Assembly (NCBI GenBank): GCA_019931185.1
Contig: JAINDK010000012.1
Span: 1-64,000, forward strand
Source: Bryobacter sp. CoA8 C33
GTDB taxonomy: Bacteria > Acidobacteriota > Terriglobia > Bryobacterales > Bryobacteraceae
Direction of reading: 5' to 3'
Length of the DNA stretch: 64,000 bases
Under the pieces are notes generated by a model. That model ran no database searches. It saw only the letters and a list, made by a program, of their open reading frames with translations, and was not told where the DNA came from. The position numbers and the translations under genes are program-made. Below, piece by piece: positions 1 through 64,000 of this stretch (its first letter is position 1; every line of letters begins with the position of its first letter).

Positions 1-545
1 GCGAAGGTCCTCAAACCGGCAAGCAGCGATCTCCTGTTCCAGAGCCGCGGTCGTTCCGGTTGGCAGTGGCAGGGAACCGCCGTCGCCGGGCCGCCGAAAC
101 TATTCTTGCGTTTTTTGTTTCGGCATACTGGCTATTCACTCCATGGCTTATCTCCCCCTGATCCAACAGATTTGTGGGTAATTGAAAGGCGATCTTCCCC
201 GCCTTGGCATGCATGATGACGCGCGGTTGCAGTTGAGGCGTGTGACGTCGGGGACGGTGGCGGCGGGGAACTGGGAGCAGAAACTGCATTATTGTATGGG
301 AGTGGATGCGCAAATGGTTGATGCTGAGGGGGATAGGCCTGAAAATGCGGTCCCCCATCCGTAGGCTTCTTTATGTTCCACTACCAGGGCCGTTGGCTGG
401 CGGAAGGCCTTCTTGGCAGTCGCCACATAGAAATCCTTGGAATTTCCAAGAACTTTCTGGAACATTGACCGGAGCGTTGGAACTCTTTGGAAGTTCTTGT
501 AAGAACTTGGAACGCTCCTTTTTCCGCCCACCGGGGGGCGGCGGT
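1..545. other. No supported gene; left edge of accessory region
   Basis: Every open frame here on both strands is short, and its translation lacks the look of a folded protein (proline, arginine and histidine-rich, with no recognisable motif). It may contain decayed mobile DNA like the module to its right. The only structure I see is a group of palindromes at 436-518, listed separately. A partial gene running in from the left edge cannot be excluded for the first 130 bases, but no frame is convincing. Confidence 0.4.
436..518. repeat. Palindrome cluster downstream of the toxin gene
   Basis: CTTGGAA-T-TTCCAAG occupies 436-450. Arms GGAGCGTT (471-478) and AACGCTCC (511-518) enclose the inner palindrome AAGTTCTT-GT-AAGAACTT (491-508). 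On the plus strand the outer arm is followed by CTTTTTCC, so the structure could act as a terminator for plus-strand transcription. It also lies just past the stop of the minus-strand toxin operon. Arm matches were read directly; the function is inferred. Confidence 0.5.
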
Positions 546-800
546 TTAGCGGTAAGCGTCTTTGCGATCACGGACACGGGTGACTTCGATGAGGTCATCG
601 CCGAGGTGGCGAAAGATGACGCGGTGGTCTTGGGTGCGTAGCCTGTAGAGAGGCGGTTCGACGCCTTGGAGGCGCTTAACGTTGCCTTCCTCGGAGGCGA
701 GGAATCTGGCCAGAGTGCGAAGGATCTGGATGGCGGCCGGCTGCGGGATGGCGCGGAGTTCGGCCTTGGCGTGACCGGTGAAGGCGACGCGCTTAGCCAT
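546..800 (-). CDS. RelE/ParE-type toxin (module copy 1)
   Basis: This is an 84-residue basic protein with the pattern of RelE/ParE family toxins: an N-terminal helix with KAELRAI, then PLYRLRTQDHRVIFRH and a C-terminal VTRVRDRKDAYR, which match the conserved YRLR...YRV.F and V..V..R...YR strands of the family. Known members are mRNA interferases (RelE) or gyrase poisons (ParE); which applies cannot be told from sequence. The start overlaps the end of the upstream antitoxin gene by 8 bases, typical of a translationally coupled toxin-antitoxin pair. The gene appears intact, unlike its copy at about 2376-2553. Confidence 0.8.
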   Translation of the reverse strand: MAKRVAFTGHAKAELRAIPQPAAIQILRTLARFLASEEGNVKRLQGVEPPLYRLRTQDHRVIFRHLGDDLIEVTRVRDRKDAYR

Positions 801-1110
801 TCTTCGATTGGCCGTTGAGCGGTTCGTCGAGCGGAGTCTTAGCCATGGTCTCCCAGTCGGTCATGGTGAGCCCAAAATCGGAGAGGACTTCCTCGATCGG
901 GATGGGCTGGTTGTGCTTGCTCCATTCGACGGCTTCGGCGACGGCTTGGCGATCTTCTTCGGTGAAGGGCTCATCGTCGAAGGGAGCCAGGGCGAGCTTG
1001 CGCGAGAGCGGGTCGAGCATGGACCGCAAAATCGTTTCGAGGGCAGCCAGTTGCACCGGCGGCAGTTGATCGACCAGGCTGTGAACGTGGGAACGGGTGT
1101 CGGTGTTCAT
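793..1110 (-). CDS. Antitoxin partner of the RelE/ParE toxin (module copy 1)
   Basis: This acidic protein of 105 residues lies between an XRE regulator and the toxin, with 17 bases to the regulator and an 8-base overlap with the toxin. Residues about 10-90 align by eye with the antitoxin at 2550-2801: LVDQLPPVQLAAL matches LLDRLSPAQFTAV, and the C-terminal EVLSDFGLT matches EILREFGLT. No DNA-binding motif is evident, so DNA binding probably belongs to the XRE protein. Antitoxin identity rests on position, acidity and the duplicated arrangement. Confidence 0.7.
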   Translation of the reverse strand: MNTDTRSHVHSLVDQLPPVQLAALETILRSMLDPLSRKLALAPFDDEPFTEEDRQAVAEAVEWSKHNQPIPIEEVLSDFGLTMTDWETMAKTPLDEPLNGQSKNG

Positions 1111-1127
1111 GGGTTGCTTTCGGCGAG

Positions 1128-1511
1128 TTACTCGGCCATCAGGCGGCTCATGCTGGAGCGCTTGACGAGGGAATCGAGGACAACGAGGAGGGCCTTCTGG
1201 TCTTCGTCGGAGAGCAGATCGACTTTCTGATAAAGCCGGTGGAGTTCGTGGTTGCGGATCCTGGGAGGATCGAGGGAATCCTTGCGGCCGGCCAGTTCAT
1301 CGAGACTCACTTCCAGCAACTCGGCGATCCGGACAATCGTGTCGAAATGGGGTGTCACATCCCCGGTCTCCCAGCGGCTGTAAACGCGGGGGCTGATCTG
1401 GAGCAGCTCGGCAAGGCGAGTCTGAGTCAGCTTGCGGGCGGAGCGGAGATCGCGGAGACGTTGAGCAAAGTTCGCCATAGGCCAGGAGAAAGAATCTGGG
1501 ACTGCCAACAT
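1128..1511 (-). CDS. XRE-family HTH regulator (module copy 1)
   Basis: The 127-residue protein has a Cro/CI-type helix-turn-helix at about residues 13-65 (RLRDLRSARKLTQTRLAELL, then SPRVYSRWETGDVTP) and a helical C-terminal tail. The start at 1511 was chosen because GAGGAGG lies 7 bases upstream; the internal Met that begins the domain has no Shine-Dalgarno. It is the first gene of a regulator-antitoxin-toxin operon and faces the primase gene across a short region holding two direct repeats, so it probably represses both directions. That regulation is inferred. Confidence 0.8.
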   Translation of the reverse strand: MLAVPDSFSWPMANFAQRLRDLRSARKLTQTRLAELLQISPRVYSRWETGDVTPHFDTIVRIAELLEVSLDELAGRKDSLDPPRIRNHELHRLYQKVDLLSDEDQKALLVVLDSLVKRSSMSRLMAE

Positions 1512-1540
1512 TATAGAGCCTCCTCAAGAAAGTAGGGGGT

Positions 1541-1577
1541 CGCAAGTACACGAGTGTCAGTATACGCAAGTACACGA
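1541..1577. promoter_or_regulatory. Two 13-bp direct repeats between XRE and primase genes
   Basis: CGCAAGTACACGA occurs at 1541-1553 and again at 1565-1577, exactly 24 bases apart, and the match continues after one mismatch (TG in both). The pair sits in the divergent promoter region between the XRE gene (start 1511) and the primase gene (start 1616). Helical-phase repeats in this place are typical operator sites for the neighbouring regulator. The repeats are seen directly; the binding partner is inferred. Confidence 0.55.
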
Positions 1578-1615
1578 CTGGCGGTTGACGGATTTTTGCG
1601 AAGGAGGCCGTTTTC

Positions 1616-2375
1616 ATGGCACGCATCCCGGATGAGGAAATCGAGCGGCTAAAGAAAGAAGTGGCGCTGGAGCGGCTGGTGCTGGGCTTTGGGGTGGAGC
1701 TGAAGCGGCACGGGGCGGCGCTGCTTGGGCGTTGTCCGTTCCATGAGGACAAGACGCCGAGACTGGTGGTGTCGCCGAAGACGAACCTGTGGCACTGCCT
1801 GGGGAAGTGCCACGAGGGCGGGTCGACCATCGACTGGGTCATGAAGACGAAGGGAGTGAGCTTCCGGCATGCCGTCGAGTTGCTCAAAGCCGATCATTCT
1901 TCTTTAGCCGCTGGCGACGCTCGCGTGGTGAAGAAGGGCACGACGGCGAAGCTGGAAGCGCCGGTGAAAGTGGAGGCCGACGAGCAGGAGGCGTTGAAGC
2001 AAGTAGTCGAGTTCTATCACGAGACGTTGAAGGAGTCGCCGGAGGCGTTGCGGTATCTGGAGTCGCGGGGCGCTTACGCATCCGGAGATGCTGGAGCGGT
2101 TCCAGCTTGGCTTCGCGAACCGGACGCTGGGCTACCGCTTGCCGGATAAGAACCGGAAGGAAGGAGCCGAGTTGCGCGGGCGCTTGCAGCGGCTTGGGAT
2201 CATTCGAGAGTCTGGCCATGAGCACTTCATGGGCAGCGTGGTCTTTCCGGTGAGGTCGCTCGAGGGCAGCGTGACGGAGATCTACGGGCGCAAGATCAAC
2301 GACAACCCGCGGGCGGGGACGCCAATGCATACGTACCTGCCGGGGCCGCATCGCGGGGTGGAACGAGGAAGAAGA
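1616..2375 (+). pseudogene. CHC2 zinc-finger DNA primase, frameshifted and truncated
   Basis: The gene opens with a strong Shine-Dalgarno (GAAGGAGG) and a primase N-terminus. The CHC2 zinc ligands are visible in GRCPFHEDKTP and LWHCLGKC, residues about 38-65, followed by GGSTIDWVMKTKGVSFRHAV. Around 2070-2073 an extra base shifts the frame. The continuation is then read one frame over (from 2088, MLERFQLGFANRTLGYRLPD...), with a second shift near 2355 (expected GVWNEE). Homology stops near 2372, where the sequence becomes the antisense of a toxin gene. The toprim and helicase-like parts of full-length relatives are missing, so the gene is almost certainly dead. Large CHC2 primases of this kind are, as I recall, carried on mobile elements in Acidobacteriota and Myxococcota. 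Confidence 0.8.
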
Positions 2376-2553
2376 GGCGGAAGTCCGTGCGTGGCGGCTT
2401 CAGCTTTTTTCCGTCGCCAACGCGGCTTGCCAGGTAGCGGTCCAGACAGTAGAGAATCGGCATGGCGGTCTCGCGGTCGATGGCGCGAAGATCGGCTCGG
2501 GCTTCCGGCGACCAGATTACGGCGATCCGCTCGGGCGCGGCGTCCTCGCTCAC
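2376..2553 (-). pseudogene. Truncated RelE/ParE-type toxin (module copy 2)
   Basis: The N-terminal 59 or so residues read as a RelE/ParE toxin (IAVIWSPEARADLRAID, then YLASRVGDGKKLKPP and DFRL). At the point where the conserved YRV.F strand should follow, the frame runs into the antisense of the primase fragment and continues as an unrelated proline-rich tail to 2296. The last two strands and catalytic residues of the family are therefore missing. It overlaps the upstream antitoxin gene by 4 bases. The breakpoint near 2372-2376 is shared with the primase pseudogene, so one rearrangement damaged both. Confidence 0.7.
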
Positions 2554-2801
2554 TTGGTCAGCCCGAACTCGCGGAGAATCTCATCGTGAGGCATGCCTTC
2601 CCCACGCGCCAGCGAGGCGCGGGAGCGTTCCAGGGCGGCGGCGGTTTCCGGCGTGATCTCGTCGTCCTCCACGGGAGCCTGGGAGAGCGAGCGCAAGAGC
2701 GGCTCTGGCCCAGTGGCCAACACTTCCAGTAGTTGGGCGACGGCGGTGAATTGAGCCGGTGACAGCCGGTCGAGCAGCTGATGAGCTTGTTGTCTGTCCA
2801 T
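2550..2801 (-). CDS. Antitoxin (module copy 2), toxin partner broken
   Basis: This 83-residue acidic protein is a paralogue of the antitoxin at 793-1110 (shared LLDRLSPAQF and EILREFGLTK regions). The start at 2801 is supported by GGGAGGAAAC directly before the ATG; an upstream in-frame ATG at 2819 has no such signal. It overlaps the truncated toxin by 4 bases. With its toxin inactivated, it could still neutralise the related toxin of copy 1, an anti-addiction possibility that the sequence alone cannot settle. Confidence 0.65.
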   Translation of the reverse strand: MDRQQAHQLLDRLSPAQFTAVAQLLEVLATGPEPLLRSLSQAPVEDDEITPETAAALERSRASLARGEGMPHDEILREFGLTK

Positions 2802-2818
2802 GTTTCCTCCCTGATCCA

Positions 2819-3214
2819 TTAGGCGCGGCGTGCGGTCTTCAAGGCGGCGACTTCGAGGAACGTATCGATGGTCCGCAGCAGCGTGGTTTGCTGCGTGGGC
2901 GGCAGTTCCTCGATCCGCTCCAGACGCCGGAGCACTTTGCGGCTGGGCTTGCGAGTGGAGGCCTTGGCGGCGTTGGGGTGCAACAGTTCATCCAACGTGA
3001 CATCGAGCGCCAGAGCGAAGCGGACAGCCATTTCGGCGGTAAGCCGCAAGCGGTCGGTTTCGTAGCCGGTGACCAGGGTTTGCACGATGCCGATCATTCC
3101 GGCGAGCTCAACCTGAGTGAAACCGCGCTCCTTGCGGATGCGGGAAACGCGCTGTCCGATGGACTCCTTGCCCCAGTTGAGGGGCGGCGAACTGAGCTTG
3201 GAAACGAGGAGCAT
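2819..3214 (-). CDS. XRE-family HTH regulator (module copy 2)
   Basis: A Cro/CI-type helix-turn-helix is clear: GQRVSRIRKERGFTQVELAGM, then a recognition helix region with TLVTGYETDRLRLT and ALDVTLDELL. A basic linker and a helical tail (LERIEELPPTQQTTLL) end the protein. The tail resembles that of the copy 1 regulator in pattern, but the two share little identity, so the modules are diverged relatives and not a recent duplication. The start could be 3214 or 3253; neither has a good Shine-Dalgarno. It is the first gene of the regulator-antitoxin-toxin operon and divergent from a primase remnant. Confidence 0.75.
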   Translation of the reverse strand: MLLVSKLSSPPLNWGKESIGQRVSRIRKERGFTQVELAGMIGIVQTLVTGYETDRLRLTAEMAVRFALALDVTLDELLHPNAAKASTRKPSRKVLRRLERIEELPPTQQTTLLRTIDTFLEVAALKTARRA

Positions 3215-3249
3215 GGCAACGCCAGTGTAAAGCAAAAGCGGGCTCCCCT

Positions 3250-3301
3250 GCATGCTTCGGTATCATGCGCTATTCTCCAAAGCGCAACTATTTGCAGTTG
3301 C
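3250..3301. promoter_or_regulatory. Inverted repeats upstream of XRE copy 2
   Basis: Two small inverted repeats lie in the region between the second XRE gene and the primase remnant: GCATG (3250-3254) with CATGC (3264-3268), and GCAACT (3284-3289) with AGTTGC (3296-3301). The equivalent place in copy 1 carries direct repeats instead, so the two regulators may read different operators. Function is inferred from position. Confidence 0.35.
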
Positions 3302-3335
3302 CACTTGACAGGTTTTTGGAGGGAGGCCGTTTTTC

Positions 3336-3377
3336 ATGGCACGTATCCCGGACAGCGAGATCGAGCGGCTAAGATGA
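3336..3377 (+). pseudogene. Primase gene remnant: first 13 codons only
   Basis: The sequence reads MARIPDSEIERLR and then a stop. It matches the start of the primase at 1616 (MARIPDEEIERLK), and the upstream bases also match: TTGACAGG then five T, GGGAGGCCG, and the ATG, against TTGACGG then five T, GGAGGCCG in copy 1. The primase promoter and start thus survive while the body has been replaced by unrelated lower-GC sequence. The next gene starts at 3374, inside this remnant, and could be expressed from its signals. Confidence 0.7.
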
Positions 3378-3718
3378 GCGGCCCGGACCTCGATTCCCGC
3401 ATGGTGCATATGGAGCAGTCGAAGGTCCAGGGCGCTCTTGACAACTTGAAGAAATCGGACCGGGCTGCGTACCAAACTTTGATCAAAGAAGGCAACGCCG
3501 GACTCAACCCGACTAAGGACATGCGCACGCTTGGTTCGACATTTGGGACAGACAAGGTATATCTCGGGGTGCTGGATGGCGTGCGAAAGAAATTGGGCCG
3601 GGACATCGATTTCTCGAGACAAAGTGATCGTGAAGCCATTGGTAACGCTCTGATTCAACACATTCACAAGACAGGTGGGTGTGATGTTGCTGGCGACAAG
3701 TTGCAGGGCTGTCACTGA
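3374..3718 (+). CDS. Small soluble protein of unknown function, possible orphan effector domain
   Basis: The 114-residue product is hydrophilic and lysine-rich, with no signal peptide or membrane segment. I do not recognise its family. The in-frame sequence upstream is antisense to the XRE gene, so this ATG is the likely start, though the protein could be the 3' end of a larger gene cut off by the rearrangement. A membrane protein gene follows after 14 bases with its own GAGGAG. A small soluble protein paired with a polytopic membrane protein in horizontally acquired, lower-GC DNA is compatible with a toxin-tail and immunity pair, but that is inference. Confidence 0.5.
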   Translation: MSGPDLDSRMVHMEQSKVQGALDNLKKSDRAAYQTLIKEGNAGLNPTKDMRTLGSTFGTDKVYLGVLDGVRKKLGRDIDFSRQSDREAIGNALIQHIHKTGGCDVAGDKLQGCH

Positions 3719-3732
3719 GGAGCTACATTCTA

Positions 3733-4128
3733 ATGTTGTTTCTCAGACGATTGACGGTATGGTTCTGCGAGACGTTGTGCGAAGCAACGCTGATCACGGT
3801 GTTTCTCACGCTGCTTTGGTGGGGAGAGGGCGAAGGGCGCAGCAGTTTGTCAGACAGTCTTGGACTCATCTTCGTCGGTACGCCGTTTGTGTTCATGGTT
3901 GGTTCTGGATACCTAATCACCACAGCGCTCTTCGGGGTGGTTTGGCGCAGTCCGATTGCGTGGGTCTACCCGGCAGTGGCCGCAGTGCTGTTCGTCTTGC
4001 ATGTGCGGTTCTTCGCTGATGGCTGGACTGCCGAAACGAAGATTCCCGTACAAGTAGGAGGAGCGTGCATCGTGGCCGCTTGTACGTTCGTTGGGAATCA
4101 GCTTCTTCGGAGATGGGTGCAACACTGA
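3733..4128 (+). CDS. Polytopic membrane protein of unknown function, possible immunity protein
   Basis: The 131-residue protein has about four hydrophobic segments: around residues 12-30, 42-65, 70-90 and 105-123. It starts 14 bases after the preceding stop, with GAGGAG about 10 bases upstream of the ATG, so the two genes are probably cotranscribed. Base composition is visibly less GC-rich than the nuo operon next door. No family is recognised. Small multi-pass proteins are common as immunity partners of membrane-targeting toxins, which is the main reason to consider that role. Confidence 0.55.
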   Translation: MLFLRRLTVWFCETLCEATLITVFLTLLWWGEGEGRSSLSDSLGLIFVGTPFVFMVGSGYLITTALFGVVWRSPIAWVYPAVAAVLFVLHVRFFADGWTAETKIPVQVGGACIVAACTFVGNQLLRRWVQH

Positions 4129-4295
4129 GGCAGCGATTCTTCGGCACGCCTTTGCACTTCGAGCTTGAGGGCGTAGACGGCAGCTTGCGTCAAGTGAATC
4201 GGGTCGTGGTTGGCGTCGATGACGAGCTTGCCGTGTGACCAGTCCGAATTTTCGTGTGCGCCGATCAGAAGCTCCAGGGCGAACTGTTCGAGCAC
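4098..4295 (-). CDS. Hypothetical protein fragment
   Basis: The frame is open on the minus strand from 4406 down to a stop at 4098, but the only plausible start in it is the GTG at 4295, giving 65 residues. The translation upstream of that GTG (ELQAAYDFV and so on) looks like real protein, so this is probably the 3' end of a gene whose 5' part has been lost. It contains ENSDWSHGKLVID and a helical C-terminus. It overlaps the end of the plus-strand membrane protein by 31 bases. Family not recognised. Confidence 0.3.
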   Translation of the reverse strand: MLEQFALELLIGAHENSDWSHGKLVIDANHDPIHLTQAAVYALKLEVQRRAEESLPQCCTHLRRS

Positions 4296-4441
4296 AAAAT
4301 CATAGGCGGCTTGGAGTTCGTTATCGGGAAGAGAGCTGAGAACGGCGCTTGGTTCGGTGATGTCTTGGACGAGGAGTGCGTCGGCGAGTTTGGGTGAGCA
4401 AGGAGTTCATGCTGCGGGGAGGGATTGGGGTGGCGCTGGGG

Positions 4442-5554
4442 CTAGAGGAGGCCGGCGAGGGAATTGGCGAGGAGGGAGGCGAGGGCGAGGGGGATGAGGC
4501 GTTTCCAGCCGAGGTCCATGAGTTGGTCGTAGCGGAGGCGGGGCCAGGAGGCGCGGAACCAGATGAGGAGGTAGAAGATGGCGGCGGCTTTGAGGAAGAA
4601 CCAGAGGGGGGCGCTGAGGGCGGCGCCGACGGCGGGGATGAGGAGGAGGGCGGCGCCGAGGGCGAGCAGGGCGGAGAAGGGGAAGAGGCGCATGCGGAAG
4701 CAGCCATAGGCGGAGAAGGCGAGCAGGAGGGCGGGCAGGAGGGAATTCATGGGCCAGGCGAGGGAGGGGAGAGAGGGGAAGGGGCGGAGCCAGCCGCCGA
4801 GGAAGAGGGTGGCGGCGAGGCAGCAGATGATAAAGATATTGGCGTATTCGGCGAGCATGAAGAGGGCCCAGCGGAAGCCGCTGTATTCGGTGTGGTAGCC
4901 GGCGACGATTTCGCTTTCGGCTTCGGGGAGGTCGAAGGGGGCGCGGTTGATTTCGGCGACGGCGGCGATGAAGAAGAGGAAGAAGCTGAGGGCCATGAGG
5001 CCGTAATTGGCGAAGAGGAACCAGGAGCCGCGGGCGAGCTGGGCTTCGACGATGCCGGACAGGGAGAGGGTGCCGGCCTGCATGACGACGGTGAGCATGG
5101 CGAGCATGAGGGCGACCTCATAGCTGATGAGCTGGGCGGCGCCGCGGAGGGCGCCGAGCAGGGAGTAATTGCTGTTGGAGGACCAGCCGCCGAGGATGAG
5201 GCCGAAGACGCCGACGGCGGCCATGGCGGCCAGCAGGAGGAGGCCGACGTTGACGTCGGCGATGGTGAGGTAGCGGGAAACGGGGATGACGGCGAAGCTG
5301 GCGAGGGCCATGGCGACGCTGATGACGGGGGCGAGGTAGAAGAGGAAGCGGTCGGCGGCGGCGGGGACGAGGTCCTCCTTGAGGAGGAGTTTGAGGGCGT
5401 CGGCGAGGGGCTGGAGGATGCCGTGGGGGCCGACGCGCATGGGGCCGAGGCGGGCCTGGAAGTCGGCGAGGAGCTTACGCTCGAGCAGGACGAGGTAGCC
5501 GGCGAGGAGGGGGAAGAGGGCGATGAAGGCGAGGGCGATGAGATAGGGCTTCAT
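4442..5554 (-). CDS. nuoH: NADH-quinone oxidoreductase subunit H
   Basis: This membrane subunit of complex I forms the quinone-site connection between the peripheral arm and the proton-pumping arm. The 370-residue protein has about eight membrane segments and the family signatures LLERKLLADFQARLGP near residues 23-38, GPHGILQPLADALKL and AAVAEINRAPFDLPEAESE, followed by SGFRWALFMLAEYANI. Its ATG overlaps the nuoN stop as ATGA. It is the last gene of the operon, whereas nuoH normally sits between nuoG or nuoD and nuoI. Length is normal and no key motif is missing. Confidence 0.97.
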   Translation of the reverse strand: MKPYLIALAFIALFPLLAGYLVLLERKLLADFQARLGPMRVGPHGILQPLADALKLLLKEDLVPAAADRFLFYLAPVISVAMALASFAVIPVSRYLTIADVNVGLLLLAAMAAVGVFGLILGGWSSNSNYSLLGALRGAAQLISYEVALMLAMLTVVMQAGTLSLSGIVEAQLARGSWFLFANYGLMALSFFLFFIAAVAEINRAPFDLPEAESEIVAGYHTEYSGFRWALFMLAEYANIFIICCLAATLFLGGWLRPFPSLPSLAWPMNSLLPALLLAFSAYGCFRMRLFPFSALLALGAALLLIPAVGAALSAPLWFFLKAAAIFYLLIWFRASWPRLRYDQLMDLGWKRLIPLALASLLANSLAGLL

Positions 5555-6963
5555 GGGAGAGTGCTCCGGGCCCAGGCGAGGATGGGTTCGGGGTAGAGGC
5601 CGAGGGTGAGGGAGAGGAGGGCGGCGAGGCCGACGGCGGCGCGCCAGCCGGTGGAGAGAGTGAGAGTGGGCGGGGTGGGGCCGGATGGGGTGATGATTTC
5701 ACGCAGGAGGCGGAAGTAGAAATAAAGCGAGACGGCGACGTAGAGGGCGGCGACGACGGCGAGGGCGAATTTTTGTGCCTGGAGCAGGGAGAGGAAGATG
5801 GTGTATTTGGCGATGAAGCCGGCGGTGGGGGGCAGGCCGGCGAGGGAGACGAGGAGGATGACGAGCAGGAGGGAGACTCCGGGATGGCGCCAGAGGAGGC
5901 CGCGGAAATCGGTGATGCCTTCGCGGTCGAGGCCGGCGAGGAGGAGGAAGGCGCCGGCGGTCATGAGGGTATAGACGAGGAGATAGAGGAGGATGGCTTC
6001 GATGCCGGAGCGGTTGGCGGCGACGAGGCCGAGCAGGAGGTAGCCGGAGTGGCCGATGCTCGACCAGGCGAGGAGGCGTTTGGCGCTTGATTGGGTGAGG
6101 GCGGAGAGATTGCCGAGGGTGAGGCTGGCGAGGGCGGCGAAGAGGATGAGGCCGTCCCAGGCGGGGCGGAGGTCGTGCAGTGGGCCGACGAGGAGGCGGA
6201 GGAGGAGGCCGAAGCTGGCGGCTTTGCCGGCGGTGGCGAGGAAGGCGGTGGCGGGGGTGGGGGCGCCGTCATAGGCATCGGGGGCCCAGAGGTGGAGGGG
6301 CGCGGCGGCGACCTTGAACAGGAGGCCGAGAACGAGGGGGACGACGGCGAGCAGGATGATGGGCTCCGAGGGGGAGTGGGAGGCGAGGGCGCGGGCGATG
6401 ACGGGGTAGTGAGTGGAGCCGGACAGGCCGTAGAGGAGGGAGAAGCCGTAGAGGAGGAGGCCGCTTGAGAAGGCGCCGAGGAGGACGTATTTGAGGGCGG
6501 CTTCGCTCGAGCGGGGATTGTCGCGATGGAAGCCGGTGAGGGTGTAGAGGCAGATGCCGGACAGCTCGAGGCCGATGAAGACGGTGATGAGTTCGGTGCC
6601 GGCAATCATGAGGAACATGCCGGCCTGGGCGAGCAGGAGGAGGGAGTAGAACTCGGGGTGATCTTCGCCGAGGCGGGCGAGGTGGGCGTAGGCGCCCCAG
6701 GCGACGAGGAGGGCGGCGGCGAGGCAAACGGTGTTGAGCAGGAGACCGAAGGAATCGATGAGGATGGCGCCGGAGAAGCCGGTGAGGCCGAGGAAGCCGG
6801 ACTGGCGCCAGAGGGCGGCGGCGGCGAGGGCTTCAGCGGCGGTGAGGAGGAGGACGGGGAAGCTGGGGGAATCGAAGCGGAGCACGAGCAGGGCGCAGCC
6901 GAAGAGGCTGAGCAGGAGGGCGGGGAGGATGGTGAACAGGTCGTTGGGGGCGAGGGCTGGCAT
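5551..6963 (-). CDS. nuoN: NADH-quinone oxidoreductase subunit N
   Basis: This is one of the three antiporter-like proton-pumping subunits of complex I. The 470-residue protein carries the proton_antipo_M domain with FIGLELSGICLYTLTGF, LKYVLLGAFSSGLLLYG, AAAPLHLWAPDAYDGAPTP and SAKRLLAWSSIGHSGYLL, containing the conserved lysine and glutamate residues of the channel. The start at 6963 lies 2 bases after the nuoM stop and begins MPALAPNDLF. The frame is open further upstream, but that part is antisense-like low-complexity sequence. It overlaps nuoH by 4 bases. Confidence 0.97.
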   Translation of the reverse strand: MPALAPNDLFTILPALLLSLFGCALLVLRFDSPSFPVLLLTAAEALAAAALWRQSGFLGLTGFSGAILIDSFGLLLNTVCLAAALLVAWGAYAHLARLGEDHPEFYSLLLLAQAGMFLMIAGTELITVFIGLELSGICLYTLTGFHRDNPRSSEAALKYVLLGAFSSGLLLYGFSLLYGLSGSTHYPVIARALASHSPSEPIILLAVVPLVLGLLFKVAAAPLHLWAPDAYDGAPTPATAFLATAGKAASFGLLLRLLVGPLHDLRPAWDGLILFAALASLTLGNLSALTQSSAKRLLAWSSIGHSGYLLLGLVAANRSGIEAILLYLLVYTLMTAGAFLLLAGLDREGITDFRGLLWRHPGVSLLLVILLVSLAGLPPTAGFIAKYTIFLSLLQAQKFALAVVAALYVAVSLYFYFRLLREIITPSGPTPPTLTLSTGWRAAVGLAALLSLTLGLYPEPILAWARSTLP

Positions 6964-6965
6964 GG

Positions 6966-8381
6966 TTAGGGGTGCAGCCTTTCGAGGATCTGTTCGACGG
7001 GGCGGCTGAGGAGGGCGAAGTAAGGGGCGGGGTAGATGCCGATGGCTACGGACCAGACGAGGAGGGGGGTGACGATGAGCCACTCGCGGGGATTGAGATC
7101 GGGGAGGGTGAGGTTGACGGGGTGGCGGACGGCGCCGAGCATGGTGTGGCGATAGAGGCTGAGCATGTAGCCGGCGGCGAGGATGATGCCGATGAGGGCG
7201 AGGGCGGCGGCGAGGGGTTGGGCGGCGAAGGCGCCGCGGAGGATGGTGAATTCGCCGGTGAAGCCGTTGAGCAGGGGGAGGCCGATGGAGCCGAGGAGGG
7301 CGACCATGAAGACGGCGGCGAAGCCGGGCATGGACTTGGAGAGGCCGCCGTAGTCGGCGATGAGGCGGGTGTGGCGGCGGTCGTAGGCAAAGCCCATCAA
7401 GAGGAAGAGGAGGCCGGTGGAGATGCCGTGGTTGATCTGCTGGAGGAGGGCGCCGGTGAGGCCGGGGGCATTGAGGCTGAAGATGCCGAGGGTGCAGAAG
7501 CCGAGGTGGCTGATGGAGGAGTAGGCGATGAGGCGCTTCCAGTCGGTTTGGGCGAGGCAGAGCCAGCCGCCGTAGAGGATGGCGAAGACGGAGAGGGCGA
7601 GCAGGAGGGAGGAGTCGAGGGAGGCGCGGGGGAGCAGGGGGAGGGAGAAGCGGACGAAGCCGTAGGTGCCCATTTTGAGCAGGACGGCGGCGAGGAGGAC
7701 GGAGGCGGCGGTGGGGGCCTGGGTGTGGGCATCGGGCAGCCAGCTATGGAAGGGGAACATGGGGATCTTGATGGCGAAGCCGAGGAAGAAGGCCCAGAAG
7801 ACGATGCGTTCGAGGCTGAGGGGGAGGGGGGTGGCGAGCAGGGGGGCGAACTCGAAGGTGAAGAGGCCGGTGTGGCGGGCGTGTTCGAAGTAAAGAGTGA
7901 GGATGCCGAGCAGGAGAGCGATGCTGCCGGCGAGGGTGAAGAGGAAGAACTTGAGGGCGGCGCGGCGGCGGTCTTCGGCGCCGTAGATGCCGATGAGGAA
8001 ATACATGGGGATAAGCACGGCCTCAAAGCAGATGAAGAAGACGAGGAGGTCGCGCGAGAGGAAGACGCCATGGCAGCCGGCCGAGAGCAGGAGGAGCATG
8101 GCGTGAAAGAGGCGGGGCTGGGCGGGGGAGGCGAGGAGGCCGAGGAGGGTCATCAGGGCGGTGAGGACGATGAGGAGGTAGCTGATGCCGTCGTTGACGA
8201 AGAGGAGTTGGGCGCCGAGGGAGGGGAGCCAGCGGTAGCGCTCGACGGCGTCGACGGGGACAGTGGCGGCGGCGAGGAGGGTGGCGGCGGCGAGGGTGAG
8301 CGAGCCGAACCAGGCGAGGCGGCGGGGGAAGGCGAAGAGGGCGAGGGCGCCGAGGGCGGGCAGCAGCAGGAGGGTGATCAT
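6966..8381 (-). CDS. nuoM: NADH-quinone oxidoreductase subunit M
   Basis: Antiporter-like subunit of the complex I membrane arm, about 471 residues with some 13-14 membrane segments. Visible signatures are FFICFEAVLIPMYFLIGIYG (conserved glutamate), AIKIPMFPFHSWLPDAHTQAPT, and DWKRLIAYSSISHLGF with the channel lysine. The start at 8381 gives an ATGA overlap with the nuoL stop, the same coupling used at other junctions of the operon. An ATG five codons upstream (8396) is possible. Confidence 0.97.
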   Translation of the reverse strand: MITLLLLPALGALALFAFPRRLAWFGSLTLAAATLLAAATVPVDAVERYRWLPSLGAQLLFVNDGISYLLIVLTALMTLLGLLASPAQPRLFHAMLLLLSAGCHGVFLSRDLLVFFICFEAVLIPMYFLIGIYGAEDRRRAALKFFLFTLAGSIALLLGILTLYFEHARHTGLFTFEFAPLLATPLPLSLERIVFWAFFLGFAIKIPMFPFHSWLPDAHTQAPTAASVLLAAVLLKMGTYGFVRFSLPLLPRASLDSSLLLALSVFAILYGGWLCLAQTDWKRLIAYSSISHLGFCTLGIFSLNAPGLTGALLQQINHGISTGLLFLLMGFAYDRRHTRLIADYGGLSKSMPGFAAVFMVALLGSIGLPLLNGFTGEFTILRGAFAAQPLAAALALIGIILAAGYMLSLYRHTMLGAVRHPVNLTLPDLNPREWLIVTPLLVWSVAIGIYPAPYFALLSRPVEQILERLHP

Positions 8382-10171
8382 GCGAGCCGGTACCATCCGA
8401 GGGTGAGGGCGAGCGTGAGCAGAAGCACGAGCGCGTAGTGGTGGATGCGTCCGCTCTGGAGGAGGCGGAGGGGGTAGCTGAGGAGTTCGGTGGTGAAGGC
8501 GATGAGGTGGACGAGGCCATCGACGACGAGGCGGTCGAACAGGGAGGCCAGGGAGCTGAGCAGGGAGGCGAGGGTGGTGAGGAAGCGATTGAAGGAATCG
8601 ATGATGTGGAGATCGAACCAGAGCAGGAGGCGGGAGCCGTGGTGGGTGAGGCCGGTGACGAGGACAAGCTCATAGGCCTCGCTGACGAACCAGCGGCGCT
8701 TGAGGAAGGCTTCGATGAGGCCGGGGATGCGGATATTGCGGCCGAAGTAGAGGCCGCCGAGGGAGGCGGTGGCCGAGGCGAGCAGCAGGGGCCAGGACAG
8801 GGGCGGGTGTGGGCCGAAAAAGCCAGCGAGAGCGGAGCCGAGGCCAAGGGGCCAGAGGGAATGGAGCATGAAGCCGTGGGCCTCGTGGGCTTCGCGGCGG
8901 TAGGAGCCGTAGAAGACGGCCCAGAGCATGCGGCTGGTGTAGAGAGCGGTCAGGAAGGCGGAGAGCAGAGCCATGGCGAGCAGGAGGGGGTGGGCGGCGG
9001 CGGCGTGGAGGATGGCCTCTTTGCTGAAAAAGCCGGCGAGGCCGGGCAAGCCGGCGAGAGAGAGGCCGGCGAGGGTCATGAGGCGGAAAGTCCAGGGCAT
9101 TTTGTCGTGGAGGCCGCCCATGAAGCGGATGTCCTGTTCGCCGCGGAGGCCATGGATGATGTTGCCGGCGGTGAGAAAGAGGAGGGCTTTGAAGAAGGCG
9201 TGGGTGGCGACATGGAACATGGCGGCGGAGGCGGCGCCGAGGCCGGCGGCGAGAAACATGAGGCCGAGCTGGGAGACGGTGGAGTAGGCGAGGATGCGCT
9301 TGATGTCGTTTTCGACGAGGGCGATGGTGGCGGCCAGGAGGCTGGTGATGGCGCCGAGGGAGGCGATGAGGAGGCCGGCTTCGGGGTGGGCGAGGAGGAA
9401 AGGTTGGAGGCGGGCGAAGAGGTAGATGCCGGCGGTGACCATGGTGGCGGCGTGGATGAGGGCGGAGACGGGGGTGGGGCCGACCATGGCGTCGGGGAGC
9501 CAGACGAAGAGGGGGAGCTGGGCGGACTTGCCGGTGGCGCCGAAGGCGAGCAGAAGAGCGGCGGCGAGGGTGGCGCTGGTGGCGGGGGCGGCATTGATGA
9601 CGGAGAAATCGACGGAGCCGAGGCTGTCGAGGAGGATGAGGGCGCCGAGGAGGAAGCCGGCGTCGCCGGCGCGATTGTAGAGGAAGGCCTTGTTGGCGTT
9701 GCGGTTGACGGTGGGCCGGTCGTGGTGGAAGCCGATGAGGAGGTAGCTGGCGAGGCCGACGCCCTCCCAGCCGGCGAAGAGGAAGATGAGGTTATTGGCC
9801 AGCACGAGCAGGAGCATGAAGAAGACGAAGAGGTTGAGACAGGCGAAGTAGCGCCAGAAGCCGTCTTCGCCGGCCATGTAGGAGAGGGAATAGAGATGGA
9901 TGAGCAGGCCGATGCCGCTGATGATGAGGACCATGAGGAGGCTGAGGGCGTCGGCATGGAAGGCCATGGGGAGGCCGGGCATCCACTGGGAGAGGGTGTG
10001 ATCGAGGGGGCCGGAGCGGGGGGAGAGCCAGACGGCGAGGCCATGGAGGAAGCTGAGAGAGACGGCGGCGGGGGCGAGGAAGGAGACGCCACGGCGGAAG
10101 AAGGCGATGAGGGCGGCGCCGATGAGGGGGTAGAGGGGAATCCACCAGAAGTTGGAGACGAGGTTCACCAT
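8378..10171 (-). CDS. nuoL: NADH-quinone oxidoreductase subunit L
   Basis: This is the largest antiporter-like subunit of complex I, carrying the long lateral helix at its C-terminus. The 597-residue protein has FLFAGWEGVGLASYLLIGF, GKSAQLPLFVWLPDAMVGPTPVS and ENDIKRILAYSTVSQLGLM, all diagnostic for NuoL, with the channel lysine and glutamate in place. It overlaps nuoK by 7 bases and nuoM by 4. The C-terminal region ends with another hydrophobic helix (LVLLLTLALTLGW). Length is near the lower end of the family. Confidence 0.97.
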   Translation of the reverse strand: MVNLVSNFWWIPLYPLIGAALIAFFRRGVSFLAPAAVSLSFLHGLAVWLSPRSGPLDHTLSQWMPGLPMAFHADALSLLMVLIISGIGLLIHLYSLSYMAGEDGFWRYFACLNLFVFFMLLLVLANNLIFLFAGWEGVGLASYLLIGFHHDRPTVNRNANKAFLYNRAGDAGFLLGALILLDSLGSVDFSVINAAPATSATLAAALLLAFGATGKSAQLPLFVWLPDAMVGPTPVSALIHAATMVTAGIYLFARLQPFLLAHPEAGLLIASLGAITSLLAATIALVENDIKRILAYSTVSQLGLMFLAAGLGAASAAMFHVATHAFFKALLFLTAGNIIHGLRGEQDIRFMGGLHDKMPWTFRLMTLAGLSLAGLPGLAGFFSKEAILHAAAAHPLLLAMALLSAFLTALYTSRMLWAVFYGSYRREAHEAHGFMLHSLWPLGLGSALAGFFGPHPPLSWPLLLASATASLGGLYFGRNIRIPGLIEAFLKRRWFVSEAYELVLVTGLTHHGSRLLLWFDLHIIDSFNRFLTTLASLLSSLASLFDRLVVDGLVHLIAFTTELLSYPLRLLQSGRIHHYALVLLLTLALTLGWYRLA

Positions 10172-10479
10172 TTGAGCAGGTCGATCTCGTCGGAGAGGAG
10201 GGTGCCGCGGTTGCGGAAGAGGGCGATGAGGATGCCGAGAGCGATGGCGGCCTCGGCGACGGCCACGCAGATGACGAAAATGGCGAAGATTTGGCCGGTG
10301 GTGTGGCGCCAGTGTTGGGAGAAGGCGATGAGGTTGAGGTTGACGGCGTTGAGGATGAGTTCAACGCTCATGAGCATGACGATGACATTGCGGCGGAGCA
10401 GGAGGCCGAGTGCGCCGAGCAGGAGCAGGGCGGCGCTCAAGGCGAGGTAGTGGCCGGTGGTGATGGGGGAGAGGCTCAA
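10165..10479 (-). CDS. nuoK: NADH-quinone oxidoreductase subunit K
   Basis: This small membrane subunit of complex I has 104 residues and three membrane segments. The two conserved membrane glutamates of NuoK are present, in MLMSVELILNAVNL and VAVAEAAIALGI. Start overlaps the nuoJ stop by 4 bases. Spacing and length are typical. Confidence 0.97.
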   Translation of the reverse strand: MSLSPITTGHYLALSAALLLLGALGLLLRRNVIVMLMSVELILNAVNLNLIAFSQHWRHTTGQIFAIFVICVAVAEAAIALGILIALFRNRGTLLSDEIDLLKW

Positions 10480-10988
10480 GAGGCGGCCTCTTTCTTGCGG
10501 GCGAGCCAGACGGCGCCGACGATGGCGGCGAGCAGGAGGAGGCTGGCGGCCTCGAAGGGGAGCACGAAGGTGGTGAAGAGGGAGTCGGCGATCTGTTCGG
10601 TATTGCCGGGGGCTGGGGAGGGGAGGGGGTTGCGGGCGGGGGGCAGTTGGGGGAGGCCGTGGCGGATGAGCCAGGCGAGCTCGAGGGCGAGGGCGAGGGT
10701 GGTGGCGAGGGCGAGGGGCCAGAGGCGGCTATAGGGGCGGAGGAGGGTGTGCACATCGAGGTGGATGAGCATGATGACGAAGAGGAAAAGGACCATGACG
10801 CCGCCGATGTAGAGGAGGATCTGGGCGGCGAAGAGGAATTCGGCGGCGGCGAGCAGGAAGAGGCCGGCGACGCCGAGCAGGGAGAAGATGAGGCCGAGGG
10901 CGCAATGGATGGGATTGCGGCGGAGAATGGTGACGAGGGCGCCGGAGAGCGTCATGAGGGCAAAGAGATAGAAGAAAACGGGGTCCAT
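10476..10988 (-). CDS. nuoJ: NADH-quinone oxidoreductase subunit J
   Basis: This complex I membrane subunit of 170 residues has five predicted membrane segments. The characteristic third-helix motif LLYIGGVMVLFLFVIMLI is present near residues 59-76. Its ATG shares one base with the nuoI stop (TAATG). The C-terminal half contains a longer hydrophilic loop (PPARNPLPSPAPGNTEQIAD) before the last helix, which is ordinary for the family. Confidence 0.96.
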   Translation of the reverse strand: MDPVFFYLFALMTLSGALVTILRRNPIHCALGLIFSLLGVAGLFLLAAAEFLFAAQILLYIGGVMVLFLFVIMLIHLDVHTLLRPYSRLWPLALATTLALALELAWLIRHGLPQLPPARNPLPSPAPGNTEQIADSLFTTFVLPFEAASLLLLAAIVGAVWLARKKEAAS

Positions 10989-11443
10989 TAGCGGGTGTAG
11001 GGGGTAGGCCGTGGACCTTCCTCAAGCATTTGGCGGTCCCAGATGAGGCCGTCGCGGGTGTAGGAGGCCATTTCGAAATCCTGGGTGAGTTCGAGGGCGT
11101 CGACGGGGCAGGCATCTTCGCAGAGGCCGCAGAACATGCAGCGGGAGAGGTCGTAGGTGAAGTAGGTGAGATCGAGGCGGCGGGTTTCCTTATTGCGCTC
11201 GGTGCCGACGACGATCAGGTTTTCGGGGCAGGCTTTGGCGCAGAGGTCGCAGCCGATGCAGAGGGTTTCGCCGTTTTCGGGATTGTTGTTGAGCCGGGGT
11301 GCGCCGCGGAAGCGTTCGCCGACGCGGGGCCGCTCGAGGGGGTATTGCTCGGTGACGATATTGGAGGTCCGCTGGGTTTTGAAGGTGACCCAGAGGCCGG
11401 TGAGCAGATCGGCGAGAAAGATTTTCCGGAGCGTTTCTACCAT
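10988..11443 (-). CDS. nuoI: NADH-quinone oxidoreductase subunit I
   Basis: This peripheral-arm iron-sulfur subunit carries clusters N6a and N6b towards the quinone site. The 151-residue protein has both [4Fe-4S] motifs, CIGCDLCAKACP and CMFCGLCEDACP, about 40 residues apart, after an amphipathic N-terminus that docks on the membrane. The start at 11443 (MVETLRKIF) is 19 bases after the nuoD stop. The open frame upstream of this start is antisense-like sequence over nuoD and was not used. Confidence 0.96.
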   Translation of the reverse strand: MVETLRKIFLADLLTGLWVTFKTQRTSNIVTEQYPLERPRVGERFRGAPRLNNNPENGETLCIGCDLCAKACPENLIVVGTERNKETRRLDLTYFTYDLSRCMFCGLCEDACPVDALELTQDFEMASYTRDGLIWDRQMLEEGPRPTPYTR

Positions 11444-11462
11444 GGGGACGGTGGTACTCCTA

Positions 11463-12569
11463 TTATCTGTCGACTTCACCGAGGACGAAATCGAGGGTGC
11501 CGATGATGGCGACGACGTCGGCGACGAGGGCGCCAACGGCCATTTTTTCGAGGGCGGCGAGATTGAGAAAACTGGGGGGGCGGACGCGCAGGCGCCAGGG
11601 TTGAAGGGATCCGTCGGAGACGATGTAGTAGCCGAGTTCGCCCTTGGGGGCCTCGATGGAGGAATAGATTTCGCCGGGGGCGGGCTTGAGGACTTTTGGG
11701 ACCTTGGCGAGGATGGGGCCGGAGGGGATACGATCGAGGGCCTGGCGGATGATGCGGAGGCTTTGGCGCATTTCTTCAATGCGGACGAGGTAGCGGTCGT
11801 AGCTGTCGGCGTTTTGGCCGGTAGGGATGTCGAAATCGAATTGGTCGTAGGAGGAGTAGGGTTGGGCCTTGCGGAGGTCCCAGGGGAGGCCGGCGGCGCG
11901 GAGGACGGGGCCGGAGACGGCGTAGGCCTTGCAGTCGGCGGCGGTGAGGATGCCGATGCCTTTGAGGCGGTCGACCCAGATGGGATTTTGGGTGAGGAGG
12001 CGTTCGTATTCGTCGAGGCGGGCGGGGAAGGAGGCGCAAAAGGCGAGGAGTTCGGCCTCGAAGGTGTCATGGAGTTCGTACTGGAGGCCGCCGATGCGGA
12101 AGGCGTGGGTGGTGAGGCGGGCGCCGCAGTAGTTCTCGAAGATCTTGAGGACATCTTCACGCTCGCGCATGGTGTAGAAGAGGGCGGTCATGGCGCCGAG
12201 GTCGAGGGCGGATGTGCCGAGCCAGAGCAGGTGGGAGGCGATGCGGTTGAGTTCGGCGAAGATGACGCGGACGAACTGGGCGCGGGGGGGCGCCTCGATG
12301 CCGATGAGTTTTTCGACAGCGAGGCAATAGCCGAGGCCATTGGAGACGGCGGCGACGTAATCCATGCGATCGACGTAGGGGGCGAATTGGGCGTAGGTGC
12401 GGTTTTCGCCGATTTTTTCGACGCCGCGGTGGAGGTAGCCGATGACGCATTCGATCGACTTGACGCGTTCGCCATCGAGCTTGAGGATGAGGCGGAGGAC
12501 ACCGTGGGTCGAGGGGTGCTGCGGCCCCATGTTGAGGACCATTTCCGAGGTTTCGAGATGGTTAGTCAT
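11463..12569 (-). CDS. nuoD: NADH-quinone oxidoreductase subunit D
   Basis: This 49-kDa-type subunit, related to [NiFe] hydrogenase large subunits, forms the quinone pocket. The 368-residue protein begins [26 protein letters not shown] and shows [14 protein letters not shown], the hallmark of NuoD, then [21 protein letters not shown] overlaps the nuoC stop as ATGA. The frame is open further upstream, but that is out-of-frame nuoC sequence. Confidence 0.96.
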
Positions 12570-13102
12570 TGTCCGCTCTTGATGCCGAGGTGGTTTTGCA
12601 CCCAGGATTGGTCCATGGCGAGGATGCTTTTTTCTTTGCGGAGAGGAAAGCCCTGCCAGTCTTCGGGCAGGAGGATGCGTTTGAGGTTGGGGTGGCCGGC
12701 GAAAGAGATGCCGAACATGTCGTAGACTTCGCGCTCGAGCCAATTGGCGGCGGGAAACAGGGGGGTGAGCGAGGCGGGGGAGAAGGATTCGGGGAAGCGG
12801 GTTTTGAGGCGGAGGTAGCGGTTGGCGGAGAAGGAATAGAGAATAGCGATGAGTTCGAAGCGGTCGGGGGATTGGGGGAAGTCGACGGCGGTGAGGTCGG
12901 CGAGGTAGTCGAAAGCGTGGTTGAGGAGGAGCCAGGAGAGGACATCGCACCAGGCGGTGGGGGTGATGAGGGCGAAGGGTTGGCCGCGGAAGGATTCGCG
13001 CGTCAGGACCGAGGAAGGAAAAGTGGCTGCCAGTGCGGCCGAGAGAGGGTCTTGCCAAGCTTCCGTGGCCATAACCGGAGCCGGTTTGGCGTCTTGAGAC
13101 AT
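12566..13102 (-). CDS. nuoC: NADH-quinone oxidoreductase subunit C
   Basis: The 30-kDa-type peripheral subunit of complex I has 178 residues. The conserved region [14 protein letters not shown] and the family signature [29 protein letters not shown] are present. It is the first gene of the operon as found here: nuoA and nuoB, which normally precede it, are absent, and a divergent gene begins 53 bases away. The short upstream region with an inverted repeat at 13111-13139 is therefore the likely promoter of the whole nuo operon. Confidence 0.95.
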
Positions 13103-13110
13103 TGTGAAAC

Positions 13111-13139
13111 TTTCAGGTTCGCACAGTTTTGTGCTGAAA
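13111..13139. promoter_or_regulatory. Inverted repeat in nuo/hypothetical divergent promoter region
   Basis: Outer arms TTTCAG (13111-13116) and CTGAAA (13134-13139) flank an inner hairpin GCACA-GTTT-TGTGC (13121-13134). It occupies most of the 53 bases between nuoC and the divergent gene at 13156 and so could be an operator shared by both. The pairing was read directly; a role in regulation is inference. Confidence 0.4.
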
Positions 13140-13155
13140 TTTTAGGTGTAGAGAT

Positions 13156-13554
13156 ATGGCTCAGAACGAATTGGAACAGATGCGCGCGGCCCACGGGGTG
13201 GTGCCGGTGTCGAAAGAGGACGAAGGAAACAGTTTTCGCAAGATTGCGAACGGTGTGTATGGGTTTACCTACGCGCCGGGTAGTGAGGATTTCGGACTGT
13301 TTTTGAAGCAGCCGCGACAAAGCTATGAGGTACACAAGCTGGCGGACGGGACGATGCTGGTCCTAGGCTATACGACGGCGGAGAATGCCGGGAAGCTGGG
13401 ACTGGCGGGAGCGCAGGAAGTGCAACTGTACCCGGAGCCGCGCGGGGAGTTTGGAGTGCTGGTGGCGGTGCCGCATGCGCGGATGGTGAATGCGAAGGCG
13501 CTGGACCGGGACGACTACAACAAGCTGAAGACGGGGTTGAGGCCGATCGGGTAG
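13156..13554 (+). CDS. Conserved-looking small protein of unknown function
   Basis: This is a 132-residue soluble protein with no signal peptide, membrane segment or recognised motif. It contains GNSFRKIANGVYGFTYAPGS and an alternating pattern suggesting a mostly beta fold, with KLADGTMLVLGYT and FGVLVAVPHARMV. It is divergent from nuoC with 53 bases between the start codons, and it is preceded by a weak TAGGTG. The window gives no functional context beyond sharing a promoter region with the complex I operon. Confidence 0.6.
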   Translation: MAQNELEQMRAAHGVVPVSKEDEGNSFRKIANGVYGFTYAPGSEDFGLFLKQPRQSYEVHKLADGTMLVLGYTTAENAGKLGLAGAQEVQLYPEPRGEFGVLVAVPHARMVNAKALDRDDYNKLKTGLRPIG

Positions 13555-13625
13555 GAGGGGAATAGCCCTTGAAAATGGGCTTGGGATACGCAGAAACGGG
13601 AAGGGAAGTCGATAGAGCATGATAG

Positions 13626-14144
13626 ATGGGAAATCATGCCCCCCGAGTTGGCGATCTCACGGACCTGTTCGTACGAGAGTTGGTGTCGGCTGTTGCGCCG
13701 AGGCATCCCTATTTTGTAATACGAACGAAGCCACGAGCGGAGCGACAGGTGAGGGAGAGGCTGGAGGCGCAGGGGCTGACGCCGGTGGTGTTGAAATTCT
13801 TGCCGGGGTTTGTATTTGCGCGCTTTCATCCGGCGCAGAAGCTGCAAGTGGGGGCGATCGCGGGGGTACATTCGATTGTTGGGTTTTCGGCGCAACCATC
13901 GCCTGTGGATGAAGAGGAACTAGAGGCATTGCGGCGGGTAGACGAGGCGAGACTGGCGGTTGGTCCGGCGCCGTTTCCGGCCTATGGGCGGCCGTGCCGG
14001 CTGGTAAGGGGGCCGATTGAGGGGATGCGCGGGGTGTTGATGGGGAGCGAAGACAAGCCATTGGTGGTAATGAGCCTGACGCTTTTGCAGCGGAGCATTG
14101 CCGTTGAGGTAGAGCCGGATTGGGTAGGGCCCTACCGGCCCTGA
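13626..14144 (+). CDS. NusG-like transcription antiterminator (UpxY/RfaH type)
   Basis: The 172-residue protein starts its NusG N-terminal domain with PYFVIRTKPRAERQVRERLE, then LPGFVFARF, the two NGN landmarks, and IAGVHSIVGF. A KOW-like segment follows (YGRPCRLVRGPIEGMRGVL). Specialised NusG paralogues of this size antiterminate surface-polysaccharide operons in Bacteroidota and Acidobacteriota. The next genes encode a polysaccharide export protein and a sugar epimerase, which fits that role. The start is fixed by a stop one codon upstream of the ATG. Confidence 0.8.
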   Translation: MGNHAPRVGDLTDLFVRELVSAVAPRHPYFVIRTKPRAERQVRERLEAQGLTPVVLKFLPGFVFARFHPAQKLQVGAIAGVHSIVGFSAQPSPVDEEELEALRRVDEARLAVGPAPFPAYGRPCRLVRGPIEGMRGVLMGSEDKPLVVMSLTLLQRSIAVEVEPDWVGPYRP

Positions 14145-14162
14145 ATTACAGGAGAGAAGAAA

Positions 14163-15095
14163 ATGAAGTTACTGAGATTGATGAGCGTGACGTGTGCCTT
14201 GTTTTCGCAAACAGTGATTCAGCAAATGCCCCCAAGTCTGCCTTTGCAGCGGGTTGGAGCGCATGATTTGCTGAGCATTCATGTGTATGGAGCGCCGGAG
14301 TTATCGAGACCGGTGCGGGTGAACGCGGAAGGGCGAATCCAGATTCCGATGGTGAAGGAGAATTTTTTGGTGGAAGGTAAGTTTGCCGGTGAGATCGAGG
14401 GGATGCTGGCGGGGGCGCTGGAGCGGGAGAAGATACTGATCGAACCGGTGGTGACGGTGAGTGTGGCGGAGTATGTGAGCCGGCCCATCAGCGTGATTGG
14501 CGCGGTGAGGACGCCGCTGACGTTTCAGGCGTTTGGCAAGGTGACCGTGCTGGATGCGCTGAGCCGGGCAGGGGGGCTGAGCGGCGAGGCGGGGGGGGAG
14601 ATATTGTTGAGCCGTATGCAGGTTGGGCCCGAGGGCAAGCCGTCGAATTTGGTGCTGCGGATCCCGGTAAAGCAGTTAATCGATCAGGCGGACCTGGAGT
14701 TGAACTATCCGCTGAGGGGTGGGGAGGAAATCCGCGTGCCGGAGGCGAGCAAGATCTTTGTGGTGGGCAACGTAAAGAAACCCGGGGCCTTTGCGGTGCG
14801 GGACAACGAGGACACGACGGTGATGAAGATGCTGGCGCTGAGCGAGGGTTTATTGCCATTTGCCACGCAGGAGGCGTTTATATACCGCCGGGAGGGGGGA
14901 GAGGGTAACCGGAACGAGATCTCGATTCCACTGGCGAAGATCATGGCGCGCAAGGCACCGGACGTCAAGCTGCTGCCGAACGACGTGTTGTACGTGCCGG
15001 ACAACAAGAACAAGCGGATGACGATGTCGATGGTGGACCGGATTGCGACTTTTGGGGCAGGGACGGTAAGCGGGATGCTGGTATGGCGGCGATGA
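14163..15095 (+). CDS. Polysaccharide export protein (Wza/Poly_export and SLBB family)
   Basis: The 310-residue exported protein has a hydrophobic N-terminus without a lipobox cysteine. The Poly_export domain follows at about 28-110 (VGAHDLLSIHVYGAPELSR, then VNAEGRIQIP), and two SLBB-type repeats (ISVIGAVRTPLTFQ and IFVVGNVKKPGAF). Wza-like proteins form the outer-membrane channel for capsule or exopolysaccharide. AGGAGAGAAGAAA precedes the ATG, 18 bases after the NusG-like gene. The C-terminal segment may include an amphipathic anchoring helix. No glycosyltransferase or Wzy/Wzc gene follows in this window. Confidence 0.85.
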   Translation: MKLLRLMSVTCALFSQTVIQQMPPSLPLQRVGAHDLLSIHVYGAPELSRPVRVNAEGRIQIPMVKENFLVEGKFAGEIEGMLAGALEREKILIEPVVTVSVAEYVSRPISVIGAVRTPLTFQAFGKVTVLDALSRAGGLSGEAGGEILLSRMQVGPEGKPSNLVLRIPVKQLIDQADLELNYPLRGGEEIRVPEASKIFVVGNVKKPGAFAVRDNEDTTVMKMLALSEGLLPFATQEAFIYRREGGEGNRNEISIPLAKIMARKAPDVKLLPNDVLYVPDNKNKRMTMSMVDRIATFGAGTVSGMLVWRR

Positions 15096-15119
15096 AGCAT
15101 TTCGGCATAATGAAGAAGC

Positions 15120-16112
15120 ATGAGGATCATGATTTGTGGAGGGGCGGGCTATATTGGCAGCCACGTAGCCAAGTCGGTAGCCGAGGCCGGGCATGAGCCG
15201 GTTGTATTTGACAACCTGATAGCGGGGCACCGCTGGGCCGTGCGCTGGGGGCCGTTGGTAGAGGGGGACTTGATGGACCGGGGGCGAATCGAGGCGGCGA
15301 TACGGGAGCACGGCATTGAGGCGGTGGTGCAACTGGCGGGATCCATCAACGTTGGGGAAAGTATGCAGGATCCGGGGAAGTATTTCCGGAACAACTTTTC
15401 GATTTCGCTGAATCTGCTGGAGGCGATGGATGCGACCGGGGTGAAGCGAATTGTATTCAGCTCGTCTGCGGCGGTGTACGGGATCCCGGAAGGGAATCCG
15501 ATCACCGAGGAGGCGGCCAAGGCGCCGATCAATCCGTATGGGGAAGCGAAGTGGTTTGTTGAGCGGGCGCTCGACTGGTATACGCGGGCCCGGGGCTTTC
15601 AGTGTCTGACACTGCGGTACTTCAACGCGGCCGGGGCGGATCCGGATGGGGAGATTGGAGAGATGCACAGCCCGGAGACGCATCTGATTCCGCTGGTGAT
15701 TTTGGGGGCGATGGGGGTGAGGCCGCCGGTGAAGGTATTTGGGATGGATTACCCGACGGCGGATGGCACGGCTGTGCGGGACTATATCCACGTGCGGGAT
15801 CTGGCGCGAGCGCATTTATTGGGCGTGGAATATCTGGCGCGTGGGGGCGAGAGCACGGCAGCGAATCTGGGAACGGGTCAGGGGGTGAGTGTGCTCGAAG
15901 TGATCGGTGCGGTGGGGGAGGTAAGCGGCAAGCCCGTGCCGTATGAGCGATTTGCGCGGCGGGAGGGAGACCCGCCGGCGCTGGTGGCGGCGGCAGTGAA
16001 GGCGTCGCAATTGCTGGGATGGCGGGCGGAGCGCAGCGGGATCAGGCAGATCGTTGAGGACGCTTGGAGGTGGAGCGGAAAGGCGCGGCGGGAGGGGCTT
16101 TACAGCGAGTAG
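15120..16112 (+). CDS. galE: UDP-glucose 4-epimerase
   Basis: This extended short-chain dehydrogenase interconverts UDP-glucose and UDP-galactose using bound NAD. It has the Rossmann motif GGAGYIGSHV at residues about 7-16, the catalytic YGEAK (Tyr-x-x-x-Lys), SSSAAVYG, and YFNAAGADPDGEIGE with HLIPLV, typical of GalE. Length (330) is normal. The gene lies 24 bases after the polysaccharide export gene and probably supplies galactose units for the exported polymer. Substrate might be UDP-GlcNAc instead; that cannot be read here. Confidence 0.92.
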   Translation: MRIMICGGAGYIGSHVAKSVAEAGHEPVVFDNLIAGHRWAVRWGPLVEGDLMDRGRIEAAIREHGIEAVVQLAGSINVGESMQDPGKYFRNNFSISLNLLEAMDATGVKRIVFSSSAAVYGIPEGNPITEEAAKAPINPYGEAKWFVERALDWYTRARGFQCLTLRYFNAAGADPDGEIGEMHSPETHLIPLVILGAMGVRPPVKVFGMDYPTADGTAVRDYIHVRDLARAHLLGVEYLARGGESTAANLGTGQGVSVLEVIGAVGEVSGKPVPYERFARREGDPPALVAAAVKASQLLGWRAERSGIRQIVEDAWRWSGKARREGLYSE

Positions 16113-16135
16113 GGAGCTGTGATGGAGTCGAGGGG

Positions 16136-17305
16136 ATGACCCGAAGAGAAGCCTTGAGCACTGCCATGGCGGCGAGCGCGCCGCTATTTGTACCGCAAAG
16201 CGCCTTTGGCGCCAATGACCGGATCACCTATGGAGTGATCGCCGTGGGCGGGCGGGGAAGGTATCTGAACCAGAAATTCGCCGCGCAGAGCAACCAGTGT
16301 GTTGCGGTTTGCGATGTCTATCAGCCGAACATTGAGCGGGCGCGGAAGGATACGCCGCAGGCCAAGGCGTTTGGCGACTACGAGGAATTGCTGGCGATGA
16401 AGGGGCTCGACGCGGTGGTGATCGCCTCGCCCGACCATCACCACTGTCCGATGCTGCTGGCGAGCCTGAAGGCGGGCAAGGACGTGTATCTCGAGAAGCC
16501 GCTGTCGAAGTCGCTCGAGGAGTCGCGCAAGATGATCGCGGCGGTGCGGGGCAGCGACCGGATTGTGCAGATCGGGATGCAGCGGCGCAGCGCACCGGCC
16601 ATCATGAAGGCGAAGAAGCTGGTGGACGATGGGGCACTGGGGCGCGTTTCGCTGGTGCGGCCACAGTGGTTCTGGAACATCGCCAAGCCACTGAACAATG
16701 CTCCGCTCGAGGGGGATCTGGATTGGAGGCGGTTTGTAGGGCATGCCTACCAGCGGCCGCTCGAGCCGATGCGGTTTCGCTCGTGGCGCTACTTTCACGA
16801 TTACGCGGGCGGGAACATGACCGATCAGGGGACGCATCTGATGGACGTAGTGCAGTGGTTCATGGGGGCCAGCGGGCCGAAGAGTGCGGTGAGCCAGGGT
16901 TTTGTGGCGAAGATGACAGGGGCGGAGCACCCGGACGTTTTTAGCGCGACGTTTGCCTTCGACGGCTTTCTCGTGAATTGGACGCTCGATTATGGCAATG
17001 CGTATCAGAACGGCTGGTCGATTGCGTTCCATGGTGACCGGGCGACGCTGATCCTCGATGACAATGGCTTCCGGCTGTATGCCGAGCCGTGGAGGAAGGG
17101 TGCCGCACCGGCGCTCGAGGAGGAATCCCCGGTGCCGGTGGAAGCGCATGTGTCGAACTTTACTGACTGTATGCGGAGCCGGAAGCAGCCGAACTGCCCA
17201 GTGGAAATCGCGGCGCAGGCAGTGAGCGGGCCGCACCTGGCGAACCTGGCGATGTTTCGGGAGCGGAAGGTCTACTTGAGCGAGGACGGGGTAACGGTGA
17301 GCTAA
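16136..17305 (+). CDS. Gfo/Idh/MocA-family oxidoreductase with Tat-type leader
   Basis: The 389-residue protein starts MTRREALSTAMAASAPLF, a twin-arginine-like export signal. The NAD(P)-binding motif GVIAVGGRGRY follows and then the family signature VYLEKPLSKSLEE. The C-terminal half has GGNMTDQGTHLMDVVQWFMG, as in the inositol-dehydrogenase-like branch. Such exported oxidoreductases are numerous in Solibacter-type and Planctomycetes genomes and act on unknown sugars in the envelope. It starts 24 bases after galE and overlaps the convergent RidA gene by 4 bases at the stops. Confidence 0.9.
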   Translation: MTRREALSTAMAASAPLFVPQSAFGANDRITYGVIAVGGRGRYLNQKFAAQSNQCVAVCDVYQPNIERARKDTPQAKAFGDYEELLAMKGLDAVVIASPDHHHCPMLLASLKAGKDVYLEKPLSKSLEESRKMIAAVRGSDRIVQIGMQRRSAPAIMKAKKLVDDGALGRVSLVRPQWFWNIAKPLNNAPLEGDLDWRRFVGHAYQRPLEPMRFRSWRYFHDYAGGNMTDQGTHLMDVVQWFMGASGPKSAVSQGFVAKMTGAEHPDVFSATFAFDGFLVNWTLDYGNAYQNGWSIAFHGDRATLILDDNGFRLYAEPWRKGAAPALEEESPVPVEAHVSNFTDCMRSRKQPNCPVEIAAQAVSGPHLANLAMFRERKVYLSEDGVTVS

Positions 17306-17739
17306 AGGATCTCGAAGACGGCTTCGACTTCGACGGCGGCGCCCGTGGGAAGGCTGACGAAGCCGAGGGCGGAGCGGGCGTGAAAGCCATCGCCCGTCTT
17401 GCCGAAGATCTGATGGAGCAGGTCGGAGGCGCCGTTAATGACGAGGTGTTGCTCGATGAAGTCGGGGTGGGAGTTGACGCAGCCGAGGACCTTGATGACG
17501 CGGAGGCCGTCGAGGGTGCCGTGGGTGTTCCAGACGGAATTGAGAATGCGGGCGGCGCACTCGCGGGCGGCTTCGTAGCCCTGTTCGGTGGTGAGGCCGG
17601 CGCCGAGCTTGCCCTTGAGGGTGGAGACGTGGCCGGAGGAGAGGAGCTGCTGGCCGGAGCGGATGCAGAGGTTGAGGTAACCGGGCGTTTGTTTTTCGAA
17701 GATGAGGCCGAGCGATTCGGCGGTGGTTTGTGCGGACAT
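17302..17739 (-). CDS. RidA/YjgF-family protein
   Basis: This 145-residue protein belongs to the Rid superfamily, whose best-known members hydrolyse reactive enamine/imine intermediates from amino-acid metabolism. Visible landmarks are SGQQLLSSGHVS, the RILNSVWNTHGTLDGLRVIKVLG helix-strand, and the C-terminal RSALGFVSLPTGAAVEVEAVFE with the conserved arginine. The pattern suits the larger RidA subfamilies better than classic RidA, so imine deamination is not certain. The gene is convergent with the oxidoreductase, and the next gene on the same strand is 25 bases upstream. Confidence 0.88.
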   Translation of the reverse strand: MSAQTTAESLGLIFEKQTPGYLNLCIRSGQQLLSSGHVSTLKGKLGAGLTTEQGYEAARECAARILNSVWNTHGTLDGLRVIKVLGCVNSHPDFIEQHLVINGASDLLHQIFGKTGDGFHARSALGFVSLPTGAAVEVEAVFEIL

Positions 17740-17764
17740 GGGATTCGATACCCAGGATAAAGCA

Positions 17765-18502
17765 CTAGGGGGCGAAGACGAAGAGGCGGCTGGGAGCGTC
17801 TTCGGGGAGCAGGTAGAGGCGACCGCCGCGGTAGGTCATGCCCTCGTGGGAATAGGTGAGGCCGCGGCTGGTGAGGGGGGTGAGGATGCGGCGGGTGAGA
17901 GTAAAGCTGGCGAGGCTGAGCCATTCGATGGCGCCCTGTTGGCGGTTGAGCGGACCGGAGCCGATGAGGAGGCCCTTAACGACTTTGAGGTCCTGCCAGG
18001 CGGTGGGGTGCGGATTGGGGAGCTTGCGGAGTTCGATGCCGGCTGGGTTCCATTCGTAGAGGGTGCGGCTCGACCAGGATCCGCCAATGAGGGTTAGCCC
18101 GGTGGAGGCGATGCAACCGATGTGGTCGTTGACTTCGAAGCGGGAAAGGAGCCGGAGGGTGCGCTTGTCGCGGCGCTCGATGTTGGTGGGCCCATCGCGG
18201 TCGTATTCGGCGACAGGAACCCAGAGGGAATCGCCATCGAGGGCGATGCCGCCGGGATGGAGGCGGCGGCCCTGCTGGAGCTCGACTTGGGCAAGTAGGT
18301 GGCCGGTCTTGCCATCGATGCGGGAGAGGTATCCCTTTCCAGCATTGGCATCGACGGAGCTGACCCAGAGGATGTCTCCTTCGACATCGATGCCCTGGAC
18401 GTGATGGAGGTCGGCGGCGATGGAAACGGTGGTCACATTGCGCCAAGCGGAGAGCGATTCGGGTTCGATCGAGAGCAGCAGTACCAAGGGCGTGAGCAGC
18501 AT
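17765..18502 (-). CDS. Exported beta-propeller-like protein (DUF6454 type)
   Basis: The 245-residue protein has a short hydrophobic leader and then repeated blades with GIDVEGDILWVSSVD, LHPGGIALDGDSLWVPVAEYDRDG and HEGMTYRGGRLYLLPE. The pattern is that of a small beta-propeller or sugar-lactone-like fold. I recall a family named DUF6454 with this look, but cannot check it. It is probably secreted or periplasmic, and its ligand is unknown. It is divergent from the long conserved protein at 18571, with a 68-base intergenic stretch. Confidence 0.6.
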   Translation of the reverse strand: MLLTPLVLLLSIEPESLSAWRNVTTVSIAADLHHVQGIDVEGDILWVSSVDANAGKGYLSRIDGKTGHLLAQVELQQGRRLHPGGIALDGDSLWVPVAEYDRDGPTNIERRDKRTLRLLSRFEVNDHIGCIASTGLTLIGGSWSSRTLYEWNPAGIELRKLPNPHPTAWQDLKVVKGLLIGSGPLNRQQGAIEWLSLASFTLTRRILTPLTSRGLTYSHEGMTYRGGRLYLLPEDAPSRLFVFAP

Positions 18503-18570
18503 ACAGAGATTAGGATTTCATGAATCTCTTGTTCGCGAGGGATGGCCCGATAAGGAACGAGGAAAGAAAC

Positions 18571-20082
18571 ATGCCGGTCAGAACAGAAGACGAGGAAGCG
18601 GTTGGTGACACAAGCTGGACTTCGAAGTTGAAAACGGGACATCATTTAGGTATGGGAACCACTGCAACGGCGCTATTGGCGGAAAGGCCGCGGCTGAGCA
18701 CGCATCAGAAGGCATTGAGTATCAATCTGGATCCCATGCGGTATGGCACGTTCGCCGAGATCGGAGCCGGGCAGGAGGTGGCGCGCTGGTTCTTCAAGGT
18801 GGGTGCGGCGGCGGGGACGATTTCGAAATCGATCTCGGCCTATGACATGACGGTGAGTGATGCGATCTACGGCAAGTGCAAGCGTTATGTTTCGCGGGAG
18901 CGGCTGGAGCGCATGCTTGAATACGAGCACCGGCTGAACGTGGAGCGGCTGGGGGCCTCGCGCGGGGACAGCACCGCGTTTTTCACGTTCGCCAACACGG
19001 TGTCGGCGCTCAACTTCAAAGGTACGAACGAGTGTCATGGGTGGATGGGGGTGCGGTATCAGGCCTTTCCAGGCGATAGCGACAACCAGATCATCGCGCA
19101 CGTGCGGATGCTAGACAAAGAGAATGCGCTGCAGCAGGAAGCGCTGGGCATTGTGGGGGTGAACCTGCTGTATGCGGCGTTCTTCTTGCACCATGCGCCG
19201 AACCAGATGCTGGAGAGTCTGCTCGACAATCTAAGCGTCGAGCGGCTCGAGATTGACATGATCGACTTTTCGGGCATCGAGTTCCGGCGGGTGGACAACC
19301 GGGTGATGAGCTTGAAGCTGGTGCAGTTGGGGCTGAGCGGGGCGGCGATGTTCGGGCCGAAGGGCGAGGTATTGCAGCCGTCCGAGATCCTGCGCAAGCG
19401 TCCAATTCTGGTAGAGCGCGGCAGCTTTCGGCCGGTGACGAAGGTGAACATCGACATGATCGAGAGTGCGCGGGAGCAATTCGCGCAGGAGCCGGAGGTG
19501 AAGGGCGAGCAGGTGGTCGAGCTGATGGAGATCACAATGCGGAACCTGCTGGCGGGCGGGGAAATCGACTTGCGCGATTTTCTGGCGCGGGCGGATTTGC
19601 TGTCGGCGGCGGGCAAGACGGTGTTGATCTCGGATTATTTCGAGTATTACCGGCTGGCGGCGTATCTGGGCCGGTACACGAATGAACCGATCGCGGTCAC
19701 GATGGGCGCGGCGAGCCTGAAGGACCTCTTCAGCGAGGAATACTACACGGGGCTCGAGGGAGGGATCCTCGAGGCGTTTGGGCGGCTGTTTACGAGGAAT
19801 TTGCGGATCTACGTGTATCCGCTGATGGAGCAGCCTTCGGGCAAGCTGATCACGGCGGACAATATCGAGATGCCGGAGGAGTTGCGCAACCTTTACCGGC
19901 ATTTGATGGACCGGGGACGGATTCGGAGTCTGGAGAACTATGACCGGAGCGTGCTTCATATTTTCTCACGCGATGTGCTGCGGCGGATCAAAGAACAGGA
20001 CCCGAGCTGGGAGGCGATGGTGCCGCCGGAGATTGCCGAGACGATCAAGAGCCGCCGCTTCTTTGGCTATCTTCCAGACTGA
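18571..20082 (+). CDS. Large conserved protein of unknown function
   Basis: This 503-residue soluble protein has no signal peptide. It contains KALSINLDPMRYGTFAEIGAGQEVARWFFK, ISKSISAYDMTVSDAIYG, GWMGVRYQAFPGDSDNQIIAHVRMLD and MVPPEIAETIKSRRFFGYLPD. I recall close relatives in cyanobacteria and Acidobacteriota with misleading names (nicotinate-nucleotide adenylyltransferase or TonB-dependent receptor); I see no motif for either function. The start at 18571 is preferred for GAGGA 7 bases upstream, although the family-like sequence only begins about 45 codons later and another ATG (18652) exists. An ATG at 18520 is also in frame. Confidence 0.7.
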   Translation: MPVRTEDEEAVGDTSWTSKLKTGHHLGMGTTATALLAERPRLSTHQKALSINLDPMRYGTFAEIGAGQEVARWFFKVGAAAGTISKSISAYDMTVSDAIYGKCKRYVSRERLERMLEYEHRLNVERLGASRGDSTAFFTFANTVSALNFKGTNECHGWMGVRYQAFPGDSDNQIIAHVRMLDKENALQQEALGIVGVNLLYAAFFLHHAPNQMLESLLDNLSVERLEIDMIDFSGIEFRRVDNRVMSLKLVQLGLSGAAMFGPKGEVLQPSEILRKRPILVERGSFRPVTKVNIDMIESAREQFAQEPEVKGEQVVELMEITMRNLLAGGEIDLRDFLARADLLSAAGKTVLISDYFEYYRLAAYLGRYTNEPIAVTMGAASLKDLFSEEYYTGLEGGILEAFGRLFTRNLRIYVYPLMEQPSGKLITADNIEMPEELRNLYRHLMDRGRIRSLENYDRSVLHIFSRDVLRRIKEQDPSWEAMVPPEIAETIKSRRFFGYLPD

Positions 20083-20465
20083 AGGAGAGGAGCCCGAGGC
20101 GGTTAGTGGCCAAGGGGATGTGCTGGCGCCGGAGGATTTGTGTTTGGAAGCGAGGCCGGTGGTGGATTCCAGAGTTGAATTAGCCCGCGATTATCCCTGA
20201 GAAGATCGAGCGGGACGCAGCGGAAAACAGGTTCGCGGGGCATCAGACAGGACCGGGTGTGTGTTTTTTGCTCATGCGGGTAGTGGGCAGCAGCGGGCTG
20301 GTGCTGGCGGTGGAGCCGCGTCCGGTGAGCGATCAGGCCCAGCGGAAGGGGTGCGAATGGAATTCGCTGAGCGATGTGCGGCGTCTGTATGTGGCGTGCA
20401 TGCCGGAGGCGGGGTTCCGTTTGATGAGGTGGCGCGGCGGAGGCGAATTGACGGGCTTGCGTTGC
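20083..20465. other. Convergent intergenic region, no supported gene
   Basis: This 383-base stretch lies between the ends of two convergent genes. Two overlapping short frames on the plus strand (20259-20474 and 20261-20503) have no recognisable content and no good ribosome site. No tRNA-like fold was seen. Some pairing of GCCGG and CCGGC just to the right (20510-20530) might end transcription, but it lacks a T-run. Confidence 0.5.
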
Positions 20466-21929
20466 TCAAGATGAAAATCGGGGGAGGGGAGTGGGAGGTG
20501 TAGCCGGGATGCCGGCAGAGGCCGGCCAGGACGAGGAATGTGTGTGTGGCGGCGCATCATATTCGCCTGGACCGTGGGGAGGGCGGGGATTGATTGAGCG
20601 GGCCTCGATGGGCTGGTTTTGGGGCACGGCGAGGCGGTAAAGGAGTGCGGAGGGAGTGCGGAGGACGAGTTCATAGCCGCGAAGGGAGCGGTAGGCCTCC
20701 AGCCGGAGACGGGGATTGAGGGGGCCGAGGCCATCGACGAGCCAGGTGGGTTCGGATTCGCGGAAACGGCGCAGGCGGGCAGGGCAGGCGGGGTCGGGCA
20801 GGGGTTGGGTAGAGCGGAGGTGGCGGTCGGCGAGAACACAATTGAGGGGCTGGCTTTCGAGAAAGGGCGTGCCGCCGGGCAGGCGGCTGAGGGAGTCGAT
20901 ATCGGGCCGGTAGCCCCAGACGAAGAGGGTGTCGGAGGGTTTGGATTGCTCGCGGAGATAGGCGGCGACGGTCTGGCTGTCGCGAAACAGGGCGAGGTCT
21001 TCCCAACTGAGATTGCCGCTGGCGACGGTGAGGTGGCGGGGGCCGAAGCGGAGGACGGGGATGAGAACGAGGGCAAGGAGGCTGTAGCGCCAAACGGGGC
21101 GCAGGGCCTCGAGGCAGGGGCCGGCGAGGACGGCGCAAGGCACGAGGAGGAAGAAGTAATAGCGGGGGAAGAAGCGCAGGCCGAGGAAGACGCTGGCCAG
21201 GGACAGGGCGAGCCAGGCGGCATGTCGCCAGGGGAGGCGGCGGGTGAGCAGGGGGGTGAGGGTGGCGAGGTGAAAGCCGGCCCAGTTGGCGGTGCGGCGG
21301 GCGAATTCGGCTAGGGGATGATCGACGAAGGTGTGGGTGGAATAAAGCCTTCCCCAGGCCCAGACCTGCTGCCAATAATCGGGGCCGAGGAGAGCTTGGG
21401 GGAGGGCGGCGGCGGCGAAGCCGGCCAGCAGGCGCCAGTGGGGCGCCCAGAGCAGGGCGATGGGGAGCAGAAACAAGGCCTTGGCATGGATGAGGAGGGC
21501 GAGGCCGGCGGTGAGGCCGGCGAGCAGGGGTCGCCCGGCCTGGGCGAGGGACACGACAGCGAGGTGGGGGGCGATCAGAAGCAGATCGGGGGCCAGAGCA
21601 ATGACGGCCGAGGGCAGGCCGAAGCTGAGGGAGAAGGCGAGCAGCCAGGCCGACCAGACGCCGCCGAGCCGGCCGGCCAGAGCGGCGCAGGCAGTGACAT
21701 AGAGTGCCCCGGCCAGGCGCGGCGCCCAGCCGGGCGCGGCGCCCCAAAGCAGATAGAGCAAGGGGGTGAGCGGGGGCTTGTCGTACCAGAAATCGGCGTA
21801 AGGCAGACGGCCGTGGAGGATCTGAATGGCAGCGGCCATGGGGTAGGCTTCCTCGATCCAGAGAACGCGCGAGTGGGCGAGGCGCACGGCGAGGGCGAGG
21901 AGGGCGATGGCGATGAGATGGTTACGCAC
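20466..21929 (-). CDS. Membrane glycosyltransferase, GT39/ArnT-like
   Basis: The 487-residue polytopic protein has about ten membrane segments. An early acidic loop lies between helices one and two (LWIEEAYPMAAAIQIL), and YADFWYDKPPLTPLLYLLWG matches the PMT/ArnT-type fold that uses polyprenyl-phosphate sugars. The C-terminal soluble domain includes TLFVWGYRPDIDSLSRLPGG. A GTG start at 21929, overlapping the rapZ stop by 8 bases, is preferred to the ATG at 22007 because the hydrophobic N-terminus begins there. The last 45 or so residues are proline-rich and unlike a folded end, so the true stop may have been lost. Confidence 0.75.
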   Translation of the reverse strand: MRNHLIAIALLALAVRLAHSRVLWIEEAYPMAAAIQILHGRLPYADFWYDKPPLTPLLYLLWGAAPGWAPRLAGALYVTACAALAGRLGGVWSAWLLAFSLSFGLPSAVIALAPDLLLIAPHLAVVSLAQAGRPLLAGLTAGLALLIHAKALFLLPIALLWAPHWRLLAGFAAAALPQALLGPDYWQQVWAWGRLYSTHTFVDHPLAEFARRTANWAGFHLATLTPLLTRRLPWRHAAWLALSLASVFLGLRFFPRYYFFLLVPCAVLAGPCLEALRPVWRYSLLALVLIPVLRFGPRHLTVASGNLSWEDLALFRDSQTVAAYLREQSKPSDTLFVWGYRPDIDSLSRLPGGTPFLESQPLNCVLADRHLRSTQPLPDPACPARLRRFRESEPTWLVDGLGPLNPRLRLEAYRSLRGYELVLRTPSALLYRLAVPQNQPIEARSINPRPPHGPGEYDAPPHTHSSSWPASAGIPATPPTPLPRFSS

Positions 21930-22812
21930 GCGGGCGCCGGGATTTCGATGCCGCGTCGCGATGTTGTACGCGGATGGAGTAACCCGCGCGCTTGAGACGC
22001 TTGGCAATGTCTTCGGCGATCATGACGCTGCGGTGCTGGCCGCCGGTGCAGCCGAAGGCGATGGTGAGGTTGCTCTTGCCCTCCTCCAAATAGTGAGGCA
22101 GGAGGTAGGTGAGAAGGTCGGAGACACGGGCGAGGAATTCCTGTGTCTGGGGAAAGCCGCGGATGTAGCGGGCCACGGCCGGATGGCGGCCGGTGAGGGG
22201 CTTGAACTCGGGGACATAGTTGGGATTAGGCAGGAAGCGGACGTCGAAGACGAGGTCGGCGTCCTGCTGAATGCCGTGGCGGAAGCCGAAGCTGGAAACA
22301 TGAATGGCGATGCGCTGGTCGCGGCCGGTCGCGGAAAATTGTTCTTCGATGAGGGCGCGCAGTTGGTGGACGTTGAACTTGGTGGTATTGACGACAACGG
22401 TGGCCAACTGGCGGAGGGTCTCGAGCAGGTCGCGCTCGGCCTGGATGTTCTTGAGCACGGAGCGGGAGGCGCCGAGGGGGTGGGGGCGCCGGGTTTCAGA
22501 AAAGCGGCGGGCGAGGGCGGAATCATCGGCCTCGAGGAAGATGAGGCGGGTGGGGATGCGGGAGGAGACTTCGCGGTAAAGCCGGGGGAAGCGCTCGAGG
22601 GATTCACCTTCGCGCACGTCGACGACGAGGGCGGCGTGGCGGCTGCGGGGGGAGTCGCGGGTCAACTCAGCGAACTTGGGAAAGAGATCGAGCGGCAGGT
22701 TGTCGACGGAGTAGTAGCCCATATCCTCGAAGCACTTGAGGACCGTGCCCTTGCCCGAGCCGCTCAGGCCGGTGATGATGACCAGTTGCGGCTGCGCGGA
22801 TCCGGCTGTCAT
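21922..22812 (-). CDS. rapZ: RNase adapter / nucleotide-binding protein RapZ (YvcJ)
   Basis: The 296-residue protein has a Walker A motif GLSGSGKGT at about residues 14-22, then FEDMGYYSVDNLPLDLFPKF and LEADDSALARRFSETRRPHPLG. The C-terminal domain shows SSFGFRHGIQQDADLVFDVRFLPNPNYVPEFKPLTG and FGCTGGQHRSV, diagnostic for RapZ. In Enterobacteria RapZ senses GlcN6P and directs RNase E to the sRNA GlmZ; in other phyla its role is less clear. It lies in the conserved rpoN-hpf-rapZ neighbourhood. The start at 22812 (MTAGSAQPQ) was chosen because the upstream frame is antisense-like. Confidence 0.95.
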   Translation of the reverse strand: MTAGSAQPQLVIITGLSGSGKGTVLKCFEDMGYYSVDNLPLDLFPKFAELTRDSPRSRHAALVVDVREGESLERFPRLYREVSSRIPTRLIFLEADDSALARRFSETRRPHPLGASRSVLKNIQAERDLLETLRQLATVVVNTTKFNVHQLRALIEEQFSATGRDQRIAIHVSSFGFRHGIQQDADLVFDVRFLPNPNYVPEFKPLTGRHPAVARYIRGFPQTQEFLARVSDLLTYLLPHYLEEGKSNLTIAFGCTGGQHRSVMIAEDIAKRLKRAGYSIRVQHRDAASKSRRPRA

Positions 22813-22816
22813 GGGG

Positions 22817-23359
22817 CTAGCGGGCTTCGATGAGATCGAATTCGGATTCCGAGCGGCGAACCAGCACATGGATGAGGCCGGAGCCGAGTTCCTCGAAGAC
22901 GAGGTAAGCGGCGGCGGGCTTGATGGCGAGGGGAGCCTCCTCGATGGAAAGAGGCTTGGCGGAGCGCTGCACGCGGGTGGGGCGGAGCCGTTTGGTCTTT
23001 GGAGCGGCCTGGGTTGGGGCTTCGGGAATCGGGGACTTCTTGCCGTTGATGCCATCGCCATGGCGTTTGCCGTCGATGCGTTTGTCGTGCAGCTTTTGAA
23101 CATGCTTCTCGAGCTTGTCGATGGCGGCCAGCAGGGCGAGGAACTGGTCCTTATGGGTGGCGCTGCCGACGGCCTGGTGGCCGAAGACGTTCATGGTGAC
23201 TTCGGCTTTCTGCTGGTGGCGCTGGCTGGTGAGCATGACGTGAGCTTCGCGTTCGCCGCGGCGGTCGACCAGCTTACCTAGCTTGGCGAAGTGGTTGTCG
23301 AGATTCTTCTTCTGTTCCTTGTTGATTTGGGTGAGTTTTCCGGTGTAATGGATTTTCAT
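22817..23359 (-). CDS. hpf: Ribosome hibernation promoting factor, long form
   Basis: This 180-residue protein binds the 30S decoding region and, in the long form, dimerises ribosomes in stationary phase. The N-terminal S30AE domain (MKIHYTGKLTQINKE, then HVMLTSQRHQQKAEVTMNVFG) is followed by a lysine-rich linker. The C-terminal dimerisation domain is recognisable from KPLSIEEAPLAIKPAAAYLVF and HVLVRRSESEFDLIE. The N-terminal domain looks slightly diverged from Proteobacterial Hpf. The gene lies 8 bases after the rpoN stop and 4 before the rapZ start. Confidence 0.92.
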   Translation of the reverse strand: MKIHYTGKLTQINKEQKKNLDNHFAKLGKLVDRRGEREAHVMLTSQRHQQKAEVTMNVFGHQAVGSATHKDQFLALLAAIDKLEKHVQKLHDKRIDGKRHGDGINGKKSPIPEAPTQAAPKTKRLRPTRVQRSAKPLSIEEAPLAIKPAAAYLVFEELGSGLIHVLVRRSESEFDLIEAR

Positions 23360-23367
23360 ATTGGTTT

Positions 23368-24915
23368 TCAGGTGCGGACGCGCCTTTGGTGCGTTGAGGG
23401 AATCTTCAAATCCTCGCGGTACTTGGCGACGGTGCGCCGGGTAACGGAGATGCCTTCTTCATTGAGGCGGGCAGTGATCTGGTCGTCGGTGAGAGGGTGG
23501 GCGGAGTCTTCCTCATCGATCATTTTCTTGACCTTGCGCTTGAGCACGAGCAGGGCGGTGCCAGCGCCGGCCGGACCCTGAACGGCTTCCGAGAAGAAGA
23601 AGCGCAACTCAAAGACGCCCTGGGGGGTGTGGACGAATTTACCGGCGACGGCGCGGCTGACGGTCGAGGGGTGAACGCCGATCTCCTCGGCCAGATCCTT
23701 GATCATCATGGGCTGGATGCTGTCGATGCCGGATTCGAGAAAATCGCGCTGGCGCTCGACGACACACTGGCAAACCTTGAGGATAGTCTGGCGGCGCTGC
23801 TCGATGTTTTTCATGAGCATGAGGGCGCTTGAATAGCGTTCGCGGATATAGCTGCGGACGTCTTTTTCCGGGGTGCTTTCCTTGTTGTCGAGCAGGCGTC
23901 GGTAGCCGGGGTTGAGCCGGATCTGCGGGAGGTCCTCGTCGTTGAGCTGAATAAGGTAATCTTCGCCTTCCTTGAAGATGTAGACGTCCGGCTCGACGGT
24001 TTGAGCGGCCTGGGCGGAGAAGCGCAAGCCCGGGTGGGGGTCGAGTTTGCGGATGACGTTGAGAGCGATCTCGATGTGTTCCGGGGGCCGGCCGAGGAGG
24101 CGGGCGATTTCCTTGAACTCGCGGCGTTCGATGAGCCGCATGTGGCTGTGCACCATTTGCCAGGCGACGCCGGAGCGGGCGCCGCGGCTTTTCAATTGAA
24201 GCAGCAAGCATTCGCGCAGGTCGCGGGCGCCGATGCCGGAGGGATCGAGGGAGTGGACGATTTCGAGGCCGTCCTCCATGTCGTCCATGGTGAGGCCTTC
24301 ATCGCGGGCGATTTCCTCGAGCGGTTCGAGCAGATAGCCATGTTCGTTGAGGTTGCCGATGATCGCCTCGGCGGCCCGGCGCTCGGAGGAGTTCATGAGG
24401 ATGAGGCTGAGCTGGCTGTTCAGATGGCTAGACAGAGTGACCGGGGAAGAGAGAAAAGTCTCAAATGAGGGCTTGTCCGGGGTCTCGCTGGCGGGGGACT
24501 TATGGCCCGGGTCGAGGTAATCATCGAAATAGGAGCCGAAGTCAATTTCATCGAAGGGATCGGCGGCCTTGGCGGGTTCAGGGGAATCGGCCCCGGCTTC
24601 CGCGGAGAAATCGGCGGGGGCATCGGGCTCGGCTTCGGCCTCATAGGAGGCGGGCGGGGCGGTGGATAGCATCTCCATCACGGCCTGATCGCCAGGCTCG
24701 GAGATGCGTTCGGCTTCGAGGAGATTCTGGACTTCCTGAGGGGTGAGCTCCTCGCCGTCCTCGGATTCGTCGAGGAAGGGGTTGGCGACGATCTCCTGGG
24801 TGATCATCTCCTTCAACTCCAGACGGTTCAACTGGAGGACGGTGACCAACTGCACGAGGCCAGGGGTCAACGTCTGCTTTTGCGAAACCTGTAAACCTAA
24901 GCGCTGCGAAAGCAT
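23368..24915 (-). CDS. rpoN: RNA polymerase sigma-54 factor
   Basis: Sigma-54 directs enhancer-dependent transcription. The 515-residue protein begins MLSQRLGLQVSQKQTLTPGLVQLVTVLQL, the region I glutamine/leucine-rich sequence that contacts activators. An acidic region II follows, then the core-binding domain (NPFLDES, LREMITQEIV type), the HTH (IGVHPSTVSRAVAGKFVHTPQG), and the RpoN box (SVTRRTVAKYRE) near the C-terminus. The start at 24915 is used because the family normally begins at this methionine; an in-frame ATG six codons earlier is possible. It leads an operon with hpf and rapZ. No ptsN is present here. Confidence 0.96.
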   Translation of the reverse strand: MLSQRLGLQVSQKQTLTPGLVQLVTVLQLNRLELKEMITQEIVANPFLDESEDGEELTPQEVQNLLEAERISEPGDQAVMEMLSTAPPASYEAEAEPDAPADFSAEAGADSPEPAKAADPFDEIDFGSYFDDYLDPGHKSPASETPDKPSFETFLSSPVTLSSHLNSQLSLILMNSSERRAAEAIIGNLNEHGYLLEPLEEIARDEGLTMDDMEDGLEIVHSLDPSGIGARDLRECLLLQLKSRGARSGVAWQMVHSHMRLIERREFKEIARLLGRPPEHIEIALNVIRKLDPHPGLRFSAQAAQTVEPDVYIFKEGEDYLIQLNDEDLPQIRLNPGYRRLLDNKESTPEKDVRSYIRERYSSALMLMKNIEQRRQTILKVCQCVVERQRDFLESGIDSIQPMMIKDLAEEIGVHPSTVSRAVAGKFVHTPQGVFELRFFFSEAVQGPAGAGTALLVLKRKVKKMIDEEDSAHPLTDDQITARLNEEGISVTRRTVAKYREDLKIPSTHQRRVRT

Positions 24916-24977
24916 GATCCCGAATTCAAGCATAGCAACAGTGCCGGAAGGGGAATCCGCGAGCAGGCCGTGCGGGG

Positions 24978-25865
24978 TCAGGCTAATTTGGCGCTGGCGA
25001 GGAAGCTGGCGGCGACGGAGGCGAAGCCTCGTTTTTCGATCTCGACTTCGGCATTGAGGCGAATCATGGTGGTGGTGTCGAGCTTGCCGCTGAGGCTTTC
25101 GAGAACGGGCAGGATCGAGGGGTACTTGAGGGCGGCTTCCTCGCGGTAGAGAAAGCAGCAGAAGTTGGGGCGGAAGATGCCGAGATCATCGATGAGGACC
25201 CGGTACTTCGATTGACCAAGACGGGGATCGGTGGAACCGGTGATGAGGATGTCAAGGCGGTGTTCGCGCAAGCTGAAGTAGAGCTGATTGATGGGCTCGA
25301 TGAGGGTTCCGCTGCTCTCGGCGAGCGCGTAGCGCTGCTTAAGCTCGGTGTAGCCTTCCGAGCTTTGGGCGAATTCGCTGGTGCAGCCGAGACGCCAGCC
25401 ATGTTTAAAGGCGGCGGCTTGGCTGAGGGAGGCAACCGAGGCGAGGGTGGGATGATCGGCGAGGACCACGGCGGTGTAGACGTTCTGAAAGCCGAGAAAG
25501 GGGAGGCAACCGGCTTGGGCGTTGAGCTTGAGGCTGCGCCGCATGACTTCGAGAATGAGCCCTTCGTCGGATTGTTCGATCTGCTTGAGCAGGACTTTGT
25601 AGGCGATACGGGTGTATTCCGGGTAGAGATCGATGCCGCCGGCCTGAACGGACTGGTAGGCGACCATGGAGCCAGAGATGCCGAAGTTGCGCTCGAGACG
25701 GGCTTCGAGCTTTTTCTCAAGCAACTGGCAGGCGATCTCGGCGAGAAGGCGTTGCTCGATGCTGTCCTTGGAGGCAACGGTGAGCCGGGGAGAGGTTTTG
25801 CAGCCCGGCAAGGAAGCCATGGCGGCTGAGAGGGCGAGAAATCGGCGCCTTTGGATGGTGCTCAT
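24978..25865 (-). CDS. OpuAC-type substrate-binding lipoprotein (osmoprotectant-like)
   Basis: The 295-residue protein starts MSTIQRRRFLALSAAMASLPGC, a basic leader with a lipobox (LPGC). The binding domain has VASKDSIEQRLLAEIACQLLEK, GGIDLYPEYTRIAYKVLL and VLIDDLGIFRPNFCCFLYREEA, the pattern of glycine-betaine/choline (OpuAC, ProX) binding proteins. The aromatic cage that binds the quaternary amine cannot be confirmed by eye. No permease or ATPase gene is next to it: the neighbours are rpoN downstream and a purine nucleoside permease-family gene upstream, so its partner is elsewhere or its ligand differs. Confidence 0.8.
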   Translation of the reverse strand: MSTIQRRRFLALSAAMASLPGCKTSPRLTVASKDSIEQRLLAEIACQLLEKKLEARLERNFGISGSMVAYQSVQAGGIDLYPEYTRIAYKVLLKQIEQSDEGLILEVMRRSLKLNAQAGCLPFLGFQNVYTAVVLADHPTLASVASLSQAAAFKHGWRLGCTSEFAQSSEGYTELKQRYALAESSGTLIEPINQLYFSLREHRLDILITGSTDPRLGQSKYRVLIDDLGIFRPNFCCFLYREEAALKYPSILPVLESLSGKLDTTTMIRLNAEVEIEKRGFASVAASFLASAKLA

Positions 25866-25873
25866 GGGGGCTC

Positions 25874-26905
25874 CTAGCGAGGCATCTGTTCGCGGAAAGT
25901 CTTCCAGTTAGCGGTGATCTGGCGGACCACGCGCGAGCCGGCCTTCCAGGCGCTTTCGACAGCGGGAATGAAGCCGGCATAGCCGCCGGCTCTATTTTCG
26001 GCAAGACTTTCAGCGGCGGTGATGCCGGGCCGCTGGCTATCGAAATTACTGGCAGTGCGGAGGACGAGAACCCGGCTGGCATCGACCTTGCCGGCGCGGG
26101 CCAACTGGTGGAGGCTTTGCAGGGTGCCGGTGTCCTCCATGGCGGTGGTGACATAGTTGCCTTGGCCGGCGGTGTGGTATCCGACCCAATCGTTAGCCCA
26201 CTCATTGAGGAGCTTGCCGTGCCAGAAGGTGGACGACTGCAGGGTATCGCCCTTAAGGACGACGGGGGGCTTTTGGGCGTTGGGCAGACCCCGCATCAGA
26301 GCGCGGCGGTCTTTCATGGCCGGGGTGTCGCCGAGGTCGATGTCCTTGGTGAGGCGGTAGGCCCAATCGACGAGGGCGGAGTTGAGCTGGTACATCTCGC
26401 CTTCGTTGGGCTGGCGGAGGGGTTTTTCATAGGGAACGGCTTTGCGGAGGGGAACGAAGCCGGTCTTCCAATCCTTGGGGATTTCGCGGGCGTCGATTTC
26501 GTGGCCGAGATCGCCGTCGACGACATAGGTGGCCCAGGCGGCGGAGCCCAGGGTGGCGTCGGCGGGGTCGACGCCGGCGATGCCGGCGACGAGCCAGTAT
26601 GCCTTGGTGAGGTCGAAGCGAGGGTCCATGCCGAGAGCCATGACGCTGGCGGCAGCCTTGGCCGTACCGACGCCGGTGACCATGGCGAGGACGCCTTTGC
26701 CGTCGGAGCGGAGATTACGGTTGCCTTGGGGGAAGGGGATTTTTTCAGTGAGCTTTTCGCGCTCCACCCACAATTGAAGCTCGCCGGGGGCATCACCGGT
26801 GTCCTCACCGCGCTCGAACATGGTGACGACCACCACTTTGACCTCAATTTTCTTCTGTGCGGCGGCCGGCAGGGCGGCAAGGCAGAAGAGCAGAAAGAGT
26901 TTCAT
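25874..26905 (-). CDS. Exported purine nucleoside permease (NUP) family protein
   Basis: The 343-residue protein has a signal peptide (MKLFLLFCLAALPAAAQ). The body resembles the NUP family, which shares the nucleoside phosphorylase fold: KVVVVTMFERGEDTGDAPGE, VTGVGTAKAAASVMALG, YWLVAGIAGVDP, GNYVTTAMEDTGTLQSLHQL and RVLVLRTASNFDSQRPG. Although called permeases, these proteins lack membrane segments and may bind or cleave nucleosides in the periplasm. Its ATG overlaps the stop of the aldolase-like gene by 4 bases, and a guanine deaminase lies upstream in the same operon, supporting a purine role. Confidence 0.8.
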   Translation of the reverse strand: MKLFLLFCLAALPAAAQKKIEVKVVVVTMFERGEDTGDAPGELQLWVEREKLTEKIPFPQGNRNLRSDGKGVLAMVTGVGTAKAAASVMALGMDPRFDLTKAYWLVAGIAGVDPADATLGSAAWATYVVDGDLGHEIDAREIPKDWKTGFVPLRKAVPYEKPLRQPNEGEMYQLNSALVDWAYRLTKDIDLGDTPAMKDRRALMRGLPNAQKPPVVLKGDTLQSSTFWHGKLLNEWANDWVGYHTAGQGNYVTTAMEDTGTLQSLHQLARAGKVDASRVLVLRTASNFDSQRPGITAAESLAENRAGGYAGFIPAVESAWKAGSRVVRQITANWKTFREQMPR

Positions 26906-27963
26906 TGCAAATCCTCCGGGGTAAATGCGCCGCAGGAGAGGCCGCGGCGGAGAAAAACGAGCAGGCCTTCGGCCGTGGCGGCGTCATCGAATTGAGCGCC
27001 GGCGCGGAGGGCCTTGGTTTCGGCATCGAGAAAAGCACGATAGCGGGCTTTGACCGGGCCGAGAGAAGAATCAAAGAATTCATAAAGAGCGCTGTAGCGG
27101 CTCAGGAGCTGGCCGGGGTGGAGGTCCCAGCCGCAGAAAAGCCCTTGTTCGAGGGCGCGGCGGACTTCGGCCTTGTGTCCCTCGAAGGCGGCGCGGCGGG
27201 CCGAGGGGTCCTCGCCGGTGGGCAGTTGGGGAAAGGCGCCGTCGCTGACGGTGACGCCCAAGGGGAGCATGACCTGGAGCATGGCCCAGCGGGCGTGGGT
27301 GGCGTAGGGGTGGTCGAGGCGCTGAGCGGGGGCGGGCACCTGCATGGCGCTGAGGTAGTCATAACAGCCGAAATGGGCCGAGTCGAGGCGGTTCTCGCAC
27401 AGGCGGGCGATTTCAGCCAGAGAGTGGATGGCGGCGGGGTGCTCGACCATCAATTCATGGCGCAGGGTCTGGCTGGGAAGGCCAAAGCGGGCCTCGGCTT
27501 GTTCGAGCATTTCGCGCCAGCGGCGGGCTTCTCCGGGATGCTGGAGCTTGGGCTGGGTGACGATAAGCCGCTTGGGAAGGGGGCCGCCGTTTGCGTATTT
27601 CAGGAAGAGATCGAGGGTGCGGGAGGCGCGCTTCAATTCGGCCTTGGGGCGGAGGCCGATGCGCGGGGGCAGGGCGCCGGCCAGGGCCATGCGGGCAAAC
27701 TCGATGCCGGCGCGGGTGGCGGCGTCGTCCTCCTCGGCGCCGGAGCGGTATCCGAAGCCATCCTCGAAATCGATGCGGTAATCCTCGATGGGCTCCCGGC
27801 GGAGCTTATCGAGCACTTTGGGGCTGACGAGGGCTGCTTCGGGCGAGGAGAGGGCGCGTACGCCCATTTTGGCGAGAACGCCGGCCTGGAACAAGTGGGC
27901 GCCGCCGTAGAAGACATGAGACACCAGCCGGGGCTGGCTGGGATCAATAAGGAATCTTTGCAT
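26902..27963 (-). CDS. Citrate-lyase/malyl-CoA-lyase-like aldolase (DUF6986 type)
   Basis: The 353-residue protein has a phosphoenolpyruvate-utilising TIM-barrel look. ALVSPKVLDKLRREPIEDYRIDFEDGFGYR carries the conserved arginine and acidic metal ligands. ELMVEHPAAIHSL and HFGCYDYLSAMQV follow, with GWDLHPGQL at the C-terminus. It matches what I recall of DUF6986 proteins, sometimes misnamed phosphoenolpyruvate kinase. The substrate is unknown. The start at 27963 (MQRFLIDPSQ) overlaps the guanine deaminase stop by 20 bases, and the stop overlaps the NUP gene by 4, so it is translationally linked to purine genes. Confidence 0.7.
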   Translation of the reverse strand: MQRFLIDPSQPRLVSHVFYGGAHLFQAGVLAKMGVRALSSPEAALVSPKVLDKLRREPIEDYRIDFEDGFGYRSGAEEDDAATRAGIEFARMALAGALPPRIGLRPKAELKRASRTLDLFLKYANGGPLPKRLIVTQPKLQHPGEARRWREMLEQAEARFGLPSQTLRHELMVEHPAAIHSLAEIARLCENRLDSAHFGCYDYLSAMQVPAPAQRLDHPYATHARWAMLQVMLPLGVTVSDGAFPQLPTGEDPSARRAAFEGHKAEVRRALEQGLFCGWDLHPGQLLSRYSALYEFFDSSLGPVKARYRAFLDAETKALRAGAQFDDAATAEGLLVFLRRGLSCGAFTPEDLQ

Positions 27964-28411
27964 GGTCTTCCCGCCAGGCTTCGAAAACGGCAAGAGCTTG
28001 GTCGCGGTCCGCTTGTAGAAGTGGGATACGGCGGAGATTGAGGGGCGCTTGGAGTTCCTGGTAGAGGAACTCGTCATCGAAGCCGGCCGCGGCGGCGTCG
28101 GAGCGGCCAGCGGCATAAATAATACGCGCGGCGCGGGCCCAATAGATGGCGGCCAGGCACATGGGGCAGGGCTCGCAACTGGTGTAGATCTCACAGCCCT
28201 TTAGATCAAAAGCGCCGAGTTTGTGGCAGGCGGCGCGGATCGCGACAATTTCGGCATGAGCAGTAGGGTCGTTGGCGGCGGCGACCTGATTGACGCCCTC
28301 GGCGAGTATTTCGCCAGCGCGAACCACGACCGCGCCGAAGGGGCCGCCTGAGCTTGTGGCTACATTCTGGCGGGCCAGGGCAATCGCACGGCTAAGGAAG
28401 GGACTGCTCAT
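27944..28411 (-). CDS. guaD: Guanine deaminase (cytidine-deaminase superfamily)
   Basis: The 155-residue protein carries the zinc-dependent deaminase signature: HAEIVAIRAACHKLG (His and catalytic Glu) and SCEPCPMCLAAIYWARAARIIYAA (two Cys ligands). The flanking PFGAVVVRAGEILAEGVNQV and the C-terminal DDEFLYQEL region match small bacterial guanine deaminases, which convert guanine to xanthine, better than tRNA adenosine or cytosine deaminases. The start MSSPFLSRAI at 28411 is preferred to an ATG five codons earlier. The NUP-family gene downstream supports purine salvage or breakdown. Confidence 0.85.
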   Translation of the reverse strand: MSSPFLSRAIALARQNVATSSGGPFGAVVVRAGEILAEGVNQVAAANDPTAHAEIVAIRAACHKLGAFDLKGCEIYTSCEPCPMCLAAIYWARAARIIYAAGRSDAAAAGFDDEFLYQELQAPLNLRRIPLLQADRDQALAVFEAWREDHAKIPY

Positions 28412-28431
28412 GTCGGCAGACCCCATTATCG

Positions 28432-30351
28432 CTAGCTGGCGGCTTCTTGTGTAACGCCGCCGTCGAGGACTTCACGGACCTTGCCGAGAAGGCTGCCGAG
28501 GGTGAAGGGTTTCTGCAGGAAGGCCGCGCCGGCGGGAAAGCGGCCGGCTTCGAGAACGCTGTCATCGGTATAGCCGCTGACGAAGAGGACTCGGAGAGTG
28601 GGGTGAGCGGCGGTAGCCTGCTGGCTCAATTCGACTCCGTTCATGCCGGGCATCATGACATCGGTGAGCAGGAGATTGATGCGCTCGCCATGTTCGCGCA
28701 GAATCTCGAGGGCTTCGGCGCCGCTAGGGGCCTCGAGCACTTCGTAGCTCTGGCGGCGGAGGATCTTGCGCACGAGGGCACGGATACCGCCTTCATCCTC
28801 AACGACCAGCACGGTTTCGAAGGAAGGAGAGGCATCACCGGTTGCGGGGGCGGGCAGCGGGACCGGGATGGTCTCGTGCGATTGGGTGGCGGTGATGCCG
28901 GGGAATTCGAGCACAGCGCGACATCCGGTTATGCGCAGGTCGCCACCCCCAAGCCGGAGAGCCTGGTAAGCGGTGGTGACACCGAGGGCAACCTCGCGGA
29001 GCGCTTCATCGGGAGCGAGCCAGGGTTCGAGCCAGAAGGCCGGCCATTCGCCATCGGAAAGCGTCATGGTGACGAGAACACAGGGGCGGCCGGAGCCTTC
29101 TTCGGAGGTGGAGTTACTGGCTCGGATCGAGAGTTGACCCCGGCCGTCGAGCGCCCCGGCGGCGAGGCGCGCGAGGCTGAGAAGGGACTCTTCAGCCTGG
29201 CCCTTATCGGCCTCAAGCCGGTAGAGATTGGCCTGTTCTTCGATTTCAAGCTCGACACCGGGGCCCAGAGCCCAGGAAAGGCGGCTGCGCAAAGCCTCGA
29301 GCAGGGGGGCGAATTGCAGTGTGCGCGGCTCAAGGTTTGGGCGACGGGTGTAGGTCTGCAATTGCGTGGTGAGACTCGAAAGACGGTTGGTGGCTTCAAG
29401 GATCTCAAGCATGTCCTGATACATGGGATGGCCGGCGGGCAAAGCGTTCTTGAGCTCCTCTCCATAGCCGCCAACGATCATGAGGAGGTTATTCAGGTCG
29501 TGAGCGAGGCGGGCGCCGAGCCGCTGCAGGGCTTCGGATTTGGTCGCAACGGCGCGAGCCTGTTCTATTTCCCGGCGTGGGCCGATGCGCATCGTGAATC
29601 CGGTGAGCCAAATAGGATTACCGTCCGGATCACGTCGGAGTCGCGCGGTCTCGCGCAGCCACTGCTCACCGCCTTCTGCATCCCGGCCGCGGTATTCGAC
29701 GGCGAAGTGATCGCCGGATAGATGGCCAAGCCGGGCGTAGAGCGCTTCCACACGCCCCCGATCCGGCTCGGCCACGCGGAGGGGCCATAAAGAGACATCC
29801 TCCAACAACTGAGCCGGTGTATAGCCCAGAATTTCAGCCGCGGCGGCGCTGGCGAAGGTCAATTGATTTGTGCGAAGGTCCTGCTCCCAGAGCACGCAGT
29901 CAAGGGCGGAAACGGCGGATAGGGCGTGTTCCTGTTCGGGAGAAAGCCGGACGGCACTTTCGTTTTCGATGATAAGCAGTGCTTCTGTCTCACTGTCTTC
30001 TTCCCAATTGCGCAGAGGGAGGACGGTCAGGCTCACGGGCTGGTTGAAGAGTTCCAAGGATTGAGTAGCGGAACCGGTCGTGCCATCGAGAACAGCTCGA
30101 ACGATCTCGCCGGCATCCGGAAGGAATTCAAGCAAATCGTGGCCGAGCAGATCCTCATTCTTGCGGCCGACACGTTGGCGGAAGCTGCGGTTGGCCGAGA
30201 CAATCCGGAGAGCACCACAAACGATCAAAATGCTCGAGGGCAGGCAGGCGACAATTTCCTGAAAGTAACGGCGCTCCGTTTCCACAAGGGACAGAAGTCG
30301 GGCAACTTCCCTTGGTTTCCACTTATCAAATTCAGCGCGTTCCATTGACAT
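28432..30351 (-). CDS. PAS-hybrid histidine kinase with degenerate catalytic domain
   Basis: The 639-residue soluble protein has two PAS-like domains (about 30-130 and 145-265), a DHp helix with RLAHDLNNLLMIVGGY and phospho-acceptor His284, an ATPase-like region (340-485) and a receiver (513-630) with Asp564 and Lys614. The ATPase region lacks the usual motifs: the N-box asparagine is missing at about 388-400, the G1 box reads TLSDGEWPAFW, and the G2 box reads EVALGV in place of GTGLGL. It probably cannot bind ATP, so it may receive phosphate from another kinase or act as a phosphatase. It leads the guaD operon; guaD starts 20 bases after its stop. Confidence 0.85.
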   Translation of the reverse strand: MSMERAEFDKWKPREVARLLSLVETERRYFQEIVACLPSSILIVCGALRIVSANRSFRQRVGRKNEDLLGHDLLEFLPDAGEIVRAVLDGTTGSATQSLELFNQPVSLTVLPLRNWEEDSETEALLIIENESAVRLSPEQEHALSAVSALDCVLWEQDLRTNQLTFASAAAAEILGYTPAQLLEDVSLWPLRVAEPDRGRVEALYARLGHLSGDHFAVEYRGRDAEGGEQWLRETARLRRDPDGNPIWLTGFTMRIGPRREIEQARAVATKSEALQRLGARLAHDLNNLLMIVGGYGEELKNALPAGHPMYQDMLEILEATNRLSSLTTQLQTYTRRPNLEPRTLQFAPLLEALRSRLSWALGPGVELEIEEQANLYRLEADKGQAEESLLSLARLAAGALDGRGQLSIRASNSTSEEGSGRPCVLVTMTLSDGEWPAFWLEPWLAPDEALREVALGVTTAYQALRLGGGDLRITGCRAVLEFPGITATQSHETIPVPLPAPATGDASPSFETVLVVEDEGGIRALVRKILRRQSYEVLEAPSGAEALEILREHGERINLLLTDVMMPGMNGVELSQQATAAHPTLRVLFVSGYTDDSVLEAGRFPAGAAFLQKPFTLGSLLGKVREVLDGGVTQEAAS

Positions 30352-30401
30352 GCCTTCGCATATTCATTTTGCTTTCGAGCGACAGCACCCTCAAGGTACT
30401 T

Positions 30402-30426
30402 CTTGGTACTCAGTTACAGTACCAAG
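30402..30426. promoter_or_regulatory. 9-bp inverted repeat upstream of the hybrid kinase
   Basis: CTTGGTACT (30402-30410) and AGTACCAAG (30418-30426) form a perfect inverted repeat with a 7-base spacer. A further half-site GGTACT lies at 30395-30400. The element is 50-75 bases upstream of the kinase start at 30351, so it may bind a regulator of the kinase-purine operon. The region also lies past the stop of the TPR gene at 30500 and could alternatively mark its 3' end. Confidence 0.45.
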
Positions 30427-30499
30427 GGAGTATTCGGCAAAGTATTGACGCGGCAACAGCCGGTTGATGTGGGGGGGGCCCTCCCTCTTTTGCGGGTAT

Positions 30500-31780
30500 T
30501 TAGGGGGTAGTTTGGGCCAAACGTCCGTTGATATCGGCGAGTTGCTTCTTGACTGTTTCGATGTCGCTGGCCTTGGGTGCGAACTTGAGGTAGGAGCCTA
30601 AGTGTTCACTGGCGCCTTTAAAGTCCTGACGGGAGGCGAGGATCATGCCGAGGAGGTGGGACATCTTGGGAGTGGTGTGGTATTGATCGATTTCGATTCC
30701 GGCGCGGCACAGTTTTTCGGCTGAGTCGGTGTCCTGGAGGTTGTAGCTGGCCACGGCGCCGTAAAGGAAGGCGAGGGGGAAATCGTAGCGGTTGAGCTTG
30801 ATGATTTTTTCGCTGAGTTGTTTGACGGCGACCCAGCGGTTCTGCTGGGCTTCGAGGGCAGCAAGGCCGAGGTAGGGGCGGACAAATTTATCGTCGGCAT
30901 CGATTGATTTGAGATAGCTGGCCTTGGCGGCTTCGCCCTCGTTTTGGGACATTTGCAGGCGGCCGAGCTCGTACCAGGCTTCGGCGTACTTGGGGTGGGT
31001 AGCGACGGCGAGTTCGAGTTCCTTTTGGGCTTCGGGGAGCTTGTTTTTCTTGAGGGCGTTGCGGGCCTTTTCAAGAGCCTTTTTGGCATCCTTGGGGGCC
31101 ATGAGGCTGGTGGCGCTGGTGGTGAAGCCGACGACGTCGCCGATGCGCTTGAGGATGATGATGCCGAGGTCGGGGTTGTCCATGGCGCGGCGTCCGGCCA
31201 GAGGAACAATGGTGCTGCGGAAGCCGGGGAGAGTGGCGCGGATTTCGCAATTGGAGAGGTCCAACTGGGACATGCCGGCGGCGCGGCCGCCCATGCCACC
31301 GAAGGGATTATTGCGGCTGCCGCCGATCGAGGCATCGGCTTCGTTGATGCTGGCATCGGGCATCATGCCGAGGCGCTGGCCCAACTGAAAGCTGAAGTTG
31401 CCTTTGGAGTCGGTATAGCCCTCGGGGATGGGGGTGCCGCGGTTGAGGCAGACGCGCTCGATGGTAACAGACTCGGGGGGAACTGAGCCATCCTCCATGC
31501 GGACCTTACCGGATAGGAAGATGGGCCGGTTTTCCATGCGGTCGAAATCGGGCATCTGCTGGCGGTTGTCAGGAAAGGGGTTGCGGGTATTGCCGCCGGG
31601 GATGTTGCCGGGGAAGCCTCCGCCCGGAACATTACCGCCCGGGACATTACCGCCCGGGACATTACCGCCCGGGACGCCACCGCCGGAGGCTGGCGGGGTT
31701 GGGGCGGGTGCGCCGCCCTCCTGAGACAAGGCGAGGCCAGCGGCCAAGAAGCCTCTCCATACGAGACGGCGAAAATGCAT
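30500..31780 (-). CDS. Exported TPR protein with carboxypeptidase-regulatory-like domain
   Basis: The 426-residue protein begins MHFRRLVWRGFLAAGLALSQ, a probable signal peptide. A glycine/proline-rich stretch follows with three NVPGG repeats, then a beta-sandwich-like domain (SGKVRMEDGSVPPESVTIERVC, near 85-200). The C-terminal half has at least four TPR units (KKNKLPEAQKELELAVATHPKYAEAWYELGRL). Such proteins are common in Acidobacteriota as periplasmic scaffolds of unknown partner. GGGGGAAAG before the ATG supports the start at 31780. It is divergent from the lipoprotein gene at 31832. Confidence 0.75.
   Translation of the reverse strand: MHFRRLVWRGFLAAGLALSQEGGAPAPTPPASGGGVPGGNVPGGNVPGGNVPGGGFPGNIPGGNTRNPFPDNRQQMPDFDRMENRPIFLSGKVRMEDGSVPPESVTIERVCLNRGTPIPEGYTDSKGNFSFQLGQRLGMMPDASINEADASIGGSRNNPFGGMGGRAAGMSQLDLSNCEIRATLPGFRSTIVPLAGRRAMDNPDLGIIILKRIGDVVGFTTSATSLMAPKDAKKALEKARNALKKNKLPEAQKELELAVATHPKYAEAWYELGRLQMSQNEGEAAKASYLKSIDADDKFVRPYLGLAALEAQQNRWVAVKQLSEKIIKLNRYDFPLAFLYGAVASYNLQDTDSAEKLCRAGIEIDQYHTTPKMSHLLGMILASRQDFKGASEHLGSYLKFAPKASDIETVKKQLADINGRLAQTTP
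31631..31675. repeat. Three tandem 15-bp repeats inside the TPR protein gene
   Basis: The unit ATTACCGCCCGGGAC occurs three times head to tail (31631-31645, 31646-31660, 31661-31675), flanked by degenerate partial copies. On the minus strand it encodes the repeated NVPGG pentapeptide of the linker. Because the unit is a multiple of three, copy-number change would only alter linker length. It is a coding repeat, not a CRISPR. Confidence 0.8.
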
Positions 31781-31831
31781 ATCTTTCCCCCTTGCCAAAG
31801 CAGGAGATCCCCGCTGGCGGTATTATTTCAT

Positions 31832-32449
31832 ATGGTGAAATATCCTTGCACTGCCCCCCTCATGCTGGCGCTCGCGCTGTCATCATGCACGAGTGGCCCG
31901 GCGCCGAAAAAAGCGGAAACGAAGCCCGCCGCGCCGGTTGAGCCGGTGACGGGTCTGACTGGAATCTACCGCTGCTTCGGCGCTTCGCGGCAATGGGCGC
32001 AGGACATCGAGGTGCTGCGTGCGCGGAACCTCTTCGTCAAGGACCGGCCGGCGGCCCCGGGCAAGGCGTATGCCTGGCAGGTGACACTGGTGTCGCCGTC
32101 GAAAAAGCGGCTCAAGAACTGCACTTATTCGGTGGTACAGGAAGACGGACTTTTCGCCGGAGTATACAACCCGAATGATGAGGCCTGGAGCGGGCCATCG
32201 AAGCTAGGCCGGCCATTTGTGATTCAAACGGTGAAGAAGGACACGGATCAGATTTACCAGGTGGCGCTCGAGAACTCGAAGGAGTACGACAAGAAGAACC
32301 CGGGGGCGCCGATTCTGATGCTGCTTGAGTTCACCGAGAGGAATCCGGTGGCGGCGTGGCGGGTGATTTGGGGAACCAGCGTCGGCGGGTCGGCGTATTC
32401 GGTGTTTGTGGATGCAACGAACGGGCAGTTCTTGAAGAAGGCGTTTTAG
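31832..32449 (+). CDS. Lipoprotein of unknown function
   Basis: The 205-residue protein starts MVKYPCTAPLMLALALSSC; the lipobox LSSC predicts lipid attachment at Cys19. The body has LTGIYRCFGASRQWAQDIEVLRARN, then KLGRPFVIQTVKKDTDQIYQV and a C-terminal strand pair (VGGSAYSVFVDATNGQF) resembling a PepSY-like fold, but I am not sure of a family. The start was placed at the lipoprotein leader; the open frame extends 19 codons further upstream across the TPR gene start. It is followed 14 bases later by a phosphoesterase. Confidence 0.6.
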   Translation: MVKYPCTAPLMLALALSSCTSGPAPKKAETKPAAPVEPVTGLTGIYRCFGASRQWAQDIEVLRARNLFVKDRPAAPGKAYAWQVTLVSPSKKRLKNCTYSVVQEDGLFAGVYNPNDEAWSGPSKLGRPFVIQTVKKDTDQIYQVALENSKEYDKKNPGAPILMLLEFTERNPVAAWRVIWGTSVGGSAYSVFVDATNGQFLKKAF

Positions 32450-32463
32450 GGGTTCGCGGGGCG

Positions 32464-33075
32464 ATGAAGGTGTTGTTCTTCTCCGACATTCACTCCGATT
32501 GGCGAGCGCTCGAGCGGCTAGTGTCGGTGGAAGCGGATTACTACGTTTGCGCGGGGGATCTGGTGAGTTGGGCGCGGGGACTGAACCGCGGCGGGGAAAT
32601 TCTGAAGCAGCGGGCGGGCCAAGTATTTGTGATTCCCGGCAACCATGAGCGGGACCGGGACGTCGCAGAGTTTTGTGAGAGTTATGGATTCACGGATTTG
32701 CATGGGAGGTCGGTGCAACTCGGCTCAGCCCATCTGGCGGCATTGGGGTATTCGAACGTGACGCCCTTCGATACGCCGGGGGAGTTCAGCGAGGACGAAT
32801 TATCGAGCAGGTTGGAAGCCTTCGCGGGCTTGCGGCGACTGGTGCTGGTTTGTCACTGTCCGCCGTACAATACCAAATTGGACGCCGGGCGGGGGGGGCG
32901 GCACTTTGGGTCGGCGGCGATTGGACGCTTTATTGATCGCGTGTTGCCGCGCTACTTCTTCTGCGGGCACATCCATGAAGCGGAGGGTGTGGAGACGCGC
33001 CTGGGTCCGGGAGGAGAAACGATTGGGGTGAACGTCGGAAAGAAGGGATACTTGCTCGACTGGGATCTTGTCTGA
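32464..33075 (+). CDS. Calcineurin-like metallophosphoesterase
   Basis: The 203-residue protein shows metal-binding motifs of the superfamily: DIHSDW near residue 8, GDLVSWARG (GD motif), GNHERDRD (GNH[ED]) and the C-terminal CHCPPYNT and GHIHEAEG. All ligand positions are present, so it should be active on phosphate mono- or diesters, with substrate unknown. The start MKVLFFSDIHSD gives normal spacing; upstream frame is shared with the lipoprotein gene in another frame. It overlaps nothing and is 4 bases before the next start. Confidence 0.85.
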   Translation: MKVLFFSDIHSDWRALERLVSVEADYYVCAGDLVSWARGLNRGGEILKQRAGQVFVIPGNHERDRDVAEFCESYGFTDLHGRSVQLGSAHLAALGYSNVTPFDTPGEFSEDELSSRLEAFAGLRRLVLVCHCPPYNTKLDAGRGGRHFGSAAIGRFIDRVLPRYFFCGHIHEAEGVETRLGPGGETIGVNVGKKGYLLDWDLV

Positions 33076-33079
33076 CTGC

Positions 33080-33790
33080 ATGCGCCGCTACTTACACTTC
33101 TTCGTTTTTCTGCTAGTTGGCTTGCTTAGCTCTTGCCGCACGGCGCAACGGAAAGCGGCACCGTTCGATCCGCTTTCGCTCGGGCCGCCAGGGGCTACGC
33201 TGAAGGCCTTTCTCGACCGGCAGGGACAGCCGCGAGCCGGCGGGCGGGCGATGGTTTCGCAGGTGACGATTGAGGCGAGCCTGGCCGGCATGAACCGAAA
33301 AGGCAAAATGGTGGCTCAAAAGACCGTGGCCCCGAACGGCCACATCTCTTACGAGATGAAGTCCTATGAAGGAGACAATCTCGTCAAGACGAAGGTGATC
33401 GGCCTTTATCTCAGCGCGGAACAAGAGGCCTCCGAGACGACGCCACCGGCGATCAATGGCGAAAACTACCAGTTCAAGTTCAAGCGCAAGGACTCGCTAG
33501 GAGACCGCATCGCCATGATCTTTGAGTTGACCCCGGTGCGGAAGATGATCGGGCTGTTCAAGGGGGAGTTGTGGCTCGAGGAGGGCACGGGCTGGGAAAT
33601 GCGTCAGTCAGGACGGCTGGTGAAGAATCCATCGGTGATTTTCAGATCAGCCGATCTAACGCGGGACTTTGCGTTGCACCTGGGGGCGTCATATCTATCC
33701 ACTGTTGATTATCAGGCGGAGACGCGGGTGATTGGCCGGATCACACTCAAGATGAATTTCGAGCCGCCGCAACCGATGGAGGCAAGGTAA
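33080..33790 (+). CDS. Lipoprotein, outer-membrane-associated, unknown function
   Basis: The 236-residue protein begins MRRYLHFFVFLLVGLLSSC, a signal peptide with lipobox LSSC. The body contains FDPLSLGPPGATLKAFLDRQGQP and beta-rich segments (MVSQVTIEASLAGMNRKGKM, then SYEMKSYEGDNLVKTKVI and GRITLKMNFEPP). The pattern suggests a LolA/LolB-like half-barrel, though no signature proves it. It starts 4 bases after the phosphoesterase and is followed 4 bases later by a beta-barrel protein, so the three are probably cotranscribed. Confidence 0.6.
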   Translation: MRRYLHFFVFLLVGLLSSCRTAQRKAAPFDPLSLGPPGATLKAFLDRQGQPRAGGRAMVSQVTIEASLAGMNRKGKMVAQKTVAPNGHISYEMKSYEGDNLVKTKVIGLYLSAEQEASETTPPAINGENYQFKFKRKDSLGDRIAMIFELTPVRKMIGLFKGELWLEEGTGWEMRQSGRLVKNPSVIFRSADLTRDFALHLGASYLSTVDYQAETRVIGRITLKMNFEPPQPMEAR

Positions 33791-33794
33791 GCGG

Positions 33795-34271
33795 ATGCGG
33801 TGTGCGGGCTGGATCCTGTTGCTCGCGGGCGGGGCCTGGGGACAATTGCCCATATCCTTTGGGGTAAAGGCGGGCTATGTGGGCAACGCGCAGCCGGGCT
33901 CGCGGATTTTTCCCTTCAAGGGCGGTGCTTATGTGGAGGTGAAGGTGCCCAAGCTGCCGCGGCTTGAAGGCGGCTTGATGCTCGAGCGCTATGAGACGGG
34001 GGGGCGGGCGTTGACCGTCTACCAGATACCGCTGTTGTTGAAGAAGCGGTTTGGCCTGGCGCCCGCGCAGCCGTTTTTGTCGGGAGGGGTGACGCTGCGG
34101 CGGGTGCCCGCGTTTGGGGAGAACTATCCGGGGCTGACGGTGGCGGCGGGGTTGACGCTTGGGCTCCTGCCGGTCAAGATCGAGCCGGAATTGCGTCTGA
34201 CGCGCTGGTTGCAATCGAATTACAGCCCGCGTGGACAGCAGGCGGAATTACTGATCGGGTTTCGCTTCTAA
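33795..34271 (+). CDS. Small outer-membrane beta-barrel protein
   Basis: This 158-residue exported protein has a signal peptide (MRCAGWILLLAGGAWGQ). It then shows alternating amphipathic strands and glycine-rich turns such as ISFGVKAGYVGNAQPGS, GGLMLERYETGGRAL and FLSGGVTLRRVP. The C-terminus ends in a phenylalanine (AELLIGFRF), the usual outer-membrane insertion signal. Eight strands are likely. It may work with the lipoprotein encoded just upstream. Confidence 0.7.
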   Translation: MRCAGWILLLAGGAWGQLPISFGVKAGYVGNAQPGSRIFPFKGGAYVEVKVPKLPRLEGGLMLERYETGGRALTVYQIPLLLKKRFGLAPAQPFLSGGVTLRRVPAFGENYPGLTVAAGLTLGLLPVKIEPELRLTRWLQSNYSPRGQQAELLIGFRF

Positions 34272-34302
34272 GTTAAACTGAAAGTCTCGGCAGGTCTATT
34301 CT

Positions 34303-35772
34303 ATGCGCACACTATTCCTGAATCCCCCGTCTTTTGAAGGATTCGACGGCGGCGCGAGTTCGCGCTGGCCGGCTACGCGAGAGATTGAGAGCTACTGGTA
34401 TCCGGTGTGGCTGTGCTATCCGGCCGGGCTTTTGCCTGATTCAAAAGTAGTCGACGCCCCGCCGCACAAGATCACGATTGAAGACACGGTGGCGATGGCG
34501 AAGGATTTCGAACTGCTGGTGCTGTTTACCTCGACGCCAGGCCTTCATGTAGACGTGAAGATTGCCGAGATGATGAAGGACTCGAACCCGAAGCTCGAAG
34601 TTTGCTTCGTGGGGCCACCGGTAACGGTGGAGCCGGAAAAGGTGTTGCGAACCTCGAAGGCAATCGACTTTATCGTGCGGCGGGAATTTGACTACCAGAT
34701 TGTGAATTATGCACAGGGCAAGCCGCTGGCGGAATTGCCCGGGGTGAGCTACCGCAAGGATGGCGGGATCGTGCACAATCCCGAGGGCGGCTACATCGAG
34801 AACCTGGATGAACTGCCGTGGGTGTCGAAGGTATACAAGCGGGATCTGGATTTTCGGCGCTACAACGTGCCGTTTCTGCTGAATCCGTTTATCAGCTTTT
34901 ACACGTCGCGGGGATGCCCGGCGATGTGCACATTCTGCCTGTGGCCGCAGACGCATTCGGGGCACCGCTGGCGGCTGCGCAGCGTGGGGGACATCGTCAA
35001 TGAAGTGCGCTGGTCGCTTGAGAACTTCAGCGGGCTGAAGGAGATTTTCTTCGACGACGACACCTTCAATTACAAGAAGGAGCGGACGATCGAGCTGTGC
35101 AAGGAACTGAAGAAGCTGAACTTCACGTGGTCCTGCACGAGCCGGGTGACGACCGACCGGGAGACACTGGCGGCGATGAAAGACGCGGGCTGCCGGCTGA
35201 TGATTGTGGGCTATGAGTCGGGGGCGCCGGAGATCTTGAAAAACGTCAAGAAGGGGGCGACGGTCGACATGGCCGAGCGCTTTACGCGTAACGCGCATGA
35301 GCTGGGCTTGACGATCCACGCCGACTTTATCGTGGGGCTACCAGGGGAGACGCGGCAAACGATTCAGCAAACGATCGACTTTGCCAAGAAGCTGGATTGC
35401 GAGACGATTCAGGTATCGATTGCGCATCCGTACCCGGGCACGGAATTCTACGATTATGCGCAGAAGAACAACCTGATTCAGTTGGACGCGGCGATGACGG
35501 ACGAGGTGGGCCACCAGTTGCCGACAGTAGTGTATCCGGGGCTCGACCGGGCGGAGCTGGTCGACAGCGTGGAGCGCTTCTATGGGGAATACTACTTCCG
35601 GCCGAAGGCCGCCTGGCGGGTGGTGAAGAAGGCGCTGTTCTCGACCGATGAACGGCGGCGGCTGGTGAAGGAAGCCCGCGAGTATCTGGCGCTGCGGGCC
35701 AAGCGCAAGAAATTCGTTGCCGAGCAGAAGAGTCAAGCCAAGAACACCAACTACGCCACCACGGGTGACTGA
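34303..35772 (+). CDS. hpnJ: Hopanoid biosynthesis radical SAM protein HpnJ
   Basis: This is a B12-binding-like/radical SAM enzyme of 489 residues. The N-terminal cobalamin-binding-like domain covers roughly residues 1-180 but has no visible histidine loop. The radical SAM cluster motif CPAMCTFC (Cys205, Cys209, Cys212) follows. The sequence matches HpnJ, which contracts the glucosamine ring to form the cyclitol ether of bacteriohopanetetrol. The gene hpnI, which attaches the sugar, is four genes downstream. No squalene-hopene cyclase or hpnH/G is in the window. Confidence 0.9.
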   Translation: MRTLFLNPPSFEGFDGGASSRWPATREIESYWYPVWLCYPAGLLPDSKVVDAPPHKITIEDTVAMAKDFELLVLFTSTPGLHVDVKIAEMMKDSNPKLEVCFVGPPVTVEPEKVLRTSKAIDFIVRREFDYQIVNYAQGKPLAELPGVSYRKDGGIVHNPEGGYIENLDELPWVSKVYKRDLDFRRYNVPFLLNPFISFYTSRGCPAMCTFCLWPQTHSGHRWRLRSVGDIVNEVRWSLENFSGLKEIFFDDDTFNYKKERTIELCKELKKLNFTWSCTSRVTTDRETLAAMKDAGCRLMIVGYESGAPEILKNVKKGATVDMAERFTRNAHELGLTIHADFIVGLPGETRQTIQQTIDFAKKLDCETIQVSIAHPYPGTEFYDYAQKNNLIQLDAAMTDEVGHQLPTVVYPGLDRAELVDSVERFYGEYYFRPKAAWRVVKKALFSTDERRRLVKEAREYLALRAKRKKFVAEQKSQAKNTNYATTGD

Positions 35773-36161
35773 TGAAGGCTTCGGGCCGGTCTGTCTATTT
35801 GCTGACTGCGTTTGTCGTGCTGGCGAATGTAATCGGGAATTTTGCGCTGTCCTGGGGCATGAAGCATCCGCTGGGGTACCGTCTGAGTGGCCTTGAAGCG
35901 GTGGACGCACTCGTGCAACCCTATGTTTTGCTGGGGATCTTGCTGCTAGCGGTATGGACGCTGGCGCGGGTCATGCTGCTGTCTTGGGCGGATTTGAGCT
36001 TTGTGCTGCCGGTGTCGAGCGTTGGTTATGTGTTAAATGCGGCGATCGGCTATTTTTTCCAAGGGGAGGCCATTTCGTTGAAGCGTGCGTTGGGCACGGC
36101 GCTGATTCTGGCGGGAACAGTGCTGACGGCGGCGACGCCGCCGCGGGCGGTCGAGCGATGA
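35772..36161 (+). CDS. Small DMT-type membrane protein in the hopanoid cluster (1)
   Basis: The 129-residue protein has four membrane segments and looks like half of an EamA/SMR-type transporter (LLTAFVVLANVIGNFALSWGM, then ADLSFVLPVSSVGYVLNAAIGYFFQGE). Its first base is the last base of hpnJ and it overlaps the next gene by 4 bases, so all are coupled. The paired gene at 36158 has a related motif (ADLSFAVPATAL). Two such halves could form a heteromeric exporter or flippase for the hopanoid or its sugar donor. Similar small proteins accompany hpnI/hpnJ in relatives, as I recall. Confidence 0.7.
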   Translation: MKASGRSVYLLTAFVVLANVIGNFALSWGMKHPLGYRLSGLEAVDALVQPYVLLGILLLAVWTLARVMLLSWADLSFVLPVSSVGYVLNAAIGYFFQGEAISLKRALGTALILAGTVLTAATPPRAVER

Positions 36162-36496
36162 AGTGGACCCTCGTGCTGGGAATTGTAAGCTCGACGATCG
36201 TGTGTGATTATCTGCAGTCGAGCGCGATGAAGGCCGCCGGCGAGGTGCGCTCGATGGGAATGCTGGCGGGGCGGCTGGGGCAGTGGCGGCTAGGTCTGAG
36301 CGTTGTTTTCATGGCACTGAGCTTTTTTTGTTTCACGCAGCTGCTGGCGATCGCCGACTTGAGCTTCGCCGTGCCGGCCACCGCGCTGACGATACCGGCG
36401 GAAACCTTCATGGCGCGCTATGTTTTGCAGGAAAATGTGAACTGGCGGCGCTGGGCGGGAGCGTTGTGCGTGGCGGCGGGGGTGTTACTTCTCTAG
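36158..36496 (+). CDS. Small DMT-type membrane protein in the hopanoid cluster (2)
   Basis: The 112-residue protein has four membrane segments and resembles its upstream neighbour (LSFFCFTQLLAIADLSFAVPATAL, then ETFMARYVLQENVNWRRWAGALCVAAGVLLL). The start at 36158 gives an ATGA overlap with the preceding gene. Together the two genes look like a split DMT transporter, each carrying one half of the inverted repeat fold. The larger open frame that includes it from 35954 is an out-of-frame extension and was not used. Confidence 0.7.
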   Translation: MKWTLVLGIVSSTIVCDYLQSSAMKAAGEVRSMGMLAGRLGQWRLGLSVVFMALSFFCFTQLLAIADLSFAVPATALTIPAETFMARYVLQENVNWRRWAGALCVAAGVLLL

Positions 36497-36498
36497 TC

Positions 36499-37617
36499 GT
36501 GACTTTCTGGGTAGTGGTTGCGCTGGCCAGTGTCGCGGGGGGCTATCAGTTCGCCGCGCTGCTGGCGTGTGTGCGGCAGTGGTGGCGTAAGCCCGCTGCC
36601 GGGGGCAAGCCGCAAGCGGTGTCGATTCTGAAGCCGGTGCGGGGGCTGGATCCGGGATTTTACGCGGCGATCCGCTCGCACGCGACGCAAGAGTATGGGG
36701 CGCCTTTTGAAATGCTGTTTGGGGCGGCGGACGGGGAGGACCCGGCGTTGGGGGAGGTAAGACGGCTGCAGGCCGAATTTCCGAAATTGGCGATCCGGAT
36801 TGTACCGGTCGAAGCGGCCGCACCCAATGCGAAGGTGGGGGTGCTGATCGATCTGGCGCGGGCGGCCCGTTATCCCCTGCTGCTGGTCAACGACAGCGAT
36901 ATTGTTGTCCCGCCGGGGTACCTGCGGCAGGTGACGGCGCCACTCGAGCAGGAAAGCGTGGGGATTGTGACGGCGCTGTACCGGGCCCGGGCGGCCTCGA
37001 TTCCGGGCTGGTGGGAAGCCTTGGGAATCGCCATCGACTTCGCACCCAGCGTGCTGGTGGCGCCACTGGTGGGGGTGAAGGAGTTTGGGCTCGGGGCTAC
37101 GCTGGTGTTCCGGGCCGCGCAACTGGAGGCGATTGGCGGCTTTCGCGCAATCGGGGATTATCTGGCCGATGACTATCAACTGGCCAAGCGCATCACGCAG
37201 TTGGGGACGCAGGCATGGATGTCGGAAGTGGTGGTGGAGACGAACGTGGGAGACACGACGTGGGCCGGGGTGTGGCGGCATCAGGTGAGGTGGGCGCGCA
37301 CGATCCGGGTGTCCCGGGGGGAGGGCTATCTGGGGCTTCCGGTGACGCAGGCGGGTTTGTGGATTCTTGCCGCGCTGGTTACTGGTTCTTGGAGTATTGC
37401 CCTTGGGCTGACGATAATAAGATGTGTGACGGCGTTGGTGGCCGGCGCCATGGTTCTGCGTTCACCGGTGGCCAGCATTGGATTTTGGCTAGCGCCGCTC
37501 TGGGATGTATGGGCGTTTGCCGTGTGGCTGGCTGGGCTGATGGGCTCGAGCGTGGTTTGGCGCGACAGCATCCTACGTTTGTCGCGAGATGGAAAACTTC
37601 TTCGACAGGAGCCGTGA
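36499..37617 (+). CDS. hpnI: Hopanoid glycosyltransferase HpnI
   Basis: The 372-residue family 2 glycosyltransferase is similar to ceramide glucosyltransferase. It has an N-terminal membrane segment, VSILKPVRGLDPGFYAAIRSHATQEY, the metal-binding LLVNDSDIVVPPGYLRQV (DSD), and GFRAIGDYLADDYQLAKRI, then QVRWARTIR (the R-W motif) and C-terminal membrane helices. HpnI adds N-acetylglucosamine to bacteriohopanetetrol. A GTG start 2 bases after the upstream stop is the only sensible start. The deacetylase gene hpnK, usually next to it, is absent. Confidence 0.88.
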   Translation: MTFWVVVALASVAGGYQFAALLACVRQWWRKPAAGGKPQAVSILKPVRGLDPGFYAAIRSHATQEYGAPFEMLFGAADGEDPALGEVRRLQAEFPKLAIRIVPVEAAAPNAKVGVLIDLARAARYPLLLVNDSDIVVPPGYLRQVTAPLEQESVGIVTALYRARAASIPGWWEALGIAIDFAPSVLVAPLVGVKEFGLGATLVFRAAQLEAIGGFRAIGDYLADDYQLAKRITQLGTQAWMSEVVVETNVGDTTWAGVWRHQVRWARTIRVSRGEGYLGLPVTQAGLWILAALVTGSWSIALGLTIIRCVTALVAGAMVLRSPVASIGFWLAPLWDVWAFAVWLAGLMGSSVVWRDSILRLSRDGKLLRQEP

Positions 37618-39278
37618 TGCGATTCATACTGCTAATCGTTCTGGCGTTGGGCCTGATTGCGCAGAACGCGAAACCTCCCGATGCGGGGCGGGTAAAAAAG
37701 GCTTTGGAACGAGCTGCGCAACTCGAGGACGCGGGTAAGGCCGAGGAGGCGTTCAAGGCGCTGACGGAAGCCTTGGACGCGGATCCGAATTTGGCGCGGG
37801 CCTGGCGGGACCGTGGGCGATTACGCTGGCAGTTGGGGGAAATCGAGTTTGGGGCGGCGGATTTGAACCGGGCACTGGCCCTCGACCCGAACGACCCGGA
37901 AGCCTGGGTGGTGCGGGGCGACATACTCTCCTCGGCGGGCAAGCTGCAGGATGCGCTCAGCGATTTCAACAAAGCGTCGGGAATGGGCTACGAGAACGCG
38001 CGTCTGTATAGCTCGCGCGCCGTGGTGCTGGTCAAGCTGCGGCAGTTGGACAAGGCGATTGAAGATTTCACGCGCTCGGTCCGTCTGAGGTTGGACAACC
38101 CCGGGACGTACAAGGATCGTGGCGTGGCCTACACGCTGCAGGGCAAGATGCAGGATGCCATGGAGGACTATAACCGGGCGATCACGCTGAACCCGAATTA
38201 CGCGGAAGCCTATCTCGAGCGCGGGTATGTGTATGGGCAATTAGGGCAATTCGACCGGGCGATACTGGACTTCACGGCTACGCTCAAGCTCCAGCCACGG
38301 AATGCGAAGGCTTATACACTTAGAGCGGCGGCATACCAGAATCTGGGGCAGCCACAGGCGGCGGTAGTAGATTACTCCGAGGCGCTGAAGCTCAGTCCGA
38401 ATGCGGTGAGTGTTTTGCTGGCGCGTGGGGCGGCCTATGCGGAATTGCAGCAGTTTGAATTGAGCTTAGGGGACCGGAGCCGGGCCGTTGAGTTAAGCCC
38501 GAATTCGGCTGAGGCCTATATTGCGCGGGGAGGGTCGCACCACCTGATGGGGAACCACGATAAGGGAATGGCGGACCGCAACAAGGCGATCGAGTTGAAT
38601 CCGAAGCTGGCCGAGGGTTGGCTTGCACGAGGGAGCGCCTATTATCTGCTGGAGCAGTACGAAAAAGCCCGTGCCGACCTCGAGAAGGCGCTCGAGCTGA
38701 ATCCGGCGTTGGAGGAAGCCAAGGACGTACTGGCGCAGACGAATGAAAAATTGAAAAAGACGACCGAGCCGGCATTGGCGCAAAAGCCGGAGCCCGTACC
38801 GGAGTCGTCATTGTCAGCGGTGCAGACGCTGGCCGAGAAGCAGGTGGCGGCGCCGGTCGCGGCAGTGCAAACCGCGGCTCAGGTGGCGCCTCCGCAACCG
38901 GTTGCCACAGCGGTGGCGTTGGAGCCGAAATTGGCTGCTGCGCCGCCGGAGGCGGCGACGCAGCCGTTGACGGCAGAGAGCCTGAATATGCTGGGACGCG
39001 AATTGAACCAGACAGGAGACTTTCAAAAGGCAATCGATCTGTTCAGTCAAGCGATTGCGAAAAAGCCGGGCTTTGCGATTGCCTTCAACGGGCGGGGTTA
39101 CGCGCACATGAGATTGGGACAATGGAAGCAGGCGGAGGAGGATTTTTCCCTGGCCATCAAAACGAACCCGCGCTATGCCAACGCTTACCTGAACCGCGCG
39201 GCTGTGCGCACGAAGTTGGGCGACACGGCTGGCTCACAGCAGGATTCGGCTGTAGCCAAGCAATTGGGCGCGCGCTAG
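37617..39278 (+). CDS. Exported protein with about ten TPR repeats
   Basis: The 553-residue protein has a signal peptide (MRFILLIVLALGLIAQN) and then TPR repeats at about residues 24-380, each in the usual form (for example AYLERGYVYGQLGQFDRAILDFTATLKLQP). An alanine/proline-rich linker at about 385-460 and two more TPR units (NMLGRELNQTGDFQKAIDLFSQAI) end the protein. Its ATG overlaps the hpnI stop as GTGATG, so it belongs to the hopanoid operon by position. A role in assembling a protein complex is likely but its partner is unknown. It converges on sppA with 4 bases of overlap. Confidence 0.8.
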   Translation: MRFILLIVLALGLIAQNAKPPDAGRVKKALERAAQLEDAGKAEEAFKALTEALDADPNLARAWRDRGRLRWQLGEIEFGAADLNRALALDPNDPEAWVVRGDILSSAGKLQDALSDFNKASGMGYENARLYSSRAVVLVKLRQLDKAIEDFTRSVRLRLDNPGTYKDRGVAYTLQGKMQDAMEDYNRAITLNPNYAEAYLERGYVYGQLGQFDRAILDFTATLKLQPRNAKAYTLRAAAYQNLGQPQAAVVDYSEALKLSPNAVSVLLARGAAYAELQQFELSLGDRSRAVELSPNSAEAYIARGGSHHLMGNHDKGMADRNKAIELNPKLAEGWLARGSAYYLLEQYEKARADLEKALELNPALEEAKDVLAQTNEKLKKTTEPALAQKPEPVPESSLSAVQTLAEKQVAAPVAAVQTAAQVAPPQPVATAVALEPKLAAAPPEAATQPLTAESLNMLGRELNQTGDFQKAIDLFSQAIAKKPGFAIAFNGRGYAHMRLGQWKQAEEDFSLAIKTNPRYANAYLNRAAVRTKLGDTAGSQQDSAVAKQLGAR

Positions 39279-41029
39279 CGAACGTCGATTTGATAGGGCA
39301 TCCAGCGCAGCATGCCGCCCCGCAGCAGGGCAGGACGCAGGGCTGGTTTCAGATTGCGCGCAATGGGGTTGGCCCAGGGTGGCTGTGCGAGACCCAAGGT
39401 TGGTCCGAGTGAGCTTAACAAGTGTTCCTCATCTGTGAACAACTTGCTGATTGCGTTTTCGAGGGGTGGATAGGGAATGAGTTCCGGCTTGGCCTCGGCG
39501 GGGAGCTTCGCGCGTTTGATCAATTCCTGGAGAGCGGCATCGATTCCGCCAATTTGATCAGTCAGGCGTTTGGCTGTCGGATCGGAGGCGACCCAAGCCC
39601 GGCCCTGGGCAAGGGGCTCAATGTCCGACACCTTGGCCTTGCGGCCGTCGGCGACGCGGCTGAGGAAAGTGGAGTAACTCTCATCGATGCCCTCGCGGAG
39701 CTTGCGCCGCGCGGTGTCGGAAAGCGGCCGGTATTCGACGTCGAGATCGGCATTCTTGCCCTTTTGCATGCCATCCTTGGTCAAGCCGATCTTGTCGTAG
39801 AGGCCCTTCAAATTCGGTCTGCCGTAGACAACGCCGATCGATCCGGTGATGGTGCCCGGGTAGGCAAAGATGGGGTCGCCGGTAACGGCCATGTAGTAGC
39901 CGCCGCTGGCGGCGACATCGGACATGGATACGACGAGCGGCTTGACCTTGCTGAGATCGCGCAAGGCGGCGAGGAGTTCATCGGAAGCAATCGCATCGCC
40001 GCCCGGTGAGTCAATACGCAGGAGAACGGCTTTGAATTCCGGGTCTTTTTTCAGCTCGGAAACATGATGAATGAAATCGCGGGAGGCGATCACGCCTTCG
40101 CCGAGTTCGGAGCCGCGCAGGATATCGCCTTCGGCAACGAGGAAGGCGACCTTGGCGTCGGAATCGCGCTGCCATTGATGCCGGATTTTCTTGCGGTACT
40201 CCCGGGCGGATATGGCGGCTGTGGAGGCGACATGGGTCTTTTCCGCCAGTTTGGCGCGGGCTGCCGAATCGTATTCGAGGGCGTCGATGAGCTTCTCGCG
40301 CAAAGCTGCCTTGGCGAGAAAGGGGCCATCGTCCATGAGTTTTTCGATTTCCGCGGGGCTGCGCTTGCGTCCCTGGGCGATCCCGTTGACGAGTACGCCG
40401 TAGATTCCATTGAGGATCGCGCCGAGGGATTCGCGAGACTCCGGCGACATAGAGGTCTTGGTAAAGCTGTCGCCGAAATCCTTGTATTTGCCGGCGTGGA
40501 GAATCTCCATTTCGACGCCCAGCTTATCGAGTGTGTTCTTGAAGTAGGTGCGTTCGACGCGCAGGCCTTTGAGGTCGAGCAGGTCTTCCTCGACCATGGA
40601 GATACGGTCGCAAGCGGAGGAAAGAAAATAATCGCGGGCGTTCGGCTGGCGAAGAAAAGCGTGTACCGGCTTGCCGCTCTTGCGGAATGCAGCCAAGGCA
40701 GCACGGATCTCGGCGGCCTTTCCCCAGCCGAAATCCGCGCCGCCGATTTCAAGAAACAGGCCTTTGATCTTGTTGTCGGTTGCGGCGCGTTCGAGGATTT
40801 GTTTCACCTCGATTACCGTCCAAGGCATTTGGGAATTCAACCAGGGGATTGGGATCTCATCGGCGGGATGTTCGGCGATGGCGCCCTCGAGCCGCAATTG
40901 CAGAAAGCCTTCGGAGGGCTCATCGGCTTCGCCACCCCCAGCAAGGCGAGCGACGGCAAAACCAACGATCACCAAAGCGACGGCGGCAAAAACAAAGCCG
41001 CACAGAATTCCGAGGAGAAATTTCTTCAT
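39275..41029 (-). CDS. sppA: Signal peptide peptidase SppA, 67-kDa type
   Basis: This membrane-anchored serine/lysine protease, acting in the periplasm, degrades cleaved signal peptides. The 584-residue protein has an N-terminal anchor (LLGILCGFVFAAVALVIVGF), two S49 domains, the general base in HAGKYKDFGDSFT (near residue 185), and the catalytic serine in MSDVAASGGYYMAV with YPGTITGSIGVVYGRPN. The tandem-domain form is that of E. coli SppA. Its ATG overlaps the TIM-barrel gene upstream by 4 bases. Confidence 0.94.
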   Translation of the reverse strand: MKKFLLGILCGFVFAAVALVIVGFAVARLAGGGEADEPSEGFLQLRLEGAIAEHPADEIPIPWLNSQMPWTVIEVKQILERAATDNKIKGLFLEIGGADFGWGKAAEIRAALAAFRKSGKPVHAFLRQPNARDYFLSSACDRISMVEEDLLDLKGLRVERTYFKNTLDKLGVEMEILHAGKYKDFGDSFTKTSMSPESRESLGAILNGIYGVLVNGIAQGRKRSPAEIEKLMDDGPFLAKAALREKLIDALEYDSAARAKLAEKTHVASTAAISAREYRKKIRHQWQRDSDAKVAFLVAEGDILRGSELGEGVIASRDFIHHVSELKKDPEFKAVLLRIDSPGGDAIASDELLAALRDLSKVKPLVVSMSDVAASGGYYMAVTGDPIFAYPGTITGSIGVVYGRPNLKGLYDKIGLTKDGMQKGKNADLDVEYRPLSDTARRKLREGIDESYSTFLSRVADGRKAKVSDIEPLAQGRAWVASDPTAKRLTDQIGGIDAALQELIKRAKLPAEAKPELIPYPPLENAISKLFTDEEHLLSSLGPTLGLAQPPWANPIARNLKPALRPALLRGGMLRWMPYQIDVR

Positions 41030-41889
41030 ACTGCTTCCAGGATACGGTCAAAGCGCTGGCTGACGTCCTTGAGGTAAGCCGCGTCGCCGCCGCGCAACTC
41101 GACGGTGGCGATGCCGTCATAGCCAATCTCGGTGAAGGCTTTGTGAACTTCTTTCCAGTCGATTTCTCCATCCCAGAGGTCGGTGAAATCGGCGGTTCGG
41201 TTCTTGAATTTGAAGTCCTTGATGTGAACTTTGGCGATACGCTTCTTGCCGAGGGTGCGGATCCAGTCCTGCGGGTAACCGAACAGGACCATGTTGCCCA
41301 CATCGAGATAGGCCTGGAGCCAGGGAGACTGAAAAGAGTCAACATAGCGGGCCATCTCCATTGGCGAGAGCAGAAACTTGTTCCAGACATTCTCGACGGC
41401 GATGATCACCTTCGACTTCTCGGCCAGGGGCAACAGCTTGCGGATGCGCTCGCTTGAGAGTTTCCAGGCCTCTTCATAGGGCGCTTTGGGGCCAACCACG
41501 GCGGGAACGAGCAGAACGGTCGAGGCGCCCCAGGCCTTGGCATTGCGAATGCTGGTGAGCATTCCGTCGTGGGAGGTCTTGTAGGCAGCCGGATCGGTGG
41601 AATTGAGGGGAAACTTCCAGTGCGCCATGTTCATGACGCCGTGGATCTTGAGTCCCGTGTCGGCGGCGGCCTGAGCGATGGCGGCTTCTTCCTTGGCGTC
41701 CTCGACGGTGCCCATCTCGAGGTGAGTAAAGCCGGCGGCGCGGGCAACTTCAAATTTTTCTTTCCAGTTGGGCAACTCCTTGGGCAGCATGCCACCGAGG
41801 ACGGCTTTGCGAATGGGAAGGCGGGCGGCGCGGGCGGACGGGGCTAGCGCCGCGGCCGTGGCGGTGAGTATCAGATCTCTGCGGTTCAT
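41026..41889 (-). CDS. Exported sugar phosphate isomerase/epimerase-like TIM barrel
   Basis: The 287-residue protein begins MNRRDLILTATAAALAPSARAA, a twin-arginine-like leader. The barrel has AGFTHLEMGTVEDAKEEAA, VENVWNKFLLSP (Glu ligand) and YLDVGNMVLFGYPQDW (Asp ligand), HIKDFKFKNRT (His), GEIDWKEV and ATVELRGGD (Glu), the usual xylose-isomerase-like metal set. Substrate unknown. The gene lies 13 bases downstream of another TIM-barrel gene at 41903, and overlaps sppA by 4 bases. Confidence 0.85.
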   Translation of the reverse strand: MNRRDLILTATAAALAPSARAARLPIRKAVLGGMLPKELPNWKEKFEVARAAGFTHLEMGTVEDAKEEAAIAQAAADTGLKIHGVMNMAHWKFPLNSTDPAAYKTSHDGMLTSIRNAKAWGASTVLLVPAVVGPKAPYEEAWKLSSERIRKLLPLAEKSKVIIAVENVWNKFLLSPMEMARYVDSFQSPWLQAYLDVGNMVLFGYPQDWIRTLGKKRIAKVHIKDFKFKNRTADFTDLWDGEIDWKEVHKAFTEIGYDGIATVELRGGDAAYLKDVSQRFDRILEAV

Positions 41890-41902
41890 GGGAAAACTCC
41901 TG

Positions 41903-42820
41903 TCAGGCCAGCGGGTAGTTGAGCTCCGCGGCAACACCTTTAATGTAATCAAATCCCTGCTGGTATTCAGCGGCTGTCTTCAAATGCTCAAGCATCAGTG
42001 GCACGGGAGAAGGCAGAGCACGCAACCCCATCAGGTAGGCACGGTAATCGATCTGACCCTTGCCAGGGATAACCTCGACGAAGTGCACATTCAATTCGAC
42101 GATCCATTCGAGATCCTTGGCATGGCAACTTTTGATGAAGGGTCCCAGTTTGCGGAAGCACTCTCCGATCAGGGCGGCGTTGTTGTAGAACTTTTCTGGC
42201 GAATTCACCGCATTGCAGACATCGAGGTGAACGGCAAAGCCTTTGCGGTCGATGGCCTTGATGAGCCGGAGGTAGCTGTCGGGTGTATCCGGATAAGTCC
42301 AGCCCATTACCTCGAGGGTAAAGAAGCTGCGCTTCGGCTTGACGGCATCGAGAATCCGGCGGCAGTTTTCCACGGTCGCATCGAAGCCTTCGCGCGAAAG
42401 ATTCTTCGGATGCGGACCGTACCAGACCTTGTCGTGGTAGCTGCCGGAAATATCGACGCAGCAGCGGGCGCCGACTTCGTCGGCCAGCGCCATGCGCTCG
42501 GTGACGTAATCGAGGTTCTCCTTTCTCCGTACCGGGTCCGGATCGAGCAGATTCTTCCAGGCTCCGACCTCGGCGATGACGACTCGCTCCTTGGAGAAGG
42601 CCGTCTCGATAGCGCGAATTCTTTCTTTGTCGCCGATACGGGCAGCGGGACAATAGGCGGCGCTAAAGCCCAGGCGGCGGTGCTCCCGGGCCAACTCGCC
42701 AGGATCATCCGATTTAAGGAAAATCGGCGCCCCCAAAAGTAATGCCCCCGCTGAGGCAGAGGCGGGGGCATCGATCGTGTTCAAGGCGAACGTTCTCAAC
42801 AGGTAATCACGACGGGTCAC
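41903..42820 (-). CDS. Sugar phosphate isomerase/epimerase-like TIM barrel
   Basis: The 305-residue protein begins MTRRDYLLRTFALNTI; the leader is less clear than in its neighbour. The barrel has VVIAEVGAWKNLLDPDP, RSFFTLEVMGWTYPDTPDSY (Glu), AVHLDVCNAVNSPEKFYNN (His-Asp pair), KSCHAKDLEWIVELNVHFVEVIPGKGQIDYRAY and PLMLEHLK (Glu). This is the xylose-isomerase-like metal-binding pattern. It is probably in an operon with the TIM-barrel gene at 41026 and sppA. No catalytic activity can be assigned. Confidence 0.85.
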   Translation of the reverse strand: MTRRDYLLRTFALNTIDAPASASAGALLLGAPIFLKSDDPGELAREHRRLGFSAAYCPAARIGDKERIRAIETAFSKERVVIAEVGAWKNLLDPDPVRRKENLDYVTERMALADEVGARCCVDISGSYHDKVWYGPHPKNLSREGFDATVENCRRILDAVKPKRSFFTLEVMGWTYPDTPDSYLRLIKAIDRKGFAVHLDVCNAVNSPEKFYNNAALIGECFRKLGPFIKSCHAKDLEWIVELNVHFVEVIPGKGQIDYRAYLMGLRALPSPVPLMLEHLKTAAEYQQGFDYIKGVAAELNYPLA

Positions 42821-42851
42821 GGTGCGATTTTAACCGGATCCGGAACTCAAG

Positions 42852-43517
42852 CTAAACCATATTGGGGATTTTAATGATCTTCTTTTGAATTGCGTATTGC
42901 ACCAGTTGTGCTTTGTTGTGGATGTCGAGCTTGCGCATGAGATTAAACTTATGCGCTTCCACGGTCTTGACGCTGAGGTTGAGGTCGCAGGCGATTTCTT
43001 TCACGCTCTGTCCCTCGGCAAGCATTTTCAGAACCTCACGCTCCCGTGTGGTGAGCGTAGCAAAGCGCGGAAGACGATTCGCGCTTTTGATCCGGCTGCG
43101 GAAGTCATCCACCAGCTGGCTCAACATGCGGGGGCTCAAATAGCTGCCGCCGCGGCAAATGTCGCGGATGGCGCTGACTAACTGGCCGGAAGGGCTGTCC
43201 TTGAGAACGTAGCCGCTAGCACCGACCTCCATACCCTCCACCAGGTAGTCCTCATCGTCATACATGGTTAAGAACAATACCTTAGTCTCAGGGCGGTTTT
43301 TCTTGATCTGGCGGGTAGCCTCAAAGCTGCTGAGACCGGGCATGCCGATGTCCATGAGAACCAAATCGGGACGTACTTCGGCGGCGCGGTCGACGGCATC
43401 GCCACCATTGGATGCTTCGGACGCTACTTCCATGTCTGCTTCCGCATTGATGAGAGTCTTAATACCTTGGCGGAATAGCGTATGGTCGTCAGCCAGAAGA
43501 ATTCGAATCTTGGCCAT
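42852..43517 (-). CDS. NarL/FixJ-type response regulator
   Basis: The 221-residue protein has a receiver domain with LLADDHTLFRQG (acidic pocket), LVLMDIGMPGLSS (phospho-accepting Asp) and GASGYVLKDSPSGQLVSA (Lys), and a LuxR-type HTH (TTREREVLKMLAEGQSVKEIACDLNLSVKTVEAHKFNLMRKLDIHNKAQLVQYA). AAGGAGGAGGT precedes the ATG at 43517 by about 10 bases. It follows the histidine kinase gene by 32 bases and forms a classical two-component pair with it. Confidence 0.94.
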   Translation of the reverse strand: MAKIRILLADDHTLFRQGIKTLINAEADMEVASEASNGGDAVDRAAEVRPDLVLMDIGMPGLSSFEATRQIKKNRPETKVLFLTMYDDEDYLVEGMEVGASGYVLKDSPSGQLVSAIRDICRGGSYLSPRMLSQLVDDFRSRIKSANRLPRFATLTTREREVLKMLAEGQSVKEIACDLNLSVKTVEAHKFNLMRKLDIHNKAQLVQYAIQKKIIKIPNMV

Positions 43518-43549
43518 AAACTCGCTTACCTCCTCCTTTTTCAAAGGGT

Positions 43550-45274
43550 TTAATGATTCGTTTCGCGCAACAAAGGCAATTCGATATGAATTCGGGTACC
43601 TTTTCGGAAACGGCCCTTGAATTTCATGCCTCCGCGGGCCACGGCCTCGCCCAGACGGGAAATTTCCCTCGAGCCAGCACCGGATTTTCCTTTCCCTCGG
43701 GGGTGGCTTTCGACATAGAACTTGCCACCCAGGAGGGCTACACGTTCGCGTAACCCAGCTAATCCGTAGGAATCTCTTCGTGACAGGGCCTCTTCGACTT
43801 CAAAGCCCACACCGTCATCCTCTACGCCTAACCTTAGAACACCATCGACACTTTCCAGAGAAATGTTTACATGAGCAGCCTGAGAATGTTTTCCGACATT
43901 ATTCATACATTCCTGAACCAGCCTGTAGAGAATCACCTCAGTTTTCTTCGGCACCTTTCCCATGCGGGATAAGGCGAGCCGAACGCGAGCCGGGTGAATA
44001 CGGCTGAAGCGGCTGACGAGTTGACGCAAGGCGGCGCCGAGGCCGAGCTGTTCGAGCACGGCCGGGCTGAGGGCAGCGATGAGGCGTCGAATCTCGAGGA
44101 TCGTGCGCTCTGTCAAGTCTCTCGTTTCTTGCAACTTGCCCTTGAGCACGAGCTCTTGCGGAGCGAGATTTTCCTCGATCATCTCTAGTTGCAGGCGGAT
44201 GCAAAGCATGGATTGACCGGCCTCGTCGTGCAGCTCGCGGGAGATACGGCGGCGTTCCATTTCCTCGACCTGCAGCATGCGCTCGGCGAGCCGCCGCACC
44301 TGTTCCTCGCGGGCAGCGAGATCTTCCATGAGGCGAGCCTTGGCCGCGCCCATCAGACAGCGCTCGGCGGCGACTTCGAGCAATTCCTGTTCGCGCGGCA
44401 GCCACTCATAGGGCTTGCGGAAGCGGAATTGCATAACCCCACGGAGGTGGGGACCGTCCATGAGCGGCACGCTCCAGCAGGTGGCATAGCGGTCTCGTGT
44501 TCGTTTATCCAAGACCAACTGGGCGCTGGCCGCGCCCTCTTCCACGCAGAAAGGTTTGGCAAGTGATTGAGCCAGAGAAGGCTCATTGGGAACCAGGTGG
44601 GGTGGAGTTTTGGTGCCTTCTCCGACGAAAGCCATTGGAACCAGCACCTGATCGTTCTTATCGAGAAAAAACAGGCAGGCGCTGTCGGCGCGATACAGGG
44701 AGCCGAGAGTGGTCATGAAACGCCGGAGCAATTCATGCAGCCCGCGGCTTTCCAATTCAATACGAAACAGCTCACTGTAGGCATGAGTCTCTTGCTCCCG
44801 TACTTGGTAGTAAGCGTTGTTGAGCGTGAGCAGCACGCTGAAGTGCAATTGTTCGTTGGCCCAACGGAATTTTGCTGCCCGTTCGGGATCAAGGCGTTCG
44901 ATATAGGGCAGCAGCACGCGGTCATGCTCCTGCAGCGCCTGCTGGATGGCGCCCGGGGGAAGGTTGAGCTTCGCCAGACGCCGCCCACTGTACTCGACCT
45001 GTTCGAGAAAATGCAGCATTGAGCGTCGGGTGCCACGCGCAGAGCCGAGGATTCGGGCCGCCGTAGCGGTTGTGATCGACACCAGGGCCTGGATCTGGCG
45101 GGCATCAAAGCGCAGCGCTTTCAGGCGGGCGACAAACTGCTTTTCGATCCCGTCCGACAAAGGGCTTAACCATTCGGTGAGGGCGGCCAGTGGTTTGCGA
45201 ACCGGGTCCTTTAGGATGTGTGCCGCATCGGCAAGTACAGTCGAATTGTCTGCGGGAGAAACGGCGCTGGCCAT
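43550..45274 (-). CDS. NarX-type sensor histidine kinase with N-terminal helical and GAF domains
   Basis: The 574-residue soluble kinase has a helical N-terminal domain (about 20-140, protoglobin-like in pattern but not proven), a GAF domain (about 185-340), a HisKA_3 domain with RRRISRELHDEAGQSML (phospho-acceptor His), and an HATPase_c domain with the N-box (YRLVQECMNNVGKHSQA) and GVEDDGVGFEVEE. About 30 extra basic residues (526-556) interrupt the last two strands of the ATPase. It lies 182 bases from the divergent TonB receptor gene, which it may control with the response regulator. Confidence 0.92.
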   Translation of the reverse strand: MASAVSPADNSTVLADAAHILKDPVRKPLAALTEWLSPLSDGIEKQFVARLKALRFDARQIQALVSITTATAARILGSARGTRRSMLHFLEQVEYSGRRLAKLNLPPGAIQQALQEHDRVLLPYIERLDPERAAKFRWANEQLHFSVLLTLNNAYYQVREQETHAYSELFRIELESRGLHELLRRFMTTLGSLYRADSACLFFLDKNDQVLVPMAFVGEGTKTPPHLVPNEPSLAQSLAKPFCVEEGAASAQLVLDKRTRDRYATCWSVPLMDGPHLRGVMQFRFRKPYEWLPREQELLEVAAERCLMGAAKARLMEDLAAREEQVRRLAERMLQVEEMERRRISRELHDEAGQSMLCIRLQLEMIEENLAPQELVLKGKLQETRDLTERTILEIRRLIAALSPAVLEQLGLGAALRQLVSRFSRIHPARVRLALSRMGKVPKKTEVILYRLVQECMNNVGKHSQAAHVNISLESVDGVLRLGVEDDGVGFEVEEALSRRDSYGLAGLRERVALLGGKFYVESHPRGKGKSGAGSREISRLGEAVARGGMKFKGRFRKGTRIHIELPLLRETNH

Positions 45275-45456
45275 TCTGATCTGATTCTGTTATCGCGGGA
45301 AACGGGCTGGCCCTTTAGGCTGAGAGCGGATGCGGCGGGAATAAAAACGGTTTTTGCCACCGATGGAGACAGCCGCCTTGTCCGTTCGTCGACAGATTCT
45401 TGCCGCTGATAATTTTTTTGTGACACTTAACCGGTTGCGCATGTAGGATCAAACTT

Positions 45457-47895
45457 ATGCTGCAAATTGTTTCCGGCGTGCTTTTTCTGCTCCTGCTGCC
45501 GGTTGGGCTGAGCGCACAGACGAAGCTCTCGGGCCAGGTGACCGATCCGCAAACGAATCCGATTGCGGGGCGCGTGAGCCTCTATCCGCCGGGCGCGCTA
45601 ACACCGTTGATCGCCACGACCGACAATCAAGGGGTTTACCGCTTTGAAAATCTGGCGGCGGGCGCCTACACGGTGGAGGTGGAAGCAGCCTCGTTCCGGC
45701 GCATCAGCCGCACGCTGCGGATTGAAAAAGACCAAAGGGAAGCCACGGAGAACTTTGAAATGGCGATTGCCGGCCTGACGCAGACGGTGGTGGTGACAGC
45801 AACGGGCGAGGCGCAGACGATTGACCAGACGGCCAAGGCGATCAGCGTGATTACGAGCGAGGAAATCAACGATCGCAACGAATACAATCTGGCCGAGATT
45901 CTGAGAAACGTTCCGGGGCTACAGGTTCGCAATCTGGGGGGGCCGGGGGCGCTGACGCAGATCCGGATGCGGGGGCTTCGTCCGGATGCCTCGGCGGTCT
46001 TGGTGGACGGGATGCGGTTTCGTGACCCGACTACGACGCAGGGAGACGCTACGAGCTTCATGGCGAATCTGACCTTCGTCAACGCGGGGCGTGTGGAAGT
46101 TCTGCGCGGCAGCGGGTCTTCGCTGTATGGGTCCAATGCCGTGGGCGGGGCGATCAACATGGTGAGCGACGAGGGGGGCGCGCCAGTACATGGGATGATT
46201 CAGGCCGAGGGGGGCGGATTGGGGTTTCTGCGCGGGCGGGCATCGCTTGCGGGAGGATTCCGCGAGAATCGCTGGACCTATTCGCTCGGCTTTACCCATC
46301 TGAACGTCATGGCGGGGGTGGACGGCAACGATGCCAACCGTTCGAATGGCGGCCAAGGGTTCCTGCGCTACAGCCTGAGCGACCGGACGCGGGTCTCGGG
46401 CCGTTTTTACGGGGCCAAGGACTTCCTGCAATCCAACATCACGCCGGCCACGACGGGAATCCCGGCGGGAAACTTTCCCACGACAGGAGTGATCCCATTC
46501 ATTCCGCTGCCGCAGGCGCAGGTGCGCAATCTGGTGACCGGACAGCCGGTTTCCCACGGAAACGCCACGGTCGTGCCGGGACGGGATGACCCCGACAACC
46601 GCCGGGAGAGCGCCTTTTCGACCAGCGCCGTGCGGCTGGAGCACCAGTTCACCACGAAGGTGAACATGCAGGCGAATTATCAGTATCTGACCACGAACCG
46701 GATTTTCTCCAACGGTCCGGGCGGCATCGGCTTTCAGCCGGCGGCGACCAATGTGACCAACCCCGGGGGCTACATCCATACGCTCGATTGGCGGGTGAAT
46801 GCGCAGGTAGCACGCTGGTATAGCTTGAGCGGCGGCTATGAGTTTGAGCGGGAGTTCTTCAATGACCGGCAGAACAACAACCTGCCGGCGCCGCGCACGA
46901 TTGTTGTCAGCGGTCGGATCCGCCAGAATTCCAATGCTGTATTTGTCGCCAACCAGCTTTCGCTATTCAAGGAGCGGCTGCTGATCTCGCTTTCCGGTCG
47001 GATGCAGGACTTCCGGCTTGCCACGCCGGTCTTTCAGGCTCAGGGCGTGCGCAATGTATACGACGGATTGCAAATACCCAATCCGCCGCGCGCCTGGACC
47101 GGCGATGTTTCCATCGCCTACCTGCTGGCCTCGACCGGAACCAAATTGCGGACGCACATCGGCAATGCCTATCGCGCGCCGGCGCTTTATGAGCGCTTCG
47201 GGGGCGGGTTTTTCAACAACCCGGCGACGGGAAACGTCAACTTCACGCCGTATGGGGACCCGCGCCTGTCGCCGGACCGCTACAACACCTACGATATCGG
47301 CATCGATCAGTACTTGTGGCAGTCGCGTATCCGATTGTCGGCAACATATTTCTATAACCGCATCAAGCAGTTGACGGCCTTCGACTCGGCGGGCCGGATC
47401 ACGGCCGCCACCGATCCGTTTGGGCGCACGAGCGGCTACCTGAACGGGGCGGGCGGGATCTCGCGGGGGGTAGAGTTCGGCTATGAAGCCCGGCTCACTC
47501 GCAGCACGACGATGCAGGGCTCTTACACGTTCACAAATGCCGTCAGCGATCGCGACATACAGGTGCCGAACTTTTGGTTTGCCCTAACCACGCCGCGGCA
47601 CACGGCCAGTTTTGTGGTCACGCAGCGCATTGGCAAGCGCGCGGATCTGACCTTCGACCTGTTCCGCGGCGGGCAGTATTATGTACCGTTTTTCGCGGTA
47701 AATCGTACGCGGGCCTTTCTCTCTCCCGGTTATACGAAAGGAGATGTGGTGGGCGGGTACAAGCTATGGTCCGGGGACAAGCGCAACGTCCGGCTTTACG
47801 GCAAGGTGGAGAACGTATTCAATCAGCTTTGGTACGAAAATGGCTGGCTGGTGCCGCAGGCCTGGGGCATCGTGGGATTGAGCTTCAGCTACTAG
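45457..47895 (+). CDS. TonB-dependent receptor with N-terminal carboxypeptidase-regulatory-like domain
   Basis: The 812-residue outer-membrane receptor starts with a signal peptide (LFLLLLPVGLSAQ), then a CarboxypepD_reg domain (about 25-105: SGQVTDPQTNPIAGRVSLYPPG), a plug (QTVVVTATGEAQTIDQTAKAIS, then NVPGLQVRN and RGLRPDASAVLVDGMRFRDP) and a 22-strand barrel ending FSY. The plug and barrel resemble siderophore/vitamin B12 (BtuB-like) receptors, more typical than the SusC type. It converges on the CbiZ-CobN operon with one base between stop codons. No cobalamin riboswitch was found upstream. Confidence 0.92.
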   Translation: MLQIVSGVLFLLLLPVGLSAQTKLSGQVTDPQTNPIAGRVSLYPPGALTPLIATTDNQGVYRFENLAAGAYTVEVEAASFRRISRTLRIEKDQREATENFEMAIAGLTQTVVVTATGEAQTIDQTAKAISVITSEEINDRNEYNLAEILRNVPGLQVRNLGGPGALTQIRMRGLRPDASAVLVDGMRFRDPTTTQGDATSFMANLTFVNAGRVEVLRGSGSSLYGSNAVGGAINMVSDEGGAPVHGMIQAEGGGLGFLRGRASLAGGFRENRWTYSLGFTHLNVMAGVDGNDANRSNGGQGFLRYSLSDRTRVSGRFYGAKDFLQSNITPATTGIPAGNFPTTGVIPFIPLPQAQVRNLVTGQPVSHGNATVVPGRDDPDNRRESAFSTSAVRLEHQFTTKVNMQANYQYLTTNRIFSNGPGGIGFQPAATNVTNPGGYIHTLDWRVNAQVARWYSLSGGYEFEREFFNDRQNNNLPAPRTIVVSGRIRQNSNAVFVANQLSLFKERLLISLSGRMQDFRLATPVFQAQGVRNVYDGLQIPNPPRAWTGDVSIAYLLASTGTKLRTHIGNAYRAPALYERFGGGFFNNPATGNVNFTPYGDPRLSPDRYNTYDIGIDQYLWQSRIRLSATYFYNRIKQLTAFDSAGRITAATDPFGRTSGYLNGAGGISRGVEFGYEARLTRSTTMQGSYTFTNAVSDRDIQVPNFWFALTTPRHTASFVVTQRIGKRADLTFDLFRGGQYYVPFFAVNRTRAFLSPGYTKGDVVGGYKLWSGDKRNVRLYGKVENVFNQLWYENGWLVPQAWGIVGLSFSY

Positions 47896-47896
47896 C

Positions 47897-49102
47897 TCAA
47901 CGTTTGGCGGCGGGGGCGGCGTCGATACCGGCTTCTGGCCAGCGGTCGATCCAACCAAGGGCAAGGCCTTCGATGAAAGGGCCGACTTTGTCGGTGGGCT
48001 CGTAGCGGATTTTTGCCCAGAAGCGAGCCCAGGATTCGGGCTTGCCGGCGATGGCGACGCCGGCGCTGGCCGCCTGGTCGCGGAGCGTCTCTCCGGCGCC
48101 TTCGGCAGGCAGAGTGCCGTATTGTAAGCGGTCGAGCACGGCGGCATAAGCAAACGCGGCGGCGGCCACGCGCGGCTCCCACAACAAAGCCATCTTGTTT
48201 TCCTTGAGCAGTTGGAAGTAGACGGGCGGGAGCTTTTGTTCGAGGCGGGCGAGCAATTTTTCTTCCGTGAGGCCGAAGCGGCTCAAGGCGTGAGGGATGC
48301 TGCGGGTGTGGCTGCGCTCCATGCCGTTCTGCCAGCGCAGCGCCTCGACGGTAGCTTCGCGCACGGCATTGCCGATCAGCTCGCCCAATTTGGTGTGCGG
48401 TCCGGCCCAGCGGATCTGGCGGGCGGCAGGATCCACGGGCGAGGCGATGATGAACTGATCGGTACCGGTCCCGGTGGCGAGATGGGAAGAATAGCGGCTG
48501 GCCACGCCAAGCTCGAGCAGGGCGCTGGTCTTAGCTTCCGCCATGGTAACGCTGGCACGCTCCAGTGCCGCCGGGGTGAGAGGAACATTGAGCAGCAGGA
48601 TGGTATTGATGGTGCCGGAAACGGGCTTGATGTACTCCATGCCCTTTTCGCCCTCGTACCACTGGGCGGGGTCGCCGGGGCGGGTGGCGTTGCCTTCGAC
48701 GCCCGCGGTGACGAAGGCGTCGACGCGCAGGCCGCGAAACTCGAAGCTCCGCCGCCCGAGATAATTCATATTGGCGGCTGTACCCATGATTGCGGTGCGG
48801 GCTGGATCGAGATTGAGTTCACGGGCCACGAGGTCGTGATACTCCTCCTCGCTCATCCGCGCGATGAGATTATGGCGCTCCATGTGCATCCGCGCTTCCA
48901 TGCTCTGGTGGTTGACCAGATGCGTTACCGTCTCGCTAAGGCCGCCAACGCGGCCGGAGGTGGAGACGACGCGGTGTGGCTTGTTCAGCTGCACGACAAA
49001 ATAGCGGCCCTGGCGCGAGGCGGAAAAAAGGGCTGTGTCGACCAGCGTATTCTGAGCACCGGCGCAATGCGCAAGCAACAGGACGGGCAAAAACAGACGC
49101 AT
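47897..49102 (-). CDS. cbiZ: Exported CbiZ-like adenosylcobinamide amidohydrolase with extra C-terminal domain
   Basis: The 401-residue protein has a signal peptide (MRLFLPVLLLAHCAGAQ), then a CbiZ domain at about 45-255 with VTAGVEGNATRPGDP, GTINTILLLNVPL, ASVTMAEAKTSALLELGVAS and HLATGTGTDQFIIASP. CbiZ family enzymes remove the aminopropanol arm from adenosylcobinamide to salvage corrinoids, normally in the cytoplasm with about 200-230 residues. This one is exported and carries about 145 further residues of unknown function. AGGAG precedes the ATG at 49102. It is 16 bases after the CobN-like gene and ends the operon. Periplasmic location is inferred from the leader. Confidence 0.8.
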   Translation of the reverse strand: MRLFLPVLLLAHCAGAQNTLVDTALFSASRQGRYFVVQLNKPHRVVSTSGRVGGLSETVTHLVNHQSMEARMHMERHNLIARMSEEEYHDLVARELNLDPARTAIMGTAANMNYLGRRSFEFRGLRVDAFVTAGVEGNATRPGDPAQWYEGEKGMEYIKPVSGTINTILLLNVPLTPAALERASVTMAEAKTSALLELGVASRYSSHLATGTGTDQFIIASPVDPAARQIRWAGPHTKLGELIGNAVREATVEALRWQNGMERSHTRSIPHALSRFGLTEEKLLARLEQKLPPVYFQLLKENKMALLWEPRVAAAAFAYAAVLDRLQYGTLPAEGAGETLRDQAASAGVAIAGKPESWARFWAKIRYEPTDKVGPFIEGLALGWIDRWPEAGIDAAPAAKR

Positions 49103-49118
49103 GGTGAATCTCCTGGGA

Positions 49119-52100
49119 TCAGCTTCGCGCACCCGGCAAACCGGAGCGGTTTTCCCAAACAGCGCCAGCGGCCGTCAAGGCCAGCAATACGCCGAGCCAG
49201 CCCCAGGCGATGGGAAGCGCGCGGGCCGGCTGCGTGCGGGCCAGCTCGATGATTTTCTCCTTCATGGCAAAGCCGGTCACGTTGTTCGAAGGCGGGGGAG
49301 CGGGCCGCGGCGGGGGTGGCGGGGACTGCATGGCGGGGCGGGAAGCCTGCCTGACGGCCTCGCGCAATTCCGGGCTCGATTTGGCGAAAACCTGGGGCGA
49401 CCAGCGTGTCGCCTTGCCAACGACTTTGCCAAATTGCCGCAGGTCGAGCTTGCCGAGGCCGCTCACGAGCGGCGCCATTTCGCCTACAAACTGCTGCAGC
49501 TTCTGGTTGCCGCAAGTATTCGCCGAACAGGCGATGCCATGCTTGGCCACGCTGCGCACGTACTCGCGCAGCAAGGTCGAGCGGTCGGCATCGCTGAAGC
49601 GGTATGAGCCCTGGCGGTCTACCTCGAGCATCCGCGCCAGTTGGTTCTGCCGGGCGTGGGGATTTTCTTTTTCAAAAAACTTTTCGAGCTCGAGGCCATT
49701 CTTGTCGGCGACATAGGTATCAAAGGTGGTTTGCCAGAAAGAGCCGTCCATCTGCTCCTTGGTGGTGGCCTGAAAGCCATAGAGATGTTCGACTTCCCGG
49801 AACATCTCGCGGGCGCCGGCATAACCGGAGCCTTTCATGTGCTCGATCCACTTGGGGTTCCAGAGGCGCTGGTTCATCTCGGTGGCGAGGAAAGTCTTGA
49901 GATCGACCATCTTCTCGCTGCCCTGCTTGCGCAGGTTATGAATGTAGAATTCCGGCGCCTGACCACCGTTGACGAATTTCGATGCGGCGGCCATGCCGCC
50001 GGCGTAACTGTAGGTGTCATCGTTGTCGAGGGCGCCATAGAGATTGCTGGAGCGTGAGAACAGTACGGTTTCATTGCCCTTGAGTTGCTCTTCGAGAACC
50101 TTGGGGGCGCCCTCGCCCCAAACGTTTTCGCCAAAGGCGAAGTTCATGTAATGCAAGTAGAGATTGGCGACGCCCCCTTCATTGCCGGCGTCGCGGCTGG
50201 ACTCGACCATGCGGTCGACGCCGATCGAATAAGACCCGGGCTTGTTGCCGAAAACGCGGGCGCGGGCCAGACGTTCGGCTTGGCGGGCATCCATGCCCTG
50301 GGCGACAAGGGCCTTGCGGACCTGTTCATCATGGCGCGAGAGAGCATTGTTTCCAGCCGCGGCGGCCAGCCGGGCGGCACGGTCGAGCAGATTGATCTTG
50401 TCGCCAAAGCCGTCGCGGTAAATGCCGCTGATGTTGATGACGACATTCACGCGCGGGTGTGTCATGGCGGAATCGGGAATCAGCTTGACGCCATCGACCT
50501 GGTTGCGGGAATTCCAGGTCAATTCGATCCCCATGAGATGAAGGGCCATCGCCTCCATGGCGCCGTGATGAGTATCGGTTTCGCCGTACCACAGCATCAT
50601 GGAGACCTTTTCGGGGTAGCGGCCATGTTCCTTGCGATAGCGGGCGAGGGTTTCATCGGCCATTTTGCGTCCGAGAACCCAAGCCTCGCGGGTCGGGATG
50701 AGGGTAGGGTCGAAACCGAACTGTTTGCGGCCGGTGGGCAGCCCGCCGGGGGTGCGCAGCGGCTCACCGAGCGGGCTGCCCGGCAGATAGCGCCCATTGA
50801 GTACGTCGACAATGGCATCGACTTCGCGAGTGGGAGAAAGGCGGAGGTTGGCGATCCACTTGCGGCCTTCGGCCCACTGGGTGTGAATCTTATCGCGCAG
50901 GGTGGGGCTGAATTCACCGCCCAAATGTGGTTCGCGGCCATGAAAGATGGCCTCGGCCCAGGCGGGCGCCAGGCCGCGGATCAGCGGCGTTTCCGCTTCG
51001 TTGAAGCCGAAGCGAAGAAAATTCTCGAGCGCTTCGATCTGTACATTTTCCACCGGCAGTGTCCCGAGGGCGTGGATCCCGGCCGGCATGGGGCCGTCCT
51101 GAACCTCGGCGACGAATTGCTCCAGCTTCTGGCGCCACTCGGGGACGGGCGTCTTGTCGAATTCAAACTTCAACTGCTTGTCGAGTTGGAGGCCAGCGGC
51201 CAAGCCGGCGACTGTTTTCTCGTACTGTGCCGCTAATTCGGGATCGCTACCCAGTTTGTCGATCCATTGCCGCAGGGCGTTCTTGAGCGGGACGATATCG
51301 GAGCGAATGCCGCTTGGCAGAAGCAAGGGCGTCAGGTGACTGATCATCACGGCGGCGGAGCGGCGCATGGCCTGCAAGGATTCCCCGTCGCCGTCCATGA
51401 TGTAGTAGTAAGGATTGGGGATCGGCCCCAGCATCGCCTCGGAGTGATCCCAGCCAGCCTGCAAGACCTGTTTGCCGGGAAGCCATTCGAGCGTGCCATG
51501 CCGGCCGACATGCATGATCGCATCGGCCTGGAAAACATGGCGCAGCCAGAGATAAGCGGCGACATAAGAATGCGGAACGGGAATGGTGGTGTCGTGGGTT
51601 GTGTCGATGGCCCGCTCAAAGGTGGAACGCAAAGGCTGAACGCCGAGGAAGATATTGCCATAGCGGACACCGGGCAGGACGAAGAAGTGGCGGCCCTCGC
51701 GGTCACGAATACGCAACATCTCCGATTTTTCCGGCGGACCATACTCCTTGACGATCATTTCCTGGAAGGGTTTCGGTAGCAGGGCGAAGTGTTTCTTGTA
51801 CTGCTCGACCGGGTAGAGGGTCATGCCGCCGCCTTCGATCATCGCGTCGAGCTCGCCGGGGGCCCAGGTTTCGACATTGCGTCCGCTTTTCTCGAGCACG
51901 CGGCGGAGTTCGAGATCACTCGGGCGGCGGTCGGAGGTGACATAGCCGGCTTGGCGTAAACGCTCCACGAGAGTAGCCATGGTGGGGAGCACCTGCAGGT
52001 AGCTGGCCCCAAGATTGCCCTTGCCGGGAGGGTTGTTGTAGTAGACCATGGCAATGCGCTTTTTCTCATTGGGCATATCCTGCAGCGCAATCCAGCGCTG

Positions 52101-53147
52101 CGCGCGCTGGACTGTCATCTGGACACGCTCCGCCACCGGCTGGGTGAAGGTTGTGCCGTCGGGGCGGGTTTCGGTGGTAGCGACCAGAACGGGCTCCGCC
52201 GTCGAGGCCCGCTCGGGCGTGGCGATCTGGCTTGGAACATTGTTGGGCATCAAGCCCCGTAAGCCCTCGCTCCACTCCTTATAGCTCTGCCGGGAGACCT
52301 GCATATTGAGGATGTGCACGCCATGGGATTCGAGCCAGCGGCTATCCTCGGGTTTGGCGATGCCGAGATTAAAGGCGAGGATCAAGCGGAGCGGAGACTT
52401 GCCGCCCTTGCTCAGAAAGGGGCCGAGGGTGTGAAAGGGCCAGCCATAGGCGGCATAGGCGGCGATGCCCTTGGCTTCGAGTTCCGCCAGCAGGGCGTCG
52501 ATATGGGCGAGGTCGCGCTGCTTGATGTTCGTGTTGAACATGGTGAGGGCGACGGCGGGTCCGCCGCTCCGCCAGCGGGGATTGACGCGGGATTGTTCAT
52601 ACCAGCTCAGGAAGTCGGCCAAGTCCTGGAAGTTACGGGAAGCCTTGGGGTGGTAAATGCCGGACTGCGCCACCGGTGTGGGCGGGGGGATCCGCAGCTT
52701 CTTAAGGCCACCGCCTTGCATGTAGAGCCAGCCGAGCAGGCTGGTCAGATTTTCGGAGCCGCCAAAGGACCAATACTGTTCGGCGACATCGGCGCGGGTG
52801 CGGTTCTGGCTGAAGCTCCACTGGCGGGGAAGAAAATACTGAGGCGTGACGACGATAGCGGCGCCGCGCCGGTTGGCGGCCTGTGCCAGGGGGGTCAAGC
52901 CGATCATCATCTGCTCGTCCGGATGGAAGAAGAAGTGGACGCGGGCCCAACGCATTTGTTCTTCCGTGGGTTGCCCGGCGATGTTTTGCAGCTCGATCAG
53001 ACCGGGTCCGTGCTCTTTTTCGAAAGCTTTGAGCGCCTCGCTGAGCACTGGGCTTCCGCCCGCCACGGCCAGGATGCGCACCGGATCGGCGGCCGGCAGC
53101 AAGGCCGCGGTGAGAAAGAAAAGGCTATTGCGTAGATTCCGGTACAT
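49119..53147 (-). CDS. cobN: Exported, membrane-anchored CobN-family chelatase (HmuS-like)
   Basis: The 1342-residue protein has a signal peptide (MYRNLRNSLFFLTAALLPAA), a CobN/magnesium-chelatase H body, and a proline-rich linker before a C-terminal membrane helix (about residues 1310-1332: ALPIAWGWLGVLLALTAAGA). The family landmark HVGRHGTLEWLPGK is intact, with NPYYYIMDGDGESLQA and LWYGETDTHHGAMEAMA. The leader and anchor imply a periplasm-facing enzyme, unlike cytoplasmic B12-synthesis CobN. Bacteroidota HmuS, a heme-handling CobN relative, lies in a similar operon with ExbB-like and DUF2149 genes. No cobS or cobT is present. GGAAG 8 bases before the ATG fixes the start at 53147. Confidence 0.9.
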   Translation of the reverse strand: MYRNLRNSLFFLTAALLPAADPVRILAVAGGSPVLSEALKAFEKEHGPGLIELQNIAGQPTEEQMRWARVHFFFHPDEQMMIGLTPLAQAANRRGAAIVVTPQYFLPRQWSFSQNRTRADVAEQYWSFGGSENLTSLLGWLYMQGGGLKKLRIPPPTPVAQSGIYHPKASRNFQDLADFLSWYEQSRVNPRWRSGGPAVALTMFNTNIKQRDLAHIDALLAELEAKGIAAYAAYGWPFHTLGPFLSKGGKSPLRLILAFNLGIAKPEDSRWLESHGVHILNMQVSRQSYKEWSEGLRGLMPNNVPSQIATPERASTAEPVLVATTETRPDGTTFTQPVAERVQMTVQRAQRWIALQDMPNEKKRIAMVYYNNPPGKGNLGASYLQVLPTMATLVERLRQAGYVTSDRRPSDLELRRVLEKSGRNVETWAPGELDAMIEGGGMTLYPVEQYKKHFALLPKPFQEMIVKEYGPPEKSEMLRIRDREGRHFFVLPGVRYGNIFLGVQPLRSTFERAIDTTHDTTIPVPHSYVAAYLWLRHVFQADAIMHVGRHGTLEWLPGKQVLQAGWDHSEAMLGPIPNPYYYIMDGDGESLQAMRRSAAVMISHLTPLLLPSGIRSDIVPLKNALRQWIDKLGSDPELAAQYEKTVAGLAAGLQLDKQLKFEFDKTPVPEWRQKLEQFVAEVQDGPMPAGIHALGTLPVENVQIEALENFLRFGFNEAETPLIRGLAPAWAEAIFHGREPHLGGEFSPTLRDKIHTQWAEGRKWIANLRLSPTREVDAIVDVLNGRYLPGSPLGEPLRTPGGLPTGRKQFGFDPTLIPTREAWVLGRKMADETLARYRKEHGRYPEKVSMMLWYGETDTHHGAMEAMALHLMGIELTWNSRNQVDGVKLIPDSAMTHPRVNVVINISGIYRDGFGDKINLLDRAARLAAAAGNNALSRHDEQVRKALVAQGMDARQAERLARARVFGNKPGSYSIGVDRMVESSRDAGNEGGVANLYLHYMNFAFGENVWGEGAPKVLEEQLKGNETVLFSRSSNLYGALDNDDTYSYAGGMAAASKFVNGGQAPEFYIHNLRKQGSEKMVDLKTFLATEMNQRLWNPKWIEHMKGSGYAGAREMFREVEHLYGFQATTKEQMDGSFWQTTFDTYVADKNGLELEKFFEKENPHARQNQLARMLEVDRQGSYRFSDADRSTLLREYVRSVAKHGIACSANTCGNQKLQQFVGEMAPLVSGLGKLDLRQFGKVVGKATRWSPQVFAKSSPELREAVRQASRPAMQSPPPPPRPAPPPSNNVTGFAMKEKIIELARTQPARALPIAWGWLGVLLALTAAGAVWENRSGLPGARS

Positions 53148-53481
53148 AGACAACACTTCCATCCGGCAATTGGTAGGCAACGCCGAGGCGGGTGCCGGCT
53201 CCGCTCTTCTTCTCCGGCGTCAGTTTCTTCACTTTGATTTGTTTCTTGTCCTTCTCGACAATTTCCATTTCCCCGGTCTGAGTATTTTTCTTGACAATGG
53301 TGAACTGCGAGTTGGGGTCCATCAACTGTGTGAGCGAGAAGGCCTGGATGAGAGCCACCATGAGGCCGACGGCGAAGACGATCGAGGCATCGAAGAGGTT
53401 GGCCACACCGGCTAGGGGGTCTTCGCGATGCACACTCGTGATGGCGGCGCCGCGCCGGCGCTTACGCGTGAAGGCGCGCAT
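53125..53481 (-). CDS. DUF2149 membrane protein (HmuV-like)
   Basis: The 118-residue protein has one membrane helix near residues 32-50 (SIVFAVGLMVALIQAFSL) after a basic N-terminus. A beta-rich tail contains MDPNSQFTIVKKNTQTGEMEIVEKDKK, then GTRLGVAYQLPDGSVVYVPE. This matches the DUF2149 pattern known as a partner of ExbB-like and CobN-like genes in Bacteroidota hmu operons. It may take the place of ExbD/TonB in passing energy to the chelatase. It overlaps the ExbB-like gene by 20 bases and the cobN gene by 23, indicating tight coupling. The start at 53481 was placed at MRAFTRKRRRG. Confidence 0.85.
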   Translation of the reverse strand: MRAFTRKRRRGAAITSVHREDPLAGVANLFDASIVFAVGLMVALIQAFSLTQLMDPNSQFTIVKKNTQTGEMEIVEKDKKQIKVKKLTPEKKSGAGTRLGVAYQLPDGSVVYVPESTQ

Positions 53482-54145
53482 GGCGGCTTTCTCCCGCGGT
53501 TTGCGCCTGCCGGGCGGAGGCAAGCAATTCGCACAGATGTTCCATTTCTTCCATGTCAATCCGGAACCAGCGCTCGCGCACCAGCGTGATGACATAGGCG
53601 ATGCCGCTCATCACGAGGCCGCAAACCACGGCGCCAAAACCCACCACGAGATGGCCGACCATGCCGCCCATGTCGCCCCCCAGAAGGGCTTGCAGAGCCG
53701 GTCCGAGGGGGATGATGGTGCCCGCCAGACCAAGCATCGGCCCCAGCCGGACCAGAGCGCGGGAGAAATCGAGCCGCGCGGTGGCGCGGCCTTCCTCCGA
53801 GCGGAGAATCTGCTCGAGGATCAGATCAAAGTGCGTGCCGGCTTCGAGGCCTTCGCGCTGTTTTTCGAGAGCGCGCCAGAAGCGTTGCAAGGCTTGGCTC
53901 ACGGGCACGCCATTGAGGCGGTCCGCCGAAAGGGAAGAACGGGCAAAGCCGGATTCGAGCGCGAGCCCGAGGGCATTGAGATCCGTGCGGCGGTCGGTCC
54001 GCTTCTGCCAGGCGTTGGCAATCAAACGGCCCAGCTCGATCAGGCTCCAGATGAACAGCAGGATGAGCGAGATGGCGACAGGCCAAAAGAAAAGGTTGGA
54101 AAGCTGGTAAAAGAGTTGGACGGTTAACTCGTAGGGCGAATTCAT
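53462..54145 (-). CDS. MotA/TolQ/ExbB-family proton channel subunit
   Basis: The 227-residue protein has three membrane segments: SNLFFWPVAISLILLFIWSLIEL at about 16-38, LGPMLGLAGTIIPLGPALQAL near 140, and VVGFGAVVCGLVMSGIAYVITLV near 175. The second carries the family signature for the channel (LGLAGTIIPLGPALQAL). It is the first gene of the chelatase operon, downstream of a promoter-like region with two palindromes. No exbD or tonB gene follows; DUF2149 occupies that place, so it probably powers a chelatase-linked process and not a classical TonB system. Confidence 0.9.
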   Translation of the reverse strand: MNSPYELTVQLFYQLSNLFFWPVAISLILLFIWSLIELGRLIANAWQKRTDRRTDLNALGLALESGFARSSLSADRLNGVPVSQALQRFWRALEKQREGLEAGTHFDLILEQILRSEEGRATARLDFSRALVRLGPMLGLAGTIIPLGPALQALLGGDMGGMVGHLVVGFGAVVCGLVMSGIAYVITLVRERWFRIDMEEMEHLCELLASARQAQTAGESRHARLHA

Positions 54146-54157
54146 GTATGAATCTTT

Positions 54158-54205
54158 GCTAAATCAATTTAGCCTCAGTATAATCCGCGAGCGCTGAAGA
54201 TTCAG
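54158..54205 (-). promoter_or_regulatory. Promoter and paired operators of the chelatase operon
   Basis: Immediately upstream of the ExbB-like start (54145) lies a perfect palindrome, GCTAAAT-CA-ATTTAGC, at 54158-54173. A -10-like box (TATACT on the minus strand) sits at 54177-54182, four bases away, so the palindrome would cover the transcription start. A second palindrome, CTGAA-GA-TTCAG, at 54194-54205 lies in the -35 region. The arrangement suggests repression, perhaps by a Fur/DtxR-type metal regulator. The palindromes and box are read directly; the regulator is inferred. Confidence 0.55.
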
Positions 54206-54244
54206 GATAAGTCCCATGAGCGGACGAAAACAACTCGTCAGCGG

Positions 54245-55327
54245 TCAACGTTGGCCTTGGGTGACCGATTGCGCGGAGCGTTGGCGGCGCCACCACATCC
54301 AGACCCCCGTGGGCGCGAGCAGAGCGAGGGCCAGCCCGATTGCGCACCAGAGGATTTGAACCGGGAGGCCGCCGAAGACACCGAAATGGAAGCCGCTCAG
54401 CCAGCCAAGAAAGCGGTCGCCAGCGGGCCGCTCGGGCAGAGCTTGCCGGAGCAGGACGGACCCCGTGCGCGGATCGAGCGTCACGCTTGAGACTTGGTGG
54501 AATTGAGCGAAGCTGCCTTCGCGAAAAGTTACGCGAAGGGGAAAGCGAGGATCGGGAACCGGGAAGCGATGAATCGACTTGCCGGGAAAGGACTGTTGCG
54601 CCAAATCCATGAGACGCCAGAGGGAAGGGCTTTGGGCGGGAGCGGGATTGAGTGAGGGCAGCTTGATCTCCGGCGTCCGCTGCATCCAACGGCTAACGGC
54701 GGCGACGTACTGTTTCGACCACGTGTAACAAGCCCCGGTGAAGGCCAAGCCGGTAATGAAAAGCGCCGAAGCCGCCCCGAGGGCGTAGTGACAGAACCGT
54801 GGACGGTCATGCCGCCAGAGTGCGGGCAGAGTGCGGCGGCGGGGCCATAAGAGATAGAGACCGCTTGTGGTAAGCAGCAACAGGCCCATGGCGCCGTAGC
54901 CGTTGGCCAGCCGGCCGGGTTGCGCCCAAAGCAGGTTGGTGTGGAGCGTTTCCACCCAGCCCAGCCAACCGGCGCGTGGATCACGGGTACCGATGATTTG
55001 TCCTGTCGCCGGGTCGGCGTAGACCTCAAGGGAGGCGCCGGGGCGCAAGAGAAAAATCATCCAGTAGGGCATCCGGTCGTGGGGCCAGGTGAAGCTGAGC
55101 GGCCGAAAGCCCGGGTAGCTCTGCCGAACCTGTTCGAGCACGCGCCCGGGGTCGGCGCCAAAGGCCGGTTGAGCGCCGGTGTGGAACTGAGGGTGAAGCA
55201 GAGCGTTCAGATCATCCTTGAAGACGATCACGGCCCCGGACAAGCCAATCAGAAAAGCGTAAACAGCCAACAGCAAGCCGAGCCAGAGATGCAGCCGGGC
55301 AAGGAGATAACGGATTTTTCCGCTCAT
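54245..55327 (-). CDS. PepSY-domain membrane protein
   Basis: The 360-residue protein has four membrane helices: one at about 10-35 (LHLWLGLLLAVYAFLIGLSGAVIVF), two in the middle and one near the C-terminus. Its large periplasmic PepSY domains include VLEQVRQSYPGFRPLSFTWP and VYADPATGQIIGTRDPR. The pattern WLGWVETLHTNLLW is typical of the PepSY-TM family, linked to iron-siderophore reduction. It lies 99 bases upstream of the chelatase operon on the same strand and could be transcribed with it or on its own. It probably reduces or supports release of a metal from a captured complex; that is inference. Confidence 0.85.
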   Translation of the reverse strand: MSGKIRYLLARLHLWLGLLLAVYAFLIGLSGAVIVFKDDLNALLHPQFHTGAQPAFGADPGRVLEQVRQSYPGFRPLSFTWPHDRMPYWMIFLLRPGASLEVYADPATGQIIGTRDPRAGWLGWVETLHTNLLWAQPGRLANGYGAMGLLLLTTSGLYLLWPRRRTLPALWRHDRPRFCHYALGAASALFITGLAFTGACYTWSKQYVAAVSRWMQRTPEIKLPSLNPAPAQSPSLWRLMDLAQQSFPGKSIHRFPVPDPRFPLRVTFREGSFAQFHQVSSVTLDPRTGSVLLRQALPERPAGDRFLGWLSGFHFGVFGGLPVQILWCAIGLALALLAPTGVWMWWRRQRSAQSVTQGQR

Positions 55328-55361
55328 GGGCGATCGTTTCTGGCCCTGACCGGGAAGCCGG

Positions 55362-56213
55362 TTAGGCGAGCAAACCCTTGCAATAGTCGAAGCACTTTTT
55401 CACTTCGACCTTGGAATCGGCGCCCTTGTACTCGTACTCGATGTTCGCGGGGAACTTATACTTCTTTTTCGCCATCAGTTCCAGTACGGCCTTGATGGGC
55501 GTGTCGCCCTCGCCGAAGGGCATATTCGGGCCCTGGTTTTTCTTGCGGTCCTTGAGGTGGATGCAGACCTGACGGTTGGCGGTCTTTTCGAGATAAGCAA
55601 TGGGGTCGAAGTTGGCGGCCCAGAAGTGGCCGATGTCGAGATTGATGCCGATGTATTTGCTGGTACCCTTCATGGCTTCGGCGAAGTCGTCGGGTGTGGC
55701 GAACTCATTCGGCTTGATGTTGGAGTGATTGTGCATGCCGACATAGACCTTGGCTTTGGCGGCAAAGGGGTCGATGCGCTTGGCGGTGCTTACGTTCGAA
55801 CTGGCGGTGAGACGGTTGACGCCGAGCGCCTTGGCGAATTCGAAGCCGCGCTCGACCTCCTTGTCGGAGAAATCATCGCGGAAGCTGTAGTTGTAGGCCC
55901 AGATCTCGATGCCGGCCTCGTCAAGCTTCTTGCGTACGGCTTCAAAGTGGCTCAAGGGCACGGTTTCGCGCCACTTGCGCATTTCGGCGCGATCGCGCAA
56001 ACGCGGCTCGACGTGGCCGGAGAACAATTCAACGGAACCGATGCCGATTTCTCTCATCGCGGCGATGGCGCCGTCGAGGTCGCGGTCGCGAAAGCTGTAG
56101 CTCTGCAGACCGATCGTGACACCCTTGAAGGTGGAATTGATTTTCGCGGCCGGCAGCAGAGTGGCCGAGGCAGCGCCGAGAGCGGCAGCCGAAAAACTTC
56201 TGCGTGTGAACAT
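55362..56213 (-). CDS. Exported sugar phosphate isomerase/epimerase-like TIM barrel
   Basis: The 283-residue protein starts MFTRRSFSAAALGAASATLLP, a twin-arginine-like leader. The barrel includes SVELFSGHVEPRL, EIWAYNYSFRDDFSD, VYVGMHNHSNIKPNEF, GINLDIGHFWAANFDPI, QVCIHLKDRKKNQGP and FPANIEYEYKG, with metal ligands in the usual order. Substrate unknown. The start is 56213; an in-frame ATG 18 codons upstream (56267) would leave a less natural leader. Confidence 0.85.
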   Translation of the reverse strand: MFTRRSFSAAALGAASATLLPAAKINSTFKGVTIGLQSYSFRDRDLDGAIAAMREIGIGSVELFSGHVEPRLRDRAEMRKWRETVPLSHFEAVRKKLDEAGIEIWAYNYSFRDDFSDKEVERGFEFAKALGVNRLTASSNVSTAKRIDPFAAKAKVYVGMHNHSNIKPNEFATPDDFAEAMKGTSKYIGINLDIGHFWAANFDPIAYLEKTANRQVCIHLKDRKKNQGPNMPFGEGDTPIKAVLELMAKKKYKFPANIEYEYKGADSKVEVKKCFDYCKGLLA

Positions 56214-56276
56214 GGGCCTATTGTATGACTTCAAGATGGGGTTTGCGGCAAGCAGGCCCGCGGGCATGGCTTTATC

Positions 56277-57233
56277 CTAGGAAGCCGCGGCGATCGCGGC
56301 GGCAATCTTCTCGCCGTGAAATCGCCCGTTCTCGATGAACACTTCATTGGTAAAAACTCCGGCGACGAGCACACCGGCCAGGTAGATGCCCTTGCGCTCG
56401 GTCTCATACGTGTTCGAGTCGAGATTGGGCCGCTGTGTTTCCGGGTTGAGATGAATGCCGTGGCGGGCGAGAAACTCGAAGTCGGGGTGATAGCCAGTCA
56501 TGGCGAAGACAAAGTCATTGGGCAGGGTAACGGAGCCCGAGGGGGTCATCAGGTCGACTTCGTGTTCGCGGATCGCGGTCAGGTGAGAATCAAAGTAGGC
56601 CGGAATTTCGTGGTTCCGGATGCGATTTTCGATGTTGGGCTTGATCCAGTACTTGACGTGATTGTGGATCGCCGGCCCGCGGTGGACCAGGGTGACGCGG
56701 GCGCCCGTCCACCATAGTTCCAGGGCGGCGATCGCGGCGGAATTTTTCGCGCCGACCACGATCACGTCGGCGTTGTAATAAGGATGTGCCTCGCGGTAGT
56801 AGTGAATGACCTTGGGCAGATTTTCGCCAGGGACATTGAGGTAGTTGGGCAGGTCGTAGTAGCCGGTGGAGAAGATCACCTTGCGGCAATGGTAGATAGC
56901 CTTCGTGGTCTCGACCGTGAAGTTTCCGTCAGAGCCGCTGACGGCGGTGACGCGCTCATATTGATGGATGTTGAGCTTGTAGAGGCCGGCGACGCGGCGG
57001 TAGTATTTGAGGGCTTCGTTGCGAGTGGGCTTTTCGTTGAGGGCGGTCATGGGGATGCCGCCGATCTCGAGCAACTCGGGGGTGGTGAAGAAGACCATGT
57101 TTGTGGGGTAGTTGTAGAGGGAATTGACGACGCAACCCTTCTCGAGGAGCAGCGTGGAGAGGCCACGCTTGCCGCACTCGATGCCGCAGGCGAGGCCGGT
57201 GGGGCCGGCCCCGACTACCACCACGTCGAGCAT
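56277..57233 (-). CDS. ypdA: YpdA-type flavin disulfide reductase (bacillithiol)
   Basis: The 318-residue protein is a FAD/NADPH-dependent reductase of the YpdA/Bdr family. The N-terminal VVVVGAGPTGLACGIECGKRG binds FAD, CVVNSLYNYPTNMVFFTTPELLEIGGIP is the distinctive YpdA region with the active cysteine, and VIVVGAKNSAAIAALELWWTG binds NADPH. In Firmicutes it reduces bacillithiol disulfide; bacillithiol is known in Acidobacteriota. Only one base separates its ATG from the alaS stop, so it is coupled to alaS. No bshA, bshB or bshC gene is nearby. Confidence 0.88.
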   Translation of the reverse strand: MLDVVVVGAGPTGLACGIECGKRGLSTLLLEKGCVVNSLYNYPTNMVFFTTPELLEIGGIPMTALNEKPTRNEALKYYRRVAGLYKLNIHQYERVTAVSGSDGNFTVETTKAIYHCRKVIFSTGYYDLPNYLNVPGENLPKVIHYYREAHPYYNADVIVVGAKNSAAIAALELWWTGARVTLVHRGPAIHNHVKYWIKPNIENRIRNHEIPAYFDSHLTAIREHEVDLMTPSGSVTLPNDFVFAMTGYHPDFEFLARHGIHLNPETQRPNLDSNTYETERKGIYLAGVLVAGVFTNEVFIENGRFHGEKIAAAIAAAS

Positions 57234-59753
57234 CTAGAGCAGCTCCGCGACCTTGGCGATGGCGGCATCGATCTGGCTCGTATCCTTGCCGCCGCCTTCG
57301 GCCCGGTCAGGACGGCCGCCGCCCTTGCCGCCAACGATTTCACTGATTGCCTTGATGATGTTGCCGGCGTGAACCTTGGGGTTGAGTTCCTTTTTGACAG
57401 CGGCAATGAATTCGACCGTGCCGGCGGGTGTGGCCGTGCCGAGAACGATGACTTCAGCGGCGCTCCGGTTGAGGAAATCGTCGGCGACCATGCGCATTTG
57501 CGCGCGGTCCATGCCCTGTACTTTGGCGCGGAGCACCTTGAGCCCGTTGAGCTCCTCGGCCGCGAGTTGGGAGGAGTGGGCATAGGCCAGTTGTTCCTTG
57601 AGCTGCTGGATGGTATGTTCGAGATCCTTACGGTCGCGCTCGGCGCGGGCGAGGGCCTCTTCGCGAGCCTGCAGTTGTTCCTCGTAGAAGCTGAGCACGC
57701 GGGGTCCGGCGACGGCTTCGATGCGGCGGACGCCGGCCGAGCTGGAGCCTTCGTAGGTGATCTTAACCCCGCCGATTTCGCCCGTGCTGCGCACGTGGGT
57801 GCCGCCGCAGAGTTCCTTGGAGAAGGCGCCGATCGAGACCACGCGGACGCTGTCACCGTACTTTTCACCAAACAGAGCCATGGCGCCGGAGCTCAGGGCT
57901 TCATCGAGGCCCATCACGGTGGTGTTGACGGTGATGTTGGCGAGCACTTCGTCATTGACAAGACGCTCGATCTCGGCGCGCTCCTCGGTGCTGAGGGCGG
58001 CGTAATGGGTAAAGTCGAAGCGCAGACGGCCGGGGTCGACGACCGAGCCGGCCTGCTTGACATGGCGGCCGAGGACTTTTTGCAGAGCGGCCTGGAGAAG
58101 GTGAGTGGAGGTGTGGTGCCGCATGGCGGACTGACGGCGTTCGCTATCAACACGGGCAATCACGCGCGCGCCCCCGGCGAGCGGCGCCGCCAACCGCACC
58201 TTGTGCACGATGAGGCCTGGCATGCCATAGATGGTGCCGGAGACATCGGCCAGCTTGGCCCCGGTTTCGGAGTCGAAGAGTGCTCCCTGATCGCCGACCT
58301 GGCCGCCGGAGTCGGCATAGAAACTCGACTGGTCGAGTACGACTTCGGCCGTGGTTGAGTAGATTACGGTGGCCGGGGTTTCGAGGTGCGTGTAGGCGAG
58401 GAATTTCGTCTTTGGCAGAGCGGCGAAGGCCGGGTTGAGTTGAGCTTTTTCCGCGCCCTTCCAGGAGGCGCGGGCCCGTTCCTTTTGCTGCTCCATGGCC
58501 GCTTCGAAGCCGGCCAGATCGATGCCGAGGCCCATTTCGCGGGCCATGTCCTCCTGCTCGTCGACAGCGAGGCCATAAGTGTCATACAGCTTGAAGGCCG
58601 CCGCGCCGGGCAGTACGCCGCCCGTGGCGTTTTTGGCCTCGTCGCGGAACATCTTTTCGGCCACCTGGAAGGTGTTGGCGTAGCGCAACTCTTCCTCGCG
58701 GACAACGCGCCCCACCCGCTCGCGGCTTTCGAGCAGTTCGGGGTAAGGGCCGGCCATGAACTCGGCGACAAAGGGCGTGAGCTGATTGAGGAAGATACCG
58801 TCAAAGCCATCGCGGCGGGCGTGGCGGATGGCGCGGCGGATGATCTTGCGCAGCACATAGCCGCGGCCTTCGTTGGAGGGAATGACGCCATCATGAATCA
58901 GAAATTCAGCGGCGCGCGCATGGTCTGCGACTACGTTGAGTGTTGCCGGCTTCATCTTGGCCCCGAGCAGTGCCGCGGCGCGCTCCCGGATCGGTTCAAT
59001 GAGGTCGGTTTCGTAGTTGGAGAGCTTGCCCTGGAGGATGGCGGCCATCCGCTCGAGGCCCATGCCGGTGTCGATCGAGGGCCGCGGCAGGGGGGTGAGC
59101 ACGCCGTCGGCGGAGCGGTCGAATTGCATGAAGACGAGGTTCCAGAATTCGACAAAGCGCCCGCCGCCATCGAGGGGGAACTCTTCGTGCTCGTGGCCGG
59201 GAGCGGCGGCCTCCGGGCCGAGGTCATAGTGGATCTCCGAGCAGGGCCCGCAAGGTCCGGTGTCGCCCATCTGCCAGAAGTTATCTTTCTCGTCGAGGCG
59301 GAAGATGCGGCTCTTCGGCACCCCGGCTACTTTCTGCCAAAGTTCTTCGGCCTCGTCGTCCTCGCGGAATACGGTGACGTAAAGACGGTCCTTCGGCAAG
59401 CCGTAGCCCTTGGTGATGAGGTCCCAGGCGAACTCGATCGCTTCGGTCTTGAAGTAGTCACCAAAGCTGAAATTGCCGAGCATTTCAAAGAAGGTGTGAT
59501 GGCGGCGGGTGTAGCCGACATTCTCGAGGTCGTTGTGTTTGCCGCCGGCACGGACACATTTCTGTGAAGTGGTGGCGCGCGAATAGTCGCGCTTTTCCTG
59601 TCCGAGGAAGATTTCCTTGAACTGGTTCATGCCGGCGTTGGTGAACAGCAAGGTGGGATCGTTGCCCGGAACGAGCGAGGAAGACCGCACGATCCGGTGT
59701 CCCCGGGCGGCGAAAAAGTCAAGGAAGGTCTGGCGTACTTGGTGTCCGTTCAT
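57234..59753 (-). CDS. alaS: Alanyl-tRNA synthetase
   Basis: The 839-residue enzyme charges tRNA-Ala and edits mis-acylated Ser/Gly. The N-terminal catalytic domain begins [22 protein letters not shown] and has [30 protein letters not shown]. The editing domain has the zinc motifs HTSTH and CGGTHV, and the C-terminal domain has the GGKGGGRPD stretch. It is slightly shorter than the usual 870-880 residues. The start at 59753 is supported by AGGAG upstream. It is divergent from purS, whose start lies 59 bases away. Confidence 0.97.
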   Translation of the reverse strand: [839 protein letters not shown]

Positions 59754-59812
59754 GATGAGGGATCTCCTATTTTCCCACTTTGGAGCCGCGCCTGCCCTAA
59801 ACTGGAAAGACG

Positions 59813-60058
59813 ATGAAAGCACGAGTTCACGTTTCGCTCAAGCCGTCGGTGCTCGATCCGCAGGGGCAGACTATCACCAAAGCCCTGCAATCATTGGGAC
59901 ACAAAGAGATTTTGGATGTCCGCCAAGGCAAGTATTTTGACATTGAAATGGATGGCTCAGCCTCGAGCGAGGATTTGGAACGCAAGTTGCAAGACATTAG
60001 CCAAGAGGTGTTGTCGAACCCGGTAATTGAGAATTTCGCGATCGAAGTTCTCGGCTAA
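59813..60058 (+). CDS. purS: Phosphoribosylformylglycinamidine synthase subunit PurS
   Basis: The 81-residue protein forms the small structural subunit of the PurSLQ purine synthase. It begins MKARVHVSLKPSVLDPQGQTI and contains GHKEILDVRQGKYFDI and the C-terminal NPVIENFAIEVLG, all conserved in PurS. Normally purQ follows directly; here glmS lies downstream, so purQ and purL must be elsewhere. The start overlaps nothing. Confidence 0.92.
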   Translation: MKARVHVSLKPSVLDPQGQTITKALQSLGHKEILDVRQGKYFDIEMDGSASSEDLERKLQDISQEVLSNPVIENFAIEVLG

Positions 60059-60107
60059 TTTCTTCCTCTCCAACAGCTACCAGGGATAACGGGCGTCTCG
60101 CTAGTTT

Positions 60108-61961
<1,854 letters not shown>

Positions 61962-61964
61962 GGC

Positions 61965-62957
61965 TTAAACGGCAGGGCGGAAGCTGCCCGCCGGACGATT
62001 CACCTCGCCGATGGCCCGGGCGAGCAGGCCCCTGGTGTGGGAGAGTTGACGGGCCCAGGCGGTTTTCGAGCCGGCGACCGCGTCGGGAATGTGATCGACG
62101 ATGACAGCGCCGCGAAAGTCCACTTCGACGAGAGTCTTCAGGATCTGGTATGTGTCCAGCGATGCGCTGCCGGGATGCATTCGGAGGTGAATCTTCCAGA
62201 GCCGGTTGCGCCCGGCGAAGTAGCGGATGGCCGTGATGACATCGGCGCCCATCCGCTGGCCGCCCTCGAGCCAGCAACCGCAGCAAAGGCAGACGCCGAT
62301 GTTGGGCGAATTGGCGATTTCGAGCGCGCGTTTGTAGCCGGCAATGCTGCTGAAGAGGCAGCGCGGCAAGCCGCTGGAGGCCTCGGCCGGCGAATCATCG
62401 GGGTGAATGCCGATGAGCACGCCTGCCTGCTCGGCGACGGGCGCGGCCCGCTCCACCCAATAAGTGAAGTTGTCCCAGATTTCCTTTTCCGTATAAGGGC
62501 GGGCCGGGCAGCCGCGGACCAACGCCCTTTCGGCGGAACCCATACCGTCGCCCATGTGGGAATAGGTGGTGTAGCGCAGGCCGGAGGCGGACAGGTCGCG
62601 CAGGTACTGCTGGTATTCGGCGATTCTGGCGTCCCGGCCCGGCAGATTGAGGGAGACCTCTTCCATGTTGTGGACGTTGGCGTTGCCGATGCTCCAGACG
62701 CGGATGCCGGCGGCTTCGACGTTGGCCTGGATGCGCTGGAAGTTCTTGAGCGTGCCGCCGGCGCCGGAGGTGCTGAGCGTGACCCAGTTGAGCCCGACTT
62801 GGTTGACGAAGGCGAGGTCTTCGGGCTGGGGGTCGGAGCCGGCCTGCCAGGCGATTTTGATGCCGGGGTCGAATTCGGGCAAGGGGGCGCGCGCTGGCTT
62901 CGTTTGTGCGGGAGCGGCGAGGGCGGCGGCGCTGGAGGCGAATTGACGGCGGGTCAT
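61965..62957 (-). CDS. TIM-barrel protein resembling mannonate dehydratase
   Basis: The 330-residue protein starts MTRRQFASSAAALAAPAQTK, a twin-arginine-type leader. The barrel includes YRTYSHMGDGMGS-like sequence, GVLIGIHPDDSP (His-Pro-Asp-Asp, a mannonate dehydratase hallmark), CLCCGCWLEGGQRM and FRGAVIVDHIPDAV. In true UxuA a metal centre binds mannonate; here some ligands differ, so the activity is uncertain. The stop lies 3 bases from the glmS stop (convergent). A 64-base gap with an inverted repeat separates its start from tetR. Confidence 0.7.
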   Translation of the reverse strand: MTRRQFASSAAALAAPAQTKPARAPLPEFDPGIKIAWQAGSDPQPEDLAFVNQVGLNWVTLSTSGAGGTLKNFQRIQANVEAAGIRVWSIGNANVHNMEEVSLNLPGRDARIAEYQQYLRDLSASGLRYTTYSHMGDGMGSAERALVRGCPARPYTEKEIWDNFTYWVERAAPVAEQAGVLIGIHPDDSPAEASSGLPRCLFSSIAGYKRALEIANSPNIGVCLCCGCWLEGGQRMGADVITAIRYFAGRNRLWKIHLRMHPGSASLDTYQILKTLVEVDFRGAVIVDHIPDAVAGSKTAWARQLSHTRGLLARAIGEVNRPAGSFRPAV

Positions 62958-62980
62958 GGGCGGGATTGTATCGAAGGGGG

Positions 62981-63039
62981 TTGACGAAGTAAACGTCATG
63001 TGGAAAGATTAAAACGTTCGTATGAATGAAACGAACGTT
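62981..63039 (+). promoter_or_regulatory. Promoter and operator of the tetR-tolC operon
   Basis: The region has TTGACG at 62981-62986, a possible -35 box, with TGACG (62982-62986) and CGTCA (62994-62998) as a short inverted repeat. A perfect 8-bp inverted repeat follows: AACGTTCG at 63013-63020 and CGAACGTT at 63032-63039, 11 bases apart. The tetR start codon (63022) lies in the spacer, so a bound repressor would block its own synthesis. TetR autoregulation is the inferred role; the -10 box is weak. Confidence 0.5.
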
Positions 63040-63654
63040 CGATCCACTCAGGGGAAAATCCTCGATGCCGCCGAGCAGCTCTTTGCCCGCCAGGGCATTG
63101 AGGCGACTTCGCTGCGGCAGATCACGAGCGAGGCGGGAGTCAACCTCGCTGCCGTGAATTATCACTTCAATTCCAAAGATACCTTGGTGAAACTTGTTTA
63201 TCTGCGGCGGGTCCGGCCCATGAATGCGATGCGCCTCGAGCGGCTCAGGCAGGCGGAAGAGGCCAAGCCGGGAGATCTGGATGCGGTACTCGAAGCTTAT
63301 TATGGGCCGGTGCTCGATCTGGCGGAGGTGGTGAACATCGGCTTGTTTTTGGGGCGGCTGTATACGGAGCCGCACGGGGTGGCGTGTGAGGTGCTGGCGG
63401 AAGAGATGGGGGAGACGGCGCGGCGATTCGCGCAGGCGCTGGGACGGATTTTGCCGCATTTGAGCGCGCGGGAGATTTTTTTGCGGCTCAATTTCTCCGC
63501 GGGGGTGATTGCTCACACCATTGGAGGGCGGGAAAAGTTGGGATGGATGAGCCAGGGGCTGGCGGATATGGGGGATAAGCAGCAGCTTTTGCGGGAAATG
63601 AAGCAGTACGCCAATGCGGGGTTAATGGCGCCGGGACTGGAGCAAAGAACATGA
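63022..63654 (+). CDS. TetR-family transcriptional regulator
   Basis: The 210-residue protein has a TetR-type HTH at residues about 10-55: QGKILDAAEQLFARQGIEATSLRQITSEAGVNLAAVNYHFNSKDTLVKLV. The C-terminal ligand-binding domain is typical in length but not assigned. Its stop overlaps the start of a TolC-family gene by 4 bases, so it probably regulates an efflux pump in the same operon, responding to a lipid or drug. Confidence 0.9.
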   Translation: MNETNVRSTQGKILDAAEQLFARQGIEATSLRQITSEAGVNLAAVNYHFNSKDTLVKLVYLRRVRPMNAMRLERLRQAEEAKPGDLDAVLEAYYGPVLDLAEVVNIGLFLGRLYTEPHGVACEVLAEEMGETARRFAQALGRILPHLSAREIFLRLNFSAGVIAHTIGGREKLGWMSQGLADMGDKQQLLREMKQYANAGLMAPGLEQRT

Positions 63655-64000
63655 TCTGGTTGGTGTTAACGCTGCTGGCGGCCGAGCCGATGCCGCTGAG
63701 TTTGTCGAAAGCAGTGGAGTTGGCTACAGCCCCAAACGGCAATTTGCGTCTGGCCATGATTCGGGAAACGATCAGCGAGGCCGAAGCCAAGCGGCGGCAG
63801 GCGCTCGGAGCTTTTCTGCCACAGCTGGAAGGAATGGCTGGGGCTGCGAGCCAGACGCGTAATCTGCAGGCCTTTGGCTTCAGCCTGGGGCCGGCAGTGC
63901 CGTTCCAGATACCGAGTTTTGTCGGGCCATTCACTGTAGTGGATTACAGGGTGAGTGCGACACAGAGCATTCTCGACCTCTCGGCGATTTACCGCTACCA
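63651..64000 (+). CDS. TolC-family outer-membrane protein, partial (cut by window end)
   Basis: The visible 116 residues start MIWLVLTLLAAEPMPLSLSKAVELA, a short leader and the first helix of a TolC/OEP protein. NLRLAMIRETISEAEAKRRQALGAFLPQLEG and VDYRVSATQSILDLS are the pattern of the first coiled helices and strands. It begins at an ATG overlapping the tetR stop and continues past the end of the window. With tetR it forms the start of an efflux operon, whose membrane-fusion and inner-membrane genes are expected beyond 64000. Confidence 0.8.
   Translation, partial: MIWLVLTLLAAEPMPLSLSKAVELATAPNGNLRLAMIRETISEAEAKRRQALGAFLPQLEGMAGAASQTRNLQAFGFSLGPAVPFQIPSFVGPFTVVDYRVSATQSILDLSAIYRY

Follow-up and report, generated by a model that had tools for sequence, protein, structure and literature searches.

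The aerobic cobaltochelatase CobNST combines a cytoplasmic CobN with the ATPase partners CobS and CobT, and CbiZ enzymes are amidohydrolases that act on pseudo-B12 in bacteria and on cobinamide in archaea. HmuS, a heme de-chelatase of Bacteroidota, removes the metal (PMC12583661). The available portions of PMC12583661, PMC13227078, and PMC10434189 place HmuS in the hmuYRSTUV operon, in which hmuU is the name of the ExbB-like gene and hmuV that of the DUF2149 gene (PMC10434189). BtuS was proposed by Rodionov et al. in 2003 as a third kind of CobN-related protein, according to the available part of PMC6460266.

A related gene set lies in the window, the whole stretch of 64,000 nucleotides that was analyzed, with the following features.

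45457..47895, + strand: TonB-dependent receptor with an N-terminal carboxypeptidase-regulatory-like domain (Pfam Plug and CarboxypepD_reg)
47897..49102, - strand: exported CbiZ, adenosylcobinamide amidohydrolase family (PF01955, 181 bits against a cut-off of 27)
49119..53147, - strand: exported CobN-family protein, corrin type (BtuS-like), with a C-terminal anchor (PF02514, 862 bits)
53125..53481, - strand: DUF2149 protein, HmuV-like (PF09919, 99 bits)
53462..54145, - strand: MotA/TolQ/ExbB-family channel protein, HmuU-like (PF01618, 30.4 bits against a cut-off of 22.9; alignment)
54245..55327, - strand: PepSY_TM membrane protein of the periplasmic-reductase superfamily (PF03929)

Open reading frames and Pfam matches agree with the earlier note, which had named a TonB receptor, an ExbB-like protein, DUF2149, an exported and anchored CobN, an exported CbiZ, and an upstream PepSY gene. 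The ExbB-like and DUF2149 genes overlap by 20 bases and those for DUF2149 and CobN by 23 bases, CobN and the co-directional CbiZ gene are 16 bases apart, and a single base separates the stops of CbiZ and the receptor; the gene starts behind these overlaps and gaps were chosen by the analyst. In the window's proteins, leaders and the membrane helix were assigned by eye, without a trained predictor. The locus resembles hmu in its exported, anchored CobN-like protein, the ExbB-like and DUF2149 partners, the TonB receptor, the motif CSxxxCxNxxL, and His538 (HmuS numbering). It differs in a pocket with R537 and D1209, the lack of a Met-rich insertion, and the presence of an exported CbiZ; neither HmuY nor HmuT was found among the seven locus genes scanned with Pfam. 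As far as the available parts of the sources go, the CobN-like protein is exported and anchored as in BtuS, which is predicted to serve metallo-tetrapyrrole salvage, and unlike BtuS1 and BtuS2 of B. fragilis, whose tested function concerns heme iron, it belongs to a clade with corrinoid links and is accompanied by the exported CbiZ. PF02514 and the pocket motifs HxG[RK]H and LDxDD are shared with the CobN of CobNST, from which the leader, the C-terminal anchor (by eye), and the ExbB/DUF2149 neighbors set it apart.

The order ExbB-DUF2149-CobN-CbiZ with an adjoining receptor is identical at L002, a Bryobacter MAG of a second species (the genome with a CobN at the position of L002 is listed in the window's genus), and its sharing by both loci points to conservation beyond chance. 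The full set was seen in just two species of one genus. As for the novelty claimed for that set, exported CobN with ExbB and DUF2149 is a system class already known from HmuS and BtuS, to which an exported CbiZ is added here. Since a scan of genome contigs with CbiZ reached 2 loci, in close relatives only, the survey was built on genome searches per clade. CbiZ matched in 10 of 396 phylum genomes and in 10 of 150 family genomes; DUF2149 gave 11 matches in 396 phylum genomes, 8 of them above the cut-off; CobN gave 50 in 237 genomes of the window's family and 45 in 387 genomes of the phylum of L003, the latter, L003 itself aside, with ≤40% identity over part of the protein. L044, where DUF2149 and ExbB stand at the end of a contig and no CobN is visible, and L045-L047, where DUF2149 scores below the cut-off and CobN is not nearby, were left out before the CobN comparison. 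Among the Acidobacteriota and family genomes surveyed, an exported CbiZ adjoins CobN only in the window and L002.

CobN carries the leader MYRNLRNSLFFLTAALLPAADP and the C-terminal membrane helix ALPIAWGWLGVLLALTAAGAVW (both by eye); leader-like hydropathy is seen in 20 of 21 clade rows (L002 and L162-L181), the exception being L164, whose start was chosen too far in. The best PDB match is HmuS (9d26). Where HmuS has HFG(T/A)HG, the window protein has HVGRHG, retaining His538 with T537 replaced by R, and at the LSLDHxxEFMGG site of HmuS it has LDNDDTYSYAGG, in which His1209 and Glu1212 are absent and Asp stands at 1209. Both replacements, R537 and D1209, occur in the window and in L002. R537 is found in 24 of 25 clade rows, the remaining row having no coverage, and the superfamily-conserved His538 in all 24 covered rows. 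From HxGxH to LPTGR the window protein contains 5 Met in 257 residues, compared to 21 Met in the Met-rich insertion 780-898 (domain IV) of HmuS (PMC12583661). The CobN tree, calculated without L182 and L183 (rows of <1000 aa, both kept in the residue counts), shows a 23-row clade of exported CobNs from Bryobacteraceae (SH-aLRT 100), separate from HmuS. Judged from these residues, the pocket is of the corrin-chelatase and not of the heme type, and the substrate is very probably a corrinoid. The receptor groups, in a clade of 9 rows (SH-aLRT 99), with those of B12-salvage loci, four of which start just downstream of cobalamin riboswitches, and we infer a BtuB-like role for it. Pocket, CobN clade, and receptor tree support the earlier proposal of an envelope tetrapyrrole system for a corrinoid or heme, with the corrinoid favored here.

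CbiZ contains the full PF01955 domain; of 43 columns that do not vary among 14 leaderless relatives it keeps 40 (C93, A142, and T188 are lost). In contrast to known CbiZs it has a leader, MRLFLPVLLLAHCAGA (about residues 1 to 16, by eye), which ends before a Gln; that of the L002 protein has no positive charge. After the leader, neither exported CbiZ contains a Cys, compared to 4 to 9 in the 14 aligned leaderless relatives; Cys93 (invariant in 14/14) and Cys68 (13/14) are lacking. The loss of Cys in both species speaks for functional leaders, as the earlier note had supposed, although a low Cys content is not exclusive to them. CbiZ probably works outside the cytoplasm, a confidence lowered slightly because Cys93 is lost. 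Judging by the retained columns and by codon-position differences, which indicate purifying selection (codon-position counts replace dS, which was saturated and for CobN could not be computed), a dead enzyme, named earlier as a possible objection, is not indicated, the loss of Cys93 aside. An AF2 model (pLDDT 81) gives the fold of the DmpA/NylC/ThnT amidohydrolases (Z 12-15), to which, on this model, CbiZ is linked; no relevant sequence homologues were found in the PDB. By analogy with DmpA, Thr164 of the GTIN motif may be the nucleophile. In the CbiZ tree the exported pair takes no firm position among the leaderless CbiZs. L019 has a CbiZ-type protein of uncertain start beside a receptor; starting it upstream adds a hydrophobic stretch, and it contains no Cys in or after the matched region. 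Possibly this is a third exported form, or few Cys may occur without export. The short CbiZ-like proteins L063-L066, outside the set of 14, contain 1 to 4 Cys.

The preferred reading, to which we give close to an even chance, is an envelope corrinoid-processing module in which CbiZ trims, CobN moves metal, and unusable corrinoids are cleared, perhaps with recovery of cobalt. Going by its kinship, the receptor would bring corrinoids into the periplasm, where the exported CbiZ is predicted to cut the amide bond of the aminopropanol/nucleotide arm, giving cobyric acid. Its substrates would be cobinamide and pseudo-cobamides, not cobalamin, by analogy with CbiZ of R. sphaeroides. The anchored, corrin-type CobN would bind the trimmed corrin and move its metal, most likely outward, powered by the ExbB-like/DUF2149 pair, with PepSY as a possible source of electrons. 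Intact cobamides would pass through BtuFCD to MetH and the mutase. BtuC, CobS, CobT, and PduO are present in both full-set species, and the window's genome has a MetH-like frame of 1185 aa and a mutase-type B12-binding domain. CobS and CobT need a source of GDP-cobinamide. CbiB and CobU, the known rebuild route of CbiZ systems, and CobQ were not found in the draft genome of either full-set species: in the window's genome PF03186 and PF02283 had no match and a fused query was also negative, in that of L002 the fused query and PF02283 were negative, and searches for all three proteins were positive in the same-genus genome G497. Cobyric acid from CbiZ therefore has no visible path back to a cobamide, and the trimmed corrin would not be rebuilt; the three genes may be missing from the assembly (97.66% complete), or unrelated enzymes may take their place. 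A catabolic outcome is given slightly less than an even chance. A neighboring AP_endonuc_2 protein was ruled out as CbiR (23.5 bits against a cut-off of 105).

Metal removal by CobN is doubtful. Taking cobalt out of a corrin is very difficult, which counts against de-chelation. From nickel corrins the metal is hard to remove, as the available part of PMC7693184 reports. The strictest version, an extracytoplasmic dismantling in which CbiZ trims to cobyric acid and a proton-motive-force-driven corrin de-chelatase then releases cobalt, is unlikely. If true, it would to our knowledge be without precedent, both as enzymatic cobalt removal from a corrin and as extracytoplasmic breakdown of a cobamide. 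Tested exported CobNs concern heme iron, and here the same scaffold has a corrin-type pocket and corrinoid company, suggesting heme and corrinoid branches that two pocket residues may distinguish. With no visible rebuilding of cobyric acid, an exported CbiZ prompts one to ask if corrinoids are destroyed in the periplasm of soil bacteria; if they are, this would matter for the B12 economy of soil communities. The CbiZ-CobN pair would also be a small enzyme set for a hard chemical step, the transfer of cobalt to or from a corrin with no ATP-driven partners.

Relatives of CobN speak for an assimilatory alternative, in which CobN, in the periplasm, inserts cobalt into metal-free corrinoids or swaps a wrong metal in mis-metallated ones and CbiZ only trims foreign arms before uptake. 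In G497, a cobalamin riboswitch (106.9 bits, L179:11674-11883) lies 36 bases ahead of a clade CobN and, by shutting this relative off at plentiful B12, suggests that the clade helps to gain B12 rather than destroy it. At L180, a one-strand run cobQ-cbiB-cobD-cobT-cobS-cobC (families verified for cobD, cobT, cobS, and cobC) is followed by a clade CobN. Such surroundings accord with gaining B12, as do the CobN-like pocket, canonical CobN being an enzyme that inserts cobalt, and hydrogenobalamin, which, according to the available part of PMC7693184, was isolated from a Chromatium strain and converted to B12 by insertion of cobalt. The riboswitch and the gene run also count for the corrinoid substrate of the preferred reading, together with L003 from Opitutae, a B12-salvage locus containing an anchored corrin-type CobN and ExbB, the families being checked. 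On the other side, among the 23 loci L162-L184, three of which (L182-L184) are truncated by contig ends, only 4 have a direct corrinoid marker, which tells against the preferred reading, as does the riboswitch search: no cobalamin riboswitch was found at the window's locus, in L002, or among the 150 of 433 candidates scored in the window's genome. The assimilatory account is improbable: rebuilding cobyric acid needs CbiB and CobU, which were not found, the full-length CbiZs adjoining cbiB have no clear leader, and metal removal is what HmuS, the closest exported homologue with a tested activity, carries out (PMC12583661). The concern in the earlier note that homologous loci sit in ordinary B12 pathways holds in part, for some related exported CobNs within or close to salvage genes or downstream of a cobalamin riboswitch; the pairing of exported CbiZ with CobN was seen only in the window and L002.

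The ExbB/DUF2149 pair is the likely energy partner of CobN. DUF2149 has one membrane helix starting with an ExbD-like Asp (NLFD), followed by a periplasmic part, and this Asp occurs in all 27 aligned hits. The resemblance to a TonB-type motor has led us to consider an account without metal chemistry, in which CobN, ExbB, and DUF2149 form a force-driven corrinoid-binding machine that pulls corrinoids off the receptor, takes away their upper ligands or passes them to BtuF, with CbiZ as quality control. It too has a low probability, given the conserved His538 and the enzymatic nature of HmuS; moreover, of the 23 loci L162-L184 (L182 and L184 truncated at contig ends), 21 showed no ExbB or DUF2149 match beside CobN, and the motor is therefore no general feature. 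The PepSY gene, 99 bases upstream of the ExbB-like gene, resembles periplasmic PepSY_TM reductases of the FoxB/FpvG type in its phmmer match to 7abw (E 9.5e-12) and in histidines 13, 129, 180, and 314, candidate heme ligands in helix-like stretches (by eye). No PepSY match was found in the 21 kb of L002; PepSY was therefore placed outside the shared core and rejected as a core part, and remains a possible electron donor to the preferred module.

A heme/porphyrin iron system, with an HmuS orthologue beside an unrelated CbiZ, would fit the top PDB match, the shared CSxxxCxNxxL motif, and partners as in hmuUV (available part of PMC10434189), and is very improbable given the absence of H1209/E1212 and HFGTHG and the CbiZ gene kept next to CobN in two species; a heme-only reading was rejected because of the residues in the pocket, the place of CobN in the tree, and the lack of a Met-rich insertion. 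A separate group in the same bacterial family, L185-L191, has T537/H1209/E1212 in 7/7 rows. The CobN of L038, a locus whose receptor lies just outside the receptor clade, also has T537, which counts against the corrinoid reading.

In the window, genes for an ExbB-like protein, a DUF2149 protein, CobN and CbiZ run co-directionally in that order; ExbB and DUF2149 overlap by 20 bases, DUF2149 and CobN by 23, and 16 bases separate CobN from CbiZ. The TonB receptor gene ends 1 base from the CbiZ stop. Upstream of ExbB, at a distance of 99 bases, is a PepSY_TM gene. Judged by eye, both CobN and CbiZ carry a leader, with the CbiZ cleavage site falling between AGA and Q; CobN also has a membrane helix at its C-terminus. 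The ExbB-DUF2149-CobN-CbiZ order recurs in the Bryobacter MAG locus L002, where the receptor is divergent from ExbB; identities between the two loci are 73% for CbiZ, 69% for CobN and 65% for the receptor. The family genome survey lists a genome with the L002 CobN position under the window's genus. A further neighbor of the locus is as follows:

55362-56267 of the window: AP_endonuc_2 protein, judged by eye to have a twin-arginine-like leader

Its match to CbiR is subthreshold (23.5 bits against a cutoff of 105), and a ribulose-phosphate epimerase model scores better.

HmuS and BtuS already exemplify an exported CobN combined with ExbB and DUF2149 (PMC6460266, PMC10846266, PMC13227078). CbiZ is likewise known (PMC3541065), and in Chlorobium cbiZ adjoins cobalamin transporters (PMC8620254). 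No description of an exported CbiZ, or of CbiZ paired with exported CobN, was found in the literature searched, whose coverage mostly excludes subscription titles. The module is a variant of the BtuS/HmuS-type systems, with the exported CbiZ as an addition.

Judging from sequence, the substrate is probably a corrinoid rather than heme. Among solved structures, that of the heme de-chelatase HmuS (9d26; E 1.7e-117) is closest to the window CobN; the HmuS authors highlight the motifs HFGTHG and LSLDHxxEFMGG and a Met-rich insertion (PMC12583661). In contrast to HmuS, the window CobN shows HVGRHG for the first motif, the CobN-like LDNDDTYSYAGG for the second, and 5 Met in the 257 residues where the insertion would sit. 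In a quick tree built from 50 CobN rows, the window and L002 proteins belong to a Bryobacteraceae clade of 23 rows (SH-aLRT 100); HmuS clusters apart from it, with L037 and L201. With L182 and L183 added to the clade (25 rows, HmuS numbering), R537 is found in 24 rows, the remaining one not covering the position, and residue 1209 is D in 20 and E in 5. A separate CobN group of the same family, L185 to L191, shows T537, H1209 and E1212 in all seven members; therefore, both pocket types coexist in Bryobacteraceae. The pocket of the L038 to L042 CobNs is mixed (T537, D1209, M1212).

The genetic company of the clade includes corrinoid genes or a cobalamin riboswitch in 4 of the 23 loci L162 to L184, all of which were covered by a riboswitch scan at the gathering threshold. 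L179 comes from genome G497, which belongs to the window's genus; here the reading frame of an exported CobN follows, after 36 bases, a cobalamin riboswitch of 106.9 bits (L179:11674-11883). The exported CobN of L180 ends a one-strand run of cobQ, cbiB, cobD, cobT, cobS and cobC, four of which are confirmed by Pfam. CobN is found near cobS, cobD and cbiB in L170; in L181 it lies close to cbiB, a cobalamin riboswitch and a cbiZ that lacks a leader. Scanning of L037 to L043 and L193 to L201 gave no riboswitches. A TonB receptor adjoins CobN in 18 of the 20 loci L162 to L181, an adjacency that is, taken alone, uninformative on the substrate. In the Opitutae MAG locus L003, an anchored corrin-type CobN is accompanied by an ExbB-like protein and by a DUF2149-like frame that is weak (tblastn, E 4e-5), all within a B12-salvage locus. 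Its other genes, with Pfam checks on the locus, are cobQ, a TonB receptor, btuF-, btuC- and btuD-like genes, leaderless cbiZ, cbiB, cobA, cobU, cobS and a gene for a cobD-like aminotransferase.

The window and L002 receptors belong to a nine-row set (SH-aLRT 99; quick tree of 50 receptors) whose remaining rows all stem from B12-salvage loci: L020, L060/L192 (the same gene) and L063 to L066, the last four starting directly downstream of cobalamin riboswitches. Receptors partnered with other CobNs of the clade are placed elsewhere, so the window locus looks re-assembled, a CobN module joined to salvage parts. The division is not clean, as the rows just outside the set are L023 and L038, the latter beside a T537 CobN.

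A comparison of 21 loci plus the window shows an unambiguous hydrophobic CbiZ leader only in the window and L002, with L019 uncertain. Both exported forms contain no Cys after the leader, compared to 4 to 9 in 14 other aligned forms, and lack Cys93 (14/14 in relatives) and Cys68 (13/14). This loss, seen in the alignment, fits a periplasmic life but could also affect function; the short salvage-operon forms are likewise Cys-poor (1 to 4 in L063 to L066), and the matched part of L019 has none. Of 43 columns invariant in 14 leaderless CbiZs, the window retains 40 and L002 39. Substitution frequencies between the two at codon positions 1, 2 and 3 are 0.265, 0.176 and 0.579, which indicates purifying selection. 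In the CbiZ tree, a stem of 0.92 leads to the exported pair, which branches next to the leaderless forms at no fixed position. The CbiZ model (window 47897-49102, m244c61b43a12; pLDDT 81) matches the self-processing amidohydrolases DmpA/BapA/NylC/ThnT/OAT at Z 12 to 15, the next fold scoring 7.4; CbiZ appears to share their fold, a likeness that may indicate its catalytic residues. In L019 (L019:6733-9638), the gene of a CbiZ-type protein of uncertain start and possible hydrophobic leader overlaps that of a TonB receptor; a 726-aa NifH-like frame follows two genes beyond.

The bond that CbiZ hydrolyses is the amide adjoining the aminopropanol linker; the Rhodobacter sphaeroides enzyme cleaves pseudocobalamin, not cobalamin (PMC7733943). 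Cobyric acid released by CbiZ in the periplasm could therefore not be turned back into a cofactor, because no match to CbiB, CobU or CobQ was found in the window's genome (97.66% complete) or that of L002; this would point to a catabolic role of the module. PF03186 (CbiB) likewise gave no match in the window's genome, nor PF02283 (CobU) in either. BtuC, CobS, CobT and PduO are present in both, and G497 is positive for all seven. CbiB and CobU may have been missed or replaced by unrelated enzymes, and a catabolic role does not account for the retained CobS and CobT. The window's genome uses B12, judging by a 1185-aa frame resembling MetH and, on the PduO-bearing contig, a B12-binding domain of the mutase type. 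CobS and CobT lie close together in both genomes (G000:C134 and G543:C2; L093, L097) though CobU, CbiB and CobQ were not found, and L097 has a CobC-like frame between them.

In DUF2149, an Asp at the start of the membrane helix (NLFD) is found in 27 of 27 aligned hits and is reminiscent of ExbD. The PepSY protein of the window matches 7abw, presumably FoxB, and contains candidate membrane histidines. In this it resembles the periplasmic reductase FoxB (PMC13038864). The Bacteroidota hmuUV genes encode ExbB-like and DUF2149 proteins (PMC10434189), and HmuS uses NADH, with ATP not required (PMC12583661).

Other exported CobN groups were also observed. The L185 to L191 proteins, with ExbB and DUF2149, 0 to 3 cysteines and an HmuS-like pocket, are candidate heme de-chelatases outside Bacteroidota on sequence grounds. 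The acidobacterial L037:1754-10168 encodes a close HmuS-type CobN with HFGTHGSLEFTP and LSLDHVYEFMGG, ExbB and DUF2149 being present. L038 to L042 form a third exported group, with PepSY near L038 and L040. In the phylum of the L003 genome, the CobNs of L193 to L200 adjoin ExbB and DUF2149 in 7 of 8 loci (no match in L193), carry R537 in 6 of 8 and show the C-terminal Cys motif variant CCDHTCNN.
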